64,000 nt of DNA, taken from assembly GCF_001746835.1 (NCBI RefSeq), contig NZ_CP016094.1, positions 4,045,501 to 4,109,500 on the forward strand, given 5' to 3'. This document shows positions 1-64,000 of the stretch, in pieces. Both the position numbers and the translations under genes were made by a program. The notes under the pieces were generated by a model. That model worked only from the letters and a program-made list of their open reading frames with translations. It did no database searches and had not been told where the DNA came from. Numbering within the stretch: the first letter of the stretch is position 1; every line of letters starts with the position of its first letter. The stretch comes from Lacunisphaera limnophila (GTDB taxonomy: Bacteria; Verrucomicrobiota; Verrucomicrobiia; Opitutales; Opitutaceae).

Positions 1-2
1 AG

Positions 3-155
3 ACCTTCGACCTCGCCAAGGAAGTTGAGCTGGCGAAGATCAACCGCCGTAACTCGGAAATCGAGATCCAGCGCATGATCGAGATGACGGGCAAGAAGAT
101 GGCCACCACCTCGGTCGCCCTCCCCCCGCCGCCCCCGCCCCTGCCGACCAAATAA
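3..155 (+). CDS. C-terminal end of an unidentified protein (5' truncated by window edge)
   Basis: An open frame runs from the first bases to TAA at 153-155. It gives about 50 residues: a charged, helix-forming stretch (KEVELAKINRRNSEIEIQRM) and then a tail with a run of prolines ending in LPTK. A strong intrinsic terminator lies 17 bases downstream, which supports a real gene end. The remaining residues are too few to assign a family. A coiled-coil plus Pro-rich tail is all that can be seen. Confidence 0.6.
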   Translation, partial: TFDLAKEVELAKINRRNSEIEIQRMIEMTGKKMATTSVALPPPPPPLPTK

Positions 156-171
156 GGCTTCCCGACCTTTC

Positions 172-201
172 AGCCGCACCCTCACCGGTGCGGCTTTTTT
201 T
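172..201 (+). terminator. Intrinsic terminator after the truncated first gene
   Basis: A perfect 9-bp stem AGCCGCACC / GGTGCGGCT encloses the loop CTCACC and is followed directly by seven T residues (195-201). It ends the plus-strand gene whose stop is at 155. Confidence 0.9.
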
Positions 202-431
202 CGCCCGCCGCCGCGGTTGACCAAGACCCGCGAAACCCGAGCGCACCTCGCGGGCCTGCTCTTCTGCCCCCGCTCGTGCCTTGTTGCCGGGCCGACTGGC
301 AGACCGGAACAGGTCTCTCCGCCTGTCGCCATGCCAGCGGATGAGAACGACGAGCACGGCGGATTCGCCGGCCCGGACAGACGACCGCCGAGGTCCGCCA
401 CGCTAGTGTCATAACCCCTGCCCGCGTCCGC
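202..431. other. Intergenic region upstream of amtB, no gene seen
   Basis: About 230 bases lie between the terminator and the sigma-54-like promoter of amtB. The short frames here are not convincing as genes. If the promoter is NtrC-dependent, enhancer sites would be expected here, but I see no clear TGCACC-N5-GGTGCA palindrome. Confidence 0.5.
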
Positions 432-449
432 TTGGCACACACTGTGCTA
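432..449 (+). promoter_or_regulatory. Sigma-54-type promoter for amtB-glnK
   Basis: The sequence TTGGCACACACTGTGCTA carries a perfect -24 box TGGCAC and a -12 box GTGCT. GG (434-435) and GC (446-447) are exactly 12 bases apart, as required for RpoN promoters. Transcription would start near 459, giving a leader of about 75 bases before the amtB ATG at 535. AmtB/GlnK genes are classic NtrC/sigma-54 targets, so context and sequence agree. Confidence 0.75.
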
Positions 450-534
450 AATCGATGACGGCCTTGCCGGTGTCTCGACGCTGCCATGTAGCCGTTTCTC
501 GTTCCAACACACTGAACCTAACCATCGCACCATT

Positions 535-1998
535 ATGAGTAAAATATCTAAGCCATTGCGCTTACTGTTCGGGTTGGTCTGCGGCTTGGCTCTGACCGGG
601 GCCTTCAGCCCTGTCATGGCCCAGGACGCCGCCCCGGCCGAAACCCCTCCGCCGGCCGTTGACGGCGCCTTTGCGGCTTACGTAAACAACACCGATCCCG
701 GTGCGGGTCTCGCCGGTGTGGCCGGTCCTGGTCACAACGGTTTCATGATGATCTGCGCGGCGCTGGTGCTCTTCATGACCCTCCCAGGCTTGGCGCTGTT
801 TTACGGCGGTTTGGTGCGCAAGAAAAACGTTCTCTCGGTCCTGGCCCAATGTCTTGGCATCACCGGCTTGGTCACGCTGATGTGGTGGGCCTTTGGTTAC
901 AGCCTGGTCTTCGGCACCAGCTTCAGCAGCCCCTTCATTGGCGGCACCGAATTCCTCTTCCTGAAGGGCGTGACCTCGGCGCCCAACACGAACTACGCGT
1001 ACTGGATCTCGCAGAACGTCTTTGCGATGTACCAGCTGATGTTTGCGATCATCACGCCCGCGCTCATCGTGGGTGCGATCGCCGAACGCATGAAGTTCAC
1101 GGCCGTCATCGTCTTTGTGGCGCTCTGGATGATTGTCGTCTACTTCCCCCTCGCCCACATGATCTGGGGCGCCACCGGTCTGATGAACGGTGTGTGGAAC
1201 GCTGATGCCGCGATCCCGGCCATCGATTTTGCCGGTGGTACCGTGGTGCACATGAGCTCGGGCTGGTCCGCCTTGGTGCTCTGCCTCATCCTCGGACCCC
1301 GCGTGGGCTTCGGGAAGGAAAAGATGCCCCCGCACTCCCTCGTGCTCTGCATGGTTGGTACGGGCATGCTTTATGTCGGCTGGTACGGCTTCAACGCCGG
1401 CTCCGCCCTCGCCGCCGATGGCGTGGCCGCCAACGCCTTCATGACCACGACGCTCGCCGCCGCGGTCGCCGGTTTCGTCTGGGGCCTGATCGAAAAGATC
1501 ACCCGCGGGCACGCCTCGGTCCTGGGCTTCTGCTCCGGTATCGTGGCTGGCTTGGTCGTCATCACGCCTGCCGCGGGCTTCGTGGATGCCACCGGTTCGG
1601 TCATCATCGGCGTGCTTGCCGGTGTCGTTCCGTTCCTCGCCTGCACCAAGCTCAAGGCCATCTTCAAGTATGACGATGCCCTGGATACCTTCGGCGTCCA
1701 TGCCGTGGGCGGCACCCTGGGTGCCTTGGTGACCGGCCTTCTCGCCACGGCGGATGTGAATTCCAACCTGATCAGCGCCGGTTACGCCGAGAAAAACGGC
1801 CTGGCCACCCTGATCAAGGATGGCGGCCTCTGGGTCGCGCAGCTCAAGGCCATCGGCATCACGCTCGTGCTCTCCATCGTCGGGACCATCATCCTCGCCT
1901 ACATCGTCAAGGCCATCATCGGCCTGCGCCCCACGCCCGAAGCCGAACAGCAGGGTCTGGACATCACCGATCACAGCGAGGAAGGCTACATCCTCTAA
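535..1998 (+). CDS. amtB: Ammonium transporter AmtB
   Basis: A 487-residue inner-membrane ammonium channel of the Amt/Rh family. An N-terminal signal sequence (about residues 1-29, ending VMAQ) precedes a short periplasmic Pro/Ala segment and then the eleven-helix Amt core, starting near residue 68. The two pore histidines are recognisable: H239 in DFAGGTVVHMSSG and H389 in DTFGVHAVGG, equivalent to H168 and H318 of E. coli AmtB. The C-terminal tail is short and conserved (GLDITDHSEEGYIL). glnK follows after 18 bases, and PII proteins plug the cytoplasmic face of AmtB when nitrogen is sufficient. A sigma-54-type promoter lies upstream. Confidence 0.97.
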   Translation: MSKISKPLRLLFGLVCGLALTGAFSPVMAQDAAPAETPPPAVDGAFAAYVNNTDPGAGLAGVAGPGHNGFMMICAALVLFMTLPGLALFYGGLVRKKNVLSVLAQCLGITGLVTLMWWAFGYSLVFGTSFSSPFIGGTEFLFLKGVTSAPNTNYAYWISQNVFAMYQLMFAIITPALIVGAIAERMKFTAVIVFVALWMIVVYFPLAHMIWGATGLMNGVWNADAAIPAIDFAGGTVVHMSSGWSALVLCLILGPRVGFGKEKMPPHSLVLCMVGTGMLYVGWYGFNAGSALAADGVAANAFMTTTLAAAVAGFVWGLIEKITRGHASVLGFCSGIVAGLVVITPAAGFVDATGSVIIGVLAGVVPFLACTKLKAIFKYDDALDTFGVHAVGGTLGALVTGLLATADVNSNLISAGYAEKNGLATLIKDGGLWVAQLKAIGITLVLSIVGTIILAYIVKAIIGLRPTPEAEQQGLDITDHSEEGYIL

Positions 1999-2355
<357 letters not shown>

Positions 2356-2386
2356 GAATCTGTCAGTCACACACCTGCAAATCCAG

Positions 2387-2423
2387 ACCCCGCCGGCCCG
2401 CAAGGGTGGCGGGGTTTTGTTTT
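2387..2423 (+). terminator. Intrinsic terminator after glnK
   Basis: An 8-bp stem ACCCCGCC (2387-2394) / GGCGGGGT (2408-2415) with a 13-base loop is followed by a T-rich stretch TTTTGTTTT. It closes the amtB-glnK unit. Confidence 0.85.
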
Positions 2424-2497
2424 GGGCGGGCCCGGCCAAGGCAAATCCTATGCCCACGATAGGTCCCGCCTTATGGCACAGTATTTATATTCATGGT

Positions 2498-2514
2498 TTG
2501 GCGTGCACCCTGCT
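2498..2514 (+). promoter_or_regulatory. Candidate sigma-54 promoter for the TorF-type porin
   Basis: TTGGCGTGCACCCTGCT has GG at 2500-2501 and GC at 2512-2513, exactly 12 bases apart. It matches TGGC...G....TGCT of the RpoN consensus, with mismatches in the distal -24 box (GT for AC) and one at the -12 box. Predicted start is near 2525, with the ATG at 2603. The match is weaker than at amtB, but the same arrangement in the neighbouring unit makes it credible. Confidence 0.45.
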
Positions 2515-2602
2515 TTCTGACTCATAAGCCGCGTGTGATGGCACCTGTCTGCAAAGTCGGTGTCAGCACGCCCGACCTGTTAAGAACCAACAAACCTACA
2601 TC

Positions 2603-3292
2603 ATGAAGAAAACCTCCCTTATTCTCGCAGCGCTCCTCGCGGGCGCTTCGCTCTCCGCCGACGAGGCCGCTCCCGCGTCCTATTCCGTCACCGTGGACTT
2701 CCCCTACGCGTCCAAGTACGTCTTCCGCGGCATCGAGTATGCCGAGGACGTCGTGCAGCCGTCCGTGAAGTTCACCACCGGTGACTTCTACGCCGGCGTC
2801 TGGAGCAGCCTGCCCCTCGACAAGGGCTACGAGGCCGAAGTCGATTACTACGCCGGCTACGGCTTCAAGCTCTCCGAGGGCCTGGCCCTCGACGTGGGCG
2901 CCACGATCTATCACTACCCGGGCCTGGATGGCGCGGGCGTCGATAAGACCACGTTCGAAGCCTACGCGGGCGTGAACGGCAGCGTCGGCGGCGTGAACCT
3001 CGGCCTGTACCTCTACCAGGACTTCGACCTCGAGGTCTTCACGGTCCAGGGTAACCTCGGTTACTCCATCCCGATCGACGACAAGGTCTCGATGAACATC
3101 TCGGCCTCCCTCGGCAACGCCAACCCGGATGCGGGCAGCGGCTACACCTACTACGGCGTCGGCGCCCAGTTCCCGTACAAGCTGACGGACAACACCACCC
3201 TCACGGGCGGCGTCAACTGGGCCTCGCACGACCTCAGCGGCGTCGAGGACAACCACGTCTGGTTCAACGCCGGCCTGACGGTCGCGTTCTAA
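2603..3292 (+). CDS. TorF-family putative outer-membrane porin (TIGR02001 type)
   Basis: 229 residues. The signal peptide ends near residue 19 (ASLSADEAAP). Next comes the family opening SVTVDFPYASKYVFRGIEY and alternating amphipathic beta strands, with the Y/F-rich blocks YYAGYGFKL, GLYLYQDFDL and YTYYGVGAQF. The protein ends in a C-terminal phenylalanine (GLTVAF), typical of BAM-assembled barrels. Family members occur in Proteobacteria and relatives as small outer-membrane proteins of uncertain substrate, and some lie beside glnK-amtB. Here it follows amtB-glnK and has its own sigma-54-like promoter. This suggests, without proving, a role in uptake of a nitrogen source. Confidence 0.85.
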   Translation: MKKTSLILAALLAGASLSADEAAPASYSVTVDFPYASKYVFRGIEYAEDVVQPSVKFTTGDFYAGVWSSLPLDKGYEAEVDYYAGYGFKLSEGLALDVGATIYHYPGLDGAGVDKTTFEAYAGVNGSVGGVNLGLYLYQDFDLEVFTVQGNLGYSIPIDDKVSMNISASLGNANPDAGSGYTYYGVGAQFPYKLTDNTTLTGGVNWASHDLSGVEDNHVWFNAGLTVAF

Positions 3293-3317
3293 TCAACGTC
3301 TGATCCTGCTTAAAACC

Positions 3318-3350
3318 AAGCCCGTCCCGCTCACGCGGGACGGGCTTTTT
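3318..3350 (+). terminator. Intrinsic terminator after the TorF-type porin
   Basis: A perfect 13-bp stem AAGCCCGTCCCGC (3318-3330) / GCGGGACGGGCTT (3335-3347) has a TCAC loop and a T5 tail. Confidence 0.93.
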
Positions 3351-3396
3351 CTTGGTCCGAGCCACCGCCGCGGCCCGAACACCATAACGCCTCAGA

Positions 3397-3424
3397 GGCG
3401 GGGTTCGGAGACCCCGCCCTACAG
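3397..3424 (-). repeat. GTAG-headed REP-like palindrome (family A)
   Basis: Read on the minus strand: CTGTAG followed by a GGCGGGG / CCCCGCC hairpin around TCTCCGAA. It is one of at least nine copies in this window, listed separately. All lie between genes. Confidence 0.75.
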
Positions 3425-3436
3425 GAAACAGGCCGA

Positions 3437-3462
3437 AACGCCCCCTTCAGTGAGGGGGCGTT
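3437..3462 (-). terminator. Hairpin downstream of the aminotransferase, possible operon terminator
   Basis: A perfect 9-bp stem AACGCCCCC / GGGGGCGTT with an 8-base loop begins a few bases beyond the stop of the last gene of the ilv-leu operon. On the minus strand only a short T run (TTTC) follows. It may therefore be a weak terminator or an RNA-stabilising 3' end. Confidence 0.5.
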
Positions 3463-3468
3463 GGCCCA

Positions 3469-4677
3469 TCAGGCCTTGGACCGGCTCCCCAGCGAGGCCA
3501 GCAGCTTCTCGATCTGGTCGCAGGCCAGGTTCAGCTTCTGCTCGTTGGCCGTGAAACAGGCCCGCACGTGGCCCTTGCCGGCGTCGCCAAAGGCCGTACC
3601 AGGCACCACCGCCACCTTGTGCTCCGTGAGCAGGCGGCGGGCGAACTCGCCCTCGTCCAAACCGGTCGAGGCGATCGACGGGAAGGCGTAGAACGAACCG
3701 CGCGGCAAGTGACAGACCAGGCCGGCCGCGTTGATGCGGCGCACAAAGAGGTCCCGGCGCTCGCGATAGCGATCGCGCATGAACTTCGTGGCGTCATCCC
3801 CCAGGCGCAGCGCCGCCAGGGCACCCTCCTGGCTGATGCTCGGGGCGCACAGCATCGAATACTGGTGCACCTTCATCATGGCCTCGATCAACGGGGCCGG
3901 CCCGCAGGCATAGCCGAGACGGAAACCGGTCATGGCGAAGGCCTTGGAGAAGCCGTGCAGCAGGAGCGTGCGCTCGCGCATGCCCGGCAGGCTGGCGATG
4001 CTCGTGTGCGTGCCCTCGAAGATCAGCTCCGAGTAGATCTCGTCGCTGATCACGATCATGTCCTTCTCGATCGCGAACCGCGCGATGCGCTCGAGCTGCT
4101 CCCGCGAGCAGACGCCGCCCGTCGGGTTGCAGGGCAGGTTCAGGAGGAGCAGCTTGCACCCCGGCTGCCACGCGGCCTGCAGGGCCGGGGCGTCGAGGGA
4201 GAATTGCTCGGCAGCGCTGGTGGCCACCGGCACGCCGACGGCGTGCACCAGGTCCACGGAGGGCGCGTAGGAGACATAACAGGGCTGGTGGTACATCACC
4301 TTGTCGCCGGGGTTAAGGAGCGAGCGCAGGGCTAGGTCCAGGCCTTCGGAGACGCCGACGGTCACCAGCACCTCGTCGTCGGGACGATAGCTGGTCTTGA
4401 AGTGGCTCTCGGCGTAGCGGCAGATCTCCTTGCGGAGCTCGGGCAGGCCCAGGTTCGAGGTGTAATGGGTCTTGCCCGTGTCCATCGCCGTTTTCACGGC
4501 GTCGCGGATGGGCTGCGGGGTGTCGAAATCGGGTTCGCCGATGCCGAGTGAGATTACGCCGTCGGTCTTCGCGACCAGTTCAAAGAAATCGCGGATGCCG
4601 GAGCGGCGCAGGCCGGCCACGTGACGCGCAATGAAGCGGGTCGTGTCGAGGGTCGGCTGGGATTGGGAGAGAGACAT
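3469..4677 (-). CDS. PLP-dependent aminotransferase, class I/II, last gene of the ilv-leu operon
   Basis: A 402-residue fold-type I aminotransferase. Visible signatures are LGIGEPDFDTP (residues 44-54), NLPCNPTGG (180-188), SDEIYSELIF (211-220) and the PLP-binding lysine K245 in HGFSKAFAMTGFRLGY. Substrate cannot be read from sequence. Relatives act on aspartate, aromatic or branched-chain substrates. It starts 30 bases after leuB, so co-transcription with the ilv/leu genes is likely. A role in the last transamination to Val, Leu or Ile, or in supplying aspartate, is therefore plausible but unproven. It is not the IlvE (fold-type IV) family. Confidence 0.92.
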   Translation of the reverse strand: MSLSQSQPTLDTTRFIARHVAGLRRSGIRDFFELVAKTDGVISLGIGEPDFDTPQPIRDAVKTAMDTGKTHYTSNLGLPELRKEICRYAESHFKTSYRPDDEVLVTVGVSEGLDLALRSLLNPGDKVMYHQPCYVSYAPSVDLVHAVGVPVATSAAEQFSLDAPALQAAWQPGCKLLLLNLPCNPTGGVCSREQLERIARFAIEKDMIVISDEIYSELIFEGTHTSIASLPGMRERTLLLHGFSKAFAMTGFRLGYACGPAPLIEAMMKVHQYSMLCAPSISQEGALAALRLGDDATKFMRDRYRERRDLFVRRINAAGLVCHLPRGSFYAFPSIASTGLDEGEFARRLLTEHKVAVVPGTAFGDAGKGHVRACFTANEQKLNLACDQIEKLLASLGSRSKA

Positions 4678-4707
4678 GGAGGAGAGAATTAGGTGGCCGT
4701 TTTGGCC

Positions 4708-7384
<2,677 letters not shown>

Positions 7385-7387
7385 GGG

Positions 7388-9004
<1,617 letters not shown>

Positions 9005-9026
9005 GGAGGGAAAGGTTTTCGGACTG

Positions 9027-9209
9027 TTAGCGTTGGGTGATAACGGGGGACGCAGACCGGAGCTTGCCGGCGGTCACCGGGCCGAAGGCCAGGTCACCCG
9101 CCGAAAGCTCCGCGCTAAGTCGCAGTCGGAAACCCGTCGCGCCCAAGCCCGGCACCGACCGCGCCCCGGGGGAGGCGGTGAGGGACAGGCGTTGGTCGCG
9201 GCTGGGCAT
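9027..9209 (-). CDS. Possible small protein (60 aa) between ilvC and leuA
   Basis: ATG at 9209 follows an AAGGAAG ribosome-binding-like sequence and ends with TAA at 9027, 22 bases before leuA. The product begins [20 protein letters not shown]. About 83 percent of codons end in G or C (my count), above the local average, which hints at real coding. It has no recognisable domain, membrane segment or leucine run. It could be an operon-embedded small protein, a translational coupler for leuA, or chance. Confidence 0.3.
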
Positions 9210-9229
9210 GAAACAAACTTCCTTCCGGC

Positions 9230-10240
9230 TTACTTCGAGATGACGACCGGGTTCAGGAACGGCATCATCGCGCGCAGCTTGGCGCCGACGACCTCGATCT
9301 TCTGGCCGCGTTCCTTGTTGCGGAACTTGGTCATGGTCTTGCGGCCATACTTGTTGTTCTCGTCGATGAAGCGCTTGGCGAACTTGCCGGTCTGGATGTC
9401 CTTGAGGATGGCCTTCATCTCCTTCTGCGTCTTCTTGGTGACGACGCGCGGGCCGGAGACGTAGTCGCCCCACTCGGCGGTGTCCGAGACGGAGTAGCGC
9501 ATGTAGTTGAGGCCGCCGCGGTACATCAGGTCCACGATGAGCTTCAGCTCGTGCATGCACTCGAAGTAGGCGATCTCGGGCTGGTAGCCCGCGTCGACGA
9601 GGGTCTTGAAGCCGGCCTTGACCAGCTCCGCGCAGCCGCCGCAAAGGACGGCCTGCTCGCCGAACAGGTCGGTCTCGGTCTCTTCCTTGAAGGTGGTCTC
9701 GAGCACGCCGGCGCGGGTGCAGCCGATGCCGCGGCCGTAGGACAGCGCGAGCTTCTTGGCGGTGCCGGTGGCGTTCTGGTAGACGGCGATGAGGCCGGGG
9801 ACGCCGCCGCCCTCCTGGAACACCTCGCGCACGCGGTGGCCGGGGGACTTCGGGGCGATCATGGCCACGTCGACGTTCTTCGGCGGGACGATGCCCTTGA
9901 AGCGGATGTTGAAGCCGTGGGCGAACATGAGCATCTTGCCGGCGGTGAGGGCCGGGGCGATCTCCTCACGGTAGAGGCGGGCCTGGACGTGGTCCGGCAC
10001 GAGCACCATGATGACATCGGCCCAGGCGGCGACCGTGGCCACGGGGCCGACGGTGAGGCCGGCCTTCTGCGCCTTGGCGACGGACTTGCTCTTGTCGGAG
10101 AGGCCGACGCGCACCTTCACGCCGCTGTCCTTCAGGTTAAGCGCATGGGCGTGGCCTTGGGAGCCGTAGCCGATGATCGCAACTTTCTTGCCGCGGATGA
10201 GCGCGAGGTTCGCGTCCTTGTCGTAGTAGATTTTAGCCAT
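9230..10240 (-). CDS. ilvC: Ketol-acid reductoisomerase IlvC (class I)
   Basis: 336 residues, the short class I form. Isomerises and reduces acetolactate or acetohydroxybutyrate with NADPH and magnesium in Val/Ile synthesis. The N-terminal Rossmann fold shows [13 protein letters not shown] (residues 25-37). The knotted C-terminal domain carries the metal-binding [14 protein letters not shown] block and [18 protein letters not shown]. It lies 42 bases downstream of ilvN and ends just before the small ORF that precedes leuA. Confidence 0.97.
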
Positions 10241-10282
10241 GGTAGTAGAGGATTGGGGATTTGAAATTTGAGATGAGGGGGA

Positions 10283-10843
10283 TCAGACGGACATCGAGAT
10301 GCCGGAGTTGTCGTGGGCGTGGTCGGTGACGGTGCGGACCTGCGGGGGCGCGGAGGAGACCGGCTCGTGGCCGCGGGCCATGGAGACGGCGCCGGTGCGC
10401 ACCATCTCGGCGATGCCGTAGGGGCGCAGGATCAGCTCGAACTTGGCGATCTTCTCGGGCGTGCCGGTGACCTCGGCGGTGATCGTCTTCTCATCGACGT
10501 CGACCACGCGGGCGCGGAAGACATCGACGAGCTGCAGGATCTGGGCGCGCGTGTCGGGCGTAACCTTGACCTTCACGAGGCCGAGCTCGCGGGTGAGCGA
10601 GGCCTTGTGGGTGAGGTCGTCCACGCGGAGCACGTTGACCAGCTTGTAGAGGTTGGCCTCCACGATGCGGGCGCCGGCCTCGGTGGTGTCGACGACCACG
10701 GTGAGGCGGGACACGCCAGGCTGGTCGGTGCCGCCGACCGTCAGCGAGTCGATGTTGAAGTTGCGGCGGCGGAAGAGCGAGGCGACGCGGTTGAGCACGC
10801 CGGGCACGTCTTCCACATAGGCGATGAGGGTATGTTTGGCCAT
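10283..10843 (-). CDS. ilvN: Acetolactate synthase small (regulatory) subunit
   Basis: 186 residues. The N-terminal ACT domain opens with HTLIAYVEDVPGVLNRVASL, followed by RRRNFNIDSLTVGGT. A second C-terminal regulatory domain spans roughly residues 85-165. It binds valine and activates the catalytic subunit encoded 12 bases upstream. The tail after residue 165 (SSAPPQVRT...) is an unusual extension. ilvH is an equally valid name for this family. Confidence 0.95.
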   Translation of the reverse strand: MAKHTLIAYVEDVPGVLNRVASLFRRRNFNIDSLTVGGTDQPGVSRLTVVVDTTEAGARIVEANLYKLVNVLRVDDLTHKASLTRELGLVKVKVTPDTRAQILQLVDVFRARVVDVDEKTITAEVTGTPEKIAKFELILRPYGIAEMVRTGAVSMARGHEPVSSAPPQVRTVTDHAHDNSGISMSV

Positions 10844-10855
10844 GACGGGAGGGGG

Positions 10856-12709
10856 TTAACGACGGGATTTGGCGGTTTTCTTGGCCGGGCGGGCGGACGC
10901 GGACTTGCCGCGGCCGGTGAGGGCTTTCGCCTCGACCTGCTTCTCGGTGAAGACGTTCGGCAGCGGCGAGGCGGGCATCTCCCACTCCTTGTCGGAGCCG
11001 GACTCGAGCATGACGTCCTGCTTCGGGCGGCGGATCATCTTGTCGAGGTCGGCGCCGGCGGGGACCATCGGGAACACCGAGTCCTCCTTCTCGACGACGA
11101 AATCGATGACGACGGTCTTCTTGTCCGCGAGCGTCTTGGTCACGGTGGCCTTGACGTCGGAGCGCTGGTTGCAGCGCAGGCCGCTGAGGCGGTAGGCCTC
11201 GGCGAGCTTCACGAAGTCGGGGCCCGTCATCGGGGTCGCGGCGTAGCGCTTGTCGTAGAAGAACTCCTGCCACTGGCGCACCATGCCGAGGAACGAGTTG
11301 TTGATGATGGCGACGTTGACCTTGATGCCTTCCTGCTCGGCCGTGGCCAGTTCGCAGGAGGTCATCTGGAAGCCGCCGTCACCGACGACCACCCAGACGT
11401 CCTTGTCCGGGCAGGCGAACTTGGCGCCGATGGCCGCCGGCAGGGCGAAGCCCATGGTGCCGAGGCCGCCGGAGGTGATGAGCGAGCGGGGCTCGTCGTG
11501 GCGGAAATACTGGGCCTCCCACATCTGGTGCTGGCCGACGTCGGTGACGACAATGGTTTCGCGCTTCTGCGTGAGACGCCAGATGTCGTTGATCACGTGC
11601 GCCGCGTAGAGGTGGCCGTTGTCCGGCAGGGTCTGGATGTCGCGCACGGCGGAGTCGCCACGGGCGGCCTTGATCGTGGTCCACCAGTCGGCGTGGTCGG
11701 CCTTCTTCACCTGGGGCTGGATCTCGGCGAGCACCTCGCGGAGGTCGCCGATGAGGGCGACGTCCACCGGGACGTTCTTGTTGATCTCGGTCGGATCGAT
11801 ATCGACGTGGATCTTCTTCGCGTTGAGGGCGTAGGTCTTGAGGTTGCCCGTCACGCGGTCGTCAAACCGCATGCCGAGGGCGATCAGGAGGTCGGCCTGC
11901 TGGATGGCCTCGTTGACCCAGGACTCGCCGTGCATGCCCATCATGCCGAGGTTGAGCGGCGACGAGGCCGGGATGGCGCCAATGCCGAGCAGCGTGGTGG
12001 TGATCGGGATGCCGGCGGTCTTCGCGAGCTTGAGGACTTCCTCGGTCGTGCCGGACTTGATGATGCCCTGGCCGGCGAGGATGAGCGGGCGCTTGGCCGC
12101 GTTGATCAGCTCGGCCGCGCGGGTGAACTCGGAGTCCGGCGCGCGGTGGTTCGGGCGGTAGCCGGGCAGCTTGGGCGCGGCGGCCTCCCAGTCGAACTCG
12201 GCGGTCAGCTGCTGCGCGTCCTTGGTGATGTCGACCAGCACGGGGCCGGGGCGGCCGCTCTTGGCGATGTAGAACGCCTCGCGGATGGCGCGGGCGATGT
12301 CACCCGGCTTGGTGACGAGGTAATTGTGCTTCGTGACGGGGAGCGTGACGCCGGTCACGTCGGTCTCCTGGAAGGCGTCGGTGCCGATCGCCTTGGACCC
12401 GACCTGGCCGGTGATGCACACGATCGGCGAGGAGTCCATCATGGCGGTGGCGATGCCGGTGACCATGTTGGTCGCGCCGGGGCCGGAGGTCGCGATGGCG
12501 ACGCCCACCTTGCCGCTCGCGCGGGCGTAGCCGTCGGCCATGTGCGTGGCGCCCTGTTCGTGGCGCACGAGCACATGGTGGATCTTCGGGTACTTGGTCA
12601 TGGCGTCGTAGGTCGGCAGGATCGCGCCGCCCGGGTAGCCGAACACGACGTCGACGCCTTCCTTCTGAAGGCATTCCCAGATGATTTCTGCGCCGGTGAG
12701 TTTTTTCAT
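10856..12709 (-). CDS. ilvB: Acetolactate synthase large (catalytic) subunit
   Basis: A 617-residue thiamine-diphosphate enzyme making acetolactate or acetohydroxybutyrate. N-terminal TPP-binding domain: VFGYPGGAILPTYDA with the catalytic Glu in VRHEQGATHMADGYARASG. Central domain: FDDRVTGNL, HVDIDPTEINKN. C-terminal TPP/Mg domain: VVGDGGFQMT...NVAIINNSFLGMVRQWQ. The C-terminus is lengthened by a Lys/Arg-rich tail (GRGKSASARPAKKTAKSRR). ATG at 12709 follows AGGA at a usable distance. It sits between ilvD and ilvN. Confidence 0.97.
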   Translation of the reverse strand: MKKLTGAEIIWECLQKEGVDVVFGYPGGAILPTYDAMTKYPKIHHVLVRHEQGATHMADGYARASGKVGVAIATSGPGATNMVTGIATAMMDSSPIVCITGQVGSKAIGTDAFQETDVTGVTLPVTKHNYLVTKPGDIARAIREAFYIAKSGRPGPVLVDITKDAQQLTAEFDWEAAAPKLPGYRPNHRAPDSEFTRAAELINAAKRPLILAGQGIIKSGTTEEVLKLAKTAGIPITTTLLGIGAIPASSPLNLGMMGMHGESWVNEAIQQADLLIALGMRFDDRVTGNLKTYALNAKKIHVDIDPTEINKNVPVDVALIGDLREVLAEIQPQVKKADHADWWTTIKAARGDSAVRDIQTLPDNGHLYAAHVINDIWRLTQKRETIVVTDVGQHQMWEAQYFRHDEPRSLITSGGLGTMGFALPAAIGAKFACPDKDVWVVVGDGGFQMTSCELATAEQEGIKVNVAIINNSFLGMVRQWQEFFYDKRYAATPMTGPDFVKLAEAYRLSGLRCNQRSDVKATVTKTLADKKTVVIDFVVEKEDSVFPMVPAGADLDKMIRRPKQDVMLESGSDKEWEMPASPLPNVFTEKQVEAKALTGRGKSASARPAKKTAKSRR

Positions 12710-12750
12710 AATCAGGTCCTGTGAGCTTGGGGTTGGATTTTAAAGGGGGA

Positions 12751-14421
12751 TCAGGTGGTGACCGCGCCCACCGAGGCGGAGGACACGGTGTTGGCGTACT
12801 TGGCCATGACGCCGCGGGCATAGCGCGGGGCCGGCGCCTGCCAGCCGGCCTTGCGGCGGGCGAGCTCGGCGGGGTCGATCTCGACCGACAGCTTGCGCGC
12901 CGGCACGTCGACCTCGATGAGGTCGCCTTCCTGCACGAACGCGATCAGGCCGCCGACGAACGCCTCGGGCGCCACGTGGCCGATGGAGAAACCGCGCGTC
13001 GCGCCGGAGAAACGGCCGTCGGTGAGCAGGGCGACCGAGTCGGCCAGCCCCTGCCCCGCCAGCGCGGCGGTCACGCCGAGCATCTCGCGCATGCCGGGAC
13101 CGCCCTTGGGGCCCTCGTAGCGGATGACGACGACGTCGCCGGCCTTGATCTGCTGCGCGTTGGCGGCGGCCATGGCGTCCTCCTCGTTGTTGAAGACGCG
13201 GGCCGGGCCCTTGAGTTTTTCGCGCGAGCTGCCGGCGACCTTGAGCACGCCGCCCTCCTCGGCGAGGTTGCCGCGGAGAATGACGAGGCCGCCGGTGGGC
13301 TTGAAAGGTTTGTCGGTCGGCCGGATGACCTGCTGGCCGGGGGCCTCGAAGGCGCCCGCGACTTCCGCGGCGATCGTGCGGCCGGTGACGGTCACGCAGT
13401 CCCGGTGGAGGTAACCGCCCTCGAGGAGGCGGCGCAGGAGCAGGGAGATGCCGCCCGCCTTGTGCATCTCGACCGCGGTGTAGAGTCCGCCGGGCTTGAG
13501 GGTGGCGATGGTCGGGGTCTTGCGGCAGATCTGGTCGAACTCGTCGATCTGGAGGGAGACGTTGGCCTCCTTCGCCAGCGCGAGCAGGTGGAGCACGGCG
13601 TTGGTCGAACCGCCCGAGGCGGCGACGGAAGCGATGGCGTTCTCGAACGCCGGGCGCGTCATGATCTGCGAGGGCTTCAGGTCCCGGCGGACGAGATCCA
13701 TGACGATCTCGCCGCAGCGGAAGGCGGCCTGGTTCTTTTCCGCGGCGGTCGCGGGGATGCCGTTGAGGCCGACGGGGGAGATGCCGATGGCCTCCATGAT
13801 CGTCGCCATGGTGTTGGCGGTGAACTGGCCGCCGCAGGCGCCCGCGGTGGGGCACGCGGCGTTTTCCACGCACTTGAATTCCTTGGCGTCGATCTTGCCG
13901 GAGCTGAACGCGCCGACCGCCTCGAACACGTCCTGCACGGTCAGGGCCTTGCCGTTGTGGTGGCCGTGATCGATCGAACCGCCGTAAAGCGCCAGGCCGG
14001 GGATGTCCATGCGGGCCAGGGCCATCATGACGCCGGGGTTGGTCTTGTCGCAGGAGGACAGACAGACGAGGCCGTCGAGGCTGTTGCCGCGGGCCACCAG
14101 CTCGATGGAGTCGGCGATCAGTTCGCGGCTGATGAGCGAGGTCTTCATGCCCTCGGTGCCCATCGTGATGCCGTCAGAAATGGAAACGGTGTTGAACTCG
14201 AGCGGGGTGCCCCCGGCGGCGCGCACGCCGGCCTTCACATGTTCCGCCAAGGCACGGAGATGGAAATTGCAGGGCCCGATTTCGGTCCAGGTGTTGGCGA
14301 TGCCGATCAACGGCTTGCTGAGGTCCTCATCGGTGAAGCCGACGGCTTTCATCATGGCGCGGGCGGGCGCGCGGCTGGGGCCTTCGGTGACGAGGTGACT
14401 GTGGCGTTTACCGGAATCCAT
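12751..14421 (-). CDS. ilvD: Dihydroxy-acid dehydratase IlvD
   Basis: A 556-residue iron-sulfur dehydratase producing the 2-oxo acids in Val, Ile and Leu synthesis. Cluster cysteines are in SSCDKTNPG and [15 protein letters not shown]-terminal motifs are [21 protein letters not shown] chose ATG 14421 ([19 protein letters not shown]). An upstream in-frame TTG at 14454 would add eleven residues of no family character. It is the first enzyme gene of the operon and follows the attenuator by about 90 bases. Confidence 0.96.
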
Positions 14422-14509
14422 GGGGAGAATGGTCAGTCGACCTTGCCGAAACAATTCCGGCAGGGCGAGAAATGGGTATTAAGGGTCTGCGTCATAACGG
14501 AGGGACAAT

Positions 14510-14591
14510 AAAAAAGCCGCCCCTTTTTTTGGGCGGCTTCATCTTTTTTTCTTAGTTCCTTTTAGGAGTTTGAGACTTTGGCGAGCCGCCC
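14510..14591 (-). promoter_or_regulatory. Transcription attenuator of the ilv-leu operon
   Basis: On the minus strand three mutually exclusive pieces are visible. Segment 2 is GGGCGGCT at 14591-14584, inside the last codons of the leader peptide. Segment 3 is AAGCCGCCC at 14539-14531. Segment 4 is GGGCGGCTT at 14522-14514, followed by six T residues (14515-14510). Segments 3 and 4 form a 9-bp terminator. Segment 2 can pair with segment 3 (GGGCGGCT/AGCCGCCC) to form an antiterminator. A ribosome stalled on the Val/Ile/Leu codons upstream would leave segment 2 free and allow transcription into ilvD. A ribosome reaching the stop at 14562 would let the terminator form. Confidence 0.85.
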
Positions 14592-14663
14592 ATGAGTGAG
14601 TGTGTCCACGGCAACAAGGGCCAGGACGACGGTAATAAGGGCAATGGCGACTACGGGGAACAT
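14562..14663 (-). CDS. ilvL: ilv operon leader peptide (33 aa, Val/Ile/Leu-rich)
   Basis: Too short for routine gene finders. ATG 14663 to TAA 14562 encodes MFPVVAIALITVVLALVAV, then DTLTHGRLAKVSNS. Of residues 4-19, eleven are Val, Ile or Leu. The stop lies 22 bases before the terminator hairpin described above, the geometry of E. coli ilv and leu leaders. Its role would be as a sensor of charged branched-chain tRNAs, not as a stable protein. The ribosome-binding site is weak. The name ilvL is given by analogy. Confidence 0.8.
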   Translation of the reverse strand: MFPVVAIALITVVLALVAVDTLTHGRLAKVSNS

Positions 14664-14682
14664 CGGTGTACGAACGGCGCGA

Positions 14683-14710
14683 ACCTGCGTATCGGCACAA
14701 TGCCTGTCAA
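14683..14710 (-). promoter_or_regulatory. Candidate promoter of the ilv-leu operon
   Basis: A perfect -35 hexamer TTGACA lies at 14710-14705 on the minus strand, 42 bases before the leader-peptide ATG. At 17-base spacing the -10 position reads CAGGTT, a poor match, so the exact start is uncertain. No other -35-like element is seen between thrA and the leader. Confidence 0.45.
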
Positions 14711-14730
14711 CCCTCAGTTTTAAAATCTTC

Positions 14731-14747
14731 GCCGGCAATACGCCGGT
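14731..14747 (-). terminator. Weak hairpin after thrA
   Basis: On the minus strand CCGGC / GCCGG enclose a 5-base loop, followed by GAAGATTTT. It lies about 35 bases after the thrA stop and before the ilv promoter. It may end the metX-thrA message, but stem and T tract are weak. Confidence 0.3.
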
Positions 14748-14780
14748 GCAGATGTAAAAACTCGCGCCGGCGGCCGGTGT

Positions 14781-17270
14781 TTAACCCCGGCCGCGGATGT
14801 TCTGGGCCAGGCGCAGGATATCGGCGAGCACGCCGGCGGCGGTGACCGCCCCACCCGCCCCCGCGCCGCGGACCACCATCGGGTATTCCTTGTAACGCTC
14901 GGTGTGGAAGGCGACGAAGGCCTCCGCCCCGCGCAGCGACGAGGCCGGGTGCGCCGTCTCGACGTCGACCGGGCCGACCGTGACCTTGGCGCCCGCGGCC
15001 CCGGGGGTGATGCGCGCCAGGTAGCGCGGCAGTTTGCCCTGGGCCTTGCTGGCGGCGACGCGCTGCGCAAACTCCGCGTCGAGCGCCGTGAGCGACTGCA
15101 TGAATTTCTCGGGATCGCTCTCCTTGAGATAGGACTCGGGCACGAAGGGCTTCAGCTCCACGTCAGTCAGGTCGAGGCGCAGGCCGAGTTCGCGGGCGAG
15201 GATCACGGCCTTGCGGGCCACATCGAGGCCGGACAGGTCATCGCGCGGATGCGGCTCGGTGTAACCCAGGTCGCGCGCCGTGCGGACGGCGACCGACAGC
15301 GGCTGACCCTGCGCGAGCTGGTCGCACAGGTAGCCGAGCGTGCCGGAAAACGCGCCCTCGATGGTGATCACGTGGTCGCCGGTGCGGACGAGATTCTTGA
15401 GCGTCTCGATCACGGGCAGCGCGGCGCCGACCGTGGTCTCGTAGTGGTAGGCGCGGAAATGTTTGCGGGCCTGGCCGAGCAAGCCGTCGCGCTCGGCCTG
15501 CGGGAGGGCGAGCGGCTGCTTGTTGGCGGACACGACGTTCACGCCCTGGTTGAAGGCGGCGAGGTAGAGCTTCTCCATGCCGGGGGCGGCCGAGCAATCC
15601 ACGAGCACCGGGTTGGGCAGCTGCGCCAGACGGCCGAGCAGCGAGATGACATCCTTGACCGCCTTGCCCTCCTCGATCGCGGACTTTTGCAGTTCCACGG
15701 CCTTGTCGGTGGAAAGGCCGTGCTCGTCGAACAGCACCCCGCCGCTCGAGCCGACGCCCACGAGGCGCACCTGCACGTCATGCTCGCGGCCGAGGGCCTT
15801 GTTCTGCTGGTCGATCTGCTTGAGCAGCGAGCCGCCGACCACGCCCTTGCCGAGCAGGAGCACGCTGATCTCGGTGTGCGAGAGGTTGAAGGCACCGTGC
15901 ACGGTCCGCACCGCCAGCGCGGTGTGGTCGGCGTCCACCACGCAGGAGATGCTGCGGGCCGACGCGCCCTGGGCCACGGCGCGCACATTGATGCCGGCCG
16001 CGCCAATGGAATTGAGGAAACGGCCGGCGACATTCGGCCGGCGCGCCATGTTCTCGCCGACGAGCGTGACGAGCGTCACGGGCGACAGCATCGGCTCGAT
16101 GCGCAGGTCGCCGGTCTGGATCTCGGGGGCGAGCACCTCGCTGATGCTTTGCTTGGCCTTCGGCATGTCAGACTCCGGGATCACGACCGAGAAGGACTGG
16201 CCGAGGGTGGACTCGGTGGTCATCCACACGCGGACGCCGGCCTCGCCGAGGGCCGCGAGGATGCGACCGCCGAGCGGCTTGCTCAGGCCGGTGCGGCGCG
16301 ACTGGACGCCGAGCAGCGCGAGCCGCTCTAGGCTGGTCACGCAGGTGGGACGGTTGGGATCGGGATTGCCAGTCGCATCGATGCGGGTGCCGGGCGCGGT
16401 GGGCTGGGTGGTGCTGCGGATGACCAGCGCGGCGCCGCACTCGCGGAGCGGGATGATGGTGCGCGGGTGGAACATCCGGGTGCCGAAATAGGCGAGTTCC
16501 AGCGCCTCATCATAGGAAAGGCGGTCGACCGGCGAGGCCTCGCGCACCAGCGCAGGATCGGCGGTCATCACCCCCAGCACGTCGGTCCAGACGGTCACGG
16601 CGCTGGCCTTGAGCAGACCGGCGACGAGCGTGGCGGTGTAATCGGAGCCGTTGCGGCCGAGGGTGGTCGTGTGGCCCTCGCGCGAACGGCCGATGAAGCC
16701 GGTGACAATCGGGACCTGGCCGGCGAGGCGGGGCAGCACGGCGGCGAACTTCTCCGCGGTCGCGGCCTTGTCCACCGTGGCGGCGCCGTGCGTGCCGTCG
16801 GTCACGACGAAGTCGCGGGCGTCCACCGGGATCGCGGGCACATTGCGTTCGACCAGGGCGCGGGCGAGGACGGTGACGGAGATGCGCTCGCCGACCGAGA
16901 TGATGGAGTCGAGGGTGCGCGGGGAGCACTCACGGGTCAGCTCGATACCCGAGAGCAGGCGCTCCACCGGGGTGAGGATCTCGTCGAGGTCGTGCTTGAA
17001 CCCTTTCTGACCCTGGCCGTTCAGCACGGTGCGGGCGGTGGCCGTGGCGAGCTCGCGCACCTGGGTCAGTTCACGCCGGGCCTGGCTGATGTTGCCCTCC
17101 TCGGCCGAACGGGCGCAGAGGATGAGCCAGTCGGTGGTGTCGCCGAGGGCGGAGACCACGACGGCCAGCGGACGCGGCGCGGCGGCGATGAGTTCCAGCA
17201 CCTTGGGCATGCGGCCCGTGGTGCCAACGGAGGAACCGCCGAATTTGTAGACCTGCCAAGCGTCGCTCAT
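14781..17270 (-). CDS. thrA: Bifunctional aspartokinase / homoserine dehydrogenase I
   Basis: 829 residues, matching ThrA length. N-terminal aspartate kinase opens with YKFGGSSVGTT. A middle ACT region (about residues 315-455) is expected to bind an amino acid effector, with the ACT phrase VTLVGENMARRPNVAGRFL. The homoserine dehydrogenase half starts at LLLGKGVVGGSLL (NADP-binding glycines) and includes the SANKQPLALP region and GAFSGTLGYLCDQL. I chose ATG 17270 (MSDAWQVYKFGG). It overlaps the metX stop as ATGA, so translation is coupled. Product homoserine feeds the MetX enzyme encoded upstream. Confidence 0.95.
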   Translation of the reverse strand: MSDAWQVYKFGGSSVGTTGRMPKVLELIAAAPRPLAVVVSALGDTTDWLILCARSAEEGNISQARRELTQVRELATATARTVLNGQGQKGFKHDLDEILTPVERLLSGIELTRECSPRTLDSIISVGERISVTVLARALVERNVPAIPVDARDFVVTDGTHGAATVDKAATAEKFAAVLPRLAGQVPIVTGFIGRSREGHTTTLGRNGSDYTATLVAGLLKASAVTVWTDVLGVMTADPALVREASPVDRLSYDEALELAYFGTRMFHPRTIIPLRECGAALVIRSTTQPTAPGTRIDATGNPDPNRPTCVTSLERLALLGVQSRRTGLSKPLGGRILAALGEAGVRVWMTTESTLGQSFSVVIPESDMPKAKQSISEVLAPEIQTGDLRIEPMLSPVTLVTLVGENMARRPNVAGRFLNSIGAAGINVRAVAQGASARSISCVVDADHTALAVRTVHGAFNLSHTEISVLLLGKGVVGGSLLKQIDQQNKALGREHDVQVRLVGVGSSGGVLFDEHGLSTDKAVELQKSAIEEGKAVKDVISLLGRLAQLPNPVLVDCSAAPGMEKLYLAAFNQGVNVVSANKQPLALPQAERDGLLGQARKHFRAYHYETTVGAALPVIETLKNLVRTGDHVITIEGAFSGTLGYLCDQLAQGQPLSVAVRTARDLGYTEPHPRDDLSGLDVARKAVILARELGLRLDLTDVELKPFVPESYLKESDPEKFMQSLTALDAEFAQRVAASKAQGKLPRYLARITPGAAGAKVTVGPVDVETAHPASSLRGAEAFVAFHTERYKEYPMVVRGAGAGGAVTAAGVLADILRLAQNIRGRG

Positions 17271-18333
17271 GAGTGGACCTCCAGCTGCAGGGCGCGCGTC
17301 AGGATCGGCGTGAGCAAGTCCCACTCCATGAGGAAGGCGTCATGGCCGTGGATGCTTTGCAGCGTCGCCCGCTCCACCGGGGCGCCGGCCTGGTGCAGCT
17401 GCGCGGCGAGCTCGTCGGCCTGCGCGGGGGTGAAAAGCTGGTCGGTGTCGATGTCCACCACGAGGGTCGCGGCCCGCACGCGGTTGATCGCCGGGCGAAC
17501 GTCGCCGGGCAGCGGCTGGAGCAGGTCGTGGTGGTCCATCGCGGCCAGCTGCAGCTCATAGGAATGGGCGGCGAAACGGTTGCGCAATTTGGCGCCCTGG
17601 TGCTCCAGGTAGCTTTGAACCGGATAGCCTTGCGCGACGGAGCTCGCCGCCGCCGGCCGGGGCTGGCGGGCATTCAGGCCGGGCTCGGCGCGGTAGGTCA
17701 GGATGGCGAGCTGGCGGGCGACCTCCAAGCCGCGGCCAATATCGTGCGGATAGCCGGGATCGAGGCGCAGAATCTGGCGGGCCACATGGTTCCAGCCGAC
17801 GACCCACGCGCTCGCCGCGACGCTGGTGGCGAGGGGCAAAATGCGCTGGAACCGCTCCGGAGCCAGGGCGGCAAGGGCGAGCGTGATCATGCCGCCGAGG
17901 GAACCGCCGGTCGTGAGGTGAACCTGCGCGATGCCCAGGCGATCGAGGCCCTGCAATATGGCGCGCGAGAGGTCGAGGCTGGTCAGCTCGAGGTTGCGGT
18001 CGTCGGGAAAACCCTCCGCCCCGGGACCGCTGCTGCCGTAGCAGGAACCGAGGTTGTTAAAACACACGATGCGATACTGGTCGGGGTCGAGCGCGCGCCC
18101 GGGCCCGATCAGCGGCTCCCACCAACCGCCCTGGCCGCCGGCCTGGGCGCTACCCGTCAGGGCATGCACCAGCAGCACGGTGGGCACATCCGGGCGGGGG
18201 CGTCGGGGGTGTCGCCTTCACGGCTCCACCACCAACCGCGGGTGCGGTGTGAACGGACTACGCCGCCGCGCGCGAGCGCGAGGTCCGGCAAAGCCAGTTC
18301 AAAGATACGCGGTGAAGCGGCAACAGTCGGCAT
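17267..18333 (-). CDS. metX: Homoserine O-acetyltransferase MetX, with a probable one-base frameshift near the N-terminus
   Basis: Alpha/beta-hydrolase that O-acetylates homoserine for methionine synthesis. The uninterrupted part begins at GTG 18187 (VPTVLLVHALTG) and carries nucleophile serine GGSLGGMITLAL, Asp in VVDIDTDQLF and His in SIHGHDAFL. It lacks the usual first 50 residues. Those are present in another frame from ATG 18333 (MPTVAASPRIFELALPDLAL, then ARGGVVRSHRTRGWWW). One extra base in the G/C runs at 18192-18209 joins them into about 355 residues, normal for MetX. The stop overlaps the thrA start (ATGA). The family also contains succinyltransferases, so acyl donor is inferred. 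Confidence 0.85.
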
Positions 18334-18678
18334 GTCGATGGCGGGCGTACTGCTTCCATCTCAGGCAGCCGGCTGGAACGCGCCGGCAAACGGTTGCTGC
18401 AGACCCGTCATCCCATCCAACAGACAATCGCCGCCGAAGGCGGGACATTTGCTGGACACAGACAGGTCGGGAAAGGTGTTCATGGGGACGAAGAAGAGTT
18501 TGATTTTTGTGTTGGAGATAAGGGACGCCAGCACCGGTGTCGAGACAAGGGAGCGACGTGTCATACTTAAGTGACTTACTACAAAACGTGTCATAGCTCC
18601 CTTGGCCCCAGTGAAAAGCGGCGGCGGGACATGATTCCGGCTTGTTGCCCGAAGCAGCGGCACTACTGTCAGCCTCCC
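18334..18678. other. Divergent metX / proB intergenic region
   Basis: 345 bases. It holds a small minus-strand frame (18361-18564, 67 codons, beginning MTRRSLVSTPVLASLISNTK) that ends 27 bases before metX. Its codon use is poorer in G/C-ending codons than the neighbours, so I do not call it a gene. The repeat-bearing element at 18547-18603 lies here. No match to the SAM-I riboswitch core is seen despite the methionine-pathway context. Confidence 0.4.
18547..18603. promoter_or_regulatory. Candidate operator or RNA element between metX and proB
   Basis: A direct repeat ACGTGTCATA occurs at 18556-18565 and 18586-18595, exactly 30 bases apart, about three helical turns. The pair is enclosed by an 8-bp inverted repeat AAGGGAGC (18547-18554) / GCTCCCTT (18596-18603). 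This could be a regulator-binding site with two half-sites on one DNA face, or a stem-loop in the metX leader. No known riboswitch fits. Confidence 0.4.
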
Positions 18679-19443
18679 ATGGCCAAACGTTCCCAACGCA
18701 TCGTGCTCAAGTTCGGCACCGGCATCCTCTCCACCGAGAAGGGTATCGGCCTGAGCCGCTCGCAAATTGCCCGCCTGGTCCGCGAGGTCGGCGCCCTCGT
18801 CCGCGCCGGCCATGAATGCGTGATCGTTTCGAGCGGCGCGGTCGCCGCCGGTCTGGACACGCTGGGCCTGGCGACGAAACCCAAGGAACTCGCCGCGAAG
18901 CAGGCCTGCGCTGCCGTCGGCCAGTCGCAGTTGATGCACGCCTATGCCAGCGCGTTCGCCAAGCAGGGCATCTCGGTCGCCCAGCTGCTGCTCACCCACC
19001 AGGATCTCGACAGCCGCGTCCGCCACCTCAACGCGCGCAACACCCTCACCCACCTCCTCTCCCGCGGCCACGTGGTGCCGATCATCAACGAGAACGACTC
19101 CGTCGCCGTCGAGGAACTCAATTTCGGCGACAACGACCGCCTCTCCGCCGAGGTCGCGATCCTCCTCAAGGCCGACCTCCTCATCATCCTCACGAGCGTC
19201 GACGGCCTGCAGGACGCCGCCGGCAAGGTGGTACCGCTGGTGCGCGACTTTACCGAAGTCGCCAGCCTCGTCCGCTCCGACAAGGGCCACACCTCCACTG
19301 GCGGCATGGTCACGAAGCTGCAGGCCGCCCAGCTCGCGGTGAAGGCCGGCATCCCGGTAAACATCGCCAGCGGCCGCAAGGCGGGCCTGGTCTACCAAAT
19401 CGTGGCCGGCAAACGCGTGGGCACGTATTTTCCGGCCAAATGA
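18679..19443 (+). CDS. proB: Glutamate 5-kinase ProB (short form without PUA domain)
   Basis: 254 residues. Phosphorylates glutamate in the first step of proline synthesis. Amino-acid-kinase fold: KFGTGILS (residues 10-17), VSSGAVAAGLDTLG, NENDSVAVEELNFGDNDRL and the nucleotide-binding TGGMVTKLQAAQLA. ATG 18679 (MAKRSQRIVLKFG) is chosen over an upstream frame extension with no homology. The protein stops right after the kinase domain (KRVGTYFPAK), so the RNA-binding PUA domain of E. coli ProB (367 residues) is absent, as in many bacteria. proA follows after an 81-base gap that holds a palindromic repeat. Confidence 0.95.
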   Translation: MAKRSQRIVLKFGTGILSTEKGIGLSRSQIARLVREVGALVRAGHECVIVSSGAVAAGLDTLGLATKPKELAAKQACAAVGQSQLMHAYASAFAKQGISVAQLLLTHQDLDSRVRHLNARNTLTHLLSRGHVVPIINENDSVAVEELNFGDNDRLSAEVAILLKADLLIILTSVDGLQDAAGKVVPLVRDFTEVASLVRSDKGHTSTGGMVTKLQAAQLAVKAGIPVNIASGRKAGLVYQIVAGKRVGTYFPAK

Positions 19444-19453
19444 ACGCTTCATC

Positions 19454-19519
19454 TGACTTTGTAGGCGGCGAGCGGGCTCGCGCAAGGGGTGGCGTGAGCG
19501 AGCTCACCGCCCACCAACA
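19454..19519. repeat. Palindromic repeat of a second family (B) between proB and proA
   Basis: GTAGGCGGCGAGC at the left is mirrored by GAGCGAGCTCACCGCCCACC at the right, so the spacer can fold into a long imperfect hairpin. A related segment (GAGCAAGCTCGCTGCCCACC) lies at 45481-45501 after degP/prs. Confidence 0.5.
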
Positions 19520-19524
19520 CCGTC

Positions 19525-20808
19525 ATGTCTGAACTCGTCCAACTCGTCGCCCGGCTCGGCGCGCAAGCCCGCGCCGCCGCCCGCACGCTCGCGACCACGC
19601 CGGCCGCGCGGATCGACGCCGCGTTGCGCGCGATGGCGGACGAGCTGCTCGCCGCGGAGACGGCCATCCTCGCGGCCAACGCCCTTGATGTCGCCGCCGC
19701 CCGCGCCAACGGCCAGACCGCGGCGCTCATCGACCGGCTCACGCTCGATCCGAAGCGTCTGGCCGCCTGCGCCGAGGGTCTCCGGCAGGTCGCCACCCTC
19801 CCCCACCCGGTCGGCGAGATCCTCCGCGAATGGACCCAGCCCAACGGCCTGAAGTTCGCCAAGGTCCGCGTGCCCCTCGGGGTCATCGGCTTCATTTACG
19901 AGTCCCGGCCCAACGTCACCTGTGACGCCGCCGGCCTCTGCCTCAAGAGTGGCAACGCCGTCATCCTGCGCGGCGGTTCCGAGGCCCTGCGTTCCAACAC
20001 CGCGATCGCCGCCGCCCTCTCCCGCGGCCTCGCCGCCGCCGGCCTGCCCGCCGCCGCCGTGCAGCTCGTGCCGGTCGCCGACCGCGACACCGTGCGCCTG
20101 CTCGGGGAGAGCACCGGCATCATCGATCTCCTCATCCCCCGCGGTGGCCGCGGCCTGATCGAGACGGTCATGAAGACGGCCCGCGTGCCGGTCATCAAAC
20201 ATTACGACGGCATCTGCGCCCTCTACGTCGACAAAGCGGCCGACCTGGCCATGGCCACCGCCATCGCCCTCAACGGGAAGGTCCAGCGTCCCGGCGTGTG
20301 CAACGCCCTCGAGACCCTCCTCGTGCACCAGGACGTCGCCGCGACGTTCCTGCCGAAAATCGCCGAGGCCCTGCTCCGGGCAGGTGTCCAGCTTCGCGTG
20401 GACGACGCAGCCCGCGCCGCCCTCGGGAGCCTGGCCACCACCTTTTCGGCCCTGGTTGCCTCCGCCACCGAGGCCGACTACCGCACCGAGTTCCTCGACC
20501 TCATCATCGCGGTGAAGGTCGTCGCCGACTGCGCCGCCGCGATCGAGCACATCGAGACGCACGGCTCGCACCACACCGAGACGATCGTCACGGCCGACGC
20601 CGGCACCGCCGAGCACTTCCTGGCCGGCATCGACAGCGCCGTGGTGCTTTGGAACGCCTCCACCCGCTTCAACGACGGTTACCAGTTCGGTTTCGGCGCC
20701 GAGATCGGCATCAGCACCGACAAGCTCCACGCCCGCGGCCCGATGGGCCTCGAGGAACTCACCTCCTACAAGTACATCGTCCGCGGCACCGGCCAGGTGC
20801 GCGGGTGA
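19525..20808 (+). CDS. proA: Gamma-glutamyl phosphate reductase ProA
   Basis: 427 residues, normal length. NADPH-dependent reduction of glutamyl phosphate to glutamate semialdehyde in proline synthesis, acting with ProB. Aldehyde-dehydrogenase-like fold with VPLGVIGFIYESRPNV (residues 117-131), NAVILRGGSEA and PRGGRGLI. The catalytic cysteine is C259 in GKVQRPGVCNALET. The C-terminal signature is GAEIGISTDKLHARGPMGLEELT. It lies downstream of proB on the same strand. Confidence 0.97.
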   Translation: MSELVQLVARLGAQARAAARTLATTPAARIDAALRAMADELLAAETAILAANALDVAAARANGQTAALIDRLTLDPKRLAACAEGLRQVATLPHPVGEILREWTQPNGLKFAKVRVPLGVIGFIYESRPNVTCDAAGLCLKSGNAVILRGGSEALRSNTAIAAALSRGLAAAGLPAAAVQLVPVADRDTVRLLGESTGIIDLLIPRGGRGLIETVMKTARVPVIKHYDGICALYVDKAADLAMATAIALNGKVQRPGVCNALETLLVHQDVAATFLPKIAEALLRAGVQLRVDDAARAALGSLATTFSALVASATEADYRTEFLDLIIAVKVVADCAAAIEHIETHGSHHTETIVTADAGTAEHFLAGIDSAVVLWNASTRFNDGYQFGFGAEIGISTDKLHARGPMGLEELTSYKYIVRGTGQVRG

Positions 20809-20859
20809 GGCAGGTGGAACCCGCGCTCCAGCCGTCGCCAAGCCTATGGCTGGCAGGCC

Positions 20860-20930
20860 GCGCGGGTTTGGATTGGAGGTGGGGTGGAGCGACCCGCTCC
20901 GCCGCGGCGCACCGGACCGGTGCGCACTAC
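20860..20930. repeat. Palindromic sequences after proA
   Basis: Two hairpin-forming blocks are visible: GGAGCGACCCGCTCC (20886-20900) and the near-perfect palindrome GCGCACCGGACCGGTGCGC (20907-20925). No T tract follows, so they are recorded as intergenic repeats, not as a proven terminator. Confidence 0.4.
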
Positions 20931-21037
20931 TCCCTGCACATTACGGTCATGCCATGGGCGGGTAGAATCCCCTTTACTGGTTTTCGGACGGGCGTTCACT
21001 GACTGAACCTACCCGGTTTCGTCCGGTCTTACCCCCC

Positions 21038-21982
21038 ATGAAAAAGCTCCTCCTGCCCCTCCTGCTCGCGACCTCGTCGCTGCTTGCGTTCGTCTCCCCC
21101 GCCGCGGCCAAGACCCTCACGGTCGGCTTCGCCCAGACCGGCGCCGAGAGCGCCTGGCGCACCGCCAACACCGACTCGATGAAGAACGAGGCCGAAAAGC
21201 GCGGCATCATCCTCAAATTCTCCGACGGCCAGGGCAAACAGGAGAACCAGATCCGCGCCGTCCGTTCCTTCATCACCCAGCGCGTCGACGCCATCGTCAT
21301 CGCCCCGCTCGTCGAGACCGGCTGGGAGCCCGTCCTCCGCGAGGCCAAGCGCGCCAAGATCCCCGTCATCATCACCGACCGCACCGTGCAGGTGAGCGAC
21401 GAGTCGCTCTTTGTGTGTTTCATCGGTTCCGATTTCTACACCGAGGGCAAGATGGCGGCCGACTGGCTCGCCAAGGCCGTCAACGGCACCGGTAACATCG
21501 TCGAGCTGCAGGGCACCCCCGGCTCCGCCCCGGCCAACGAGCGCCGCAAGGCCTTCGCCGACGGCCTCGCCGCCTACCCCGGCCTCAAGATCATCGACTC
21601 GCAGAGCGGCGACTTCCGCCGCTCCGGCGGCAAGGAGGTCATGGAGGCCCTGCTCAAGAAGCACGGCAAGGCCATCCAGATCGTCTACGCGCACAACGAC
21701 GACATGGCCCTCGGCGCCATCCAGGCCATCGAGGAAGCCGGCCTTAAGCCGGGCCAGGACATCCTCATCGTTTCCATCGACGCCATCAAGGAGGCCGTCG
21801 CCGCCGTGGCCGCGGGCAAGCTGGCCGTCACCGTCGAGTGCAACCCTCTCTTCGGCCCGAAGGTCTACGACACCGTCGCCAAGGTCCTCGCGGGCGAGAC
21901 CGTGCCCAAGGTTTCCTACAACAAGGACGAACTCTTCGACAGCACCAACGCCGCCGCCGCCCTCCCCTCGCGCCAGTATTGA
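21038..21982 (+). CDS. ytfQ: Sugar ABC transporter substrate-binding protein, YtfQ type
   Basis: A 314-residue periplasmic binding protein (peripheral-binding-protein family 4). The signal peptide ends at AAAKT, near residue 25. The mature part closely resembles E. coli YtfQ: TVGFAQTGAESAWRTANT, KQENQIRAVRSFI, APLVETGWEPVL, AHNDDMALGAIQAI. YtfQ of E. coli binds galactofuranose. Because a GH51 arabinofuranosidase and a xylanase lie next door, an arabinose or other furanose ligand is a reasonable alternative. It is followed by the ATPase and two permeases on the same strand, separated by a repeat hairpin with a T run. Confidence 0.9.
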   Translation: MKKLLLPLLLATSSLLAFVSPAAAKTLTVGFAQTGAESAWRTANTDSMKNEAEKRGIILKFSDGQGKQENQIRAVRSFITQRVDAIVIAPLVETGWEPVLREAKRAKIPVIITDRTVQVSDESLFVCFIGSDFYTEGKMAADWLAKAVNGTGNIVELQGTPGSAPANERRKAFADGLAAYPGLKIIDSQSGDFRRSGGKEVMEALLKKHGKAIQIVYAHNDDMALGAIQAIEEAGLKPGQDILIVSIDAIKEAVAAVAAGKLAVTVECNPLFGPKVYDTVAKVLAGETVPKVSYNKDELFDSTNAAAALPSRQY

Positions 21983-22014
21983 AGATGGTGCCCGCCCCCG
22001 CGGCGGGCTAGTCC

Positions 22015-22045
22015 GTAGGGCGGGGTCTCCGAACCCCGCCTTTTT
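22015..22045 (+). terminator. REP-type hairpin with T tract between ytfQ and ytfR
   Basis: GTAG, then GGCGGGG / CCCCGCC around TCTCCGAA, followed by TTTTT. It is a family A repeat that also has the form of an intrinsic terminator. Placed between binding protein and ATPase genes, it could protect or partly end the message so that the binding protein is made in excess. Confidence 0.6.
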
Positions 22046-22053
22046 CTTAAAAA

Positions 22054-23568
22054 GTGACCGCCCCCTCCCCCCTCCTCACCCTCCGCGGCATCGGGAAACG
22101 TTTCCCGGGGGTGGTTGCGCTCGACGGGGTGGACTTCACCGTGCGGGCCGGGGAAATCCACGCCCTGCTCGGGGAAAACGGCGCCGGCAAGTCGACGCTC
22201 ATCAAGGTCCTGACGGGCGTCTACGAAGCCGACGCGGGCGAGATCATCCTCGCCGGCAACCCTCTCCGCGCGAAGGCGCCCGCCGACGCCGAGCGCGCCG
22301 GCATCAGCACCGTTTACCAGGAGGTGAACCTCGTCCCCTCGCTCTCGGTCGCCGAGAACATCGCGCTCGGCCGCCAGCCCGGCCGCTTCGGCTTCCTCAA
22401 CTGGCGGGCCATCCGCCGCCACGCCCGCGCGGCGCTGGCCCGGCTGGAGATCGAGTGCGACGTCGATGCCGAGCTCGGTACCCTCTCCATTGCGCTGCAG
22501 CAGATGGTCGCCATCGCCCGCGCGCTCGACCTCAAGGCCCGGCTGCTGATCCTTGACGAGCCCACGGCGTCCCTCGACGAAAAAGAGGTCGCCGACCTCT
22601 TCGCCGTCATGCGCCGCCTGCGCGCTGAGGGCCTCGGCATCGTCTTCGTCACTCACTTCCTCGACCAGGTTTACGCCGTCTGCGACCGCATCACGGTCCT
22701 GCGCAACGGCACGCTCGTCGGCGAATATCCCATTAGGGAACTGCCCCGTCTCGCCCTCGTCGGCAAGATGCTCGGCCGCGAGATCACCGCGACCCCGGCC
22801 GCGGCCACCGCGGCCACCGCCGCCACGGGCACCCCGCTCCTTTCCGCCCGGGGGCTGTCGCGCCGCGGCGCGTTGCATGCGCTCGACCTCGACATCCATC
22901 GCGGCGAGGTCGTGGGCCTCGGCGGCCTGCTCGGCTCCGGCCGCACCGAGACCGCCCGGCTGCTTTTCGGCATCGACCCGCGGGACGGCGGTGAAATCAG
23001 GATGAAGGACGCCGCCTGCGGGCTCCGCTCACCACGCGACGCCGTGCAGCTCGGCCTCGCCTTCTGCTCCGAGGACCGGAAGTCCGAGGGCATTCTCCCC
23101 AACCTCTCCGTCCGCGAGAACCTCATCATCGCCCTGCAGGCCAAGCAGGGCGGCTGGCGCACGATCTCCCGCGCCGAGCAGGAACGGCTCTGCGCGCACT
23201 ACATCGCGGCCCTGCGCATCAAGACGGCCAACGCCGAGGTGCCGATCCGCACGCTTTCGGGCGGCAACCAGCAAAAGGTGCTGCTCGCCCGCTGGCTGGC
23301 CACGCAGCCCGAGTTGATCATCCTGGATGAGCCCACGCGCGGCATCGACATCGGCGCCAAGGCCGAGATCGAGGCGCTCATCGGCAAGCTCCGCGCCGAC
23401 GGCATCGCCGTCATCTTCATTTCCTCCGAGATCGAGGAGGTCGTCCGCAACAGCACGCGCGCCGTCGTCCTGCGCGAACGCCGGCACTGCGGCGAGATCC
23501 CCGGCGCCGAACTGACCGCCGCGCGCCTCATGCAAACCATGGCGGGAGGGCATGTGCCGCATGAGTGA
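22054..23568 (+). CDS. ytfR: Sugar ABC transporter ATP-binding protein, YtfR type
   Basis: 504 residues with two ABC cassettes, the form used by ribose/galactofuranose-type importers. Cassette 1: Walker A GENGAGKSTLIK, Walker B LLILDEPTASLDEKE. Cassette 2: degenerate Walker A LLGSGRTETARLLFG, signature LSGGNQQKVLLAR and LIILDEPTRGIDIGAK. Translation appears to start at GTG 22054, just after the repeat hairpin. It energises the two permeases encoded downstream. Confidence 0.93.
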   Translation: MTAPSPLLTLRGIGKRFPGVVALDGVDFTVRAGEIHALLGENGAGKSTLIKVLTGVYEADAGEIILAGNPLRAKAPADAERAGISTVYQEVNLVPSLSVAENIALGRQPGRFGFLNWRAIRRHARAALARLEIECDVDAELGTLSIALQQMVAIARALDLKARLLILDEPTASLDEKEVADLFAVMRRLRAEGLGIVFVTHFLDQVYAVCDRITVLRNGTLVGEYPIRELPRLALVGKMLGREITATPAAATAATAATGTPLLSARGLSRRGALHALDLDIHRGEVVGLGGLLGSGRTETARLLFGIDPRDGGEIRMKDAACGLRSPRDAVQLGLAFCSEDRKSEGILPNLSVRENLIIALQAKQGGWRTISRAEQERLCAHYIAALRIKTANAEVPIRTLSGGNQQKVLLARWLATQPELIILDEPTRGIDIGAKAEIEALIGKLRADGIAVIFISSEIEEVVRNSTRAVVLRERRHCGEIPGAELTAARLMQTMAGGHVPHE

Positions 23569-23603
23569 GGCCTCACCAACCGCGAGCGGCTGGTCTTTTG
23601 TCG

Positions 23604-23707
23604 GGCGGGGTAGCCGACGGAGGTTTGGCGCAGATGGCGAAGCAACCCCGCCTTCGGTCGACCGTGATGCCGCGTTCGTGGCGGGGTTCGGCGACCCCGC
23701 CCTACAG
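23604..23707. repeat. Repeat cluster between ytfR and ytfT (family A)
   Basis: A long imperfect inverted repeat GGCGGGGTAGCC...GCAACCCCGCC (23604-23652) is followed by a standard copy GGCGGGGTTCGGCGACCCCGCC plus CTACAG (23680-23707). They occupy most of the 171-base gap inside the transporter operon. Confidence 0.65.
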
Positions 23708-23739
23708 TTGAGGCACCGGTCATCAGGCCGTCTTTCCGC

Positions 23740-24747
23740 ATGACCGACCGCCTGCGCCATTTCCTGAAGAGCCCCGTGCTCTGGCCCCTCGCAGGCATTT
23801 TCCTGCTGCTGGTCGCCAACCTCGTGCTCAAGCCGGGTTTTCTGACCATCACGGTCCTCGACGGCCACCTCTACGGCCTGCCGATCGACGTGCTGAACCG
23901 CGGGGCCAAGACCCTCATCCTCGCCCTGGGCATGACGCTCGTCATCGCCACCGGTGGCGTGGACCTGTCGGTCGGGTCGGTCGTGGCCATCACCGGCGCG
24001 GTCGCGGCCGTACTCATCGGCCAAGGCACGGATTCGCTGGTCCTCATCCTCGGCGGCGCCATCGCCGCCGGCGGGCTCGCCGGCCTGATCAACGGCCTGC
24101 TGGTCGCGCGGCTGGGAGTCCAGCCCATCGTCGCCACGCTCATCCTCATGGTCGCCGGCCGCGGCGTCGCCCAGGTGCTGACCGACGGCCAGGTACTCAT
24201 TATCAAGCACGAGGCTTTCGGCTTTCTCGGCAACGGCTTCGTCCTCGGCCTGCCCTTCACGATCGTCTGCGCCACCCTGCTCTACCTCGCCGTGCATTTC
24301 GCCCTGCGGCGGACCGCGGCCGGGCTGTTCATTGAGGCCGTGGGTGACAACCCCGAGGCCTCGCGCTTCGCCGGCCTGGCCACGGCGCGGATCAAGATCC
24401 TCGCCTACGTCGCCTGCGGCCTGTGTGCGGGCCTGGCGGGCGTGATGGAGGCCGCCAACATCGGCGCCGCCGACGCCCAGCGCGCGGGCGAAAACATGGA
24501 GTTGGACGCCATTTTTGCGGTCGTGGTCGGCGGCACGGCGCTGACCGGCGGCCGGTTCCTCCTGCTCGGTTCCTTCGTGGGCGCGCTGCTGCTGCAGATG
24601 CTCATCACCACGATGTACAACCTCGGCGTCCCGCCGGCCGTGGCGCCCGTGCCCAAGGCCCTGCTCATTCTCACCGTGTGCCTGCTCCAATCCGACCGCA
24701 CCCGCCGGTGGCTGGGCGGGTTGTTCAAGAAAAAGGCGGCCGCATGA
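23740..24747 (+). CDS. ytfT: Sugar ABC transporter permease, YtfT type
   Basis: A 335-residue inner-membrane permease of the BPD_transp_2/RbsC family. It contains the family core LGMTLVIATGGVDLSVGSVVAITGA (about residues 64-88), an EAVGDNPEASRFAG coupling region and GGTALTGGRFLLLGS. About eight to ten membrane segments are apparent. Its last four bases overlap the start of the second permease (ATGA), so the two subunits are made together. Confidence 0.92.
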   Translation: MTDRLRHFLKSPVLWPLAGIFLLLVANLVLKPGFLTITVLDGHLYGLPIDVLNRGAKTLILALGMTLVIATGGVDLSVGSVVAITGAVAAVLIGQGTDSLVLILGGAIAAGGLAGLINGLLVARLGVQPIVATLILMVAGRGVAQVLTDGQVLIIKHEAFGFLGNGFVLGLPFTIVCATLLYLAVHFALRRTAAGLFIEAVGDNPEASRFAGLATARIKILAYVACGLCAGLAGVMEAANIGAADAQRAGENMELDAIFAVVVGGTALTGGRFLLLGSFVGALLLQMLITTMYNLGVPPAVAPVPKALLILTVCLLQSDRTRRWLGGLFKKKAAA

Positions 24748-25709
24748 AAGCCATGCTCCAACGCCGCCTGCCCCTGCTGACGACCGGCGCGATCTTTGCG
24801 GCGCTGTTCATCGCCGCGGGCCTGAAATACGAGGGCTTCTTCTCTTCCAACGTGGCCGTGAACCTGTTCACGGACAATGCGGTGCTGGGCCTGACGGCCA
24901 TTGGCATGACGCTCGTGATCTTTGCCGGCGGCATCGACCTGTCGGTCGGGGCGGTCGCGGGCTTCACCTCAATCTTTGTCGCCACCCTGATCGAGCAGCA
25001 CGGCGTGCATCCCGCGCTGGCCGGGGCTGCGGCGCTGGCCATCGGCGGCGCCTTGGGCGCGGGCATGGGCGCGATCATCCACTGGTTCAAGCAGCCGGCG
25101 TTCCTCATCACGCTGGCGGGCATGTTCCTGATGCGCGGGTGTGCCTTCTGGCTCAACACCGAGTCCGTCGGCATCAACCACCCGCTCTATGCCCGGGCGG
25201 CGGACATCTACTGGGAGTTCGGCCCGGTCGGCGTGCCACTCGTCGCCGCGATCCTCGCGGTCGGCCTGATCATCGGTGGCGTCATCGGCCACACCACGCG
25301 TTTCGGCCGCAACCTGCTCGCCCTCGGCGGCAATGAGCAATCCGCCCTCCTGATGGGCCTGCCGGTCGGGGCGTCCAAGGTCGGCGTCTATGCCTTTAGC
25401 GGGTTCTGCGCCGCCGCGGCCGGGCTGGTGGGCACGCTCTACACGGGCTCGGGCAACCCCAGCACCGGCATCGGCCTGGAACTCGATGCCATCGCGGTCG
25501 TGGTCATCGGCGGCACCGTACTCACGGGCGGCCGCGGGCACATGCTGGGCACGGTGTTTGGGCTGCTCATTTTCGGCACGATCCAATCAGTGCTCCTTTT
25601 TGACGGACGCCTCAGCCCCTGGTGGGCGCGGATCCTGGTGGGCGTGCTGCTGCTGGCGTTCATCCTTCTTCAGCGCGGGTTGGTGCGGGCGGTGGGGAAA
25701 GGGAAGTAA
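24744..25709 (+). CDS. yjfF: Sugar ABC transporter permease, YjfF type
   Basis: A 321-residue permease of the same family as its neighbour. The start ATG 24744 overlaps the ytfT stop. A much longer open frame upstream is only a reading through ytfT in another frame. Visible motifs are GMTLVIFAGGIDLSVGAVAGFTS, ALGGNEQSALLMGLPV and GGTVLTGGRGHMLGTV. The heteromeric pair YtfT/YjfF is characteristic of the galactofuranose-type importer. The gene ends at a block of inverted repeats that separates it from the convergent arabinofuranosidase gene. Confidence 0.92.
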   Translation: MKAMLQRRLPLLTTGAIFAALFIAAGLKYEGFFSSNVAVNLFTDNAVLGLTAIGMTLVIFAGGIDLSVGAVAGFTSIFVATLIEQHGVHPALAGAAALAIGGALGAGMGAIIHWFKQPAFLITLAGMFLMRGCAFWLNTESVGINHPLYARAADIYWEFGPVGVPLVAAILAVGLIIGGVIGHTTRFGRNLLALGGNEQSALLMGLPVGASKVGVYAFSGFCAAAAGLVGTLYTGSGNPSTGIGLELDAIAVVVIGGTVLTGGRGHMLGTVFGLLIFGTIQSVLLFDGRLSPWWARILVGVLLLAFILLQRGLVRAVGKGK

Positions 25710-25712
25710 GCA

Positions 25713-25802
25713 GGAGGGCCCGGCCGGAGCCGGGCCGCGGTCCAGCGGGAGCTGGACCCTCCATTCTATTGGAGCGGCCCGCAGGGACGCGGGCCCTCCA
25801 GG
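25713..25802. repeat. GC-rich palindromes after yjfF (third repeat family, C)
   Basis: Three adjoining palindromes: GGCCCGGCCGGAGCCGGGCC, GGTCCAGCGGGAGCTGGACC and GCGGCCCGCAGGGACGCGGGCC. They are flanked by GGAGGG / CCCTCCA. They may together act as the 3' end of the transporter message. Confidence 0.5.
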
Positions 25803-25849
25803 CTCATACCGGACGCCCCTTCCTAACTGACTTTGCGATGGGCCATCCT

Positions 25850-25930
25850 GTAGGGCGGGGTCGCCGAACCCCGCCTTCGTGCGCAAACACTGCCGTGTTC
25901 GAGGCGGGGTTCGGCGACCCCGCCCTACAG
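25850..25930. repeat. Inverted pair of GTAG repeats (BIME-like)
   Basis: A plus-strand copy GTAGGGCGGGGTCGCCGAAC (25850-25869, continuing CCCGCC) and a minus-strand copy ending CCCTACAG (25903-25930) face each other with about 27 bases between. They form a larger palindrome that ends one base before the GH51 stop codon. The pair lies exactly at the meeting point of two convergent genes. Confidence 0.75.
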
Positions 25931-27934
25931 TTACTTTAGCGGCAGCTCGAAGACGGCGGCGCTCAGGGCCGGGACTTGTAGGAGCGAGGCCTTGGCGTCC
26001 GTGCGCTGGATGTCGACTACGCGCGGCTTGCCCGGTGAGTTGTGCGACTCGGCAGTCGGCCCGCTGATGTGCCAGCGGGTGGCCGGACCGGCGAAGGTCA
26101 TGCCGGCGGGGGTCACCTTCACCTCGATGGCTTCGGTGCCCGGGTTGACCACGCCGACGGTCAGCGTCTTGCCGTCCTGGGTGAGCGCGGCCATCACATC
26201 CGCCGGGGAGGCGTCGGCGGTCACGATCAGCGGGGTCTGGCCGAACTTCTCGCGGTAGAGCTGGAGCACGAGGCCGGTGGTTTCCATCTCAGCGGCGACC
26301 TTGCTGGTCTTGATGGCGCCGATGACGTTCACCGTCTGGGCGTAGTGGGCCATCTGGATGAGGTCGCTCTGGCGGAAGAACTCGTGGAGACCGGCGGCGA
26401 TGCCGAGGCCGTCCTGCAGCTCATACACGCAGCCGAGCTCGCCGTAGGCGTACTCGCGGTGCCAGTAGTTCCATTCGTCCATCGCGACCGGCATGAGCTT
26501 GCCCTTGAGATTCGGCAGGCTGGCCTGGAGCTTGCGGTGGCCGTCGGCTTTGGCGCGGATGGCCTCGCGGACCAGGCCGACATGGGTGGCCACATCGGTG
26601 CGGCCGTTCTTGCTCCACGGCGTGCGGCCCACGTAAAAGTGCTCCGAGAGATAATTCATGTGCTCGGCGCACTCCTCGAGCATGATGTGGGAGCAGGTCT
26701 TGCCGGAGCGCACCTGGGCGGGATCGTGGTCCTTGTTGATGGTGGTGAGGTCACCGACGGCGACGAGCTGCAGCGTGGGGTCGACCTTCCACATGTATTG
26801 GGCGACCTCGTTGTGCTTCAGCGTGTAGTGCTGCATCTGCATGAAGCCGAGCTGCCAGGGGCCAAACATCTCGTTGCCGACGCACCAGTATTTCACGCCG
26901 TAGGGCTGCGCGTTGCCGTTCTTGGCGCGCCAGCCGCCGGCGACCGTGTCGGTCGAGCCGTTGGTGTACTCCACCCACTGGGCGGCCGAGTAGGCGTCGC
27001 CGAAGCCGGTGTTGGCGGCGATCATCGGCTCGGTGCCGATCTCGCGGGCGAAGACCATGAACTCATCGGTGCCGAAATCGTTGTGCTCGACGCCGGTCCA
27101 GGCCGGGTTCTTGCGGGGCGGGCGGCGGTCGCGATCACCGATGCCGTCGCGCCAGTCGTAGCCACTCACGAAGTTGCCGCCCGGCCAGCGGTAGACGGTG
27201 CCCTTGAGCTGCTTCAGGAGCGCGAGGGTATCGCGGCGCATGCCCTTGAAATTGTCGGACGGCATGATCGACGGCGGCCCGAGGAGGACGTCGCCACCCA
27301 GGACGCGGAGCTCGAGCAGCGCGCCTTTCTCAGAGCCGGCGGCGGGCGTGAGGGCGAAAGTCTGCTTGGAGTAGTCGTTGCCCTGGAAGGAAAGCTTGGT
27401 CGAGGCGCGGTCAGCCGCACCCTCGCCCCAGACGAGGGTCACCTCGATCTCAGCCGCGCCGGAGAGGGGTTTGGCCCAGACGTAGCCGTCGTAGCGGAGA
27501 CCGGCCTTCACGCCGAGGTCACGCTGGCGGAGGCCGGCGCCGGCGTTAACCCGGGGTGAGTGGTTGCCGACGAAGGCGCCTTCCTTGACCATGGAGACGG
27601 CGGAGGCGTCACCGATGATCTGCCAGGGCGAGGCGCCGACGACCGGGAAGCCGCGCTCGACGACCTCGCCCGGGAAGTCGGCGTTGATGATGGCGCGGTA
27701 GGGCGCGTATTTCTCGGTGATGGGGAAATAGAATTTCCGGTCCTCGAGCATCTCGGCCCAGATGCCGCCGTAGATGCAGCGGCCCATGTGCTCGATGAAC
27801 TGGCCGTAGATGAAGGGATTGATGGGCGCGCCGGTCTGGGCGGCGTCGACCTTCACCTCGATCGGGGCGGCGCGGAGCGCGGCGGAGGGGAGGACAAGCA
27901 TGGCGACAAGCAAGGACAGGGTCGGTGATTTCAT
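25931..27934 (-). CDS. Secreted alpha-L-arabinofuranosidase, GH51
   Basis: 667 residues with a signal peptide (cleavage near ALRAAP, residue 23). Releases arabinose from arabinan or arabinoxylan. The GH51 entry motif FIYGQFIEHMGRCIYGGIWAE is at about 41-61, and FGTDEFMVFAREIGTEP at 287-303. The acid/base glutamate is E355 in YWCVGNEMFGPW and the nucleophile is E487 in VAMDEWNYW. A carbohydrate-binding-like insert spans about 100-225, and a beta-sandwich closes the protein. Its signal peptide puts it in the periplasm or outside. It converges on the sugar importer genes, whose likely ligand is a furanose. Confidence 0.93.
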   Translation of the reverse strand: MKSPTLSLLVAMLVLPSAALRAAPIEVKVDAAQTGAPINPFIYGQFIEHMGRCIYGGIWAEMLEDRKFYFPITEKYAPYRAIINADFPGEVVERGFPVVGASPWQIIGDASAVSMVKEGAFVGNHSPRVNAGAGLRQRDLGVKAGLRYDGYVWAKPLSGAAEIEVTLVWGEGAADRASTKLSFQGNDYSKQTFALTPAAGSEKGALLELRVLGGDVLLGPPSIMPSDNFKGMRRDTLALLKQLKGTVYRWPGGNFVSGYDWRDGIGDRDRRPPRKNPAWTGVEHNDFGTDEFMVFAREIGTEPMIAANTGFGDAYSAAQWVEYTNGSTDTVAGGWRAKNGNAQPYGVKYWCVGNEMFGPWQLGFMQMQHYTLKHNEVAQYMWKVDPTLQLVAVGDLTTINKDHDPAQVRSGKTCSHIMLEECAEHMNYLSEHFYVGRTPWSKNGRTDVATHVGLVREAIRAKADGHRKLQASLPNLKGKLMPVAMDEWNYWHREYAYGELGCVYELQDGLGIAAGLHEFFRQSDLIQMAHYAQTVNVIGAIKTSKVAAEMETTGLVLQLYREKFGQTPLIVTADASPADVMAALTQDGKTLTVGVVNPGTEAIEVKVTPAGMTFAGPATRWHISGPTAESHNSPGKPRVVDIQRTDAKASLLQVPALSAAVFELPLK

Positions 27935-28049
27935 GGGGTAAGAAACAGAGGGTAGACTACGGGGTCAGATAAGAATCGTGAAACGGCGAATCGCGAGCGG
28001 GATTGGGCGGGGAATCACGTGACCGTAAAGTGGGCGAAACGACCCGGGG

Positions 28050-28118
28050 CCTCGCGCGAAGGACGCGGAGGGCGCGAAGAGATCCAACCTTGGCGAACGT
28101 GGCGCCCTTGGCGCGAGG
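28050..28118. repeat. Inverted-repeat element between GH51 and NIPSNAP genes
   Basis: CCTCGCGC (28050-28057) and GCGCGAGG (28111-28118) bound a segment with further inner symmetry (AGGGCGC / GCGCCCT). It contains no gene and resembles the other MITE-like fragments at 28980-29092 and 30401-30481. Confidence 0.45.
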
Positions 28119-28163
28119 CCGGTTCGATAAATCAGGGGGGCGGGTCCGGTCCCCTAGCCGGGA

Positions 28164-28919
28164 TTACTGCAGCTTCGAGAAATCCACCGGGGCCAGGAAG
28201 ACGGAGGCCGGCGGGCTGACCAGAATGGGGCCGGCCTGCTCGGACGCGGTGCGGGCCTTGACCCAATCGGGATCCTGGCGGAAGCCGTCGAAGGAGGCCT
28301 TGGCCGCGTCCACGCTCTGGTGCGCGAGGAGGTAAACCAGGGTCTTGCCGGCACCCTTGTCGGCGTCGGTCGGGTGCCAGTACGGGAGATTGGTCATGCC
28401 GTGCTTGGCGAAGAGCTTGAGGGTGTGATCGCGGAAACGGGCATCGAGGGTGGCGAGTTTGCCCTCGTTGCACACGTAGGTGCGGAGCTCGTAGACATGG
28501 GCGCCAGTCAGGGCCGGGACCCCGGGCGAATAATCGGTCTCGGCCAGGTAGGTGGATTCGATGCCCGCCACGATCTTGCCGGCGGCCTCGGAGGCGTCGC
28601 GGGCCTTGATCCAGTCGGGGTCGTTGACGAAACCGGTCCACGAGGCCTTGGCGGCGTCGCGGCTGGCGTGCTTCACGACGTAATAGAGCTTGTTCTGGTC
28701 CTCGGCCTTTACGGGCAGCCAGTAGCCGATGTTCACCATGCCGTGTTTCTCGAAGAGGGCGCAGGTGTGATCGCGGAAGCGGGCGAGCATGTCGGGCATC
28801 TTGCCCGGCAGGACGGTGTAGATGCGCAGCTCGTAGACGGGGGCCGGGGCGTCGGTCCCGGCCACGCCGGGAACCGTGAGAAAGGAGCACATGAGCAGGA
28901 GGGAAAAGAGCGATTTCAT
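28164..28919 (-). CDS. Secreted protein with two tandem NIPSNAP domains
   Basis: 251 residues. The signal peptide ends near GVAGTDA (residue 22). Two homologous halves follow. The first starts YELRIYTVLPGKMPDMLARF and the second YELRTYVCNEGKLATLDARF, each with a later KHGM.N..YW block and a K/R-AS..GF..DPDW.KAR.ASE block. NIPSNAP is a ferredoxin-like dimeric alpha/beta-barrel fold. Bacterial exported members have no established reaction. The gene lies between a GH51 and a GH10 gene, but each has its own spacing and repeats, so a shared pathway is only suggested. Confidence 0.88.
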   Translation of the reverse strand: MKSLFSLLLMCSFLTVPGVAGTDAPAPVYELRIYTVLPGKMPDMLARFRDHTCALFEKHGMVNIGYWLPVKAEDQNKLYYVVKHASRDAAKASWTGFVNDPDWIKARDASEAAGKIVAGIESTYLAETDYSPGVPALTGAHVYELRTYVCNEGKLATLDARFRDHTLKLFAKHGMTNLPYWHPTDADKGAGKTLVYLLAHQSVDAAKASFDGFRQDPDWVKARTASEQAGPILVSPPASVFLAPVDFSKLQ

Positions 28920-28979
28920 GGGGTTGGGGATGAGGCACAGAACACGCGAATCACAGAGAAGCCAAGACAGGGTTTGGTC

Positions 28980-29092
28980 TCACGCAAAGGCGCAAAGACG
29001 CGAAGCGAGGCGATCTGACGAACCCACCCGGCCACGGGACGAATAGATTGAAATCCCACTCCCCTCCTTTGCGCCTTAGCGGCTTTGCGTGA
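28980..29092. repeat. Inverted-repeat element between NIPSNAP and GH10 genes
   Basis: TCACGCAAAG (28980-28989) is mirrored by CTTTGCGTGA (29083-29092), with second blocks GCGCAAAG / CTTTGCGC inside. It fills most of the gap and has no coding signal. Confidence 0.5.
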
Positions 29093-29107
29093 TAAAATGT
29101 ATTCCTC

Positions 29108-30223
29108 TCAGGGCTGCTTCGCCGCCTCGGCCACGGCGTGGAAGGCAGGTTTGGGCTGGAGCTGGCGGTCGAACAGGAGGGGGTGGTTGGTGCGGCCGCG
29201 GACGGGCCAGCTGTTCAGCCAGGAATCGCCGTCGGTCACACCCCAGAAGGTCACGCGGTCGACGACATCGGCATGCTTGAGGAACAGCTTGAAGATGTCG
29301 GCGTAGCGGCGGGCGAGCTTTTCCTGGATCTCCGCCGGCAGGCCCGCGGTGTAGGGGTCGTTGTCCTCCGTGCGCTTTTCGCGCATGGAGATCTCGGCGC
29401 CGCCGACGTTGCGGGGGAGCACCTCGATATCCAGCTCGGTGAAGTGGACCTTCACCCCGGCGTCGCGCAGGGCGACGATGCTCGCCTCGATCTGGGCGAT
29501 CGTCGGGGTCTCCAGCCGCCAGTGCGCCTGGGAGCCGACGGCGTCGATGCGCAGACCCTTGGCGCGCAGGTCGTGGACGAGCTTGACCACGGAGGCGAGG
29601 CGGCCGGGGGTCTCCATGTTATAGTCGTTGTAGAGAAGGGCGATGTGCTTGGGCAGCTCCTCGTTGGCGATCTTGAAGGCCTCGATGACCCACTCGTCGC
29701 CGAGGATGCGGCTGAACGACGTCGGGCGGACGGAGCCGTCTTCGACGATGGCCTCGTTGACGACGTCCCAAGCGTCGGTGCTGGGGCCGTAGAGCTTCGC
29801 CACGCGCTGCACGCGCTCGCGCATGCGCTTGAGCAAGGCCTCGCGAGCGAGGGGCTGGCCCTCGGTGTCCTCGAACACCCACTTCGGCGTCTGCGCGTGC
29901 CAGAACAGCGTGTGCCCGACCATGTACATGTCCTGGGCCTTGCCGTACCCGAAGTAGGCGCCGGCGGGGGCATCATTGTATTCGCCCGGCTGGGGGTTGT
30001 AGGGACCCCATTTCATGAGGTTGGTCGAGACGAGGGAATTGAACTGCTGTTTGACCAGCGGCCGCAGCGGGTGGTCGGGCTGCAAGGCGACATCGGCCCC
30101 GATGGCGGCGCCGATGAGGAATTTGCCGGCGTAGAGATCCTTGAGGGCGGGCAGCTCCTCGGCGGCGCGGAGGCCGGGGACGGCCAGGGAACACAGGGCG
30201 ACGAAGGTCAGGAGGGGTTTCAT
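29108..30223 (-). CDS. Secreted endo-1,4-beta-xylanase, GH10
   Basis: 371 residues. The signal peptide ends around LRAAEE (residue 21). A single GH10 TIM barrel follows with no binding module. The acid/base glutamate is E157 in WDVVNEAI and the nucleophile is E263 in VHFTELDIEVL. Substrate-binding motifs are GHTLFWHAQTPKW and a GVTDGDSWLNSWP block near the end. I chose ATG 30223 (MKPLLTF), which begins the signal peptide. A frame six codons longer adds nothing. Together with the GH51 enzyme it would degrade arabinoxylan. Confidence 0.94.
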   Translation of the reverse strand: MKPLLTFVALCSLAVPGLRAAEELPALKDLYAGKFLIGAAIGADVALQPDHPLRPLVKQQFNSLVSTNLMKWGPYNPQPGEYNDAPAGAYFGYGKAQDMYMVGHTLFWHAQTPKWVFEDTEGQPLAREALLKRMRERVQRVAKLYGPSTDAWDVVNEAIVEDGSVRPTSFSRILGDEWVIEAFKIANEELPKHIALLYNDYNMETPGRLASVVKLVHDLRAKGLRIDAVGSQAHWRLETPTIAQIEASIVALRDAGVKVHFTELDIEVLPRNVGGAEISMREKRTEDNDPYTAGLPAEIQEKLARRYADIFKLFLKHADVVDRVTFWGVTDGDSWLNSWPVRGRTNHPLLFDRQLQPKPAFHAVAEAAKQP

Positions 30224-30642
30224 GAGGTAAGGCAGAGCCAAGTCACGCGCCGCAGAAAAACAAGGGGCCGTTCGTACAAACTAGAGACTACCCGGGCGGG
30301 GAAGCTCTCACCACCGAGGCACCCGCCGTCGCCTTCCGGCTATGGCGCGGTAAGCGGTTTCCCCGCGGATGACGCAGAGGGGCGCGGATGGAGACAAGGA
30401 ATTCACCACGAAGGACCGAAAAGTACCTCACCAGGAGTTTAGTCGATCTGCCCTTCGTGTCTTCGTGCCCTCGTGGTGAATGGATTCGGGATCTGCCCAA
30501 CTTTCAGGTCTCCGGTTTCAGATCTGAGGTCTCTGCTTTCTGGTTTCCGTTTGCGCTCAGCGCCAGCGTCCGCCTAGCTGGCAGTCTCGTCGGGCCGGAC
30601 GAGGACTAAGAACGAGTCGGTTCAACCGTTGGTTTCGCAGTC
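30224..30642. other. Intergenic region with inverted repeat, no gene seen
   Basis: 419 bases between the xylanase start and the next divergent gene. An 11-bp perfect inverted repeat ATTCACCACGA (30401-30411) / TCGTGGTGAAT (30471-30481) marks a short palindromic element. Half-copies of the same type (GTGTCTTTGTGGTGAATG) occur at 33827-33844 and near 34950-34972. Promoters for both flanking genes must lie here, but I cannot place them. Confidence 0.5.
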
Positions 30643-32142
30643 ATGACCCCCCGTACCCCCACCCTGTCGGTCCTGTCCGTCGCAGGCCTCCTGGCCTCGC
30701 TTTTGTCTGTCGCCGTCCCCGCCGCCGAATCCGTCCCCGCCGCGGTGCCGGCCGAGAGCACCCCGGCCGTCGCCATGTTGCTCGCCGACCTTGAGGCCCG
30801 CTCGCCCAAGGACTGGAGCGACCAGGGGGCGATCGCGGCGATCAACGCCGAGACCCTGCAACTGGTGGAGAGCAACCGCCTCGCGAGCGGCGAGGACTTT
30901 TTCCGCGCTTCCGTCCTGCTGAGCCGGCACCTGGGGGAGTTCCGCACCGGCCGGGCGCAGTATGAATTGCTCCTGGCTGCAGCCGCCAAGGACCACCCGG
31001 GCGCAGGGAGCGGCCTGGGCCTGACCTGGGATATCCTCCTGGGACTGATGGGCCGCCCGGTCCGGATCGACGCCCAAAACATGGCCGCCACAAATCCCGC
31101 CTTCTACCAGTCGGACCCCGCCCCCGGCTGCATCCAGGCGGTGATGCGCGACCCGGCCGGGGCCCGCGCCAAGCTGGCCGGGCTGGTGGACAACCCCGAG
31201 ATCAAGGCGATCGTGGACGCCGACCAGGCGGTCCGCCAAACCAACTGGAGCACGTTGAACGAGGAAGAGCGCAAGGCGATCATGACGGGGGACCAGCAGC
31301 GCAATGCCCGCATCCGCGCGATCGTCGCCGCGGGCGACGTGCGCACGGCCGATGATTTTGCCCGGGCCGCGCTGGTCATGCAACACAGCGGCCGGTTTGA
31401 CGGCTATCAGCTCGCCCACGAGCTAGCGGTGTGCTCGCTGCTGCTCGGCGACCGCCGCAGCGGCCGGTGGCTCGTCGCCGCCAGTTACGACCGCCTGCTC
31501 CGTTCGGCCGCGCTGGACCAGCGCTTCGGAACACAGATAGGCCCCGCCGGCCCGCCGCGCGTGGATGAGGCCGGCATCAGCGACGCCCAACGCCTGGCCC
31601 TCGGCTGCCCCACGTTGGCGGCGGCCCGCACGCGCGGCAGCCAACGTCCCCCCACCCTGGAGGACAAGGACAACACGGTCACCGACCCGCGGACCAAAGT
31701 GTCGGTCTCCTACCCGCCGGGCTGGAAACTCGCGCGCAGCTCCCAGGTCGACGCGGCGGCCACGTCCGTCATCTTCCATCATCCGGACCACCCGCAAATC
31801 GCCCTCTCACTCTACTACCGCATGCAGCCGCTGGCGTCGGATCCCGCCGGGCCCGAGGCCGCGCTGCGCCAGCAAGCGGCGATCAAGGAGACAGACCGCC
31901 GGGGCATGGCGACAGACTACGCCAACGACCCGGCGAGCTTTCGGTACCGGGAGGCCAACGGCCGACCCTGCCTGAGCTGGACCGGCCGCTTCACGCACGA
32001 GGGAGCGCCCTGGGCCGAGCAGCTCGTGCGCGTCTCCGGCGCGAACAGCTATGCCCTGATCTTCGTGAAGGTCCCGGCCGCCCAGCTGGAGGCAATGCGC
32101 CCCTTGTTGGAAACCATGGCCGACACGCTGCAACTGCCCTGA
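30643..32142 (+). CDS. Secreted protein of unknown function with a DUF6624-like region
   Basis: 499 residues with a signal peptide (cleavage near VPAAES). Residues about 185-305 have the pattern of DUF6624 proteins: DADQAVRQTNW, then DQQRNARIRAIVAAG, ALVMQHSGRF, and an RFGTQ block. The C-terminal 150 residues start with SVSYPPGWKLARSS and resemble PsbP/DUF1795-like lipid or ligand-binding folds, a guess from the YPPGW opening. Function is unknown. The next gene starts 17 bases after its stop and is also exported, so the two probably form a unit. Confidence 0.75.
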   Translation: MTPRTPTLSVLSVAGLLASLLSVAVPAAESVPAAVPAESTPAVAMLLADLEARSPKDWSDQGAIAAINAETLQLVESNRLASGEDFFRASVLLSRHLGEFRTGRAQYELLLAAAAKDHPGAGSGLGLTWDILLGLMGRPVRIDAQNMAATNPAFYQSDPAPGCIQAVMRDPAGARAKLAGLVDNPEIKAIVDADQAVRQTNWSTLNEEERKAIMTGDQQRNARIRAIVAAGDVRTADDFARAALVMQHSGRFDGYQLAHELAVCSLLLGDRRSGRWLVAASYDRLLRSAALDQRFGTQIGPAGPPRVDEAGISDAQRLALGCPTLAAARTRGSQRPPTLEDKDNTVTDPRTKVSVSYPPGWKLARSSQVDAAATSVIFHHPDHPQIALSLYYRMQPLASDPAGPEAALRQQAAIKETDRRGMATDYANDPASFRYREANGRPCLSWTGRFTHEGAPWAEQLVRVSGANSYALIFVKVPAAQLEAMRPLLETMADTLQLP

Positions 32143-32159
32143 ATACGGTGGTGCAAGCC

Positions 32160-33812
32160 ATGATCCCTTCCCACCGCCGATCAGTCTTCCGCCTTCTGGC
32201 CGTTTTTCTCGCCGGCGCGTGCCAAGCGCCTGGCGCCGCGCCGGAGGCCCAGACGGAGATGAGCGTGCAGCTGCCGCCGTTCATTGTGGAGTCCACCATC
32301 GGACCGACGTGGCGGTATACGGAGATTCCCCGGTTTGAAATCCTGTCGCGCTGCAACGATGTCACCACGGAGCGCCTGGCGCTGGCCTTCCATCGCGCCA
32401 ACCAGCTGCTGGAGCTTGTGCTGCCGGAGCGGTTCCAGCTGACGCTCGATGTCCCGCAGGCGCTGATCTTCTACGACGAGAAACTCTGGCCCGTGGCGGA
32501 GCAGCAGGCCGTCGCGGCGATGCTGCAGGCTCATCCGCCGGCCCGGCCGGACGGGGTACCCTCGCCCGGCGCGCCGCCGCGCGTCCGCCTCGAGCCGATG
32601 ACGGGGGCCAAGTTGCTGGCAGCCGACGCCGACCGTCCGGTTGCCGCCGGCAACGCTTTTTTCAGCAATCTCATGCTGACCGACGCCGACGCGATTGTGA
32701 CCTTCGCCCTGGTCTCGGAAGCCACCATCGACCCGCAGCGGTCCTACCTGACGTCGGCCTATGTCAGCAATCTCCTGCAGAACCGGATTCCTTCCCTGCC
32801 CGATTGGTTTACGGCCGGATTCATGCGCCTCTACGATCGCATGGAATTCGCGGACAACACGGTCACGACCAGACCGCTGCGCTGGGAAATGCCGCAGTCG
32901 CCGACCGCCAAAGCGAAAAGCCCCCCATCGGAGTTGGAACTCCGGCTGCCGCTGGGCAGCTTTCTCGGCGGCGACGCGCCGGCGGCTGATCTCGGGCCTT
33001 GGCTGGAGCAAGCGGAGTTGCTGGTCGCGTGGGGCCTCGATCCCGCCCAGGGACGGGCCGAGGCGTTCTGGCGGTGGCTGGACCGCTTGAGCCGGGAGCC
33101 CGCCACGGAAGCGCTTTTCCGGGAATGCATCAGCTTGGATTACACCGCGGCCACGCGTTCGATCCTGGCCTATTCGGTCAACCACCGCGGCCTGCGCTGG
33201 GTGTTGCCGGAAGAGCGGTCGCGGCCGCCGTCGTTTCCTCTGGAAGACGCCACGGCCCGCCAGATCGCGCGCCTCAAGGGTGAGTGGGAGCGCCTGGAGG
33301 CGCGTTATGTGAGGAAGAACCGGCCGGCGTTGGAGGAGCAGTACACCGCGCTCGCCCGGCGCACGTTGCGGAAACCGTATGACCGGGGGGATCGGGATCC
33401 GCGGCTGGTGGCCTCCCTGGGGCTGTTGGAACTTGAGGCGGACGACGTGGCGGCGGCGAAGGCCCTGCTGGAGGAAGCAGTGGCGGGCGGCGTGGTGCGA
33501 CCACGGGTGTATTACGCGCTGGCCCGTCTGCGGTACGACGCCCTCTTCGGCCGCTCGACGCGCAACGACGGGAAGTACACGACTGAACAGACCGACCCCA
33601 TCCTGCAGCCTTTGCTCCAGGCAACGCGGCAGGCACCGCCGTTGTCGGCGGTCTATGAATTGATGGCGCACGTGTACCTCAACCGGGTGGAGCCGCCCAC
33701 CGCGGAGGAATTGGAAGTACTGGCTCAGGGCACCCGCTATTTCAGCCGCAACAGCGGGCTCGTCCGTCAGGTGGCCGCGCTTCAGGGCGCCGCCAATAAG
33801 ATGCGCCGCTGA
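32160..33812 (+). CDS. Secreted hypothetical protein, possibly TPR-containing
   Basis: 550 residues from ATG 32160 (MIPSHRRSVFRLLAVFLAGA). A GTG four codons earlier is possible. Signal peptide is clear. The phrase VQLPPFIVEST just after it is of a kind seen at the start of many exported Opitutaceae proteins. A middle segment DWFTAGFMRLYDR resembles the region after the zinc motif in peptidase-like DUF1570 proteins, but no HExxH is present. The last third (LASLGLLELEADDVAAAKALL and following) looks like tetratricopeptide helices. No confident function. Confidence 0.7.
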   Translation: MIPSHRRSVFRLLAVFLAGACQAPGAAPEAQTEMSVQLPPFIVESTIGPTWRYTEIPRFEILSRCNDVTTERLALAFHRANQLLELVLPERFQLTLDVPQALIFYDEKLWPVAEQQAVAAMLQAHPPARPDGVPSPGAPPRVRLEPMTGAKLLAADADRPVAAGNAFFSNLMLTDADAIVTFALVSEATIDPQRSYLTSAYVSNLLQNRIPSLPDWFTAGFMRLYDRMEFADNTVTTRPLRWEMPQSPTAKAKSPPSELELRLPLGSFLGGDAPAADLGPWLEQAELLVAWGLDPAQGRAEAFWRWLDRLSREPATEALFRECISLDYTAATRSILAYSVNHRGLRWVLPEERSRPPSFPLEDATARQIARLKGEWERLEARYVRKNRPALEEQYTALARRTLRKPYDRGDRDPRLVASLGLLELEADDVAAAKALLEEAVAGGVVRPRVYYALARLRYDALFGRSTRNDGKYTTEQTDPILQPLLQATRQAPPLSAVYELMAHVYLNRVEPPTAEELEVLAQGTRYFSRNSGLVRQVAALQGAANKMRR

Positions 33813-34036
33813 AATTCCCCCTCCTTTGTGTCTTTGTGGTGAATGCTTGGGGTCTCGCCTGTCTTTTAGAATTCGGTTTGCGCTCAGCGCGAAGCCCGGC
33901 CTTGCTGGGGGCCTCGTCGGGCCAGACGGGAATGATACGTGCATCCTATTCCTTGTTTTCATTTGGCCGGTGCTGCGCCACGGTGCAGACCCCGAGCCTG
34001 TCGCCGATCCGCGGTTAGATCGCCTCCTGTACCGAC

Positions 34037-34267
34037 ATGGAAATCCTCCTTATTCTCGCGGCCTTTGTGATCTTTGGCGCGGCGCTCTGGTACATCCCGA
34101 GCCCGAAACCCCGCGACGACCGGGGTGACACTTCCCTGCCCTATACCGGGGGTGACACGTCTTCCTCCACTCCGGTCCATTCCGACCCCTGCAGCTACGG
34201 CCACGACTTCGGGTCGGATGGAGGCGGAGATTGCGGAGGTGATGGGGGTGGCGGGGGATCGGACTAA
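34037..34267 (+). CDS. Small membrane-anchored protein with Gly/Asp/Ser-rich tail
   Basis: 76 residues: an N-terminal hydrophobic helix (EILLILAAFVIFGAALWYI), a short linker, then a low-complexity tail ending DGGGDCGGDGGGGGSD. A single membrane anchor with an acidic glycine tail recurs in many bacterial small proteins of unknown function. No neighbour suggests a role. It is convergent with the DUF983 gene. Confidence 0.5.
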   Translation: MEILLILAAFVIFGAALWYIPSPKPRDDRGDTSLPYTGGDTSSSTPVHSDPCSYGHDFGSDGGGDCGGDGGGGGSD

Positions 34268-34279
34268 GGGCAGCGGTGA

Positions 34280-34666
34280 TTACTTGTGACCGTTCGCCGG
34301 GAGTTCTTCCGGGGCGAAGAGGTAGTAGTTCAAGAGAGCCCAGCTGCGGGACGGGCGGTAAAGGAATAGCGGAACCAGCACGCCGCCGAAGGCCAGGTAT
34401 TTGGCCGTGGGGAGGGTGATCGTGCGGGTGTAGGCGAGGAGGAGCACCGGGAGGAGGTAGCCCACGAGTGTGACGCCGAAGTTCAGGGACGTGGCACGGA
34501 GGTAGAAACCTTCCTGGCCGCCGGCGCCCTCGTAGCGGAAGCCGCAGGCCGGGCACGCGGGGTGCATCTGGTAGAGCTTGCCGGGCACGAAGAGCGTCTT
34601 GCCCCCACAGTTGGGGCAGCGGTGGGTCAGGCCCCGGGTGAGGATGGTGAGGCGGGTGACGCGCAC
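34280..34666 (-). CDS. DUF983-type small membrane protein with two zinc-ribbon-like CxxC motifs
   Basis: 128 residues from GTG 34666 (VRVTRLTILTRGLTHRCPNC). The open frame extends further upstream, but that part is unlike any protein start. CPNCGG and CPACGF form the N-terminal double-CxxC pattern of DUF983. It is followed by two hydrophobic helices (NFGVTLVGYLLPVLLLAY and YLAFGGVLVPLFLY). Family function is unknown; members often lie near respiratory or cell-envelope genes. The tail ends EELPANGHK. Confidence 0.75.
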   Translation of the reverse strand: MRVTRLTILTRGLTHRCPNCGGKTLFVPGKLYQMHPACPACGFRYEGAGGQEGFYLRATSLNFGVTLVGYLLPVLLLAYTRTITLPTAKYLAFGGVLVPLFLYRPSRSWALLNYYLFAPEELPANGHK

Positions 34667-35145
34667 CAGAGGACAGATGGCAGAGGACGGAGGACAGACG
34701 AGCGGGAAAACGAGACCTGAAACTGGAGACCTGAGGTCTAAAGCAGGTTTAAATGCGGATGGCGCGAAGATCGCGGAGGCGAGGATTGGCCACAAAAAGC
34801 GCAGAAGGCGCAAAAAACTGCATCAGAGTTCAACCGCTAATCTGCGCTAAGCGACGCTAAGGGGTTGGAGGCATGGTTCTGAATTAGCGGGAATGAGCGT
34901 CAATTAGCGGTTAACCCGGACGCACCCTACCCTGTTTGGGCTTTGTGTCTCGGTGACTTGGTGGTGAATCCGACGGAGCATTTCGTCGCGGTCTCTGCGG
35001 ACTTGGCGTGTGGCGGATGGGGATCGAGGCGTGAGGGTTCTGCTGCGCTGGCTTTGTATCCTTCGCGAGAGATTTTTTGGTGGGCGTGAGCGTCCTACAC
35101 ACCCCGCCCTGCGGGCACCCCTCTTCAGAGAGGGGAATTTGAGAT
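34667..35145. other. Intergenic region without a gene
   Basis: About 480 bases between the DUF983 gene and the gltD terminator. It contains repeat-like debris: a GGTGGTGAAT half-element near 34960-34972 and a hairpin CCCCTCTTCAGAGAGGGG near 35118-35135. No convincing coding frame is seen. Confidence 0.5.
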
Positions 35146-35177
35146 AAAGAAAAAGGCGCTCCGGTTAGGGAGCGCCT
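35146..35177 (-). terminator. Intrinsic terminator after gltD
   Basis: On the minus strand a 9-bp stem AGGCGCTCC / GGAGCGCCT with a 6-base loop is followed by a T-rich stretch TTTTCTTT. It lies about 70 bases past the gltD stop and closes the gltB-gltD unit. Confidence 0.85.
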
Positions 35178-35195
35178 GGAAGGTTGAGCGGGGAA

Positions 35196-35223
35196 GGCGG
35201 GGTTCGGAGACCCCGCCCTACAG
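35196..35223 (-). repeat. GTAG-headed REP-like palindrome (family A)
   Basis: Same sequence as the copy at 3397-3424: GGCGGGGTTCGGAGACCCCG, then CCCTACAG. It sits between the gltD stop and its terminator, thus inside the transcribed 3' end. Confidence 0.75.
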
Positions 35224-35248
35224 TTTACGGCAGGCCCGTTCGACAGGC

Positions 35249-36745
35249 TCAGGGCAAGTCGGTCGAGCCCATCAGGTAGCGGTCGCACTCGCGGGCGGCG
35301 CCGCGACCCTCATTGATCGCCCAGACGACGAGGGACTGGCCGCGGCGGCAGTCGCCGGCGGCGAAGACGCCCTTCAGGCTCGTCGTGTACTTCTCGTGCT
35401 CGGCCTTGATGTTGGAGCGGGGGTCCACCTCGACGCCCAGGTCCTTGATGAGGGGCTGTTCCGGCCCGAGGAAACCCATGGCGAGGAGGACGAGGGACGC
35501 GGGGCGGGTCTTCTCCGTGCCGGGGACTTCCGTCGGCACAAACTGGCCCTTGTCGTTCTTGCCCCACTTGATCTCGACGGTCACGAGCTCCTTCACGTTG
35601 CCCTGCTCGTCGCCGATGAACTTCTTCACCGTGGTCACGTAGATGCGGGGATCGGCGCCGAACTTGGCGGCGGCCTCTTCCTGGCCGTAATCCATCTTGT
35701 AGGTCTTGGGCCACTCCGGCCAGGGATTGTCGGCCGTGCGCTCCGTGGGGGGCTTCGGCAGGATCTCGATCTGGAGGATGCTCTTGGCGCCGTGGCGCAT
35801 GGAGGTGCCGACGCAGTCCGTGCCGGTGTCACCGCCGCCGATGACGACGACGTCCTTGCCCTTGGCGTGGATGGGGCACTTGGCGGCGTCGCCCGCGAGG
35901 ACGGCCTTGGTGTTGGCGGTGAGGAACTCCATCGCGAAGTGCACGCCCTTGAGCGACCGGCCCTCGATGGGCAGGTCGCGCGGCTTGGTGGCGCCGGTGC
36001 AGATGACGGTGGCGTCGAACTCCTTGGCGAAGGTGGCGGGATCGACGTTGTCGGTGTCACCGGTGCCCACGCTGGCGTTGCAGATGAACTTGATACCCTC
36101 CTGCTCCATGAACTTGATGCGGCGGAGGACGACCTCCTGCTTATCGAGCTTCATGTTGGGGATGCCGTACATGAGGAGGCCACCCGGACGGTCGGCGCGC
36201 TCGAAGACGGTGACGGTGTGGCCGGCGCGGTTGAGCTGCGCGGCGGCGGAGAGGCCGGCGGGGCCGGAGCCGATGACGGCGACCTTCTTGCCGGTGCGGA
36301 CGGCGGGGGCCTGCGGGATGACCCAGCCCTCGTCCCAACCGCGGTCGGTGATGGCGGCCTCGATGTTCTTGATGGTGACCGCCGGCTCGTTGATACCGAG
36401 CACGCAGGAACCCTCACACGGGGCCGGGCACACGCGGCCGGTGAACTCGGGGAAGTTGTTCGTCTTGTGCAGGCGGTCGAGGGCCTCGTGCCAGAGGCCG
36501 CGGTAGACGAGGTCGTTCCACTCCGGGATCAGGTTGTTGATCGGGCAGCCCGAGGCCATGCCGCTGATGAGCTTGCCGGTGTGGCAGAACGGGACGCCGC
36601 AGTCCATGCAGCGCGCGCCCTGCGTGCGGAGCTTCTTCTCCTCCATGTGGTGGTGGAACTCCTTCCAATCCTTGACGCGCTCGACCGGCGTGCGGTCGAC
36701 GGGAAGTTCGCGGAGATATTCGATGAAGCCGGTAGGTTTGCCCAT
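35249..36745 (-). CDS. gltD: Glutamate synthase small (beta) subunit GltD
   Basis: 498 residues. NADPH-oxidising subunit that passes electrons to GltB. N-terminal 4Fe-4S cysteines appear in [12 protein letters not shown] and [12 protein letters not shown]-binding [17 protein letters not shown] is at about residue 160, and NADP-binding [17 protein letters not shown] at about 285. Start [13 protein letters not shown] is typical. It follows gltB on the minus strand after 113 bases that hold an inverted repeat. With AmtB/GlnK elsewhere in the window it covers nitrogen uptake and assimilation. Confidence 0.96.
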
Positions 36746-36754
36746 GGAAGTGAT

Positions 36755-36852
36755 GAAGTAGTGAGTAGCGGGTAGTGGGTAGCGAGTAGAAAGACAGCTA
36801 AGGTGGCGTTGGTTTTATATGCTCACTACTCGCTACTCGATGCTCGTTACTT
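36755..36852. repeat. Inverted repeat of TAG(T/C)GAGTAG units between gltB and gltD
   Basis: The left arm is AGTAGTGAGTAGCGGGTAGT with GGGTAGCGAGTAG, the right arm CTCACTACTCGCTACTCGAT with GCTCGTTACT. The arms are made of 7-base-like reiterations and could form a long hairpin in the intercistronic RNA. No T tract follows. Confidence 0.55.
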
Positions 36853-36858
36853 TGATGA

Positions 36859-41475
<4,617 letters not shown>

Positions 41476-41935
41476 GGAGGTGTTCGGGCGTTGGGAGCGG
41501 TTTGCGGTCCGCGCAGGGTCAGGATTCGGACTGTCTCCAGTCTGCGCGGGAAGCCAATAAACGTGCACCAGAGCGGCTCGTGGCAATAGTGTTTTTTAAT
41601 CGGGGGGATCAGGGCGGACACAGGCTCTCACCCGAGGGCGGAGCACACCTCCGGAATAGGAGGTGTTGAAGGCTGTCATAAGCGGATTCCGCGCCAGTTT
41701 TGCGGGCAAAAAGCGGGGCGGACCGGAACGAAGCCAGACCGGGTGCGGCGCGGCCGGGATGGGGTCCGGCGGGCGGGCGCGGCGGGATCGCCTGGCTGGG
41801 GTGGCTTCCGGACGTAAAAGACGGACCGGGCGGGGCGCGGCGACGCCGGCCGGAAACAACTTCCGCCGGGACTGGAAAATTTTGTTTGCTACGCCCCGGG
41901 CTTTGGGGTCTGGTGACCGCTCTTCAGTCGGAAAT
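41476..41935. other. Intergenic region between gltB and tRNA-Pro
   Basis: 460 bases. It contains a hairpin ACACCTCC / GGAGGTGT with a 6-base loop at 41645-41666. GC-rich sequence without convincing genes follows. gltB and tRNA-Pro promoters must lie here. I searched by eye for a sigma-54 site upstream of gltB and did not find one. Confidence 0.5.
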
Positions 41936-42012
41936 CGGGACGTAGCTTAGCCTGGTAGAGCGCTTGCTTCGGGAGCAAGAGGTCGAGAGTTCGAATCTCT
42001 CCGTCCCGACCA
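41936..42012 (+). tRNA. tRNA-Pro (anticodon CGG)
   Basis: A complete cloverleaf. Acceptor CGGGACG pairs with CGTCCCG. D arm is GCTTAGCCTGGTAGAGC. The anticodon arm CTTGC-TTCGGGA-GCAAG gives CGG. T arm is GAGAGTTCGAATCTC, discriminator A and encoded CCA (42010-42012). It reads codon CCG. Confidence 0.95.
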
Positions 42013-42157
42013 TCCTTCGCCTAGATGTGCGAATAATTGGATGGTCTTCGGTAATCCTGAGGTGGAGCGGCATTTTACTCGCTTCGCAGACCGAGTGGCT
42101 ACGGATGGCATCGCCATACTTCACTCAGCGCTGACTTTCGGGGGAATCGGTCAGGAT

Positions 42158-42180
42158 GTAGCCGGGGTCGCTGACCCCGG
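42158..42180 (+). repeat. GTAG-headed palindrome, variant A2, possible tRNA-Pro terminator
   Basis: GTAG, then CCGGGGTCGCTGACCCCGG, followed by TTTTTC. An inverted partner lies at 42213-42235. The T run after this copy means it could also end the tRNA transcript. Confidence 0.6.
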
Positions 42181-42212
42181 TTTTTCATTTTCAAGGTTTG
42201 ATATTCACCGGA

Positions 42213-42235
42213 CCGGGGTCCCCGAGCCCGGCTAC
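42213..42235 (-). repeat. GTAG-headed palindrome, inverted partner of the copy at 42158
   Basis: Plus strand reads CCGGGGTCCCCGAGCCCGGC followed by TAC, i.e. a minus-strand GTAG copy. With the previous copy it makes a BIME-like pair about 33 bases apart, at the convergent end of tRNA-Pro and the MBL-fold gene. Confidence 0.6.
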
Positions 42236-42255
42236 AGCCGGCACCAGAGTCTGCT

Positions 42256-43107
42256 CTAGACCGACAGGAACGGGTTGAAGCGGCGCTCGTTGGCGGCGGT
42301 GGTGAGCGGGCCGTGGCCGGGGGCGAGGATGGCCTCGTCGGGCAGGAGGGCCATGATGCGGCGCGAGTGCGTGAGCTGGCGCTGGCAGCAGAAATAGCCG
42401 CCGCCGAGGGAGCCGGCGAAGATGAGGTCGCCCGAGATAAGGACGGCGGGTGACTGCGGGCAGGCCAGAGACTTCACGAGGTAGCAGTTGTGGGCGTCGG
42501 CGTGGCCCGGAGTGCTGAAGGCGGTGATGCTCAGGCCGGCGTAGGCGACGGTGCTCCCCTCCCCCAGCCCGCGGCATTGGGCCCAGCGGCCGTTGGGCGG
42601 ACCATGGAAGAAGCCGAGCTCGGTCTCGCGGAGGACGACGTCGAGGCCGCCGATGTGTTCGGCCTCGTAGTGCGTGATGAAGACAGCCTCGAGGCGCTGG
42701 ATCTGCTTCGGCCACGCGCGGTGGAGTTCGGCGTGGCTGGCCCCGGTGTCGAAAAGGACCGCGCTGTCGCCGCCGGTGGAGACCAGGTAGGCGTTGGCCA
42801 CGCCGACGCCGTACGGCATGCGCAGCGGCACGAGGCTGAAGGCCAGGCCGACGGCATCCGGCAGCGGGTAATTGCCCTGCGCGAGGGCGGTGAGACCGAC
42901 CTCGTTGAGGTTGAGCACGCCGGCGAGCCGGGCCAGCTCGGCCTGGGTCAGGTCGGGGCGGTAATCGAGGGCGTCCTTGAGGCGGCTGAGCTCGATCCCG
43001 GTGGCGGCGGCAAGGTTCTCGACGGTCAGCGGGACGTTGCGCGCGGCCTTTTCGAGCACGTCGCCCAATTCGTCCTCGAGGGCGGGTTTGTCGGTGGGCA
43101 GCGGCAT
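42256..43107 (-). CDS. MBL-fold protein with N-terminal HTH-like domain and altered metal site
   Basis: 283 residues. Residues about 25-80 look like a lambda-repressor-type helix-turn-helix (PLTVENLAAATGIELSRLKD and LTQAELARLAGVLNLNEVGL). From about 90 on it is a metallo-beta-lactamase fold: LFDTG at 118-122, FSTPGHADAHNCY with H202, SGDLIF with D227, and APGHGPL with H265. The usual HxHxDH site is instead H146-Y-E148-A-E150-H151, so the second His and the Asp are Glu. Metal binding may be changed or lost. It is divergent from pyrE. Function cannot be assigned beyond fold. Confidence 0.75.
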   Translation of the reverse strand: MPLPTDKPALEDELGDVLEKAARNVPLTVENLAAATGIELSRLKDALDYRPDLTQAELARLAGVLNLNEVGLTALAQGNYPLPDAVGLAFSLVPLRMPYGVGVANAYLVSTGGDSAVLFDTGASHAELHRAWPKQIQRLEAVFITHYEAEHIGGLDVVLRETELGFFHGPPNGRWAQCRGLGEGSTVAYAGLSITAFSTPGHADAHNCYLVKSLACPQSPAVLISGDLIFAGSLGGGYFCCQRQLTHSRRIMALLPDEAILAPGHGPLTTAANERRFNPFLSV

Positions 43108-43224
43108 AGGGACAGGCTACGACATAAACCGCAGAACGGAAACACGAAACCGTTTCACAGGACGGGCCGTTTGTTTCGGCCAAAAAGGATTTCCCTTCGC
43201 CGGGGATTCTTGCACGGTTTTGGC

Positions 43225-43794
43225 ATGGACGCCGTACAACAGGAAGTCACCGACATCTTCATCCGCACCAAGGCGCTGCTGCAGGGGCACTTTGTGCTGC
43301 GCTCCGGGCTGCACAGCGGGCACTTCTTCCAGTGCGCGCAGGTGTGCCAGGATATGCCCGCCGTGGAGCGCCTGGGGGCGCTGCTGAAGCAGAAGCTGGG
43401 CGGGCTGGCCTACGACACTGTGCTGGCGCCCGCGATGGGCGGGCTGGTAATCGGCCAGGAAGTGGCGCGGCAGTCGCGCAGCCGGTTTATTTTTGCCGAG
43501 AAGGAAAACAACGTCCTGGTGCTCCGCCGCGGCTTCACCTTCAAGCCGGGCGAGAAGGTCCTCGTGGTCGAGGACGTGATCACGCGTGGCGGCCGGGTGC
43601 AGGAATGCCTGGAGATCGTGAAGAAGCACGGTGGCACGGCCGTGGCGGTGGCCGTGATGGTGGACCGCAGCACGGGCCTGGCGAAATTTGATGTGCCGAC
43701 GTATTCGCTACTGGAAATGAGCTACCCCACCTACCCGGCCGATCAGGTTCCGACCGAGATGGCGAAGATCCCGGCGACGAAGCCGGGGAGCTGA
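43225..43794 (+). CDS. pyrE: Orotate phosphoribosyltransferase PyrE
   Basis: 189 residues. Converts orotate and PRPP to OMP in pyrimidine synthesis. Visible signatures are LRSGLHSGHFFQCA near the N-terminus, the MGGLVIGQEVAR loop, a flexible catalytic loop EKENNVLVLRRGF, and the PRPP-binding motif VLVVEDVITRGGRVQE. ATG 43225 is chosen because the long open frame upstream is antisense to the MBL gene. It belongs to the short PyrE subgroup. PRPP is supplied by the prs gene 1.7 kb away on the other strand. Confidence 0.93.
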   Translation: MDAVQQEVTDIFIRTKALLQGHFVLRSGLHSGHFFQCAQVCQDMPAVERLGALLKQKLGGLAYDTVLAPAMGGLVIGQEVARQSRSRFIFAEKENNVLVLRRGFTFKPGEKVLVVEDVITRGGRVQECLEIVKKHGGTAVAVAVMVDRSTGLAKFDVPTYSLLEMSYPTYPADQVPTEMAKIPATKPGS

Positions 43795-43841
43795 GCGGTC
43801 TTTTCTGATGGCGTCCTGCTGAGCCCTCCAGAAATCCAACA

Positions 43842-43869
43842 GGCGGGATATGGAGAACCCGCCCTACAG
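43842..43869 (-). repeat. GTAG-headed palindrome after pyrE
   Basis: On the minus strand CTGTAG and GGCGGG / CCCGCC surround TTCTCCATAT. It is a diverged family A copy placed directly beside the bidirectional terminator. Confidence 0.65.
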
Positions 43870-43870
43870 C

Positions 43871-43902
43871 AAAAAAGGCGCACCTTGCGGTGCGCCTTTT
43901 TT
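43871..43902. terminator. Bidirectional intrinsic terminator between pyrE and degP
   Basis: A perfect 14-bp inverted repeat AAAAAAGGCGCACC / GGTGCGCCTTTTTT with a TTGC loop. T6 on the plus strand serves pyrE. T6 on the minus strand serves degP. Confidence 0.95.
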
Positions 43903-43921
43903 GAATTCCGAAACCGCCGGA

Positions 43922-45331
<1,410 letters not shown>

Positions 45332-45522
45332 GGGTAAAGAGTGCGGGCACTGACACTGGCCATGGGCGTCGGTTCCGCAAGCGGGGAGCGACGGGGCGGA
45401 CAAGGGCTCGCGGGCACGGGCTGCAGCCTTAAGCCGGGGGTGGCCTGCCGGGTCGGACGGCCGGCGGTGATTCCCGGAGCGCGAGCAAGCTCGCTGCCCA
45501 CCGAGAACCGCAAGCAGGGGAC
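45332..45522. repeat. Spacer between prs and degP with a family B repeat
   Basis: 191 bases. GAGCGCGAGCAAGCTCGCTG and following CCCACC (45477-45501) are a palindrome related to the proB-proA spacer. The degP promoter is presumably in this gap. Confidence 0.45.
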
Positions 45523-46470
45523 TTAGAAGCCCTTGATCTTGAAAAGGCTGGTGACGCTCTCGTTGGTGTTTATCCGGAGGATGGCCTCGCCGAGGAGGGG
45601 GGCGATGCTGAGCACCGTGATGGGCAGCCCGCGGGTCTCGATCGGCACGGAATTGGTCGTGATCAGCTCGTCGATGAGGCCGGTCTTGAGACGCTCGTAG
45701 GCCATCTCGTTGAGCACGCAGTGGCTGACGGCGGCACGGATGCTTTTGGCGCCGTGGTCCTTCAGGATCTTGGCGGCGGCGGTGAGGGTGCCGGCGGTCT
45801 CGGTGATGTCGTCCACGAGGAGCACGTCGCAGCCGGCGACCTCGCCGACGATGTTGATGGCCTCGACCTTGGTGGCGCTCGTGCGCTTCTTGGCCACGAG
45901 GCCGAGGGAGGCGCCGAGGACGTCGGCGTAGGCGGCGGCCATCTTCATGCCGCCGACGTCCGGCGAGAACACGACGAGGTTGTTGCTGCGCTTGGAGGCG
46001 AGATACTGGAAGAAGACCGGCGAGGCGAAAAGGTGATCCACCGGGATATCAAAGAAGCCCTGGATCTGCTGGCTGTGCAGGTCCATCGCGAGCACACGAT
46101 TCGCGCCGGCCGACATGAGCAGGTTGGCGACGAGCTTGGCGGTGATGGGGACGCGGGGCTGGTCCTTGCGGTCCTGGCGGGCGTAGCCGTAGAACGGGAT
46201 GACGGCGGTGATGCGCTGGGTCGAGGCGCGCTTGGCGGCATCGATCATGATCAGCAGCTCCATCAGGTGATGGTTCGTCGGCGGGCAGGTCGACTGGATG
46301 AAGTAGGCGTCGGCGCCACGGATGTTCTCGTTGATCTTCACGAACGATTCCCCGTCGGGGAAACAGTTCACGGTGGCATCGCCGAGCGGCACGCCGATGG
46401 ACTGGCAGATTTCCTCTGCAAGTGCGCGATTGGAAGAGCCGGAAAAGATCTTGAGCTTCGTGTCCCTCAT
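45523..46470 (-). CDS. prs: Ribose-phosphate pyrophosphokinase (PRPP synthetase)
   Basis: 315 residues, the classic class I length. Makes PRPP from ribose 5-phosphate and ATP. Motifs: FSGSSNRALAEEI, FPDGESFVKI, flexible-loop region YGYARQDRK, metal-binding histidine in MDLHSQQIQGFF, and the PRPP-binding signature LLVDDITETAGTL. It lies 40 bases downstream of lpxD, so co-transcription is likely. Product serves the PyrE encoded nearby, as well as purine, histidine and NAD synthesis. Confidence 0.96.
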   Translation of the reverse strand: MRDTKLKIFSGSSNRALAEEICQSIGVPLGDATVNCFPDGESFVKINENIRGADAYFIQSTCPPTNHHLMELLIMIDAAKRASTQRITAVIPFYGYARQDRKDQPRVPITAKLVANLLMSAGANRVLAMDLHSQQIQGFFDIPVDHLFASPVFFQYLASKRSNNLVVFSPDVGGMKMAAAYADVLGASLGLVAKKRTSATKVEAINIVGEVAGCDVLLVDDITETAGTLTAAAKILKDHGAKSIRAAVSHCVLNEMAYERLKTGLIDELITTNSVPIETRGLPITVLSIAPLLGEAILRINTNESVTSLFKIKGF

Positions 46471-46510
46471 GTAGCCGCTTGGGTAGCGGAGACGGGGGCC
46501 AGCGGGAAGT

Positions 46511-47548
46511 TTATTCTGGCCGGACGGGCTGTTCGAGGCGGTCGACGCGCTTGAAGAGGTCGGGCAGGCGCTGCGAGAGGATGGCGATGCGGCGCTCCAG
46601 CATGACGGGGATGGCGGGGTTGCCGAGGACGTAGGACCCGGGAGCCAGGTCGGTGGTGACGCCCGCCTGGGCCCCCACCTTGCTGCCCTTGCCGAAGGTC
46701 AGGTGGCCGGCGGCGCCAGCCTGGCCGCCCATCACGCAATAATCCTCCAAGGTGGTGCTGCCGGAGATGCCGACTTGGGCGCAGAGGATGCAGTGCCGGC
46801 CGATGATCACGTTATGGGCGATTTGGACGAGATTATCGATCTTGGTGCCCTCCCCCACCACCGTGCGGCTGAACCGGGCGCGGTCGAGGGTGGCGTTGGC
46901 CCCGATCTCGACGTCGTCGCCAATGGCCACGATCCCGATCTGGGGCACTTTCTCGTGCCGGCCGTTGACAAATTCGTACCCAAAACCGTCGGAACCGACG
47001 ACCGCCCCGGGCTGGAGGCGGACGCGGCGGCCAAGGGTGCAGGCGGCCGCGACCATGGCCCCCGGCAGGAGGAAGCAGTCGGCGCCGAGGCTGGCCCCCT
47101 GCCCGATGAAGACGGAAGCCTGAAGGACGGTGCCCGGACCGATGCGGGCGCCGGCCTCGATGACGCAGAGCGGGCCGATATGGGCGGTGGGATCGACCAC
47201 CGCGGTGGGATCGATCACGGCGGAGGGATGGATTCCCGGGATGGGCTTGGGCCAGAGGGACTGCTCGATGCGGGCGCAGAGGCGGGCCAGGGCGACGGAA
47301 GGGTTCTCGACGAAGAGGAAGACCTGATCGGCCCGGGGCTCGCCGGCATAATCCAGGGGCAGCAGGATGACCGTGGCGGCGCTGGTCGCGACCTGGGCCT
47401 TGTACTTGGTGTTGCCGAGGAAGGAGAGATCGCCGGCCCGGGCGGCGGTGAGGGCCGCGATGTCGGTCACCGCGTGGGTGGCGTGGCCGGCGGTGCGCTG
47501 GGCGCCGACGATGCTGGCGATTTCCGCGGGGGTGTAGGCGACCTGCAT
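46511..47548 (-). CDS. lpxD: UDP-3-O-acylglucosamine N-acyltransferase LpxD
   Basis: 345 residues from ATG 47548. The third step of lipid A synthesis, at the inner face of the inner membrane. The N-terminal uridine-binding domain covers about residues 1-100. Imperfect hexapeptide repeats follow, forming a left-handed beta-helix (for example ADIGPL-like units from residue 110). The catalytic His lies in [12 protein letters not shown], with [16 protein letters not shown] and the [10 protein letters not shown] region following. It sits downstream of bamA-skp, as in many Gram-negatives, but a terminator hairpin ends only about seven bases before its start codon. fabZ and lpxA do not follow here. 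Confidence 0.94.
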
Positions 47549-47554
47549 GGGCAC

Positions 47555-47584
47555 AAAAAAGCCCTGTTCGGTGGAACAGGGCTT
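47555..47584 (-). terminator. Intrinsic terminator between skp and lpxD, abutting the lpxD start
   Basis: On the minus strand an 11-bp perfect stem AAGCCCTGTTC / GAACAGGGCTT with a 4-base loop runs into six T residues (47560-47555). GTGCCCATG, with the lpxD start, follows at once. It separates the dnaB-bamA-skp message from lpxD-prs or limits read-through. Confidence 0.88.
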
Positions 47585-47601
47585 GGCAAGGCTACTTGTG
47601 C

Positions 47602-48272
47602 TTACTTGGTCACGCCGGGGACCGTGAAACCCGCGGGAGCGGCCGGAGCGGCGGCCGGGGCGGCGGGGTCGCGGCGGGAGCGGCGGCGCTCGGGGCCGGG
47701 CGGTCCTTGTTCACCTCGGCGAGGACGGCCTCGGTGAGGTCGTAGGCCGGATCGGCGTAGAGGACGCCGGGGATGCCGAAGAGGGTCGGACCGGAGCGGT
47801 CGAGGACGAGGGTCGAGCCCTGGCGCTTGGCGATGTCATTCACGACCTTGGTGATCTCCTCGAGGAGGAGGTCGCGGTGGGTCTTGATGCGCTGCTGGAG
47901 GGAGCGCTGGGTGTTGGTGCGGAAGTTCTGGACCTCGCCCTGCTTGCGCTGGATCTCCTCGAGCTTGGCCTGGGCATCGGCCTCGGCCTTGGTGCGGGCC
48001 TCGGCGGTGAGGAGGGTGTTCTTGGACTGGTCGATCAGTTCCTTGTACTCATCCACGAGGGTCTGGCCCTGCTTGTTGAGTTCCTCGACCTGTTCCTGCG
48101 CCTTTTGCTCGGCGTCGCGGAACTTGGCGTTGGCCTCTTCCGTCTTGTAGTGGTTGTCGTAGACCTTCGCCATGTCGACGACGGAGAGCTTCACGGCCGG
48201 CTGCGCGAGCAGGGCGGTGGAGCCGACGGTCAGGGCGGCAAAGGTCAGGAGGGTGCGGAGCATCGTTTTCAT
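47602..48272 (-). CDS. skp: OmpH/Skp-family periplasmic chaperone, with a frameshift in the Ala/Pro-rich tail
   Basis: Holds unfolded outer-membrane proteins for delivery to BamA. Signal peptide ([10 protein letters not shown] boundary), then [20 protein letters not shown], a long coiled-coil (about residues 40-145) and the compact SLVLDRSG-like body domain. Read without correction the frame ends at 47610 with an odd tail ([16 protein letters not shown]). Adding one base in the G run near 47665-47668 gives an Ala/Pro-rich tail ending [10 protein letters not shown] with TAA at 47602, total 223 residues. The corrected ending looks natural. The gene follows bamA by 44 bases. Confidence 0.88.
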
Positions 48273-48316
48273 AAGGTTGGGAATTCGGGGGGTATGAGAA
48301 GGGGGAGATTAGGCGA

Positions 48317-50755
48317 TCAGAAGCGGGTGCCGAAGGAGAAATTGAACTGGTTTCCCTGATTGTTGAAACGGTCGGTCGTGAGCGGGATGCCGAAGTCGAG
48401 GCGCAGCGGGGCGCCGGCGACGAAGAGCATGATGCCCACGCCGAAGTTGTCGTTGTAGCCGACCGGGCTGAAGTCGTAGGCGTCGGTGTTGATGAAACCG
48501 GCGTCGTAGAAGAAGGCCATGCGGACGGGCTTCACGAGGTCGAAGGAGTACTCGAGGCTGAAGAAGCCGTAGGTCTTGCCGCCGAGGGGCTCGCCGATGG
48601 CGTCCTTGGGGCCGACATCACGGAACTCGAAGCCGCGCAAATCGTTGGGGCCGCCGAGGAAGTAGCGGTCGTAGAACGGCACGCCGGGGACGAACGGGCC
48701 GAAGGTGACATCCTGGCCGGTGCTGTCCTTGATGGTGCGGAACTGGGGCTTGTCGCTGTCGCCGAAGCTCTCGACCACGCCGGTGCGGCCGATGACGGCG
48801 AGCACCTGTTCCTGGAACTCGGCGACAGGGAAGAACTTCGAGCCGCGGAACTCGACGCGGTAATAATGGTTGTCGCCGCCCATCGGACCGCCGGCCAGGT
48901 CGAGGTTGAGGGCGGTGTAGTGGCCGCGGGTCGTGCTGACGATGCGGTCGCGGGTGTCCTGGTTGAGGATCAGGCCGAGGCGGGAGGTGTTGGTCTTGCC
49001 CTCGTAGAGGCGGAACTGGATGGGGGCGGTGGGATCGACGTTGGCGACGTCGATGACCTCATAGGTGTAGGAGAGGCGGGATTCGAGCCAGTTGAAGAGG
49101 CGCTTGCGGGCGTAGACCTCGCCGCCGGTGCGGATTTCCTCGTAGTAGGAGCTGTTGTAGTCGGAGGTCGTGCGGTAGACTTGGAAGCCGGTGGCGAGCT
49201 GGCGCTCGAGGAAGTACGGTTCCTCGAAGGCCATGATCAGCTCGCTGGACTGGGAGCCGATCTGGAAGCGGAGGCGGAACTTCTGGCCGTCGCCCTGGAA
49301 GAAGGAGCGGCGGTTGAAGATGTCGAAGTTGGACTGGGTGACCTCGGCGAACACGACGGCCTTCTCCAGCGAGCTGAAGCCGGCGCCGAAGGTGAGGTTG
49401 CCGGTGCGGGCCTCCTGGACGGAGATCTTGAGGGTGCGGCGGCCGGGGATGTTGGTGGACTCGTCGGTGACGTTGACCGGGTCCTCGAAGAAGCGGGTGT
49501 TCTCGAGGCGGAGCTTGCTGATCTTCAAGCGGACGCTGTCGAACACATCGCCGGGCCCGAGCACGAGCTCGCGGAGGATGACGATGCTCTTGGTCTTGGT
49601 GTTGCCCTCGATCTTGATGGACTCGACCTGGATCTTCTCGCCCTCGGTGATCTGGTACTCGACGTCGATGTTGCCGGTCTCGAGGTTGGGCTTGCGGACG
49701 AGACGGACGCGGGTGTCGGGGGGCAGGTAGCCGGCGCGGCCGTAGAAGTCCTCGATCGACTCGGAGTCCTTGTCGAGGAGAGAGGGCTTGAAGACCATGC
49801 CCTTGCGCTGGCGGGGGATGAAGCCGAGCATCTGCTCCGGGAAGAGTTTCTCGCCGGTGAAGGAAATCTCGCCGACGCGGTACTGGCGGCCCTCGTTCAC
49901 GCGGATGGTGATGACGAGCTTGTCGGGTTTCGGGTAGTCGAAGGTGATCTTGTCCTCGGCGATCTCGACGTCGAGGAAGCCCTCCTCCTGGTAGTAGTCG
50001 CGCAGCTTGATGAGATCCTCGTCGAACTCGTCGTCCTTGAGGCGGCCGTTGCCGAGGAGCCAGGAGATCATGGTCCATTTCTTGGTTTCCATCTCCTTGC
50101 GGAGACGGCGGGCCTTGATGGAGTCGTTGCCGACGAAGTTGACGGCGCCGATCTTGACGCGAGCGCCCTCGCGAATCTTGAAGGTGACGGTGCTGAAGCC
50201 GGTGGTGCGGTTACGGTCGATGGTGTAGCTGACCTGAGCCTGGTTGAAGCCGCGCTTCTGGTAGTACTCGTAGATTTTCTGGCTGTCCGCCTTGATCTGG
50301 CGCTCGTCGAGGGGGCCGTTGGCGACGGTCTTGATCTCCTTGGCGAGTCGGCGGGACTTGATGGCCTTGTTGCCGTCGTACTGGATGTCGAGGACCCGGA
50401 ACTTGGGGGTGAGCTCGAAGACGAAATTGACGATATTGCCCGCCGACTCCTCGCGCTTGACCTCGATGAACTCGAAGACGCCGGTGCGGTAGAGAGAGCG
50501 GATGTCGCGGTCGATCAGGGCCTCGTCGAGCTCGGTATCCTCGCGCAGGACCATGTTGGCGCGCACGATCTGCTCGCTGACGGTGGCCATGCCGACGAAC
50601 TTGATGGTGATGGTGCCAACGCGGCTGGGCGCGGGCTCAGCCGCGGGCTGGGCGGGGGCAGGCCCGAGCTGCGCGTGCAGAACGGGGGTGCCGGCGGCGA
50701 GGATAAGGCAGGCAAAAAGAGCCCGGTTGAGCAGGTTACGGGGTGAAGTTTTCAA
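48317..50755 (-). CDS. bamA: Outer-membrane assembly factor BamA
   Basis: 812 residues. The essential BAM-complex barrel that inserts outer-membrane proteins. Signal peptide ends near VLHAQ. Five POTRA domains span about residues 45-440 (for example ITIKFVGMATVSEQIVRANM and VESIKIEGNTKTKSIVILREL). A 16-strand barrel follows, with the conserved VRGF-like loop written as LRGFEFRDVGP and a C-terminal aromatic strand ending in F (FNFSFGTRF). The start appears to be TTG 50755, overlapping the 3' end of dnaB by 20 bases. No in-frame ATG is near. It is co-transcribed with skp. Confidence 0.95.
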   Translation of the reverse strand: MKTSPRNLLNRALFACLILAAGTPVLHAQLGPAPAQPAAEPAPSRVGTITIKFVGMATVSEQIVRANMVLREDTELDEALIDRDIRSLYRTGVFEFIEVKREESAGNIVNFVFELTPKFRVLDIQYDGNKAIKSRRLAKEIKTVANGPLDERQIKADSQKIYEYYQKRGFNQAQVSYTIDRNRTTGFSTVTFKIREGARVKIGAVNFVGNDSIKARRLRKEMETKKWTMISWLLGNGRLKDDEFDEDLIKLRDYYQEEGFLDVEIAEDKITFDYPKPDKLVITIRVNEGRQYRVGEISFTGEKLFPEQMLGFIPRQRKGMVFKPSLLDKDSESIEDFYGRAGYLPPDTRVRLVRKPNLETGNIDVEYQITEGEKIQVESIKIEGNTKTKSIVILRELVLGPGDVFDSVRLKISKLRLENTRFFEDPVNVTDESTNIPGRRTLKISVQEARTGNLTFGAGFSSLEKAVVFAEVTQSNFDIFNRRSFFQGDGQKFRLRFQIGSQSSELIMAFEEPYFLERQLATGFQVYRTTSDYNSSYYEEIRTGGEVYARKRLFNWLESRLSYTYEVIDVANVDPTAPIQFRLYEGKTNTSRLGLILNQDTRDRIVSTTRGHYTALNLDLAGGPMGGDNHYYRVEFRGSKFFPVAEFQEQVLAVIGRTGVVESFGDSDKPQFRTIKDSTGQDVTFGPFVPGVPFYDRYFLGGPNDLRGFEFRDVGPKDAIGEPLGGKTYGFFSLEYSFDLVKPVRMAFFYDAGFINTDAYDFSPVGYNDNFGVGIMLFVAGAPLRLDFGIPLTTDRFNNQGNQFNFSFGTRF

Positions 50756-52157
50756 AGCGCGTAATTTCTTGAAGGAAAGTCAGTTTCAAATCTCCTACCG
50801 GTCCGTTGCGCTGCTTGGCAACGATTAAATCCGCCGCCCCGGTGGCGGTCTGGAATTTTTCGTCGGCATCCTTGGGACGGGAAAGCATCAGCACTACGTC
50901 GGCATCTTGCTCGATGGAGCCGGATTCGCGCAAGTCCGAGAGTCGGGGGGTGCGGTTTTCCTTTTCCGAGGAGCGGTTAAGCTGACTTAGGACTAGGACC
51001 GGTACATCTAGTTCCTTGGCAAGGGCCTTTAATCCGCGGGAGACCTCGGCGACCTGCTGTTCGCGGGGGGCGCGGGGGTCGGAGCCGTTCAAAAGCTGAA
51101 GGTAATCGACGATGACCATGCCGAGCTTCTTGCGGGCGTGGATGCGGCGGGCCTTGGCGCGCAGCTCCATGATCGTGAGGTTGCTCGAGTCGTCGATCAG
51201 GATGGGGGTCTTCTTGAATTCCTCGGCGGCCTGGCCCAGGGCGTTGACCTCGCGGCCGTCGCGGCCGACCAGGCCGTCGCGCAGGAGCTTCATGTTCACG
51301 CGGGAACGGGCGCAGAGCATGCGCAGGGCGAGCTGGGAGGAGCTCATTTCCAGAGAGAACACGAGGACCGGCACGGGGTCGCCCTTGCCCGGCTTGGGCA
51401 TGGCGGCGGCCTCGGCGATGTTGAGGGCGAAGCTGGTCTTGCCCATGGAGGGGCGGGCCGCGATCACGATCATTTCCTGTTTCTGGAAACCGAAGGTCAT
51501 GGCGTCGAGGTCCTTGAACCCGGAGGTGACGCCGGTGAGCTCGCCCTTCTTCATGAGCAGCTTGGCGATGACCTGGTTGGCGTCCTTGATGGCCTCCTTG
51601 ATCTCCTGGGCGCTGTCGCTGACGCGGTCCTGGGTGACCTTGAAGAGCTCCTGCTCGACCTTGTCGACGAACTCCTCGAGCCCGCCGGTGAAGCCGTAGG
51701 CCTGCTCGATGGCGCCGGTGGCGGTCTTGATCAGCTCGCGGAGGAGGTGCTTCTCGCGGACCTTCTCGATGAAGTAGCCAGCGTGGGCGGTGGTCGGGAT
51801 CTTGCCCGTGACCTGCATCAGGTACGGGAATCCGCCAACTTGGTCGAAGACGCGGCGGGTGGTCAGTTCCTCGGCGAGGACCTCGAGGGTGACGGGCTGG
51901 CCCTTCTGGTAGAGTTCGACGATGCCGGCGAAGATCTGCTGGTTGGCCGGCCAGTAAAAGCAATCGGCCGCGACCCGGGCCTCGAGGCAGCGGGCGACGG
52001 TGTCGCTGCCGTCCAGCAGACAGCAGGCGAGCACGTGCTGCTCAGCCTCCTCGCTGGCGGGCATCTCGCGGCTGACCGGCCGGGGGGCACCGCGCGCGTC
52101 ACCGCCGGCGCTGCCGCGGGCGTAGGACGGACGGGACTCGGTGCTGGTTTCGGCCAT
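50736..52157 (-). CDS. dnaB: Replicative DNA helicase DnaB
   Basis: 473 residues. Hexameric 5'-3' helicase at the replication fork. The N-terminal domain (about 30-130) begins PASEEAEQHVLACCLLDG. The RecA-like C-terminal domain has Walker A in AARPSMGKTSFAL (around 234-246), Walker B IVDYLQLL, and DLRESGSIEQDADVV. An unusual low-complexity N-terminal lead (about 30 residues, Ser/Arg/Gly-rich) precedes the normal start. No intein is present. A terminator separates it from rplI. It overlaps the bamA start, an uncommon pairing of replication and envelope genes. Confidence 0.96.
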   Translation of the reverse strand: MAETSTESRPSYARGSAGGDARGAPRPVSREMPASEEAEQHVLACCLLDGSDTVARCLEARVAADCFYWPANQQIFAGIVELYQKGQPVTLEVLAEELTTRRVFDQVGGFPYLMQVTGKIPTTAHAGYFIEKVREKHLLRELIKTATGAIEQAYGFTGGLEEFVDKVEQELFKVTQDRVSDSAQEIKEAIKDANQVIAKLLMKKGELTGVTSGFKDLDAMTFGFQKQEMIVIAARPSMGKTSFALNIAEAAAMPKPGKGDPVPVLVFSLEMSSSQLALRMLCARSRVNMKLLRDGLVGRDGREVNALGQAAEEFKKTPILIDDSSNLTIMELRAKARRIHARKKLGMVIVDYLQLLNGSDPRAPREQQVAEVSRGLKALAKELDVPVLVLSQLNRSSEKENRTPRLSDLRESGSIEQDADVVLMLSRPKDADEKFQTATGAADLIVAKQRNGPVGDLKLTFLQEITRFENFTP

Positions 52158-52237
52158 GACGGGTCAGTAAGTTTCCGAAGGGGGGCGGCGGCAACCATCG
52201 ATTGCCGACAATTTCCTCACCGGGACCGGTGGATAAC

Positions 52238-52264
52238 AAAAGAACCACGGCGGGGTCGCCGTGG
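52238..52264 (-). terminator. Intrinsic terminator after rplI
   Basis: On the minus strand an 8-bp stem CCACGGCG / CGCCGTGG with loop ACCC is followed by TTCTTTTGTT. It closes the pth-rpsF-ssb-rplI unit. Confidence 0.8.
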
Positions 52265-52346
52265 CTCGAGGAGTGAATGATTCCGACCCGCGGCGGAGGT
52301 AGAGGCTTGCACCCATACGCGCAGCGGGGACCGGACCGGGCGGGCC

Positions 52347-52826
52347 TTACGAGGCGGCGGCCGGCTCGATCGGGTTCTCGGATACGACGTCGAAGGTGAG
52401 CTCGACGGTGACTTCGGAATGCAGGCGGATGTTCACCGCGTGCTTGCCGAGGGCCTTGATGGGCTGGCCGAGGTGGATGCGGCGCTTCTCGATCGTGATG
52501 CCGGCGGCGGTCAGCTTCTCGTGGATGTCGTTCGTGGTGACGGCGCCGAAGAGCTTGCCGCCCTCGCCGGTCTTCACGGCGATGGCGATGCCGGCCTTCT
52601 CGATCTGCTTGGCGAGCGCCTGGGCGCCGTCGAGCTCCTTGGCCTCGCGGAGACCGCGGGCCTTCTTGAGGGCCTCAACCTGCTTGCGGTTGGCCACGGT
52701 GAGGGGGACCGCCTTGCCCTGGGGCAGGAGGAAATTGCGCGCGTAACCGGCGCGGACTTTGACCTGGTCGCCTTCGGCGCCCAGACCGTCGACGGGTTGG
52801 AGGAGGAGAACTTCTGCGTTAGCCAT
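52347..52826 (-). CDS. rplI: 50S ribosomal protein bL9
   Basis: 159 residues. The N-terminal domain matches the bL9 signature (VLLLQPVDGLGAEGDQVKVR, GYARNFLLPQGKAVP). A connecting helix about residues 45-80 and the C-terminal rRNA-binding domain (GKLFGAVTTNDIHEKL) follow. A short PIEPAAAS tail is added. It lies 51 bases after ssb. The rpsR gene (bS18), normally between ssb and rplI, is absent. Confidence 0.96.
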   Translation of the reverse strand: MANAEVLLLQPVDGLGAEGDQVKVRAGYARNFLLPQGKAVPLTVANRKQVEALKKARGLREAKELDGAQALAKQIEKAGIAIAVKTGEGGKLFGAVTTNDIHEKLTAAGITIEKRRIHLGQPIKALGKHAVNIRLHSEVTVELTFDVVSENPIEPAAAS

Positions 52827-52877
52827 GATCGGATCGGAGTTGGATGTTTTGTTGAAAGGGAGGGAATCGGGGGCCGT

Positions 52878-53345
52878 TTAAAACGGAACGTCTTCGTCCA
52901 GGTTTTCCTGGGGGGCCGGGGCGGCGGGACGCGCGCTGGGCGCGGCGCCGGCGCGGGGGGCGTAGGAACGGGGTTCCCCACCCTCCCCACCCGGGGCGCC
53001 ACCTTCACCGCGACCGCCGCCGAGGAACTGGAAGTTCTCGAGGACGACCTTCATGCGGCTGCGCTTTTCCTTGGTGGTCTTGTCTTCCCACTGGTCGAGG
53101 CGGAGCCGGCCCTCGACGAAGAGCGGGCGGCCCTTGGTGCAATACTTGGAGATATTCTCGCCGGACTTGCCCCAGGCCTCGATGTCGATGTAGGTCACCT
53201 CTTCGCGCTCGCCGCCGCTGTCGTCCTTGAACTTGCGGTTGACCGCGATGCTGAACGTGCAGATGGCGGTGCCCTTCGGCGTGACCCGGAGTTCCGGGTC
53301 GCGCGTCAGGTTGCCGATGAGCATGACTTTGTTGAGATTGGCCAT
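52878..53345 (-). CDS. ssb: Single-stranded DNA-binding protein
   Basis: 155 residues. OB fold in the first 105 (MANLNKVMLIGNLTRDPELR, then YIDIEAWGKSGENISKYCTKG and LRLDQWEDKTTKEKRSRMKV). A Gly/Pro/Ala-rich linker follows, and the acidic tip NLDEDVPF that recruits partner proteins. Located between rpsF and rplI, the conserved bacterial arrangement. Confidence 0.96.
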   Translation of the reverse strand: MANLNKVMLIGNLTRDPELRVTPKGTAICTFSIAVNRKFKDDSGGEREEVTYIDIEAWGKSGENISKYCTKGRPLFVEGRLRLDQWEDKTTKEKRSRMKVVLENFQFLGGGRGEGGAPGGEGGEPRSYAPRAGAAPSARPAAPAPQENLDEDVPF

Positions 53346-53375
53346 GGAGGGAAGGCGCGGCGGCGCGCGGGAGGA

Positions 53376-53672
53376 TTAGACGCTCTCGACGAGGGCGCGG
53401 TAGACGGTGCCGTTGAGGCGGAGGCGCTCGTGGAGCTGCGCGGGGGCGGCGGCGGGGCCCGAGAAGTTGACCTGGACGTAGACGCCCGCGGGGAACTTGT
53501 CGTCGGTGACGCGGATGAAGTCGCGGCGGCCGAGGTTCTCGACGGCGGTGACCTCGCCCTGCACGGCCGTGATTTCCTTCTTCACGGTCTCGATGATCTG
53601 GTCGACGGAGTCTTCCTTGCCCCGGTTGTCGAGGATGAAGGTGGCTTTGTAGTTACGGTTGGTCTGGCTCAT
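53376..53672 (-). CDS. rpsF: 30S ribosomal protein bS6
   Basis: 98 residues. Starts MSQTNRNYKATFILDNRGKE and carries the bS6 core (VENLGRRDFIR, then YVQVNFSGP and ERLRLNGTVYRALVESV). Its start lies inside the last 20 bases of pth, so it is translationally coupled. Cooperates with bS18 on the platform of the 30S subunit, but bS18 is not encoded here. Confidence 0.95.
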   Translation of the reverse strand: MSQTNRNYKATFILDNRGKEDSVDQIIETVKKEITAVQGEVTAVENLGRRDFIRVTDDKFPAGVYVQVNFSGPAAAPAQLHERLRLNGTVYRALVESV

Positions 53673-54252
53673 GGTGGTCGCGGCGGTTGAGGAGGTTCAT
53701 GGCGTGGGCCGGGGTGCTCGTGAGGAGCAGACGGAGGCCGTCCACGAAAGTGGTTGTTTTTTGGTCTATGAGAGTGGTTTCTTCAGCTGTAAATTTACCG
53801 AGCACGTAATCCTTGAGGTCCATCCCCGCGGGGCGCGGGCCGCCGATGCCGAGCCGGTAGCGGACGAAGCCGCCGCCGAGATGCTCGAGCAGGGAGGCGA
53901 CACCGTTGTGGCCGCCGGCGCTGCCGGTCACCGACACTTTCACGAGGCCCAGGTCGATGTTGAGATCGTCGTAGGCCACAATGAGGGTGTCAGACGCGAC
54001 CTTGTGGAAGTCGAGCAGGGCGCGGAGGGCGCGCCCGCTTTCGTTCATGAAGGTCTGCGGCTTGACGAGGAGTCGCGTGACGCCGGGGCGGACATCCCAG
54101 CGGGCGGTGAGGGACTCGAAGCGGGAATCGGATTTCCACTTGAGACCCTCGGCGGCGGCCAGCGCGTCAACCACGGCAAAGCCGAGGTTGTGGCGGGTGG
54201 CGGCGTATTCGCGCCCGGGGTTGCCCAGTCCAGCGATCAGCGTGACGGACAT
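53653..54252 (-). CDS. pth: Peptidyl-tRNA hydrolase
   Basis: 199 residues. Recycles peptidyl-tRNA. Starts MSVTLIAGLGNPGREYAATR with the catalytic histidine H21 in TRHNLGF. KPQTFMNESGRAL, AYDDLNIDLG and GSAGGHNGVASL are the standard binding motifs. The C-terminus is slightly extended. It is the first gene of the pth-rpsF-ssb-rplI unit and follows rplY after a terminator. Confidence 0.96.
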   Translation of the reverse strand: MSVTLIAGLGNPGREYAATRHNLGFAVVDALAAAEGLKWKSDSRFESLTARWDVRPGVTRLLVKPQTFMNESGRALRALLDFHKVASDTLIVAYDDLNIDLGLVKVSVTGSAGGHNGVASLLEHLGGGFVRYRLGIGGPRPAGMDLKDYVLGKFTAEETTLIDQKTTTFVDGLRLLLTSTPAHAMNLLNRRDHHEPDQP

Positions 54253-54270
54253 GACTCAAAGAACAGCGTG

Positions 54271-54300
54271 CAAAACGGTCCGTCCGCGGACGGACGGACC
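54271..54300 (-). terminator. Intrinsic terminator after rplY
   Basis: A perfect 10-bp stem GGTCCGTCCG / CGGACGGACC with a 4-base loop is followed on the minus strand by GTTTTG. It separates rplY from pth. The T run is short, so some read-through is likely. Confidence 0.75.
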
Positions 54301-54311
54301 GGGAAAGGCGA

Positions 54312-55073
54312 TTACTTCTTGGCCGGGGCGGCAGGCTTGGCGCCAGCGGCCGGGGCGGCGGCCTTCGCATCGCCCTTGGCGGGCGCGGCGGCGGCACCGG
54401 CGGCAGGAGCCGCGGCACCGGCGGCACCCGCGGCGGGGGCGGCGGCACCAGCCGCACCAGCGGCGGGAGCGGCACCCTCGGCGGCGACGGCGGCGACCGG
54501 AGCGGCCTCTTCTTCCGGCGGGGCGACGCAGAGCACCACGGGCTGGCCGGGGGCGTCGAGGAACTCGACACCGGCGACGGGCTTCAGGCCGCTGACGTGC
54601 AGGGCCTCACCCATCTTGAGCTCGGTGACATCAACCTCGATGAACTCGGGGAGATCCTTCGGGAGAGTGCGGATGCGCAGGCGCTTGGTGGCCGTGTCGA
54701 GCACGCCGCCCTCGGTCTTGACGCCGTAGGCCTCGCCGACGACGCGGACGTTGACGCTGATGATCATCTTCTCGTTTTCCTTCACTTCCTGAAGGTCGAG
54801 GTGGAGATACTTGTCGGTGATGGGGTCACGCTGGACTTCCTGGAGGAAGGAGAGCGCGGTGGCGCCGGCATCGCGCTTGAGCTCGATGAGGGCGGCGCGG
54901 CCGGAAATCTGCTTGAGCAGCTTGACGAACTCCGGCGCGGCGACGGCCAGGGTCTCGGGCTTGGTGTGCTTGCCATAGAGGATCGCGGGGATCTTCTCGG
55001 CCTTGCGGAGGCGACGGGAGGCGCTGCGGCCGGTGCCTTCGCGCGTCGTGACGGTGAGCTGGTATTTTTTCAT
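54312..55073 (-). CDS. rplY: 50S ribosomal protein bL25 (CTC form) with a long Ala-rich tail
   Basis: 253 residues from ATG 55073 (MKKYQLTVTTREGTGRSASR). The bL25 5S-rRNA-binding domain covers about residues 1-95 (AEKIPAILYGKHTKPETL). The CTC extension is at about 96-190 (MIISVNVRVVGEAYGVKTEG, DLPEFIEVDVTELKMGEALH). From about 192 a low-complexity tail of Ala, Pro, Gly and a few Lys contains two near-identical units of APAAGAAGAA. Such tails are known in other phyla, and this one is long and repeat-built. A 37-residue upstream extension in frame is rejected as non-coding. Confidence 0.94.
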   Translation of the reverse strand: MKKYQLTVTTREGTGRSASRRLRKAEKIPAILYGKHTKPETLAVAAPEFVKLLKQISGRAALIELKRDAGATALSFLQEVQRDPITDKYLHLDLQEVKENEKMIISVNVRVVGEAYGVKTEGGVLDTATKRLRIRTLPKDLPEFIEVDVTELKMGEALHVSGLKPVAGVEFLDAPGQPVVLCVAPPEEEAAPVAAVAAEGAAPAAGAAGAAAPAAGAAGAAAPAAGAAAAPAKGDAKAAAPAAGAKPAAPAKK

Positions 55074-55211
55074 GGTTTCGTTCCCCCTGTGACTCCGGGA
55101 TTGGAGGCAGGCGTAATGGAAAAGGGAGTCGAGTTGACAGCTCGGCTCCCGGCGATGCAACCAAAACTTTGTCCCGGCCCGCACTTTCCGGGTTTTTACA
55201 CGACACGGGGA

Positions 55212-55240
55212 TTGACAAGGCGGATGGGGCCTCTCTTTTT
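55212..55240 (+). promoter_or_regulatory. Candidate promoter of tRNA-Asn
   Basis: A perfect -35 TTGACA at 55212-55217 lies 43 bases before the tRNA. The -10 position at 17-base spacing reads CTTTTT, a poor match. Transcription would start near 55248. Confidence 0.4.
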
Positions 55241-55260
55241 GGCCGTTCTCTTTGTGCCAC

Positions 55261-55335
<75 letters not shown>

Positions 55336-55440
55336 TTTTCCATGCGGGGCGCGGAGTGTAGGGCACCCAAGGCCCCTACTCCATCCACGCCAGTTGCTTG
55401 AGCCGGAGCCGCTTCCGTTCGAAAAATGAATTCGCGCCCG

Positions 55441-56196
55441 TCACTGGGCGGGCCGGTTTCGGGTGAGCACCGCGATCAGGCAGACCAAGGCCAAAGGGTA
55501 CACGGCAAACTGCGTGACCGAGGGCTCGACGCCGGTGGCGACATTCAGGAACAGCGAACTGTCCCACAGTCCATGCAGGACCATCGGCAGGATCAGGGTG
55601 CCCGACAGGCGGCGCATCACATAAAAGCCGCTGCCCATGATAAACGTCAAAACCACCTGGATGGGCATGGCCGTGGCGGGCAGCCCGTAGATCACGTTGG
55701 GGACATGCAGGGCTGAAAATAGCAGGCTGCTGATCAGCCAGACACGGCCTTCGCTGTAGCGGCTGCGCAAACCGACGATCAGGCTGCCCCGCGTGATCAT
55801 CTCCTCGCCAAACCCGACTCCGATGCCGCCGAGCGTAGACCAGAGCAGCAGGGCCGCGGAAAGGCCCTCCGCCCGCACCCCCAGGAAATTATGGATGATG
55901 ATCACGGCGACCGCCGCGGGCAGGATCCACGCCCATTTGGGCCCGACCCTCACGGGGTCAAAGAGCACCCGGTGCCACCAGCCCAGCAGGCTGATCGCGA
56001 CGATGAGGAACAACCCGCCGCCGAGGGTGGGCAGCGCATACCACAACCGGGTGGTCTCGGCATTTTCGCCGATGCGCAGGTAATCGACTCCGTTGACGCT
56101 CCAGATCGTGAAGAAAATTGCCAGGTAACCCAGGTAGAGCATGAGCCCGATGGCGGCCGAGGGATTTCGTTTCGCTGGGTACTGATCGTTATGCAT
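55441..56196 (-). CDS. CPBP-family (Abi/CAAX-like) intramembrane metalloprotease
   Basis: 251 residues from ATG 56196 (MHNDQYPAKRNPSAAIGLML). The longer open frame upstream is antisense to the neighbouring gene. Seven or so hydrophobic helices. Family motif 1 is GFGEEMITRGSLIVGLRSR (EExxxR written EEMITR), motif 2 SLLFSALHVPN (FxxxH) and motif 3 LHGLWDSS (HxxxD). All catalytic residues of the CPBP glutamic-type protease are therefore present. Bacterial members process peptides or anchor proteins. Substrate here is unknown. Confidence 0.88.
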   Translation of the reverse strand: MHNDQYPAKRNPSAAIGLMLYLGYLAIFFTIWSVNGVDYLRIGENAETTRLWYALPTLGGGLFLIVAISLLGWWHRVLFDPVRVGPKWAWILPAAVAVIIIHNFLGVRAEGLSAALLLWSTLGGIGVGFGEEMITRGSLIVGLRSRYSEGRVWLISSLLFSALHVPNVIYGLPATAMPIQVVLTFIMGSGFYVMRRLSGTLILPMVLHGLWDSSLFLNVATGVEPSVTQFAVYPLALVCLIAVLTRNRPAQ

Positions 56197-56475
56197 GGAT
56201 ATAGCGTGCAGGAGGTGAGCGGGCAATGGCCCGGCATTTTCGGACCCGGTGGGGATCAGAAAACCTGGCCGGCAAATCGATGACGGGCGCGACTTGGTCG
56301 CGCTGCGCATTCCACACGATTCGAACGCGCCTGCAAGCCCGCGCACCCGACCACCACGGCGCCGTTCCCCGCGCAGCCGTTGCACGGAATTCGCCAATCC
56401 CTGCGCATCAATGGACATGGCCCCGCGCCGGCCGGCGGCGCAACCTGTCCGCCCCCCCCTCCCCGACCCGATCGC

Positions 56476-58233
56476 ATGAATGCTGCGTTTCCCGGCCCCC
56501 TCCTTGCCGCCACCGGCGGTGACATCCTGCTCCGGCTGGCCCCGGTGGACTACCTGATCATCGCCACGTATTTCGTGTTCGTGATCGGCATCGGCTGGGT
56601 GCTCCGCAAGCACCTCCGCACGAGCAAGGACTTCTTCGAGTCCGGCCGCTCGCTCCCGGCCTGGATCTGCGCCCTGGGCTTCATCGGCGCCAACCTCGGC
56701 GCCCAGGAAGTCATGGGCATGGCCGCCTCGGGCGCGAAATACGGCATCGCCACCAGCCACTTCTATTGGATCGGCGCCATCCCCGCCATGGTCTTCGTCG
56801 GCATCTTCATGATGCCCTTCTACTATGGGTCCAAGGCCCGCTCGGTGCCCGAGTACCTCAAGCTCCGGTTCGACGAGAAGACGCGCGTCTTCAACGCCCT
56901 CACCTTCGCGGGCATGACCGTGTTCTCATCCGGCATCTCGATGTTCGCGCTGGCCAAGCTGCTCAACGCCATCCTCGGCTGGAATTTCCATGGCTGCATC
57001 ATCATCTCCAGTACGATCGTGCTGGTCTATATCTACACCGGCGGGCTGACCTCGGCCATCTACAACGAGGTCCTGCAGTTCTTCCTCATCGTCTTCGGTT
57101 TCCTCCCGCTCGTGATCCTCGGCCTCGAGGACATCGGCGGCTGGGACGGCCTCACCCGCCAGCTGGACGTCTACAGCCAGACGCAGGGCATGCCTGGCGC
57201 CTGGAGTTCGTCGTGGACCCACATGGGCTCGGCCGCGGCCAACCCGATGGGGGTCGAGTGGTTCGGCCTCGTCGCCGGCCTCGGCTTCGTACTCTCGTTC
57301 GGCTACTGGTGTACCGACTTCCTCGTCGTGCAGCGCGCCATGGCCGCCAAGGACATGAACGCCGCACGCCGCACGCCGCTCATCGCCGCGATCCCGAAGA
57401 TGATGTTCCCCGTGCTGGTCATCCTCCCGGGCATGCTGGCGATCGCGCTGTTCTCCAAGGGTAGCAGCGGCCTCGCCCTGCCGGTCGATGTCAACGGCGT
57501 CCCCGACTACAACATGGTCGTGCCAGCGATGCTGGCGAAATACTTCCCCAGCGGCCTGCTCGGCATCGGCCTCACCGCGCTCATGGCCTCGTTCATGTCG
57601 GGCATGGCCGGCAACGTCACCGCCTTCAACACGGTCTGGACCTACGACCTCTACCAGGGGCACATCAAGCCCGACGCCAGCGACGCGCACCTGGTGCGGG
57701 TCGGCCGCCTCACCACCGTGGTCGGCCTGGTCATCAGCGGCGGCTGCGCCTACCTCGCGGCGAGCTTCAACAACATCATGGACATGCTCCAGCTGGTGTT
57801 CGGGTTCGTGAACGCCCCGCTCTTCGCCATCTTCCTGCTCGGAATGTTCTGGCGGCGCACGACCGGCCACGGGGCCTTTTACGGCCTGCTGATCGGCACG
57901 TTGACCGCGGTGATTTTCCACGGCTGCACCCTGCCCGTGGGCGAGCCCGCCGGCATCAAGGGCGGCTGGCTCACCGTGCAACAGACCTTCGCCAGCTCCA
58001 TGGCCCAGAACTTCTGGATGGCGATCTTCGCCTTCGCCGGCTGCTTCGCGGGCACGCTGCTGATCTCGCTGGTCACGGCCCCGAACCGGACGGACGACGA
58101 GCTGCGCGGCCTCGTCTATTCGCTGACCGAGAAACCCCGCGACGATCACGGCGCGGCCTGGTACGCACGCCCGGTCCCGCTGGGCGTGGCCGTCCTCGCC
58201 GCCACCGCCGTCCTCAACCTCATCTTCTGGTAA
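56476..58233 (+). CDS. Sodium/solute symporter (SSS family)
   Basis: 585 residues from ATG 56476. A transporter with about 13-14 membrane helices and LeuT-like fold. Visible family features are YLIIATYFVFVIGIGW (first helix), SKDFFESGRSLPAWICALGF, GANLGAQEVMGMAASGAKYG, and TGGLTSAIYNEVLQFFLI. Extended loops near residues 240-275 and 500-530 resemble SGLT-like sugar transporters more than proline carriers, but substrate is not certain. A 64-residue membrane protein starts five bases after the stop. Confidence 0.9.
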   Translation: MNAAFPGPLLAATGGDILLRLAPVDYLIIATYFVFVIGIGWVLRKHLRTSKDFFESGRSLPAWICALGFIGANLGAQEVMGMAASGAKYGIATSHFYWIGAIPAMVFVGIFMMPFYYGSKARSVPEYLKLRFDEKTRVFNALTFAGMTVFSSGISMFALAKLLNAILGWNFHGCIIISSTIVLVYIYTGGLTSAIYNEVLQFFLIVFGFLPLVILGLEDIGGWDGLTRQLDVYSQTQGMPGAWSSSWTHMGSAAANPMGVEWFGLVAGLGFVLSFGYWCTDFLVVQRAMAAKDMNAARRTPLIAAIPKMMFPVLVILPGMLAIALFSKGSSGLALPVDVNGVPDYNMVVPAMLAKYFPSGLLGIGLTALMASFMSGMAGNVTAFNTVWTYDLYQGHIKPDASDAHLVRVGRLTTVVGLVISGGCAYLAASFNNIMDMLQLVFGFVNAPLFAIFLLGMFWRRTTGHGAFYGLLIGTLTAVIFHGCTLPVGEPAGIKGGWLTVQQTFASSMAQNFWMAIFAFAGCFAGTLLISLVTAPNRTDDELRGLVYSLTEKPRDDHGAAWYARPVPLGVAVLAATAVLNLIFW

Positions 58234-58237
58234 CGCC

Positions 58238-58432
58238 ATGCAACTCGACGTCCGCAAACCGATGGGCCTGCTCTTCCTCCTGCTCGGCGTGATCCTGCTC
58301 GTCTACGGGTTCACCTCCGATCCCGCGATCTACGCGCAGCACTCGCTCGGACATAACGTGAACCTGATCTGGGGCGCAGTCTTCGCCGTTTTCGGCGCCC
58401 TCATGCTCTGGCTCGCGCGCCGGCGGGCCTGA
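58238..58432 (+). CDS. Small two-helix membrane protein partnered with the SSS symporter
   Basis: 64 residues: a short lead (MQLDVRKPMG), helix 1 (LLFLLLGVILLVYGFTS), a loop, and helix 2 (IWGAVFAVFGALMLWLARRR). It starts five bases after the symporter stop, so the two are surely co-translated. Several SSS carriers work with small membrane partners (for example YjcH with ActP and YhdT with PanF). The sequence here is not of those families. Confidence 0.75.
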   Translation: MQLDVRKPMGLLFLLLGVILLVYGFTSDPAIYAQHSLGHNVNLIWGAVFAVFGALMLWLARRRA

Positions 58433-58457
58433 CCCGGATCCCGGGCGGTTTTGCCGC

Positions 58458-60272
58458 TCAGCGGTGCAGCGACTTCACGTGGCGGACCAGCCCGGCGATT
58501 TCCGCATCCGACAACGTCTCATGGCCTGCCATCGCCGTGCCCGGCGCGCCGAACTTGATCAACCGCGCCAGCAAGGTCTCGTCCCCGCCGGGCGCCCGGC
58601 GCCATTCATCCCGCAGCCAGTTGGGCGGCGGCAGCGTGAACTTTCCCGCCAGCGGTCCCTGCCCCTGTCCGTCCGAGCCATGACAGGCGACGCAGTGGCG
58701 CTCAAACAGCCGCGCCGCGGCGCGCGCGGAGATGGCCGGCACCGTGGGATCGGGTTGCCACCGCGCGATCATTTCCCAGCGCTCCGTCAGCGTATCGGCG
58801 CCCAGCGACGCCAGGTACGCGACGAGCGCCTCGCCCCGCCCGTCACCGTCGGCAAAAAGATGGGCGTAGGCTGGCATGCGGGAGCCGGGGGACAGCGCGC
58901 GCGGCTTCTGCAGGTGCACGCGGTTCCACTCGGGGTAACGGCGGTTGCCCACGTTGGCCAGGTCGGGTCCCTGCCGGCGGTTGCCTGGCAGCGGCGGGGC
59001 CTCCGCCAGCAGCGCGGCCAGCGGACGGGCCGGTCCCCAACGCTCGACGTCCGCAGCCACGCCGGGACGGATGTACTGCGAATGACAGTGGATGCAGCCT
59101 TCCGCGATGTAGACCTCCCGGCCCTGGGCCACGAGCGGATCGGAGGCCTCCGCCCGCAGGGGTTTCGGCAGGAACACCCCGAGCGCCAGCAGCGCCACCG
59201 CCGCCCGGCGCCTCGGCCAGAGGCAGAGCAACAAGCCCGCCCCGCTCGCCAGCACGAAGGGCCACGGGATGCCGTGCAGATCCTGCGCCATGCCGATGCC
59301 CAGCGCGGAGCCGACCCAACCGGCGATGGCAAACACCGCCGCCGCGATCGCCGGACGACCATCCCGCGCCGCAAAATAGACGAGAGCGGCGGAATACAAC
59401 GACACCCCGCCGGTGTAGAAAAACCGCGCCGGTGACCACGGCGTGGCTGAGCCGAGGGCCAGACAGGCCACCGCCAGCGCCAGCCAGGCCACCCCCACAA
59501 GTCCCCGCAACGCGCCGCGATCGAGCAGCGCGCCGGCAGCCACCGCCGCGCCGAGATGCATGAGGGCGTTCGCCCACAGGTGACCCTCGCCCCAGGTTGC
59601 CCCGCGCAGGCCCGGGGTCTGCTGGATGATGTAGAAGGCGGCGGAATCCAGCCACACCAGGGCCAGAAAGGCTCCCACCCAACGGGCAACCGGCCACCGC
59701 CCAACCGCCGGGGCCGGGGCCGTCCAGACTGGCCGGACGCCGGCCACCACGAGCGCCGCCAATACGGCGAGCACCACGACGGCCCACGTCTGGACCTGGG
59801 CGGAAGCAAGGAAGAGCACCGGCACGTTGCAGGCCGCGTAGGCCAAGCCCGTGCCCAGCCCGGCGCCGAGGCCCAGACGGCCAGCTGGCAACAAGGCCCG
59901 CAGGCCCGACGCGAGTGTCACCGTGTTCCACCCCAAGGCCAGGCCGATGCCGGCCGCGACCAGCGCCAGCCCGGCCTGTCCGGTGGCAAAAGGGGCGAAA
60001 GCGGCCGCGACCGCGCAAGCCAGGTAGGAACCCACCAGCCGCCGGCGAAAATGCTCCGGCCCAAAACGCCACAGGGCCAGCGCACTGCCGGCGACGCCGC
60101 CCGCGCCCAGGGCCCCCATCACGACCCGCACCGCCGGCTCCCCCGGCAGTCCGGCCCGGGCCAGCGCGAGAAAGGCAAATTCCGCGAACAGCAGGAAGTA
60201 GCCGTAGGTCGCCGCGACGGCCACGACGCCGCGCCAGAGCGGCCCGCGGCCGCCTGCCGGTTCGTCACTCAT
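58458..60272 (-). CDS. Fusion of MFS-like membrane domain, CcoO-like heme domain and cytochrome c domain
   Basis: 604 residues. Residues about 13-370 hold 12 or so hydrophobic helices in MFS-like arrangement. Residues about 375-492 resemble subunit II (CcoO) of cbb3 oxidase: heme site C393-IHC-H397 in EGCIHCHSQYIRPG, GPDLANVGNRRYPEWNRVHL and axial M466 in SRMPAYAHLF. Residues about 510-604 are a second class I cytochrome c: heme site C527-VAC-H531 (CVACHGSDGQGQG) with M581. The C-terminal domains are expected in the periplasm. The start overlaps the preceding gene by 8 bases. I know of no standard family with this full architecture. Confidence 0.8.
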   Translation of the reverse strand: MSDEPAGGRGPLWRGVVAVAATYGYFLLFAEFAFLALARAGLPGEPAVRVVMGALGAGGVAGSALALWRFGPEHFRRRLVGSYLACAVAAAFAPFATGQAGLALVAAGIGLALGWNTVTLASGLRALLPAGRLGLGAGLGTGLAYAACNVPVLFLASAQVQTWAVVVLAVLAALVVAGVRPVWTAPAPAVGRWPVARWVGAFLALVWLDSAAFYIIQQTPGLRGATWGEGHLWANALMHLGAAVAAGALLDRGALRGLVGVAWLALAVACLALGSATPWSPARFFYTGGVSLYSAALVYFAARDGRPAIAAAVFAIAGWVGSALGIGMAQDLHGIPWPFVLASGAGLLLCLWPRRRAAVALLALGVFLPKPLRAEASDPLVAQGREVYIAEGCIHCHSQYIRPGVAADVERWGPARPLAALLAEAPPLPGNRRQGPDLANVGNRRYPEWNRVHLQKPRALSPGSRMPAYAHLFADGDGRGEALVAYLASLGADTLTERWEMIARWQPDPTVPAISARAAARLFERHCVACHGSDGQGQGPLAGKFTLPPPNWLRDEWRRAPGGDETLLARLIKFGAPGTAMAGHETLSDAEIAGLVRHVKSLHR

Positions 60273-60663
60273 CGCGGCTGCGCGCTAGGAGCACGCTTTG
60301 CACGACCACCAGGCCGAGGTCGGCGAAGGTGACCGCCAGCCAGGCCGGCGGCCAGTCCGCGCCGAATACCATCACGCCCGTGAAGGTGCCGGCGCCCAGC
60401 CGGAAGACCCGGGTGAAATCAAAGACCGCCCGCAAGGCCCGCTCCTGACCGCGACGCCACGCGATCAGATAGCTCAGGCCCACCGCGCCGACGAACACCC
60501 CGACGAAGCGGACAAAGCCGAGCGCTTCCGCACCGGGCGGGGTGATGCCCATTCGCTCCAGTGTCCACCCCGGCAGCAGTAGTAGGCCCGCGCCGGTAGC
60601 GGCATCCATCGCGCCGGCGCCGAGCGCCAGCCAGCGGGACCAGGGTGGTAAGGGTCGGTTCAT
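60265..60663 (-). CDS. Small four-helix membrane protein in the redox operon
   Basis: 132 residues from ATG 60663 (MNRPLPPWSRWLALGAGAMD), which overlaps the preceding stop as ATGA. Four hydrophobic helices (AATGAGLLLLPGWTL, FVRFVGVFVGAVGLSYLIAW, LGAGTFTGVMVFGADW, LAVTFADLGLVVVQSVLLA). It resembles DUF4345-like membrane proteins in size and layout only. Its stop overlaps the start of the fusion cytochrome gene by 8 bases. Confidence 0.75.
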   Translation of the reverse strand: MNRPLPPWSRWLALGAGAMDAATGAGLLLLPGWTLERMGITPPGAEALGFVRFVGVFVGAVGLSYLIAWRRGQERALRAVFDFTRVFRLGAGTFTGVMVFGADWPPAWLAVTFADLGLVVVQSVLLARSRDE

Positions 60664-61886
60664 CGGCAGGATTCCTTCAGCCATAAAAGGGAGGCCGTGG
60701 CCATCGCGAGTCCCCCACCCAACCGGGCGGCATAGATCGCCTGCGTCCACGGGGCGCGGTCAAACAGGTCGCCGGCGGCGGCACTCTCAACCCAGCCGAG
60801 CCCGAGCAGCAGCGCGACCTGCACGACGCACCCGGCCTGCCAGAGCCAGAAAGCGCGGCGCTGGCCGAACCCGCCGCCCAGCGTGTGCAGGATCGCCCCG
60901 TTCACGCTCGTCACCAGCCCCGCCATCGCGAGGTGGGCGTGCGCCACGAGGCCGTTGGTGAATTTCAAACGCTCGGACCAGCCGGGCAGAAAGGTCAGCC
61001 AGCCGGTAAGCACAAGCAGCAGCCACCATGCCCCGGCGGCGCCCAGCCACGGCCGGACGCCGGCGGGCCAATCGAACTTCGCGCCATAGCCGATAAGCAG
61101 CGGCACCCAGGCCAGCAGCAGCCCGAGGCCGATGATCTGGCCGGCGGAGTGATGCGAGACAGACCCGTGCTCCATGCCGGCAAACATGCCCCAGGACGCC
61201 GCCAGTGCCACCCAGAACCAGCGGGCGGAGGTTTCCCGCCGGCGCTGCAGCATCATCGGCAGCAGGCCGAACAATGTCACGATGCCCAGCGTGGAGCCCA
61301 GCAAGGCCGCCCCGGTGGCGCCGCCGCTGTCCGGGTTCACCGCCGGATAATTGTCCCGGCCACTGGCGAGATACAACACCGCCGGGACGGCGACCAAGGC
61401 CAGCAGCATGCCGGCGCGGAGCCCGAGCCCGACCCGGTCAAGTTCGTCGCGGCGCCACCACGTGTGCGCGGCCAACACCGTCCAGAGGCCGATCATGGCC
61501 AAGGGCAACAGGCCACGCGCCGCGCCGTGCCAGTCGAGGAACAACTTGCCGCTGGACTCGCCGGCGAGCCAACTGAGGCCGCCGAGCGCCAGCGCCCCGG
61601 ACCAGGCCGCCAGAACGACGCGTCCATGCCACCGCACGTGCGGGTGCCGCCCGTCGAGACACCAGTGCAGCAGCACGGCCACCAGCGGGAGGGAACACCA
61701 GCCATAGAGCTGCCAGTTGAGGTGCAAGGGGACCCAGCGGCCATAGGTCAGGGGCGCAGCCAGGTCGCCGAGCCCCGGCCACAGCAGCACCACCGCAAGC
61801 CACAGCCCCACGGCGTTGGCGGCGGCCAGCCAGAACAGGCTGTGCCGGACGGCACTGCGGATCACCGCCTTGGAACCGGCGTTCAC
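60660..61886 (-). CDS. cbb3 oxidase subunit I-like membrane protein, probably without a copper site
   Basis: 408 residues from GTG 61886, which overlaps the ATPase stop as GTGA. About 11-12 helices. Similarity to CcoN: helix with H55 in VPLHLNWQLYGWCSLPL (low-spin heme ligand position) and H316/H318 in LVAHAHLAMAGLVTSVNGAI (the paired axial ligands). The copper-binding HH of helix VII is not where expected. Only H240, H245 and H246 (MEHGSVSHHSAGQ) are possible substitutes. It may carry heme but not reduce oxygen. A paired CcoO-like domain is encoded two genes later. Confidence 0.7.
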   Translation of the reverse strand: MNAGSKAVIRSAVRHSLFWLAAANAVGLWLAVVLLWPGLGDLAAPLTYGRWVPLHLNWQLYGWCSLPLVAVLLHWCLDGRHPHVRWHGRVVLAAWSGALALGGLSWLAGESSGKLFLDWHGAARGLLPLAMIGLWTVLAAHTWWRRDELDRVGLGLRAGMLLALVAVPAVLYLASGRDNYPAVNPDSGGATGAALLGSTLGIVTLFGLLPMMLQRRRETSARWFWVALAASWGMFAGMEHGSVSHHSAGQIIGLGLLLAWVPLLIGYGAKFDWPAGVRPWLGAAGAWWLLLVLTGWLTFLPGWSERLKFTNGLVAHAHLAMAGLVTSVNGAILHTLGGGFGQRRAFWLWQAGCVVQVALLLGLGWVESAAAGDLFDRAPWTQAIYAARLGGGLAMATASLLWLKESCR

Positions 61887-62557
61887 TCTTCGCTGAGCCG
61901 CCCGTTGCGCATCCGCACGAAGCGGTGGCACTGTTCCGCGAAGCGGCGTTCATGGGTGGCCAGCACGACGGCGATGCCGTCGCGCTCGGCGAGTTCCTTG
62001 ATCAGAGCGAAGACCGATGATCCCGTCTCCTCGTCGAGCGAGCCGGTGGGTTCGTCGGCCAGGAGCAGCCGCGGCGAGTTCATGAGCGCGCGGCAGATGG
62101 CCGTGCGCTGGCGCTCGCCGCCGGAGAGATCCTGGATGCGATGCGTGAGCCGGTGCCCCAAACCGAGCCGCGCCGTGAGTTCGGCGATGCGCGCCTGCCG
62201 CGCGGCCGGGTCCATGCCGGTCGCCAGGGCGGGCACGGCGATGTTCTCCGCCATCGTGAGGTCGGGGATCAGGTTGTGCAGCTGGAAGACAAAGCCGAGG
62301 TGCCGGCGGCGCAGCTCGAGGCGCGCGACCTCATCCCGCGGGTCGAGCCCGCAGACGGCGAGCTCGCCCTGGTCGGGCACGTCGAGGCCGCCGAGAAGGT
62401 GCAGGAGCGTGCTCTTGCCCGAGCCGGACGAGCCCAGCAGGGCGACGAGTTCGCCAGGACGGACCTCCAGGGACACATCCTGCAGCACCTTCAGGCGGCC
62501 GCCATCGTAGCTCTTGTGGAGGTTGCGCGCCAGGACCGGGGAAATCACATCACTCAT
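61883..62557 (-). CDS. ABC transporter ATP-binding protein, LolD/MacB type
   Basis: 224 residues. Walker A GSSGSGKSTLLHLLGG, Q-loop QLHNLIPDLT, signature LSGGERQRTAICRALM, Walker B LLLADEPTGSLD and switch histidine in LATHERR. This subfamily works with FtsX/MacB permeases in lipoprotein release, efflux or mechanotransmission. I chose ATG 62557 (MSDVISPVLARN), which overlaps the permease stop by 8 bases. Confidence 0.92.
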   Translation of the reverse strand: MSDVISPVLARNLHKSYDGGRLKVLQDVSLEVRPGELVALLGSSGSGKSTLLHLLGGLDVPDQGELAVCGLDPRDEVARLELRRRHLGFVFQLHNLIPDLTMAENIAVPALATGMDPAARQARIAELTARLGLGHRLTHRIQDLSGGERQRTAICRALMNSPRLLLADEPTGSLDEETGSSVFALIKELAERDGIAVVLATHERRFAEQCHRFVRMRNGRLSEE

Positions 62558-63662
62558 AACGCAGGGCCTCCGCCGGTTGGATGGTGGAGGCAAAACGGGC
62601 CGGGTAGATGGCGCCGAGGACCGCGGTCGCCAGGGCGGTCACCACGATGCCCACGAGCACCAGCGGCTGGACCGTGGCCTGCACATAACCCTGGAATTGC
62701 GGGACGCGCTCGACGATGGCGAGCAGGCCAAAACCGAGGATGAGGCCGGTGGCGATGCCCAGCGCGGCCACGGCCACGGCCTCGCTGAAGATCAGGGCGG
62801 CCACCTGGGGCCGGGAGAAACCGCAGACGCGCAGCACGGCGATCTCGCGGATGCGGCTGAAGACCGAAAGCAGCATGGTGTTGGCCACACCCAGCCCGCC
62901 GAGGGCGAAAGCGCACAGACCCACGGCCCAGGCCGTGAGGTTCAGGATCTTGAAACTGCTGTAGCCCGAGGAGAACTCGCGGTTTTCGAGCGCCACCACC
63001 CCGGGCAGGGCGGCCTCGACGGCCTGCTTGAACTCCGCGCCTCGCGACTGGTCGCGCAGCTTGACTGCCACGACCGACGCGGCGGTGCCGCGGTGGAAAA
63101 ATTCCTGGGCCGTGGCCAACGGGAGAAAGACGCCGCCATCCTCAAAACCGTTCTCCGTGCGGAAAATGCCGCCAACCCGGAACCGGCTGCGGCCGATCTC
63201 CAGTTCCTGGCCCAGCTTGGCCTGCAGAAATTCCGCCGCCCGCGAGCCGAGGAAGACCTCGCCCTCCGTGCGCCCGAAGGCCTCGCGTGTGCCGGCCAGC
63301 CACTCCGCGCGCGCCAGCCGCGGATCGGCGGCCTCGATGCCAAAGCAGGTGATCACCGGGTGTCCCGCCGCCGTGACAATGCCGAACAACATGGGGTGCG
63401 CCTCGGCCACCTCGGGCCGGGCGCGGACCAGGTCGACCTGCTCCGCGGTCACGGAGCTAAAGAACAGGTCCGAGACATTGCGCTCGAAGACCAGGTAGTG
63501 GCTGTCGGTCGAAAGGATGCGCTGGAACATGCCGATCGCGCCGGTGACAATGGCGAGGATCGTCAGCATCGCGGCCACACCGAAGGCGATGCCGGCGACG
63601 CCGATGGCCGCCCGGAGGCGGTGGCGGCGCAGGTTGATGAAGACCAGGGTCAGGTGGCGCAT
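62550..63662 (-). CDS. ABC transporter permease, MacB/FtsX (type VII) fold
   Basis: 370 residues. An N-terminal helix (LRAAIGVAGIAFGVAAMLTILAI in part), a large periplasmic MacB-PCD-like domain (about 45-240) and three C-terminal helices of the FtsX domain (FALGGLGVANTMLLSVFSR, GIATGLILGFGLLAIV, GIVVTALATAVLGAIYPA). It ends with the usual PAEALRYE. Such systems do not import solutes but move lipids or lipoproteins or transmit force across the membrane. It starts nine bases after the prenyl synthetase stop. Confidence 0.9.
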   Translation of the reverse strand: MRHLTLVFINLRRHRLRAAIGVAGIAFGVAAMLTILAIVTGAIGMFQRILSTDSHYLVFERNVSDLFFSSVTAEQVDLVRARPEVAEAHPMLFGIVTAAGHPVITCFGIEAADPRLARAEWLAGTREAFGRTEGEVFLGSRAAEFLQAKLGQELEIGRSRFRVGGIFRTENGFEDGGVFLPLATAQEFFHRGTAASVVAVKLRDQSRGAEFKQAVEAALPGVVALENREFSSGYSSFKILNLTAWAVGLCAFALGGLGVANTMLLSVFSRIREIAVLRVCGFSRPQVAALIFSEAVAVAALGIATGLILGFGLLAIVERVPQFQGYVQATVQPLVLVGIVVTALATAVLGAIYPARFASTIQPAEALRYE

Positions 63663-63671
63663 GGGCGGGGT

Positions 63672-63998
63672 TCAGGCGGCGCGGGCGCGGTTTTTCTCCA
63701 CCAGCACGCCTTGAAATTGATCGAGGTAATCCCACTGCGCCCCGCACTGCCGCAGGCGTCCCAGGGTACGGGCGATCTGGCGCTCCAGCCGGTCCAGCCG
63801 GCGGCTGGCGGCGACCGGCCCGAGAGCCAGCACCAGATTCGGCCGGACCAGGGCGCGGTCCCGCCCGGTGTCCTTGCCGGTTTCCTGCGGGGTGGCGAGT
63901 ACGTCCTTCATATCGTCACAGGCCTGAAACCATTGTCCCCAGTAAAGGGCGAGCGCTTTTAACAGGCGAAACTCGACCGGGCCCGGCGCCGCGTTCAG
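63672..63998 (-). CDS. Polyprenyl synthetase family protein, C-terminal part (5' end beyond window)
   Basis: Only the last 108 residues are in the window. WGQWFQACDDMKDV carries the second aspartate-rich motif (DDMKD), followed by a GKDTGRD block, as in FQ..DDI.D....GK..G.D of trans-isoprenyl diphosphate synthases. A helical end follows. Expected role: chain elongation of isoprenyl diphosphates. Being the upstream member of an operon with an ABC exporter and heme proteins is unusual. Product length cannot be judged without the first half. Confidence 0.65.
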   Translation of the reverse strand: MNAAPGPVEFRLLKALALYWGQWFQACDDMKDVLATPQETGKDTGRDRALVRPNLVLALGPVAASRRLDRLERQIARTLGRLRQCGAQWDYLDQFQGVLVEKNRARAA

Positions 63999-64000
63999 CG

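Follow-up and report, generated by a model that had tools for sequence, protein, structure and literature searches.

A predicted leader-peptide attenuator precedes ilvD in Lacunisphaera limnophila and its close relatives in the Opitutaceae

The stretch of the Lacunisphaera limnophila genome analyzed here (64,000 nucleotides, hereafter the window) carries a run of ilv and leu genes on its minus strand. The first structural gene is ilvD, encoding dihydroxy-acid dehydratase (12751-14421; NCBIfam TIGR00110 / NF002068). It is followed after about 41 nt by ilvB, the acetolactate synthase large subunit gene (10856-12709; TIGR00118), and then by ilvN for the small subunit (10283-10843; TIGR00119) and ilvC for ketol-acid reductoisomerase (9230-10240; TIGR00465). 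The genes leuA, cimA, leuB and an aminotransferase gene (3469-9004, minus strand) represent a possible continuation of the operon. The minus-strand gene thrA (aspartate kinase/homoserine dehydrogenase) ends upstream of the leader described below, at 14781. A preliminary description of the region had assigned these names, and NCBIfam matches over the cut-offs bear them out, except for the aminotransferase, whose match falls below the cut-off. The gap between ilvC and leuA is 226 nt, and a simple scan found no minus-strand terminator within 3000-14300. We predict from the sequence that the transcription unit probably reaches beyond ilvC into leuA-cimA-leuB-aminotransferase.

The genes ilvD, ilvN, ilvC, leuA and that for the aminotransferase each start behind pyrimidine-rich DNA in which a Shine-Dalgarno sequence is not evident by eye. 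In the window, a TTG start lies in frame 33 nt upstream of the ilvD ATG, and an ATG is found by reading at the same in-frame distance in three relatives (L003, L014 and L084). Such an upstream start is missing from L004 and L006, also by reading, and we therefore prefer the conserved ATG.

Between thrA and ilvD we identified a minus-strand ORF (14562-14663; ATG at 14663, stop codon ending at 14562) for a 33-residue peptide, MFPVVAIALITVVLALVAVDTLTHGRLAKVSNS, whose sequence was read and whose coordinates were rechecked. It contains eleven branched-chain residues (V4, V5, I7, L9, I10, V12, V13, L14, L16, V17 and V19), and both of its Ile codons are ATT. Codons 25-27 contain GGGCGGCT (14591-14584), the 5' strand of a putative antiterminator and here called segment 2. 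It is the exact complement of AGCCGCCC (14538-14531), or segment 3, which is common to the antiterminator and to an intrinsic terminator (14510-14540) in which it pairs with segment 4. The terminator stem (14540-14513) has 10 pairs, 7 of them GC, and the T6 tract occupies 14515-14510. On rereading, the peptide with its eleven Val/Ile/Leu codons at residues 4-19, the complementarity of late leader codons to the 5' arm of the terminator and the terminal T6 all proved to be exactly as first described. A putative promoter (14682-14710) comprises TTGACA (14710-14705), a spacer of 17 nt and CAGGTT (14687-14682), which we infer to be the -10 element; a consensus scan of the leader region called no promoter. 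This promoter would imply a 5' untranslated region of about 12 nt in the window. Behind the terminator lies a second small minus-strand ORF of 20 residues, uORF2 (14433-14495), whose stop is 11 nt before the ilvD ATG.

The comparison covered 27 distinct loci, all with such a leader: besides that of the window, 19 named ones (L002-L020) and 7 others (L083, L084 and L087-L091); the exact duplicates L085 (of L003) and L086 (of L004) were left out. The closest named relatives are metagenome-assembled genomes called Lacunisphaera, Oleiharenicola, Didemnitutus, Opitutaceae or Verrucomicrobia, with IlvD identities of 81-93% (L002-L020). By an ORF filter that we devised with the sequences already in view, each of the 27 loci has an ORF of 32-34 codons that begins with ATG and includes 11-15 Ile, Leu or Val residues, an in-frame GGGCG, and a terminator with a T tract. 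GGGCG is invariant in the alignment. TTGAC is found 39-50 nt before the leader ATG at every locus, the start sites themselves being predicted, and TTGACA is invariant in the 17 sequences of clade A (17 loci, window included). Clade B comprises the other 10. Between the clades the peptide is largely different, and mainly the Ile/Leu/Val block and a Gly-Arg encoded by GGGCGG are kept. The loci are related, and counts of loci and codons are therefore not counts of independent events. The preliminary description had interpreted the region as an attenuator and had named a lack of conservation in related genomes as a refutation. In 27/27 loci the leader frame is retained together with its control codons, the strand for the antiterminator and the terminator, which supports the attenuator interpretation.

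The choice of control codons is distinctive. With nine genes of the window as reference, Ile is encoded by ATT in 69/82 cases in the 27 leaders versus 13/224 in the genes, Leu by CTT in 60/157 versus 15/397, and Val by GTA or GTT in 23/106 versus 9/366. Ala is encoded by GCC in 80/120 cases, like in the genes (357/531). The Ile and Leu control codons are thus often rare among the genes of this window. Such control codons may act by slow decoding or may keep the RNA unpaired.

The terminator is paired in 100% of 234 alignment cells (26 distinct rows), with one pair changing from AU to GC in 8 rows. The antiterminator formed by segments 2 and 3 is paired in 98.1% of 208 cells and has no double changes. 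The preliminary description had suggested that the complementary segments might co-vary; they do not, being nearly invariant, and since there is no covariation the support for the antiterminator comes from conservation. Its drift would be hindered by its position in the coding frame and by the strand that is common to two helices. In clade A, RNAalifold pairs CCGTC of segment 1 with GGCGG of segment 2 around a hairpin (codons 13-20 in the window). Segment 1 (14604-14632, minus strand, codons 11-20) thus consists of CCGTC (14632-14628) and the enclosed hairpin (14627-14604). This structure is paired in 97.0% of 237 cells with 6 cells changed on both sides (17 sequences). None of 500 shuffles scored as high (kinship ignored), and sliding destroys the pairing. 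Clade B has a smaller hairpin with no varying standard pair. Compensatory changes are therefore found in the terminator and the first hairpin, and the antiterminator is invariant. Folding of the region had been proposed as a check; the minimum free energy structure of the window sequence alone picks a pairing of segments 1 and 2 (GUCGCC, codons 5-6) that differs from the conserved one, and we rejected it. In static folds of ten leaders without a ribosome, the 1:2 hairpin does not win over 2:3. The window RNA folds no better than shuffles without segment 4 (z 0.44), and has a z of -2.00 with it.

We folded the leaders up to the terminator loop while masking the ribosome footprint codon by codon, for ten leaders and then for all 27, assuming a static fold and a footprint that reaches 12 nt to the 5' side of the P codon and 12 nt to the 3' side of the A codon. 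The antiterminator was available while the A site was on the control codons, with a mean probability per leader of 0.94-1.00, and it was lost with the ribosome from codon 20-25 on. Ile, Leu and Val make up 312/557 codons (56%) before the modelled occlusion point and 33/319 (10%) after it. The last control codon lies 1-4 codons before this point in 27/27 leaders, and for each of the ten clade B leaders the distance is 1 codon. When no ribosome was included, the antiterminator was favoured before segment 4 exists (0.93-1.00 in nine of the ten leaders folded, 0.39 in L009). Once the ribosome is at the stop codon of a clade A leader, segment 2 is no longer covered (probability 0.97-1.00, 17/17). 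Because the antiterminator wins without a ribosome, and because the clade A stop codon lies beyond segment 2, termination must rely on timing.

Given these analyses, we consider it very probable (roughly 90%) that a ribosome-mediated transcription attenuator for branched-chain amino acids lies before ilvD, and attenuation of ilvD-ilvB-ilvN-ilvC in this manner is well supported by the features described. Comparison of sequences could show the leader frame, the control-codon block and its end, the complementary segments and the terminator. In the proposed mechanism, RNA polymerase would start a few nucleotides upstream of the leader ORF, with a ribosome following. When enough charged Val, Leu and Ile tRNA is present, the ribosome would pass codon 20 and cover segment 2, leaving segment 3 to pair with segment 4, and transcription would stop at the T tract. 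When charged tRNA is too scarce, the ribosome would stall on the control codons (residues 4-19) and block the pairing of segments 1 and 2. The 2:3 helix would then form and the terminator could not, such that ilvD-ilvB-ilvN-ilvC, and probably leuA-cimA-leuB-aminotransferase, would be transcribed.

A covariance model built from the 27 loci (R1) was searched against 252 genomes of the family with stricter filters, under which weak matches are lost. Matches of at least 88 bits, part of which are the sequences that the model was built from, occur in 32/252 genomes, all in three genera, and 220/252 have no such match. They were found in 20/21 genomes of the window's genus, 11/13 of genus g40 and 1/2 of genus g28; the single miss in the window's genus is a genome that is 69% complete. 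The position before ilvD was checked for the 27 loci only. Among 286 genomes sampled from the class there was no further R1 match of at least 88 bits. Identity to the window proteins is 79-93% for IlvD in g1, g28 and g40 and 77-92% for IlvB in g1, g10, g28 and g40, and in the other Opitutaceae with a match it is mostly 46-50% for IlvD (one 37%) and 41-46% for IlvB. The R1 leader is confined to genera with high IlvD and IlvB identity and therefore travels with a particular ilv operon.

The g10 genome (G009) has no IlvD match at E 1e-100. It encodes a branched-chain leader of other sequence (MNFVVVSLILGLVLVIIGTHDQLDGKEVRVTR; L202:1136-1234) directly before an ilvB that is 77% identical. The terminator of this leader, GAGCCGCCC...GGGCGGCTC, shares the GCCGCCC/GGGCGGC stem.

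We also inspected more distant loci. Of 20 loci of other Opitutaceae with distant IlvD, 4 are truncated and the remaining 16 were read; those with Ile/Leu/Val-rich ORFs by a loose filter (L093, L100, L109 and L111) are not comparable by eye. Scanning 650 nt upstream of distant IlvB at 25 loci (L203-L227, with a shorter flank in L212) gave ORFs in L211, L216 and L222 and terminator-like stems in L205, L208, L211 and L219. L211, the only locus with both, was rejected, as its ORF reads as the end of the upstream gene. A box, TGTCATA, was seen by eye before TTGACA in many relatives and was set aside; the genome of the window contains no TGTCATA-N12..18-TTGACA. We did not find TGTCATAA near the window leader, nor did we see a leader before thrA, trpE or hisD of this genome.

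The window IlvD has its higher identities (59-68%) to proteins from groups such as Thermoflexales, Acidobacteria and Poribacteria, compared with 46-50% to most other Opitutaceae, which suggests that the operon may have been exchanged or may be paralogous. In two acidobacterial loci (L026 and L031), short ORFs with RISLLTPVLL or RISLLTSIRL, followed by GATGATGGCC and GGCCATCATC repeats, precede ilvD. This arrangement may be an independent attenuator, judging from its sequence. Nothing like it was seen by eye in 330 nt upstream of ilvD at 11 other acidobacterial loci.

A search of the complete genome (4.2 Mb) gave 3 sites for the pattern GGCGG-N30..60-CCGCC-N3..16-GGCGGNTTTT and 1 for a reversed control pattern. 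The three sites are the ilv leader, a site before the genes for 3-deoxy-7-phosphoheptulonate (DAHP) synthase and pheA, and one other (L196), which reads as an ordinary operon end and was rejected as an attenuator. The Phe/Tyr leader of this genome lies outside the window (G000:C1:1951613-1951755 (+); L155:614-755) and encodes MIFTAGFFSFTFAGYFAPQSRGGVSPSNP. It carries the same GGCGGC/GCCGCC switch as the ilv leader, and is followed by DAHP synthase and then by chorismate mutase/prephenate dehydratase (pheA). The best NCBIfam models for this DAHP synthase are below their cut-offs, and Pfam PF00793 is over its cut-off.

Examination of 40 stretches around weaker R1 matches revealed 26 Phe/Tyr-rich leaders and 6 leaders before a DUF6538-like gene. 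The other 8 stretches (L182, L183, L185, L188-L191 and L193) contain no convincing leader. The 26 Phe/Tyr leaders come from seven genera, this genome included, and a model built from Phe leaders (R2) added an eighth, g4. A DAHP synthase-like start follows the leader in 25/26 (not in L168), and TTGAC lies 36-41 nt before all 26, where the start sites are again predicted. Phe and Tyr account for 186/421 codons before the modelled occlusion point and 1/256 after it, and the control codons end 1-2 codons from this point in the 26 leaders. Phe is encoded by TTT in 91/132 cases in these leaders versus 12/123 in genes. R2 matched 29/384 genomes of the class at E 1e-5 or better; the 15 matches of at least 60 bits come exclusively from the family, and ilv leaders account for some of the weaker matches. 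For the Phe leaders, a candidate 8-bp hairpin within the control region was set aside: it is paired in 66.8% of cases, but sliding it by +2 gave 66.3% with more double changes.

The leaders before the DUF6538-like gene all belong to genus g40. Three of them (L156, L157 and L192) resemble the clade B ilv leader (VVVILFAPIAGRLSHT) and three (L158, L187 and L194) have a Thr-containing variant (ATSKAITRTLTGAL), in each case with terminators. All six precede a gene whose small product (107 aa in L156 and L158) has DUF6538 similarity below the cut-off. In L156, a tRNA-Thr(CGT) gene lies downstream. If the ilv, DAHP synthase-pheA and DUF6538-like leaders form one group that shares a GGCGGC/GCCGCC switch, the switch may have been copied and re-coded for other amino acids.

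uORF2 was compared at the 25 of 27 loci with an anchored ilvD start (all but L009 and L015). It starts at most 25 nt from the T tract in 25/25 (23 ATG, 2 TTG). Its stop lies 10-12 nt before the ilvD ATG in clade A, except in L084, where it overlaps; in clade B it overlaps the ATG. Shuffled letters produce this layout with an ATG in 5% of cases on average, by a criterion that was set after the loci had been seen. Of the unanchored loci, L009 fits the layout by eye and L015 does not, having 13 codons and an end about 30 nt before ilvD. The uORF2 peptides are unlike between the clades, but the layout is alike. Ile, Leu and Val make up 8.7% of uORF2 (43/495), compared with 15.8% in shuffled sequences and 16-20% in the two alternative frames; in the nine genes the share is 22.8%. 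A Shine-Dalgarno sequence was not seen by eye before ilvD.

We infer that uORF2 would load ribosomes on the ilvD start on read-through RNA, and it may thereby couple read-through to translation. Leader genes of many phyla have been proposed to promote reinitiation at a distance of 10-11 bp (PMC4833913), and the uORF2 stop lies at a like distance in clade A except in L084. That proposal is a statistical one over whole phyla, with Verrucomicrobia unnamed in its main text, whereas we describe one conserved ORF behind an attenuator. We tentatively suggest, with rather more doubt than confidence, a two-ORF attenuator in which uORF2 is translated only on read-through RNA, with reinitiation at ilvD independent of a Shine-Dalgarno sequence, and which is one of a set of related, near-leaderless attenuators using one GGCGGC/GCCGCC switch for ilv, DAHP synthase-pheA and, in one genus, a DUF6538-like gene. 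If this is true, enzyme synthesis would stay possible when Ile, Leu and Val are scarce, as uORF2 is poor in them.

Other explanations of the leader region are conceivable. The peptide is very hydrophobic, and non-synonymous changes per site are fewer than synonymous ones (0.16 versus 0.28 in clade A, 0.24 versus 0.35 in clade B), as might be expected of a functional small membrane peptide, with any regulation exerted by another route. We consider this very improbable given the divergence of the peptide between clades outside the Ile/Leu/Val block and the Gly-Arg, the use of rare codons for the control residues, and the existence of Phe/Tyr versions. Less probable still is that the terminator merely ends the thrA transcript and that the hydrophobic ORF is a chance frame. 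The position of thrA, upstream on the same strand, would allow this, as would the scan of 14300-14900, which called no other minus-strand terminator; yet ORF, GGGCG, TTGAC box and terminator occur together at 27/27 ilvD loci, the g10 genome has a branched-chain leader before ilvB, and similar elements with Phe/Tyr codons precede DAHP synthase.

The least probable alternative is that ilvD is preceded by a ligand-binding riboswitch, a T-box or a ppGpp element, although control of ilvB by ppGpp riboswitches is reported for some bacteria (PMC10272879). Here, no Rfam match reached its gathering threshold, T-box and riboswitch models as well as leader families (Thr_leader, Phe_leader and others) included. 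A permissive scan gave weak scores, such as 26.6 bits for STnc240, the best, 19.3 for Phe_leader and 19 for Thr_leader, each against a cut-off of 55, and what is conserved is an ORF and a terminator. Ribosome-mediated attenuation thus remains our preferred reading.

The enterobacterial ilvGMEDA (ilvL), leu and thr leaders consist of a short ORF rich in codons for the product, a mutually exclusive antiterminator and terminator, and pathway genes downstream, and use rare control codons. Work by Carter in 1986, cited in PMC1183508, reportedly concerned rare Leu codons of the leu leader in Salmonella. The leader described here resembles these systems in its codon-rich ORF, exclusive antiterminator and terminator, pathway genes and rare control codons. 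It differs in belonging to another phylum, in matching no Rfam leader family at the cut-off and in its predicted 5' untranslated region of about 12 nt. It differs also in the conserved second ORF before ilvD and the gene order ilvD-ilvB-ilvN-ilvC-leuA-cimA.

Leaders of Corynebacterium, Mycobacterium and Streptomyces likewise have an ORF rich in branched-chain residues and a terminator before acetolactate synthase genes, but they precede ilvB operons and not ilvD (PMC1262725, PMC10272879, PMC13236596). The Mycobacterium tuberculosis ilvB1NC leader is given there as 166 nt (PMC13236596). Also located before ilvD is the leucine-rich attenuator of the ilv-leu operon in Staphylococcus aureus, which likewise has a leader ORF with a terminator and an antiterminator; this Firmicutes system responds to Leu and is combined with CodY, whereas the control codons here are a mixture of Val, Leu and Ile (PMC5794164). 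A 2010 survey stated that amino-acid leader-peptide systems were known only from Proteobacteria and Actinobacteria, and added Firmicutes (PMC2965389). The preliminary description knew of no such system in this group; correspondingly, none of the matches listed from the open-licence PMC literature described leader-peptide attenuation of amino-acid operons for the Verrucomicrobiota, and two listed papers that name the phylum or Akkermansia concern only ermB and E. coli HisL or MgtL.

If our reading is true, amino-acid attenuation by a translated leader enters the Verrucomicrobiota, and the branched-chain and phenylalanine pathways are apparently both controlled in this way in one genome. The two clades, with re-coded peptides and the same geometry, serve as a natural experiment that can show which features an attenuator has to retain. 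The mechanism as such is classical, and the novelty lies in finding it here, in its completeness and in its layout.
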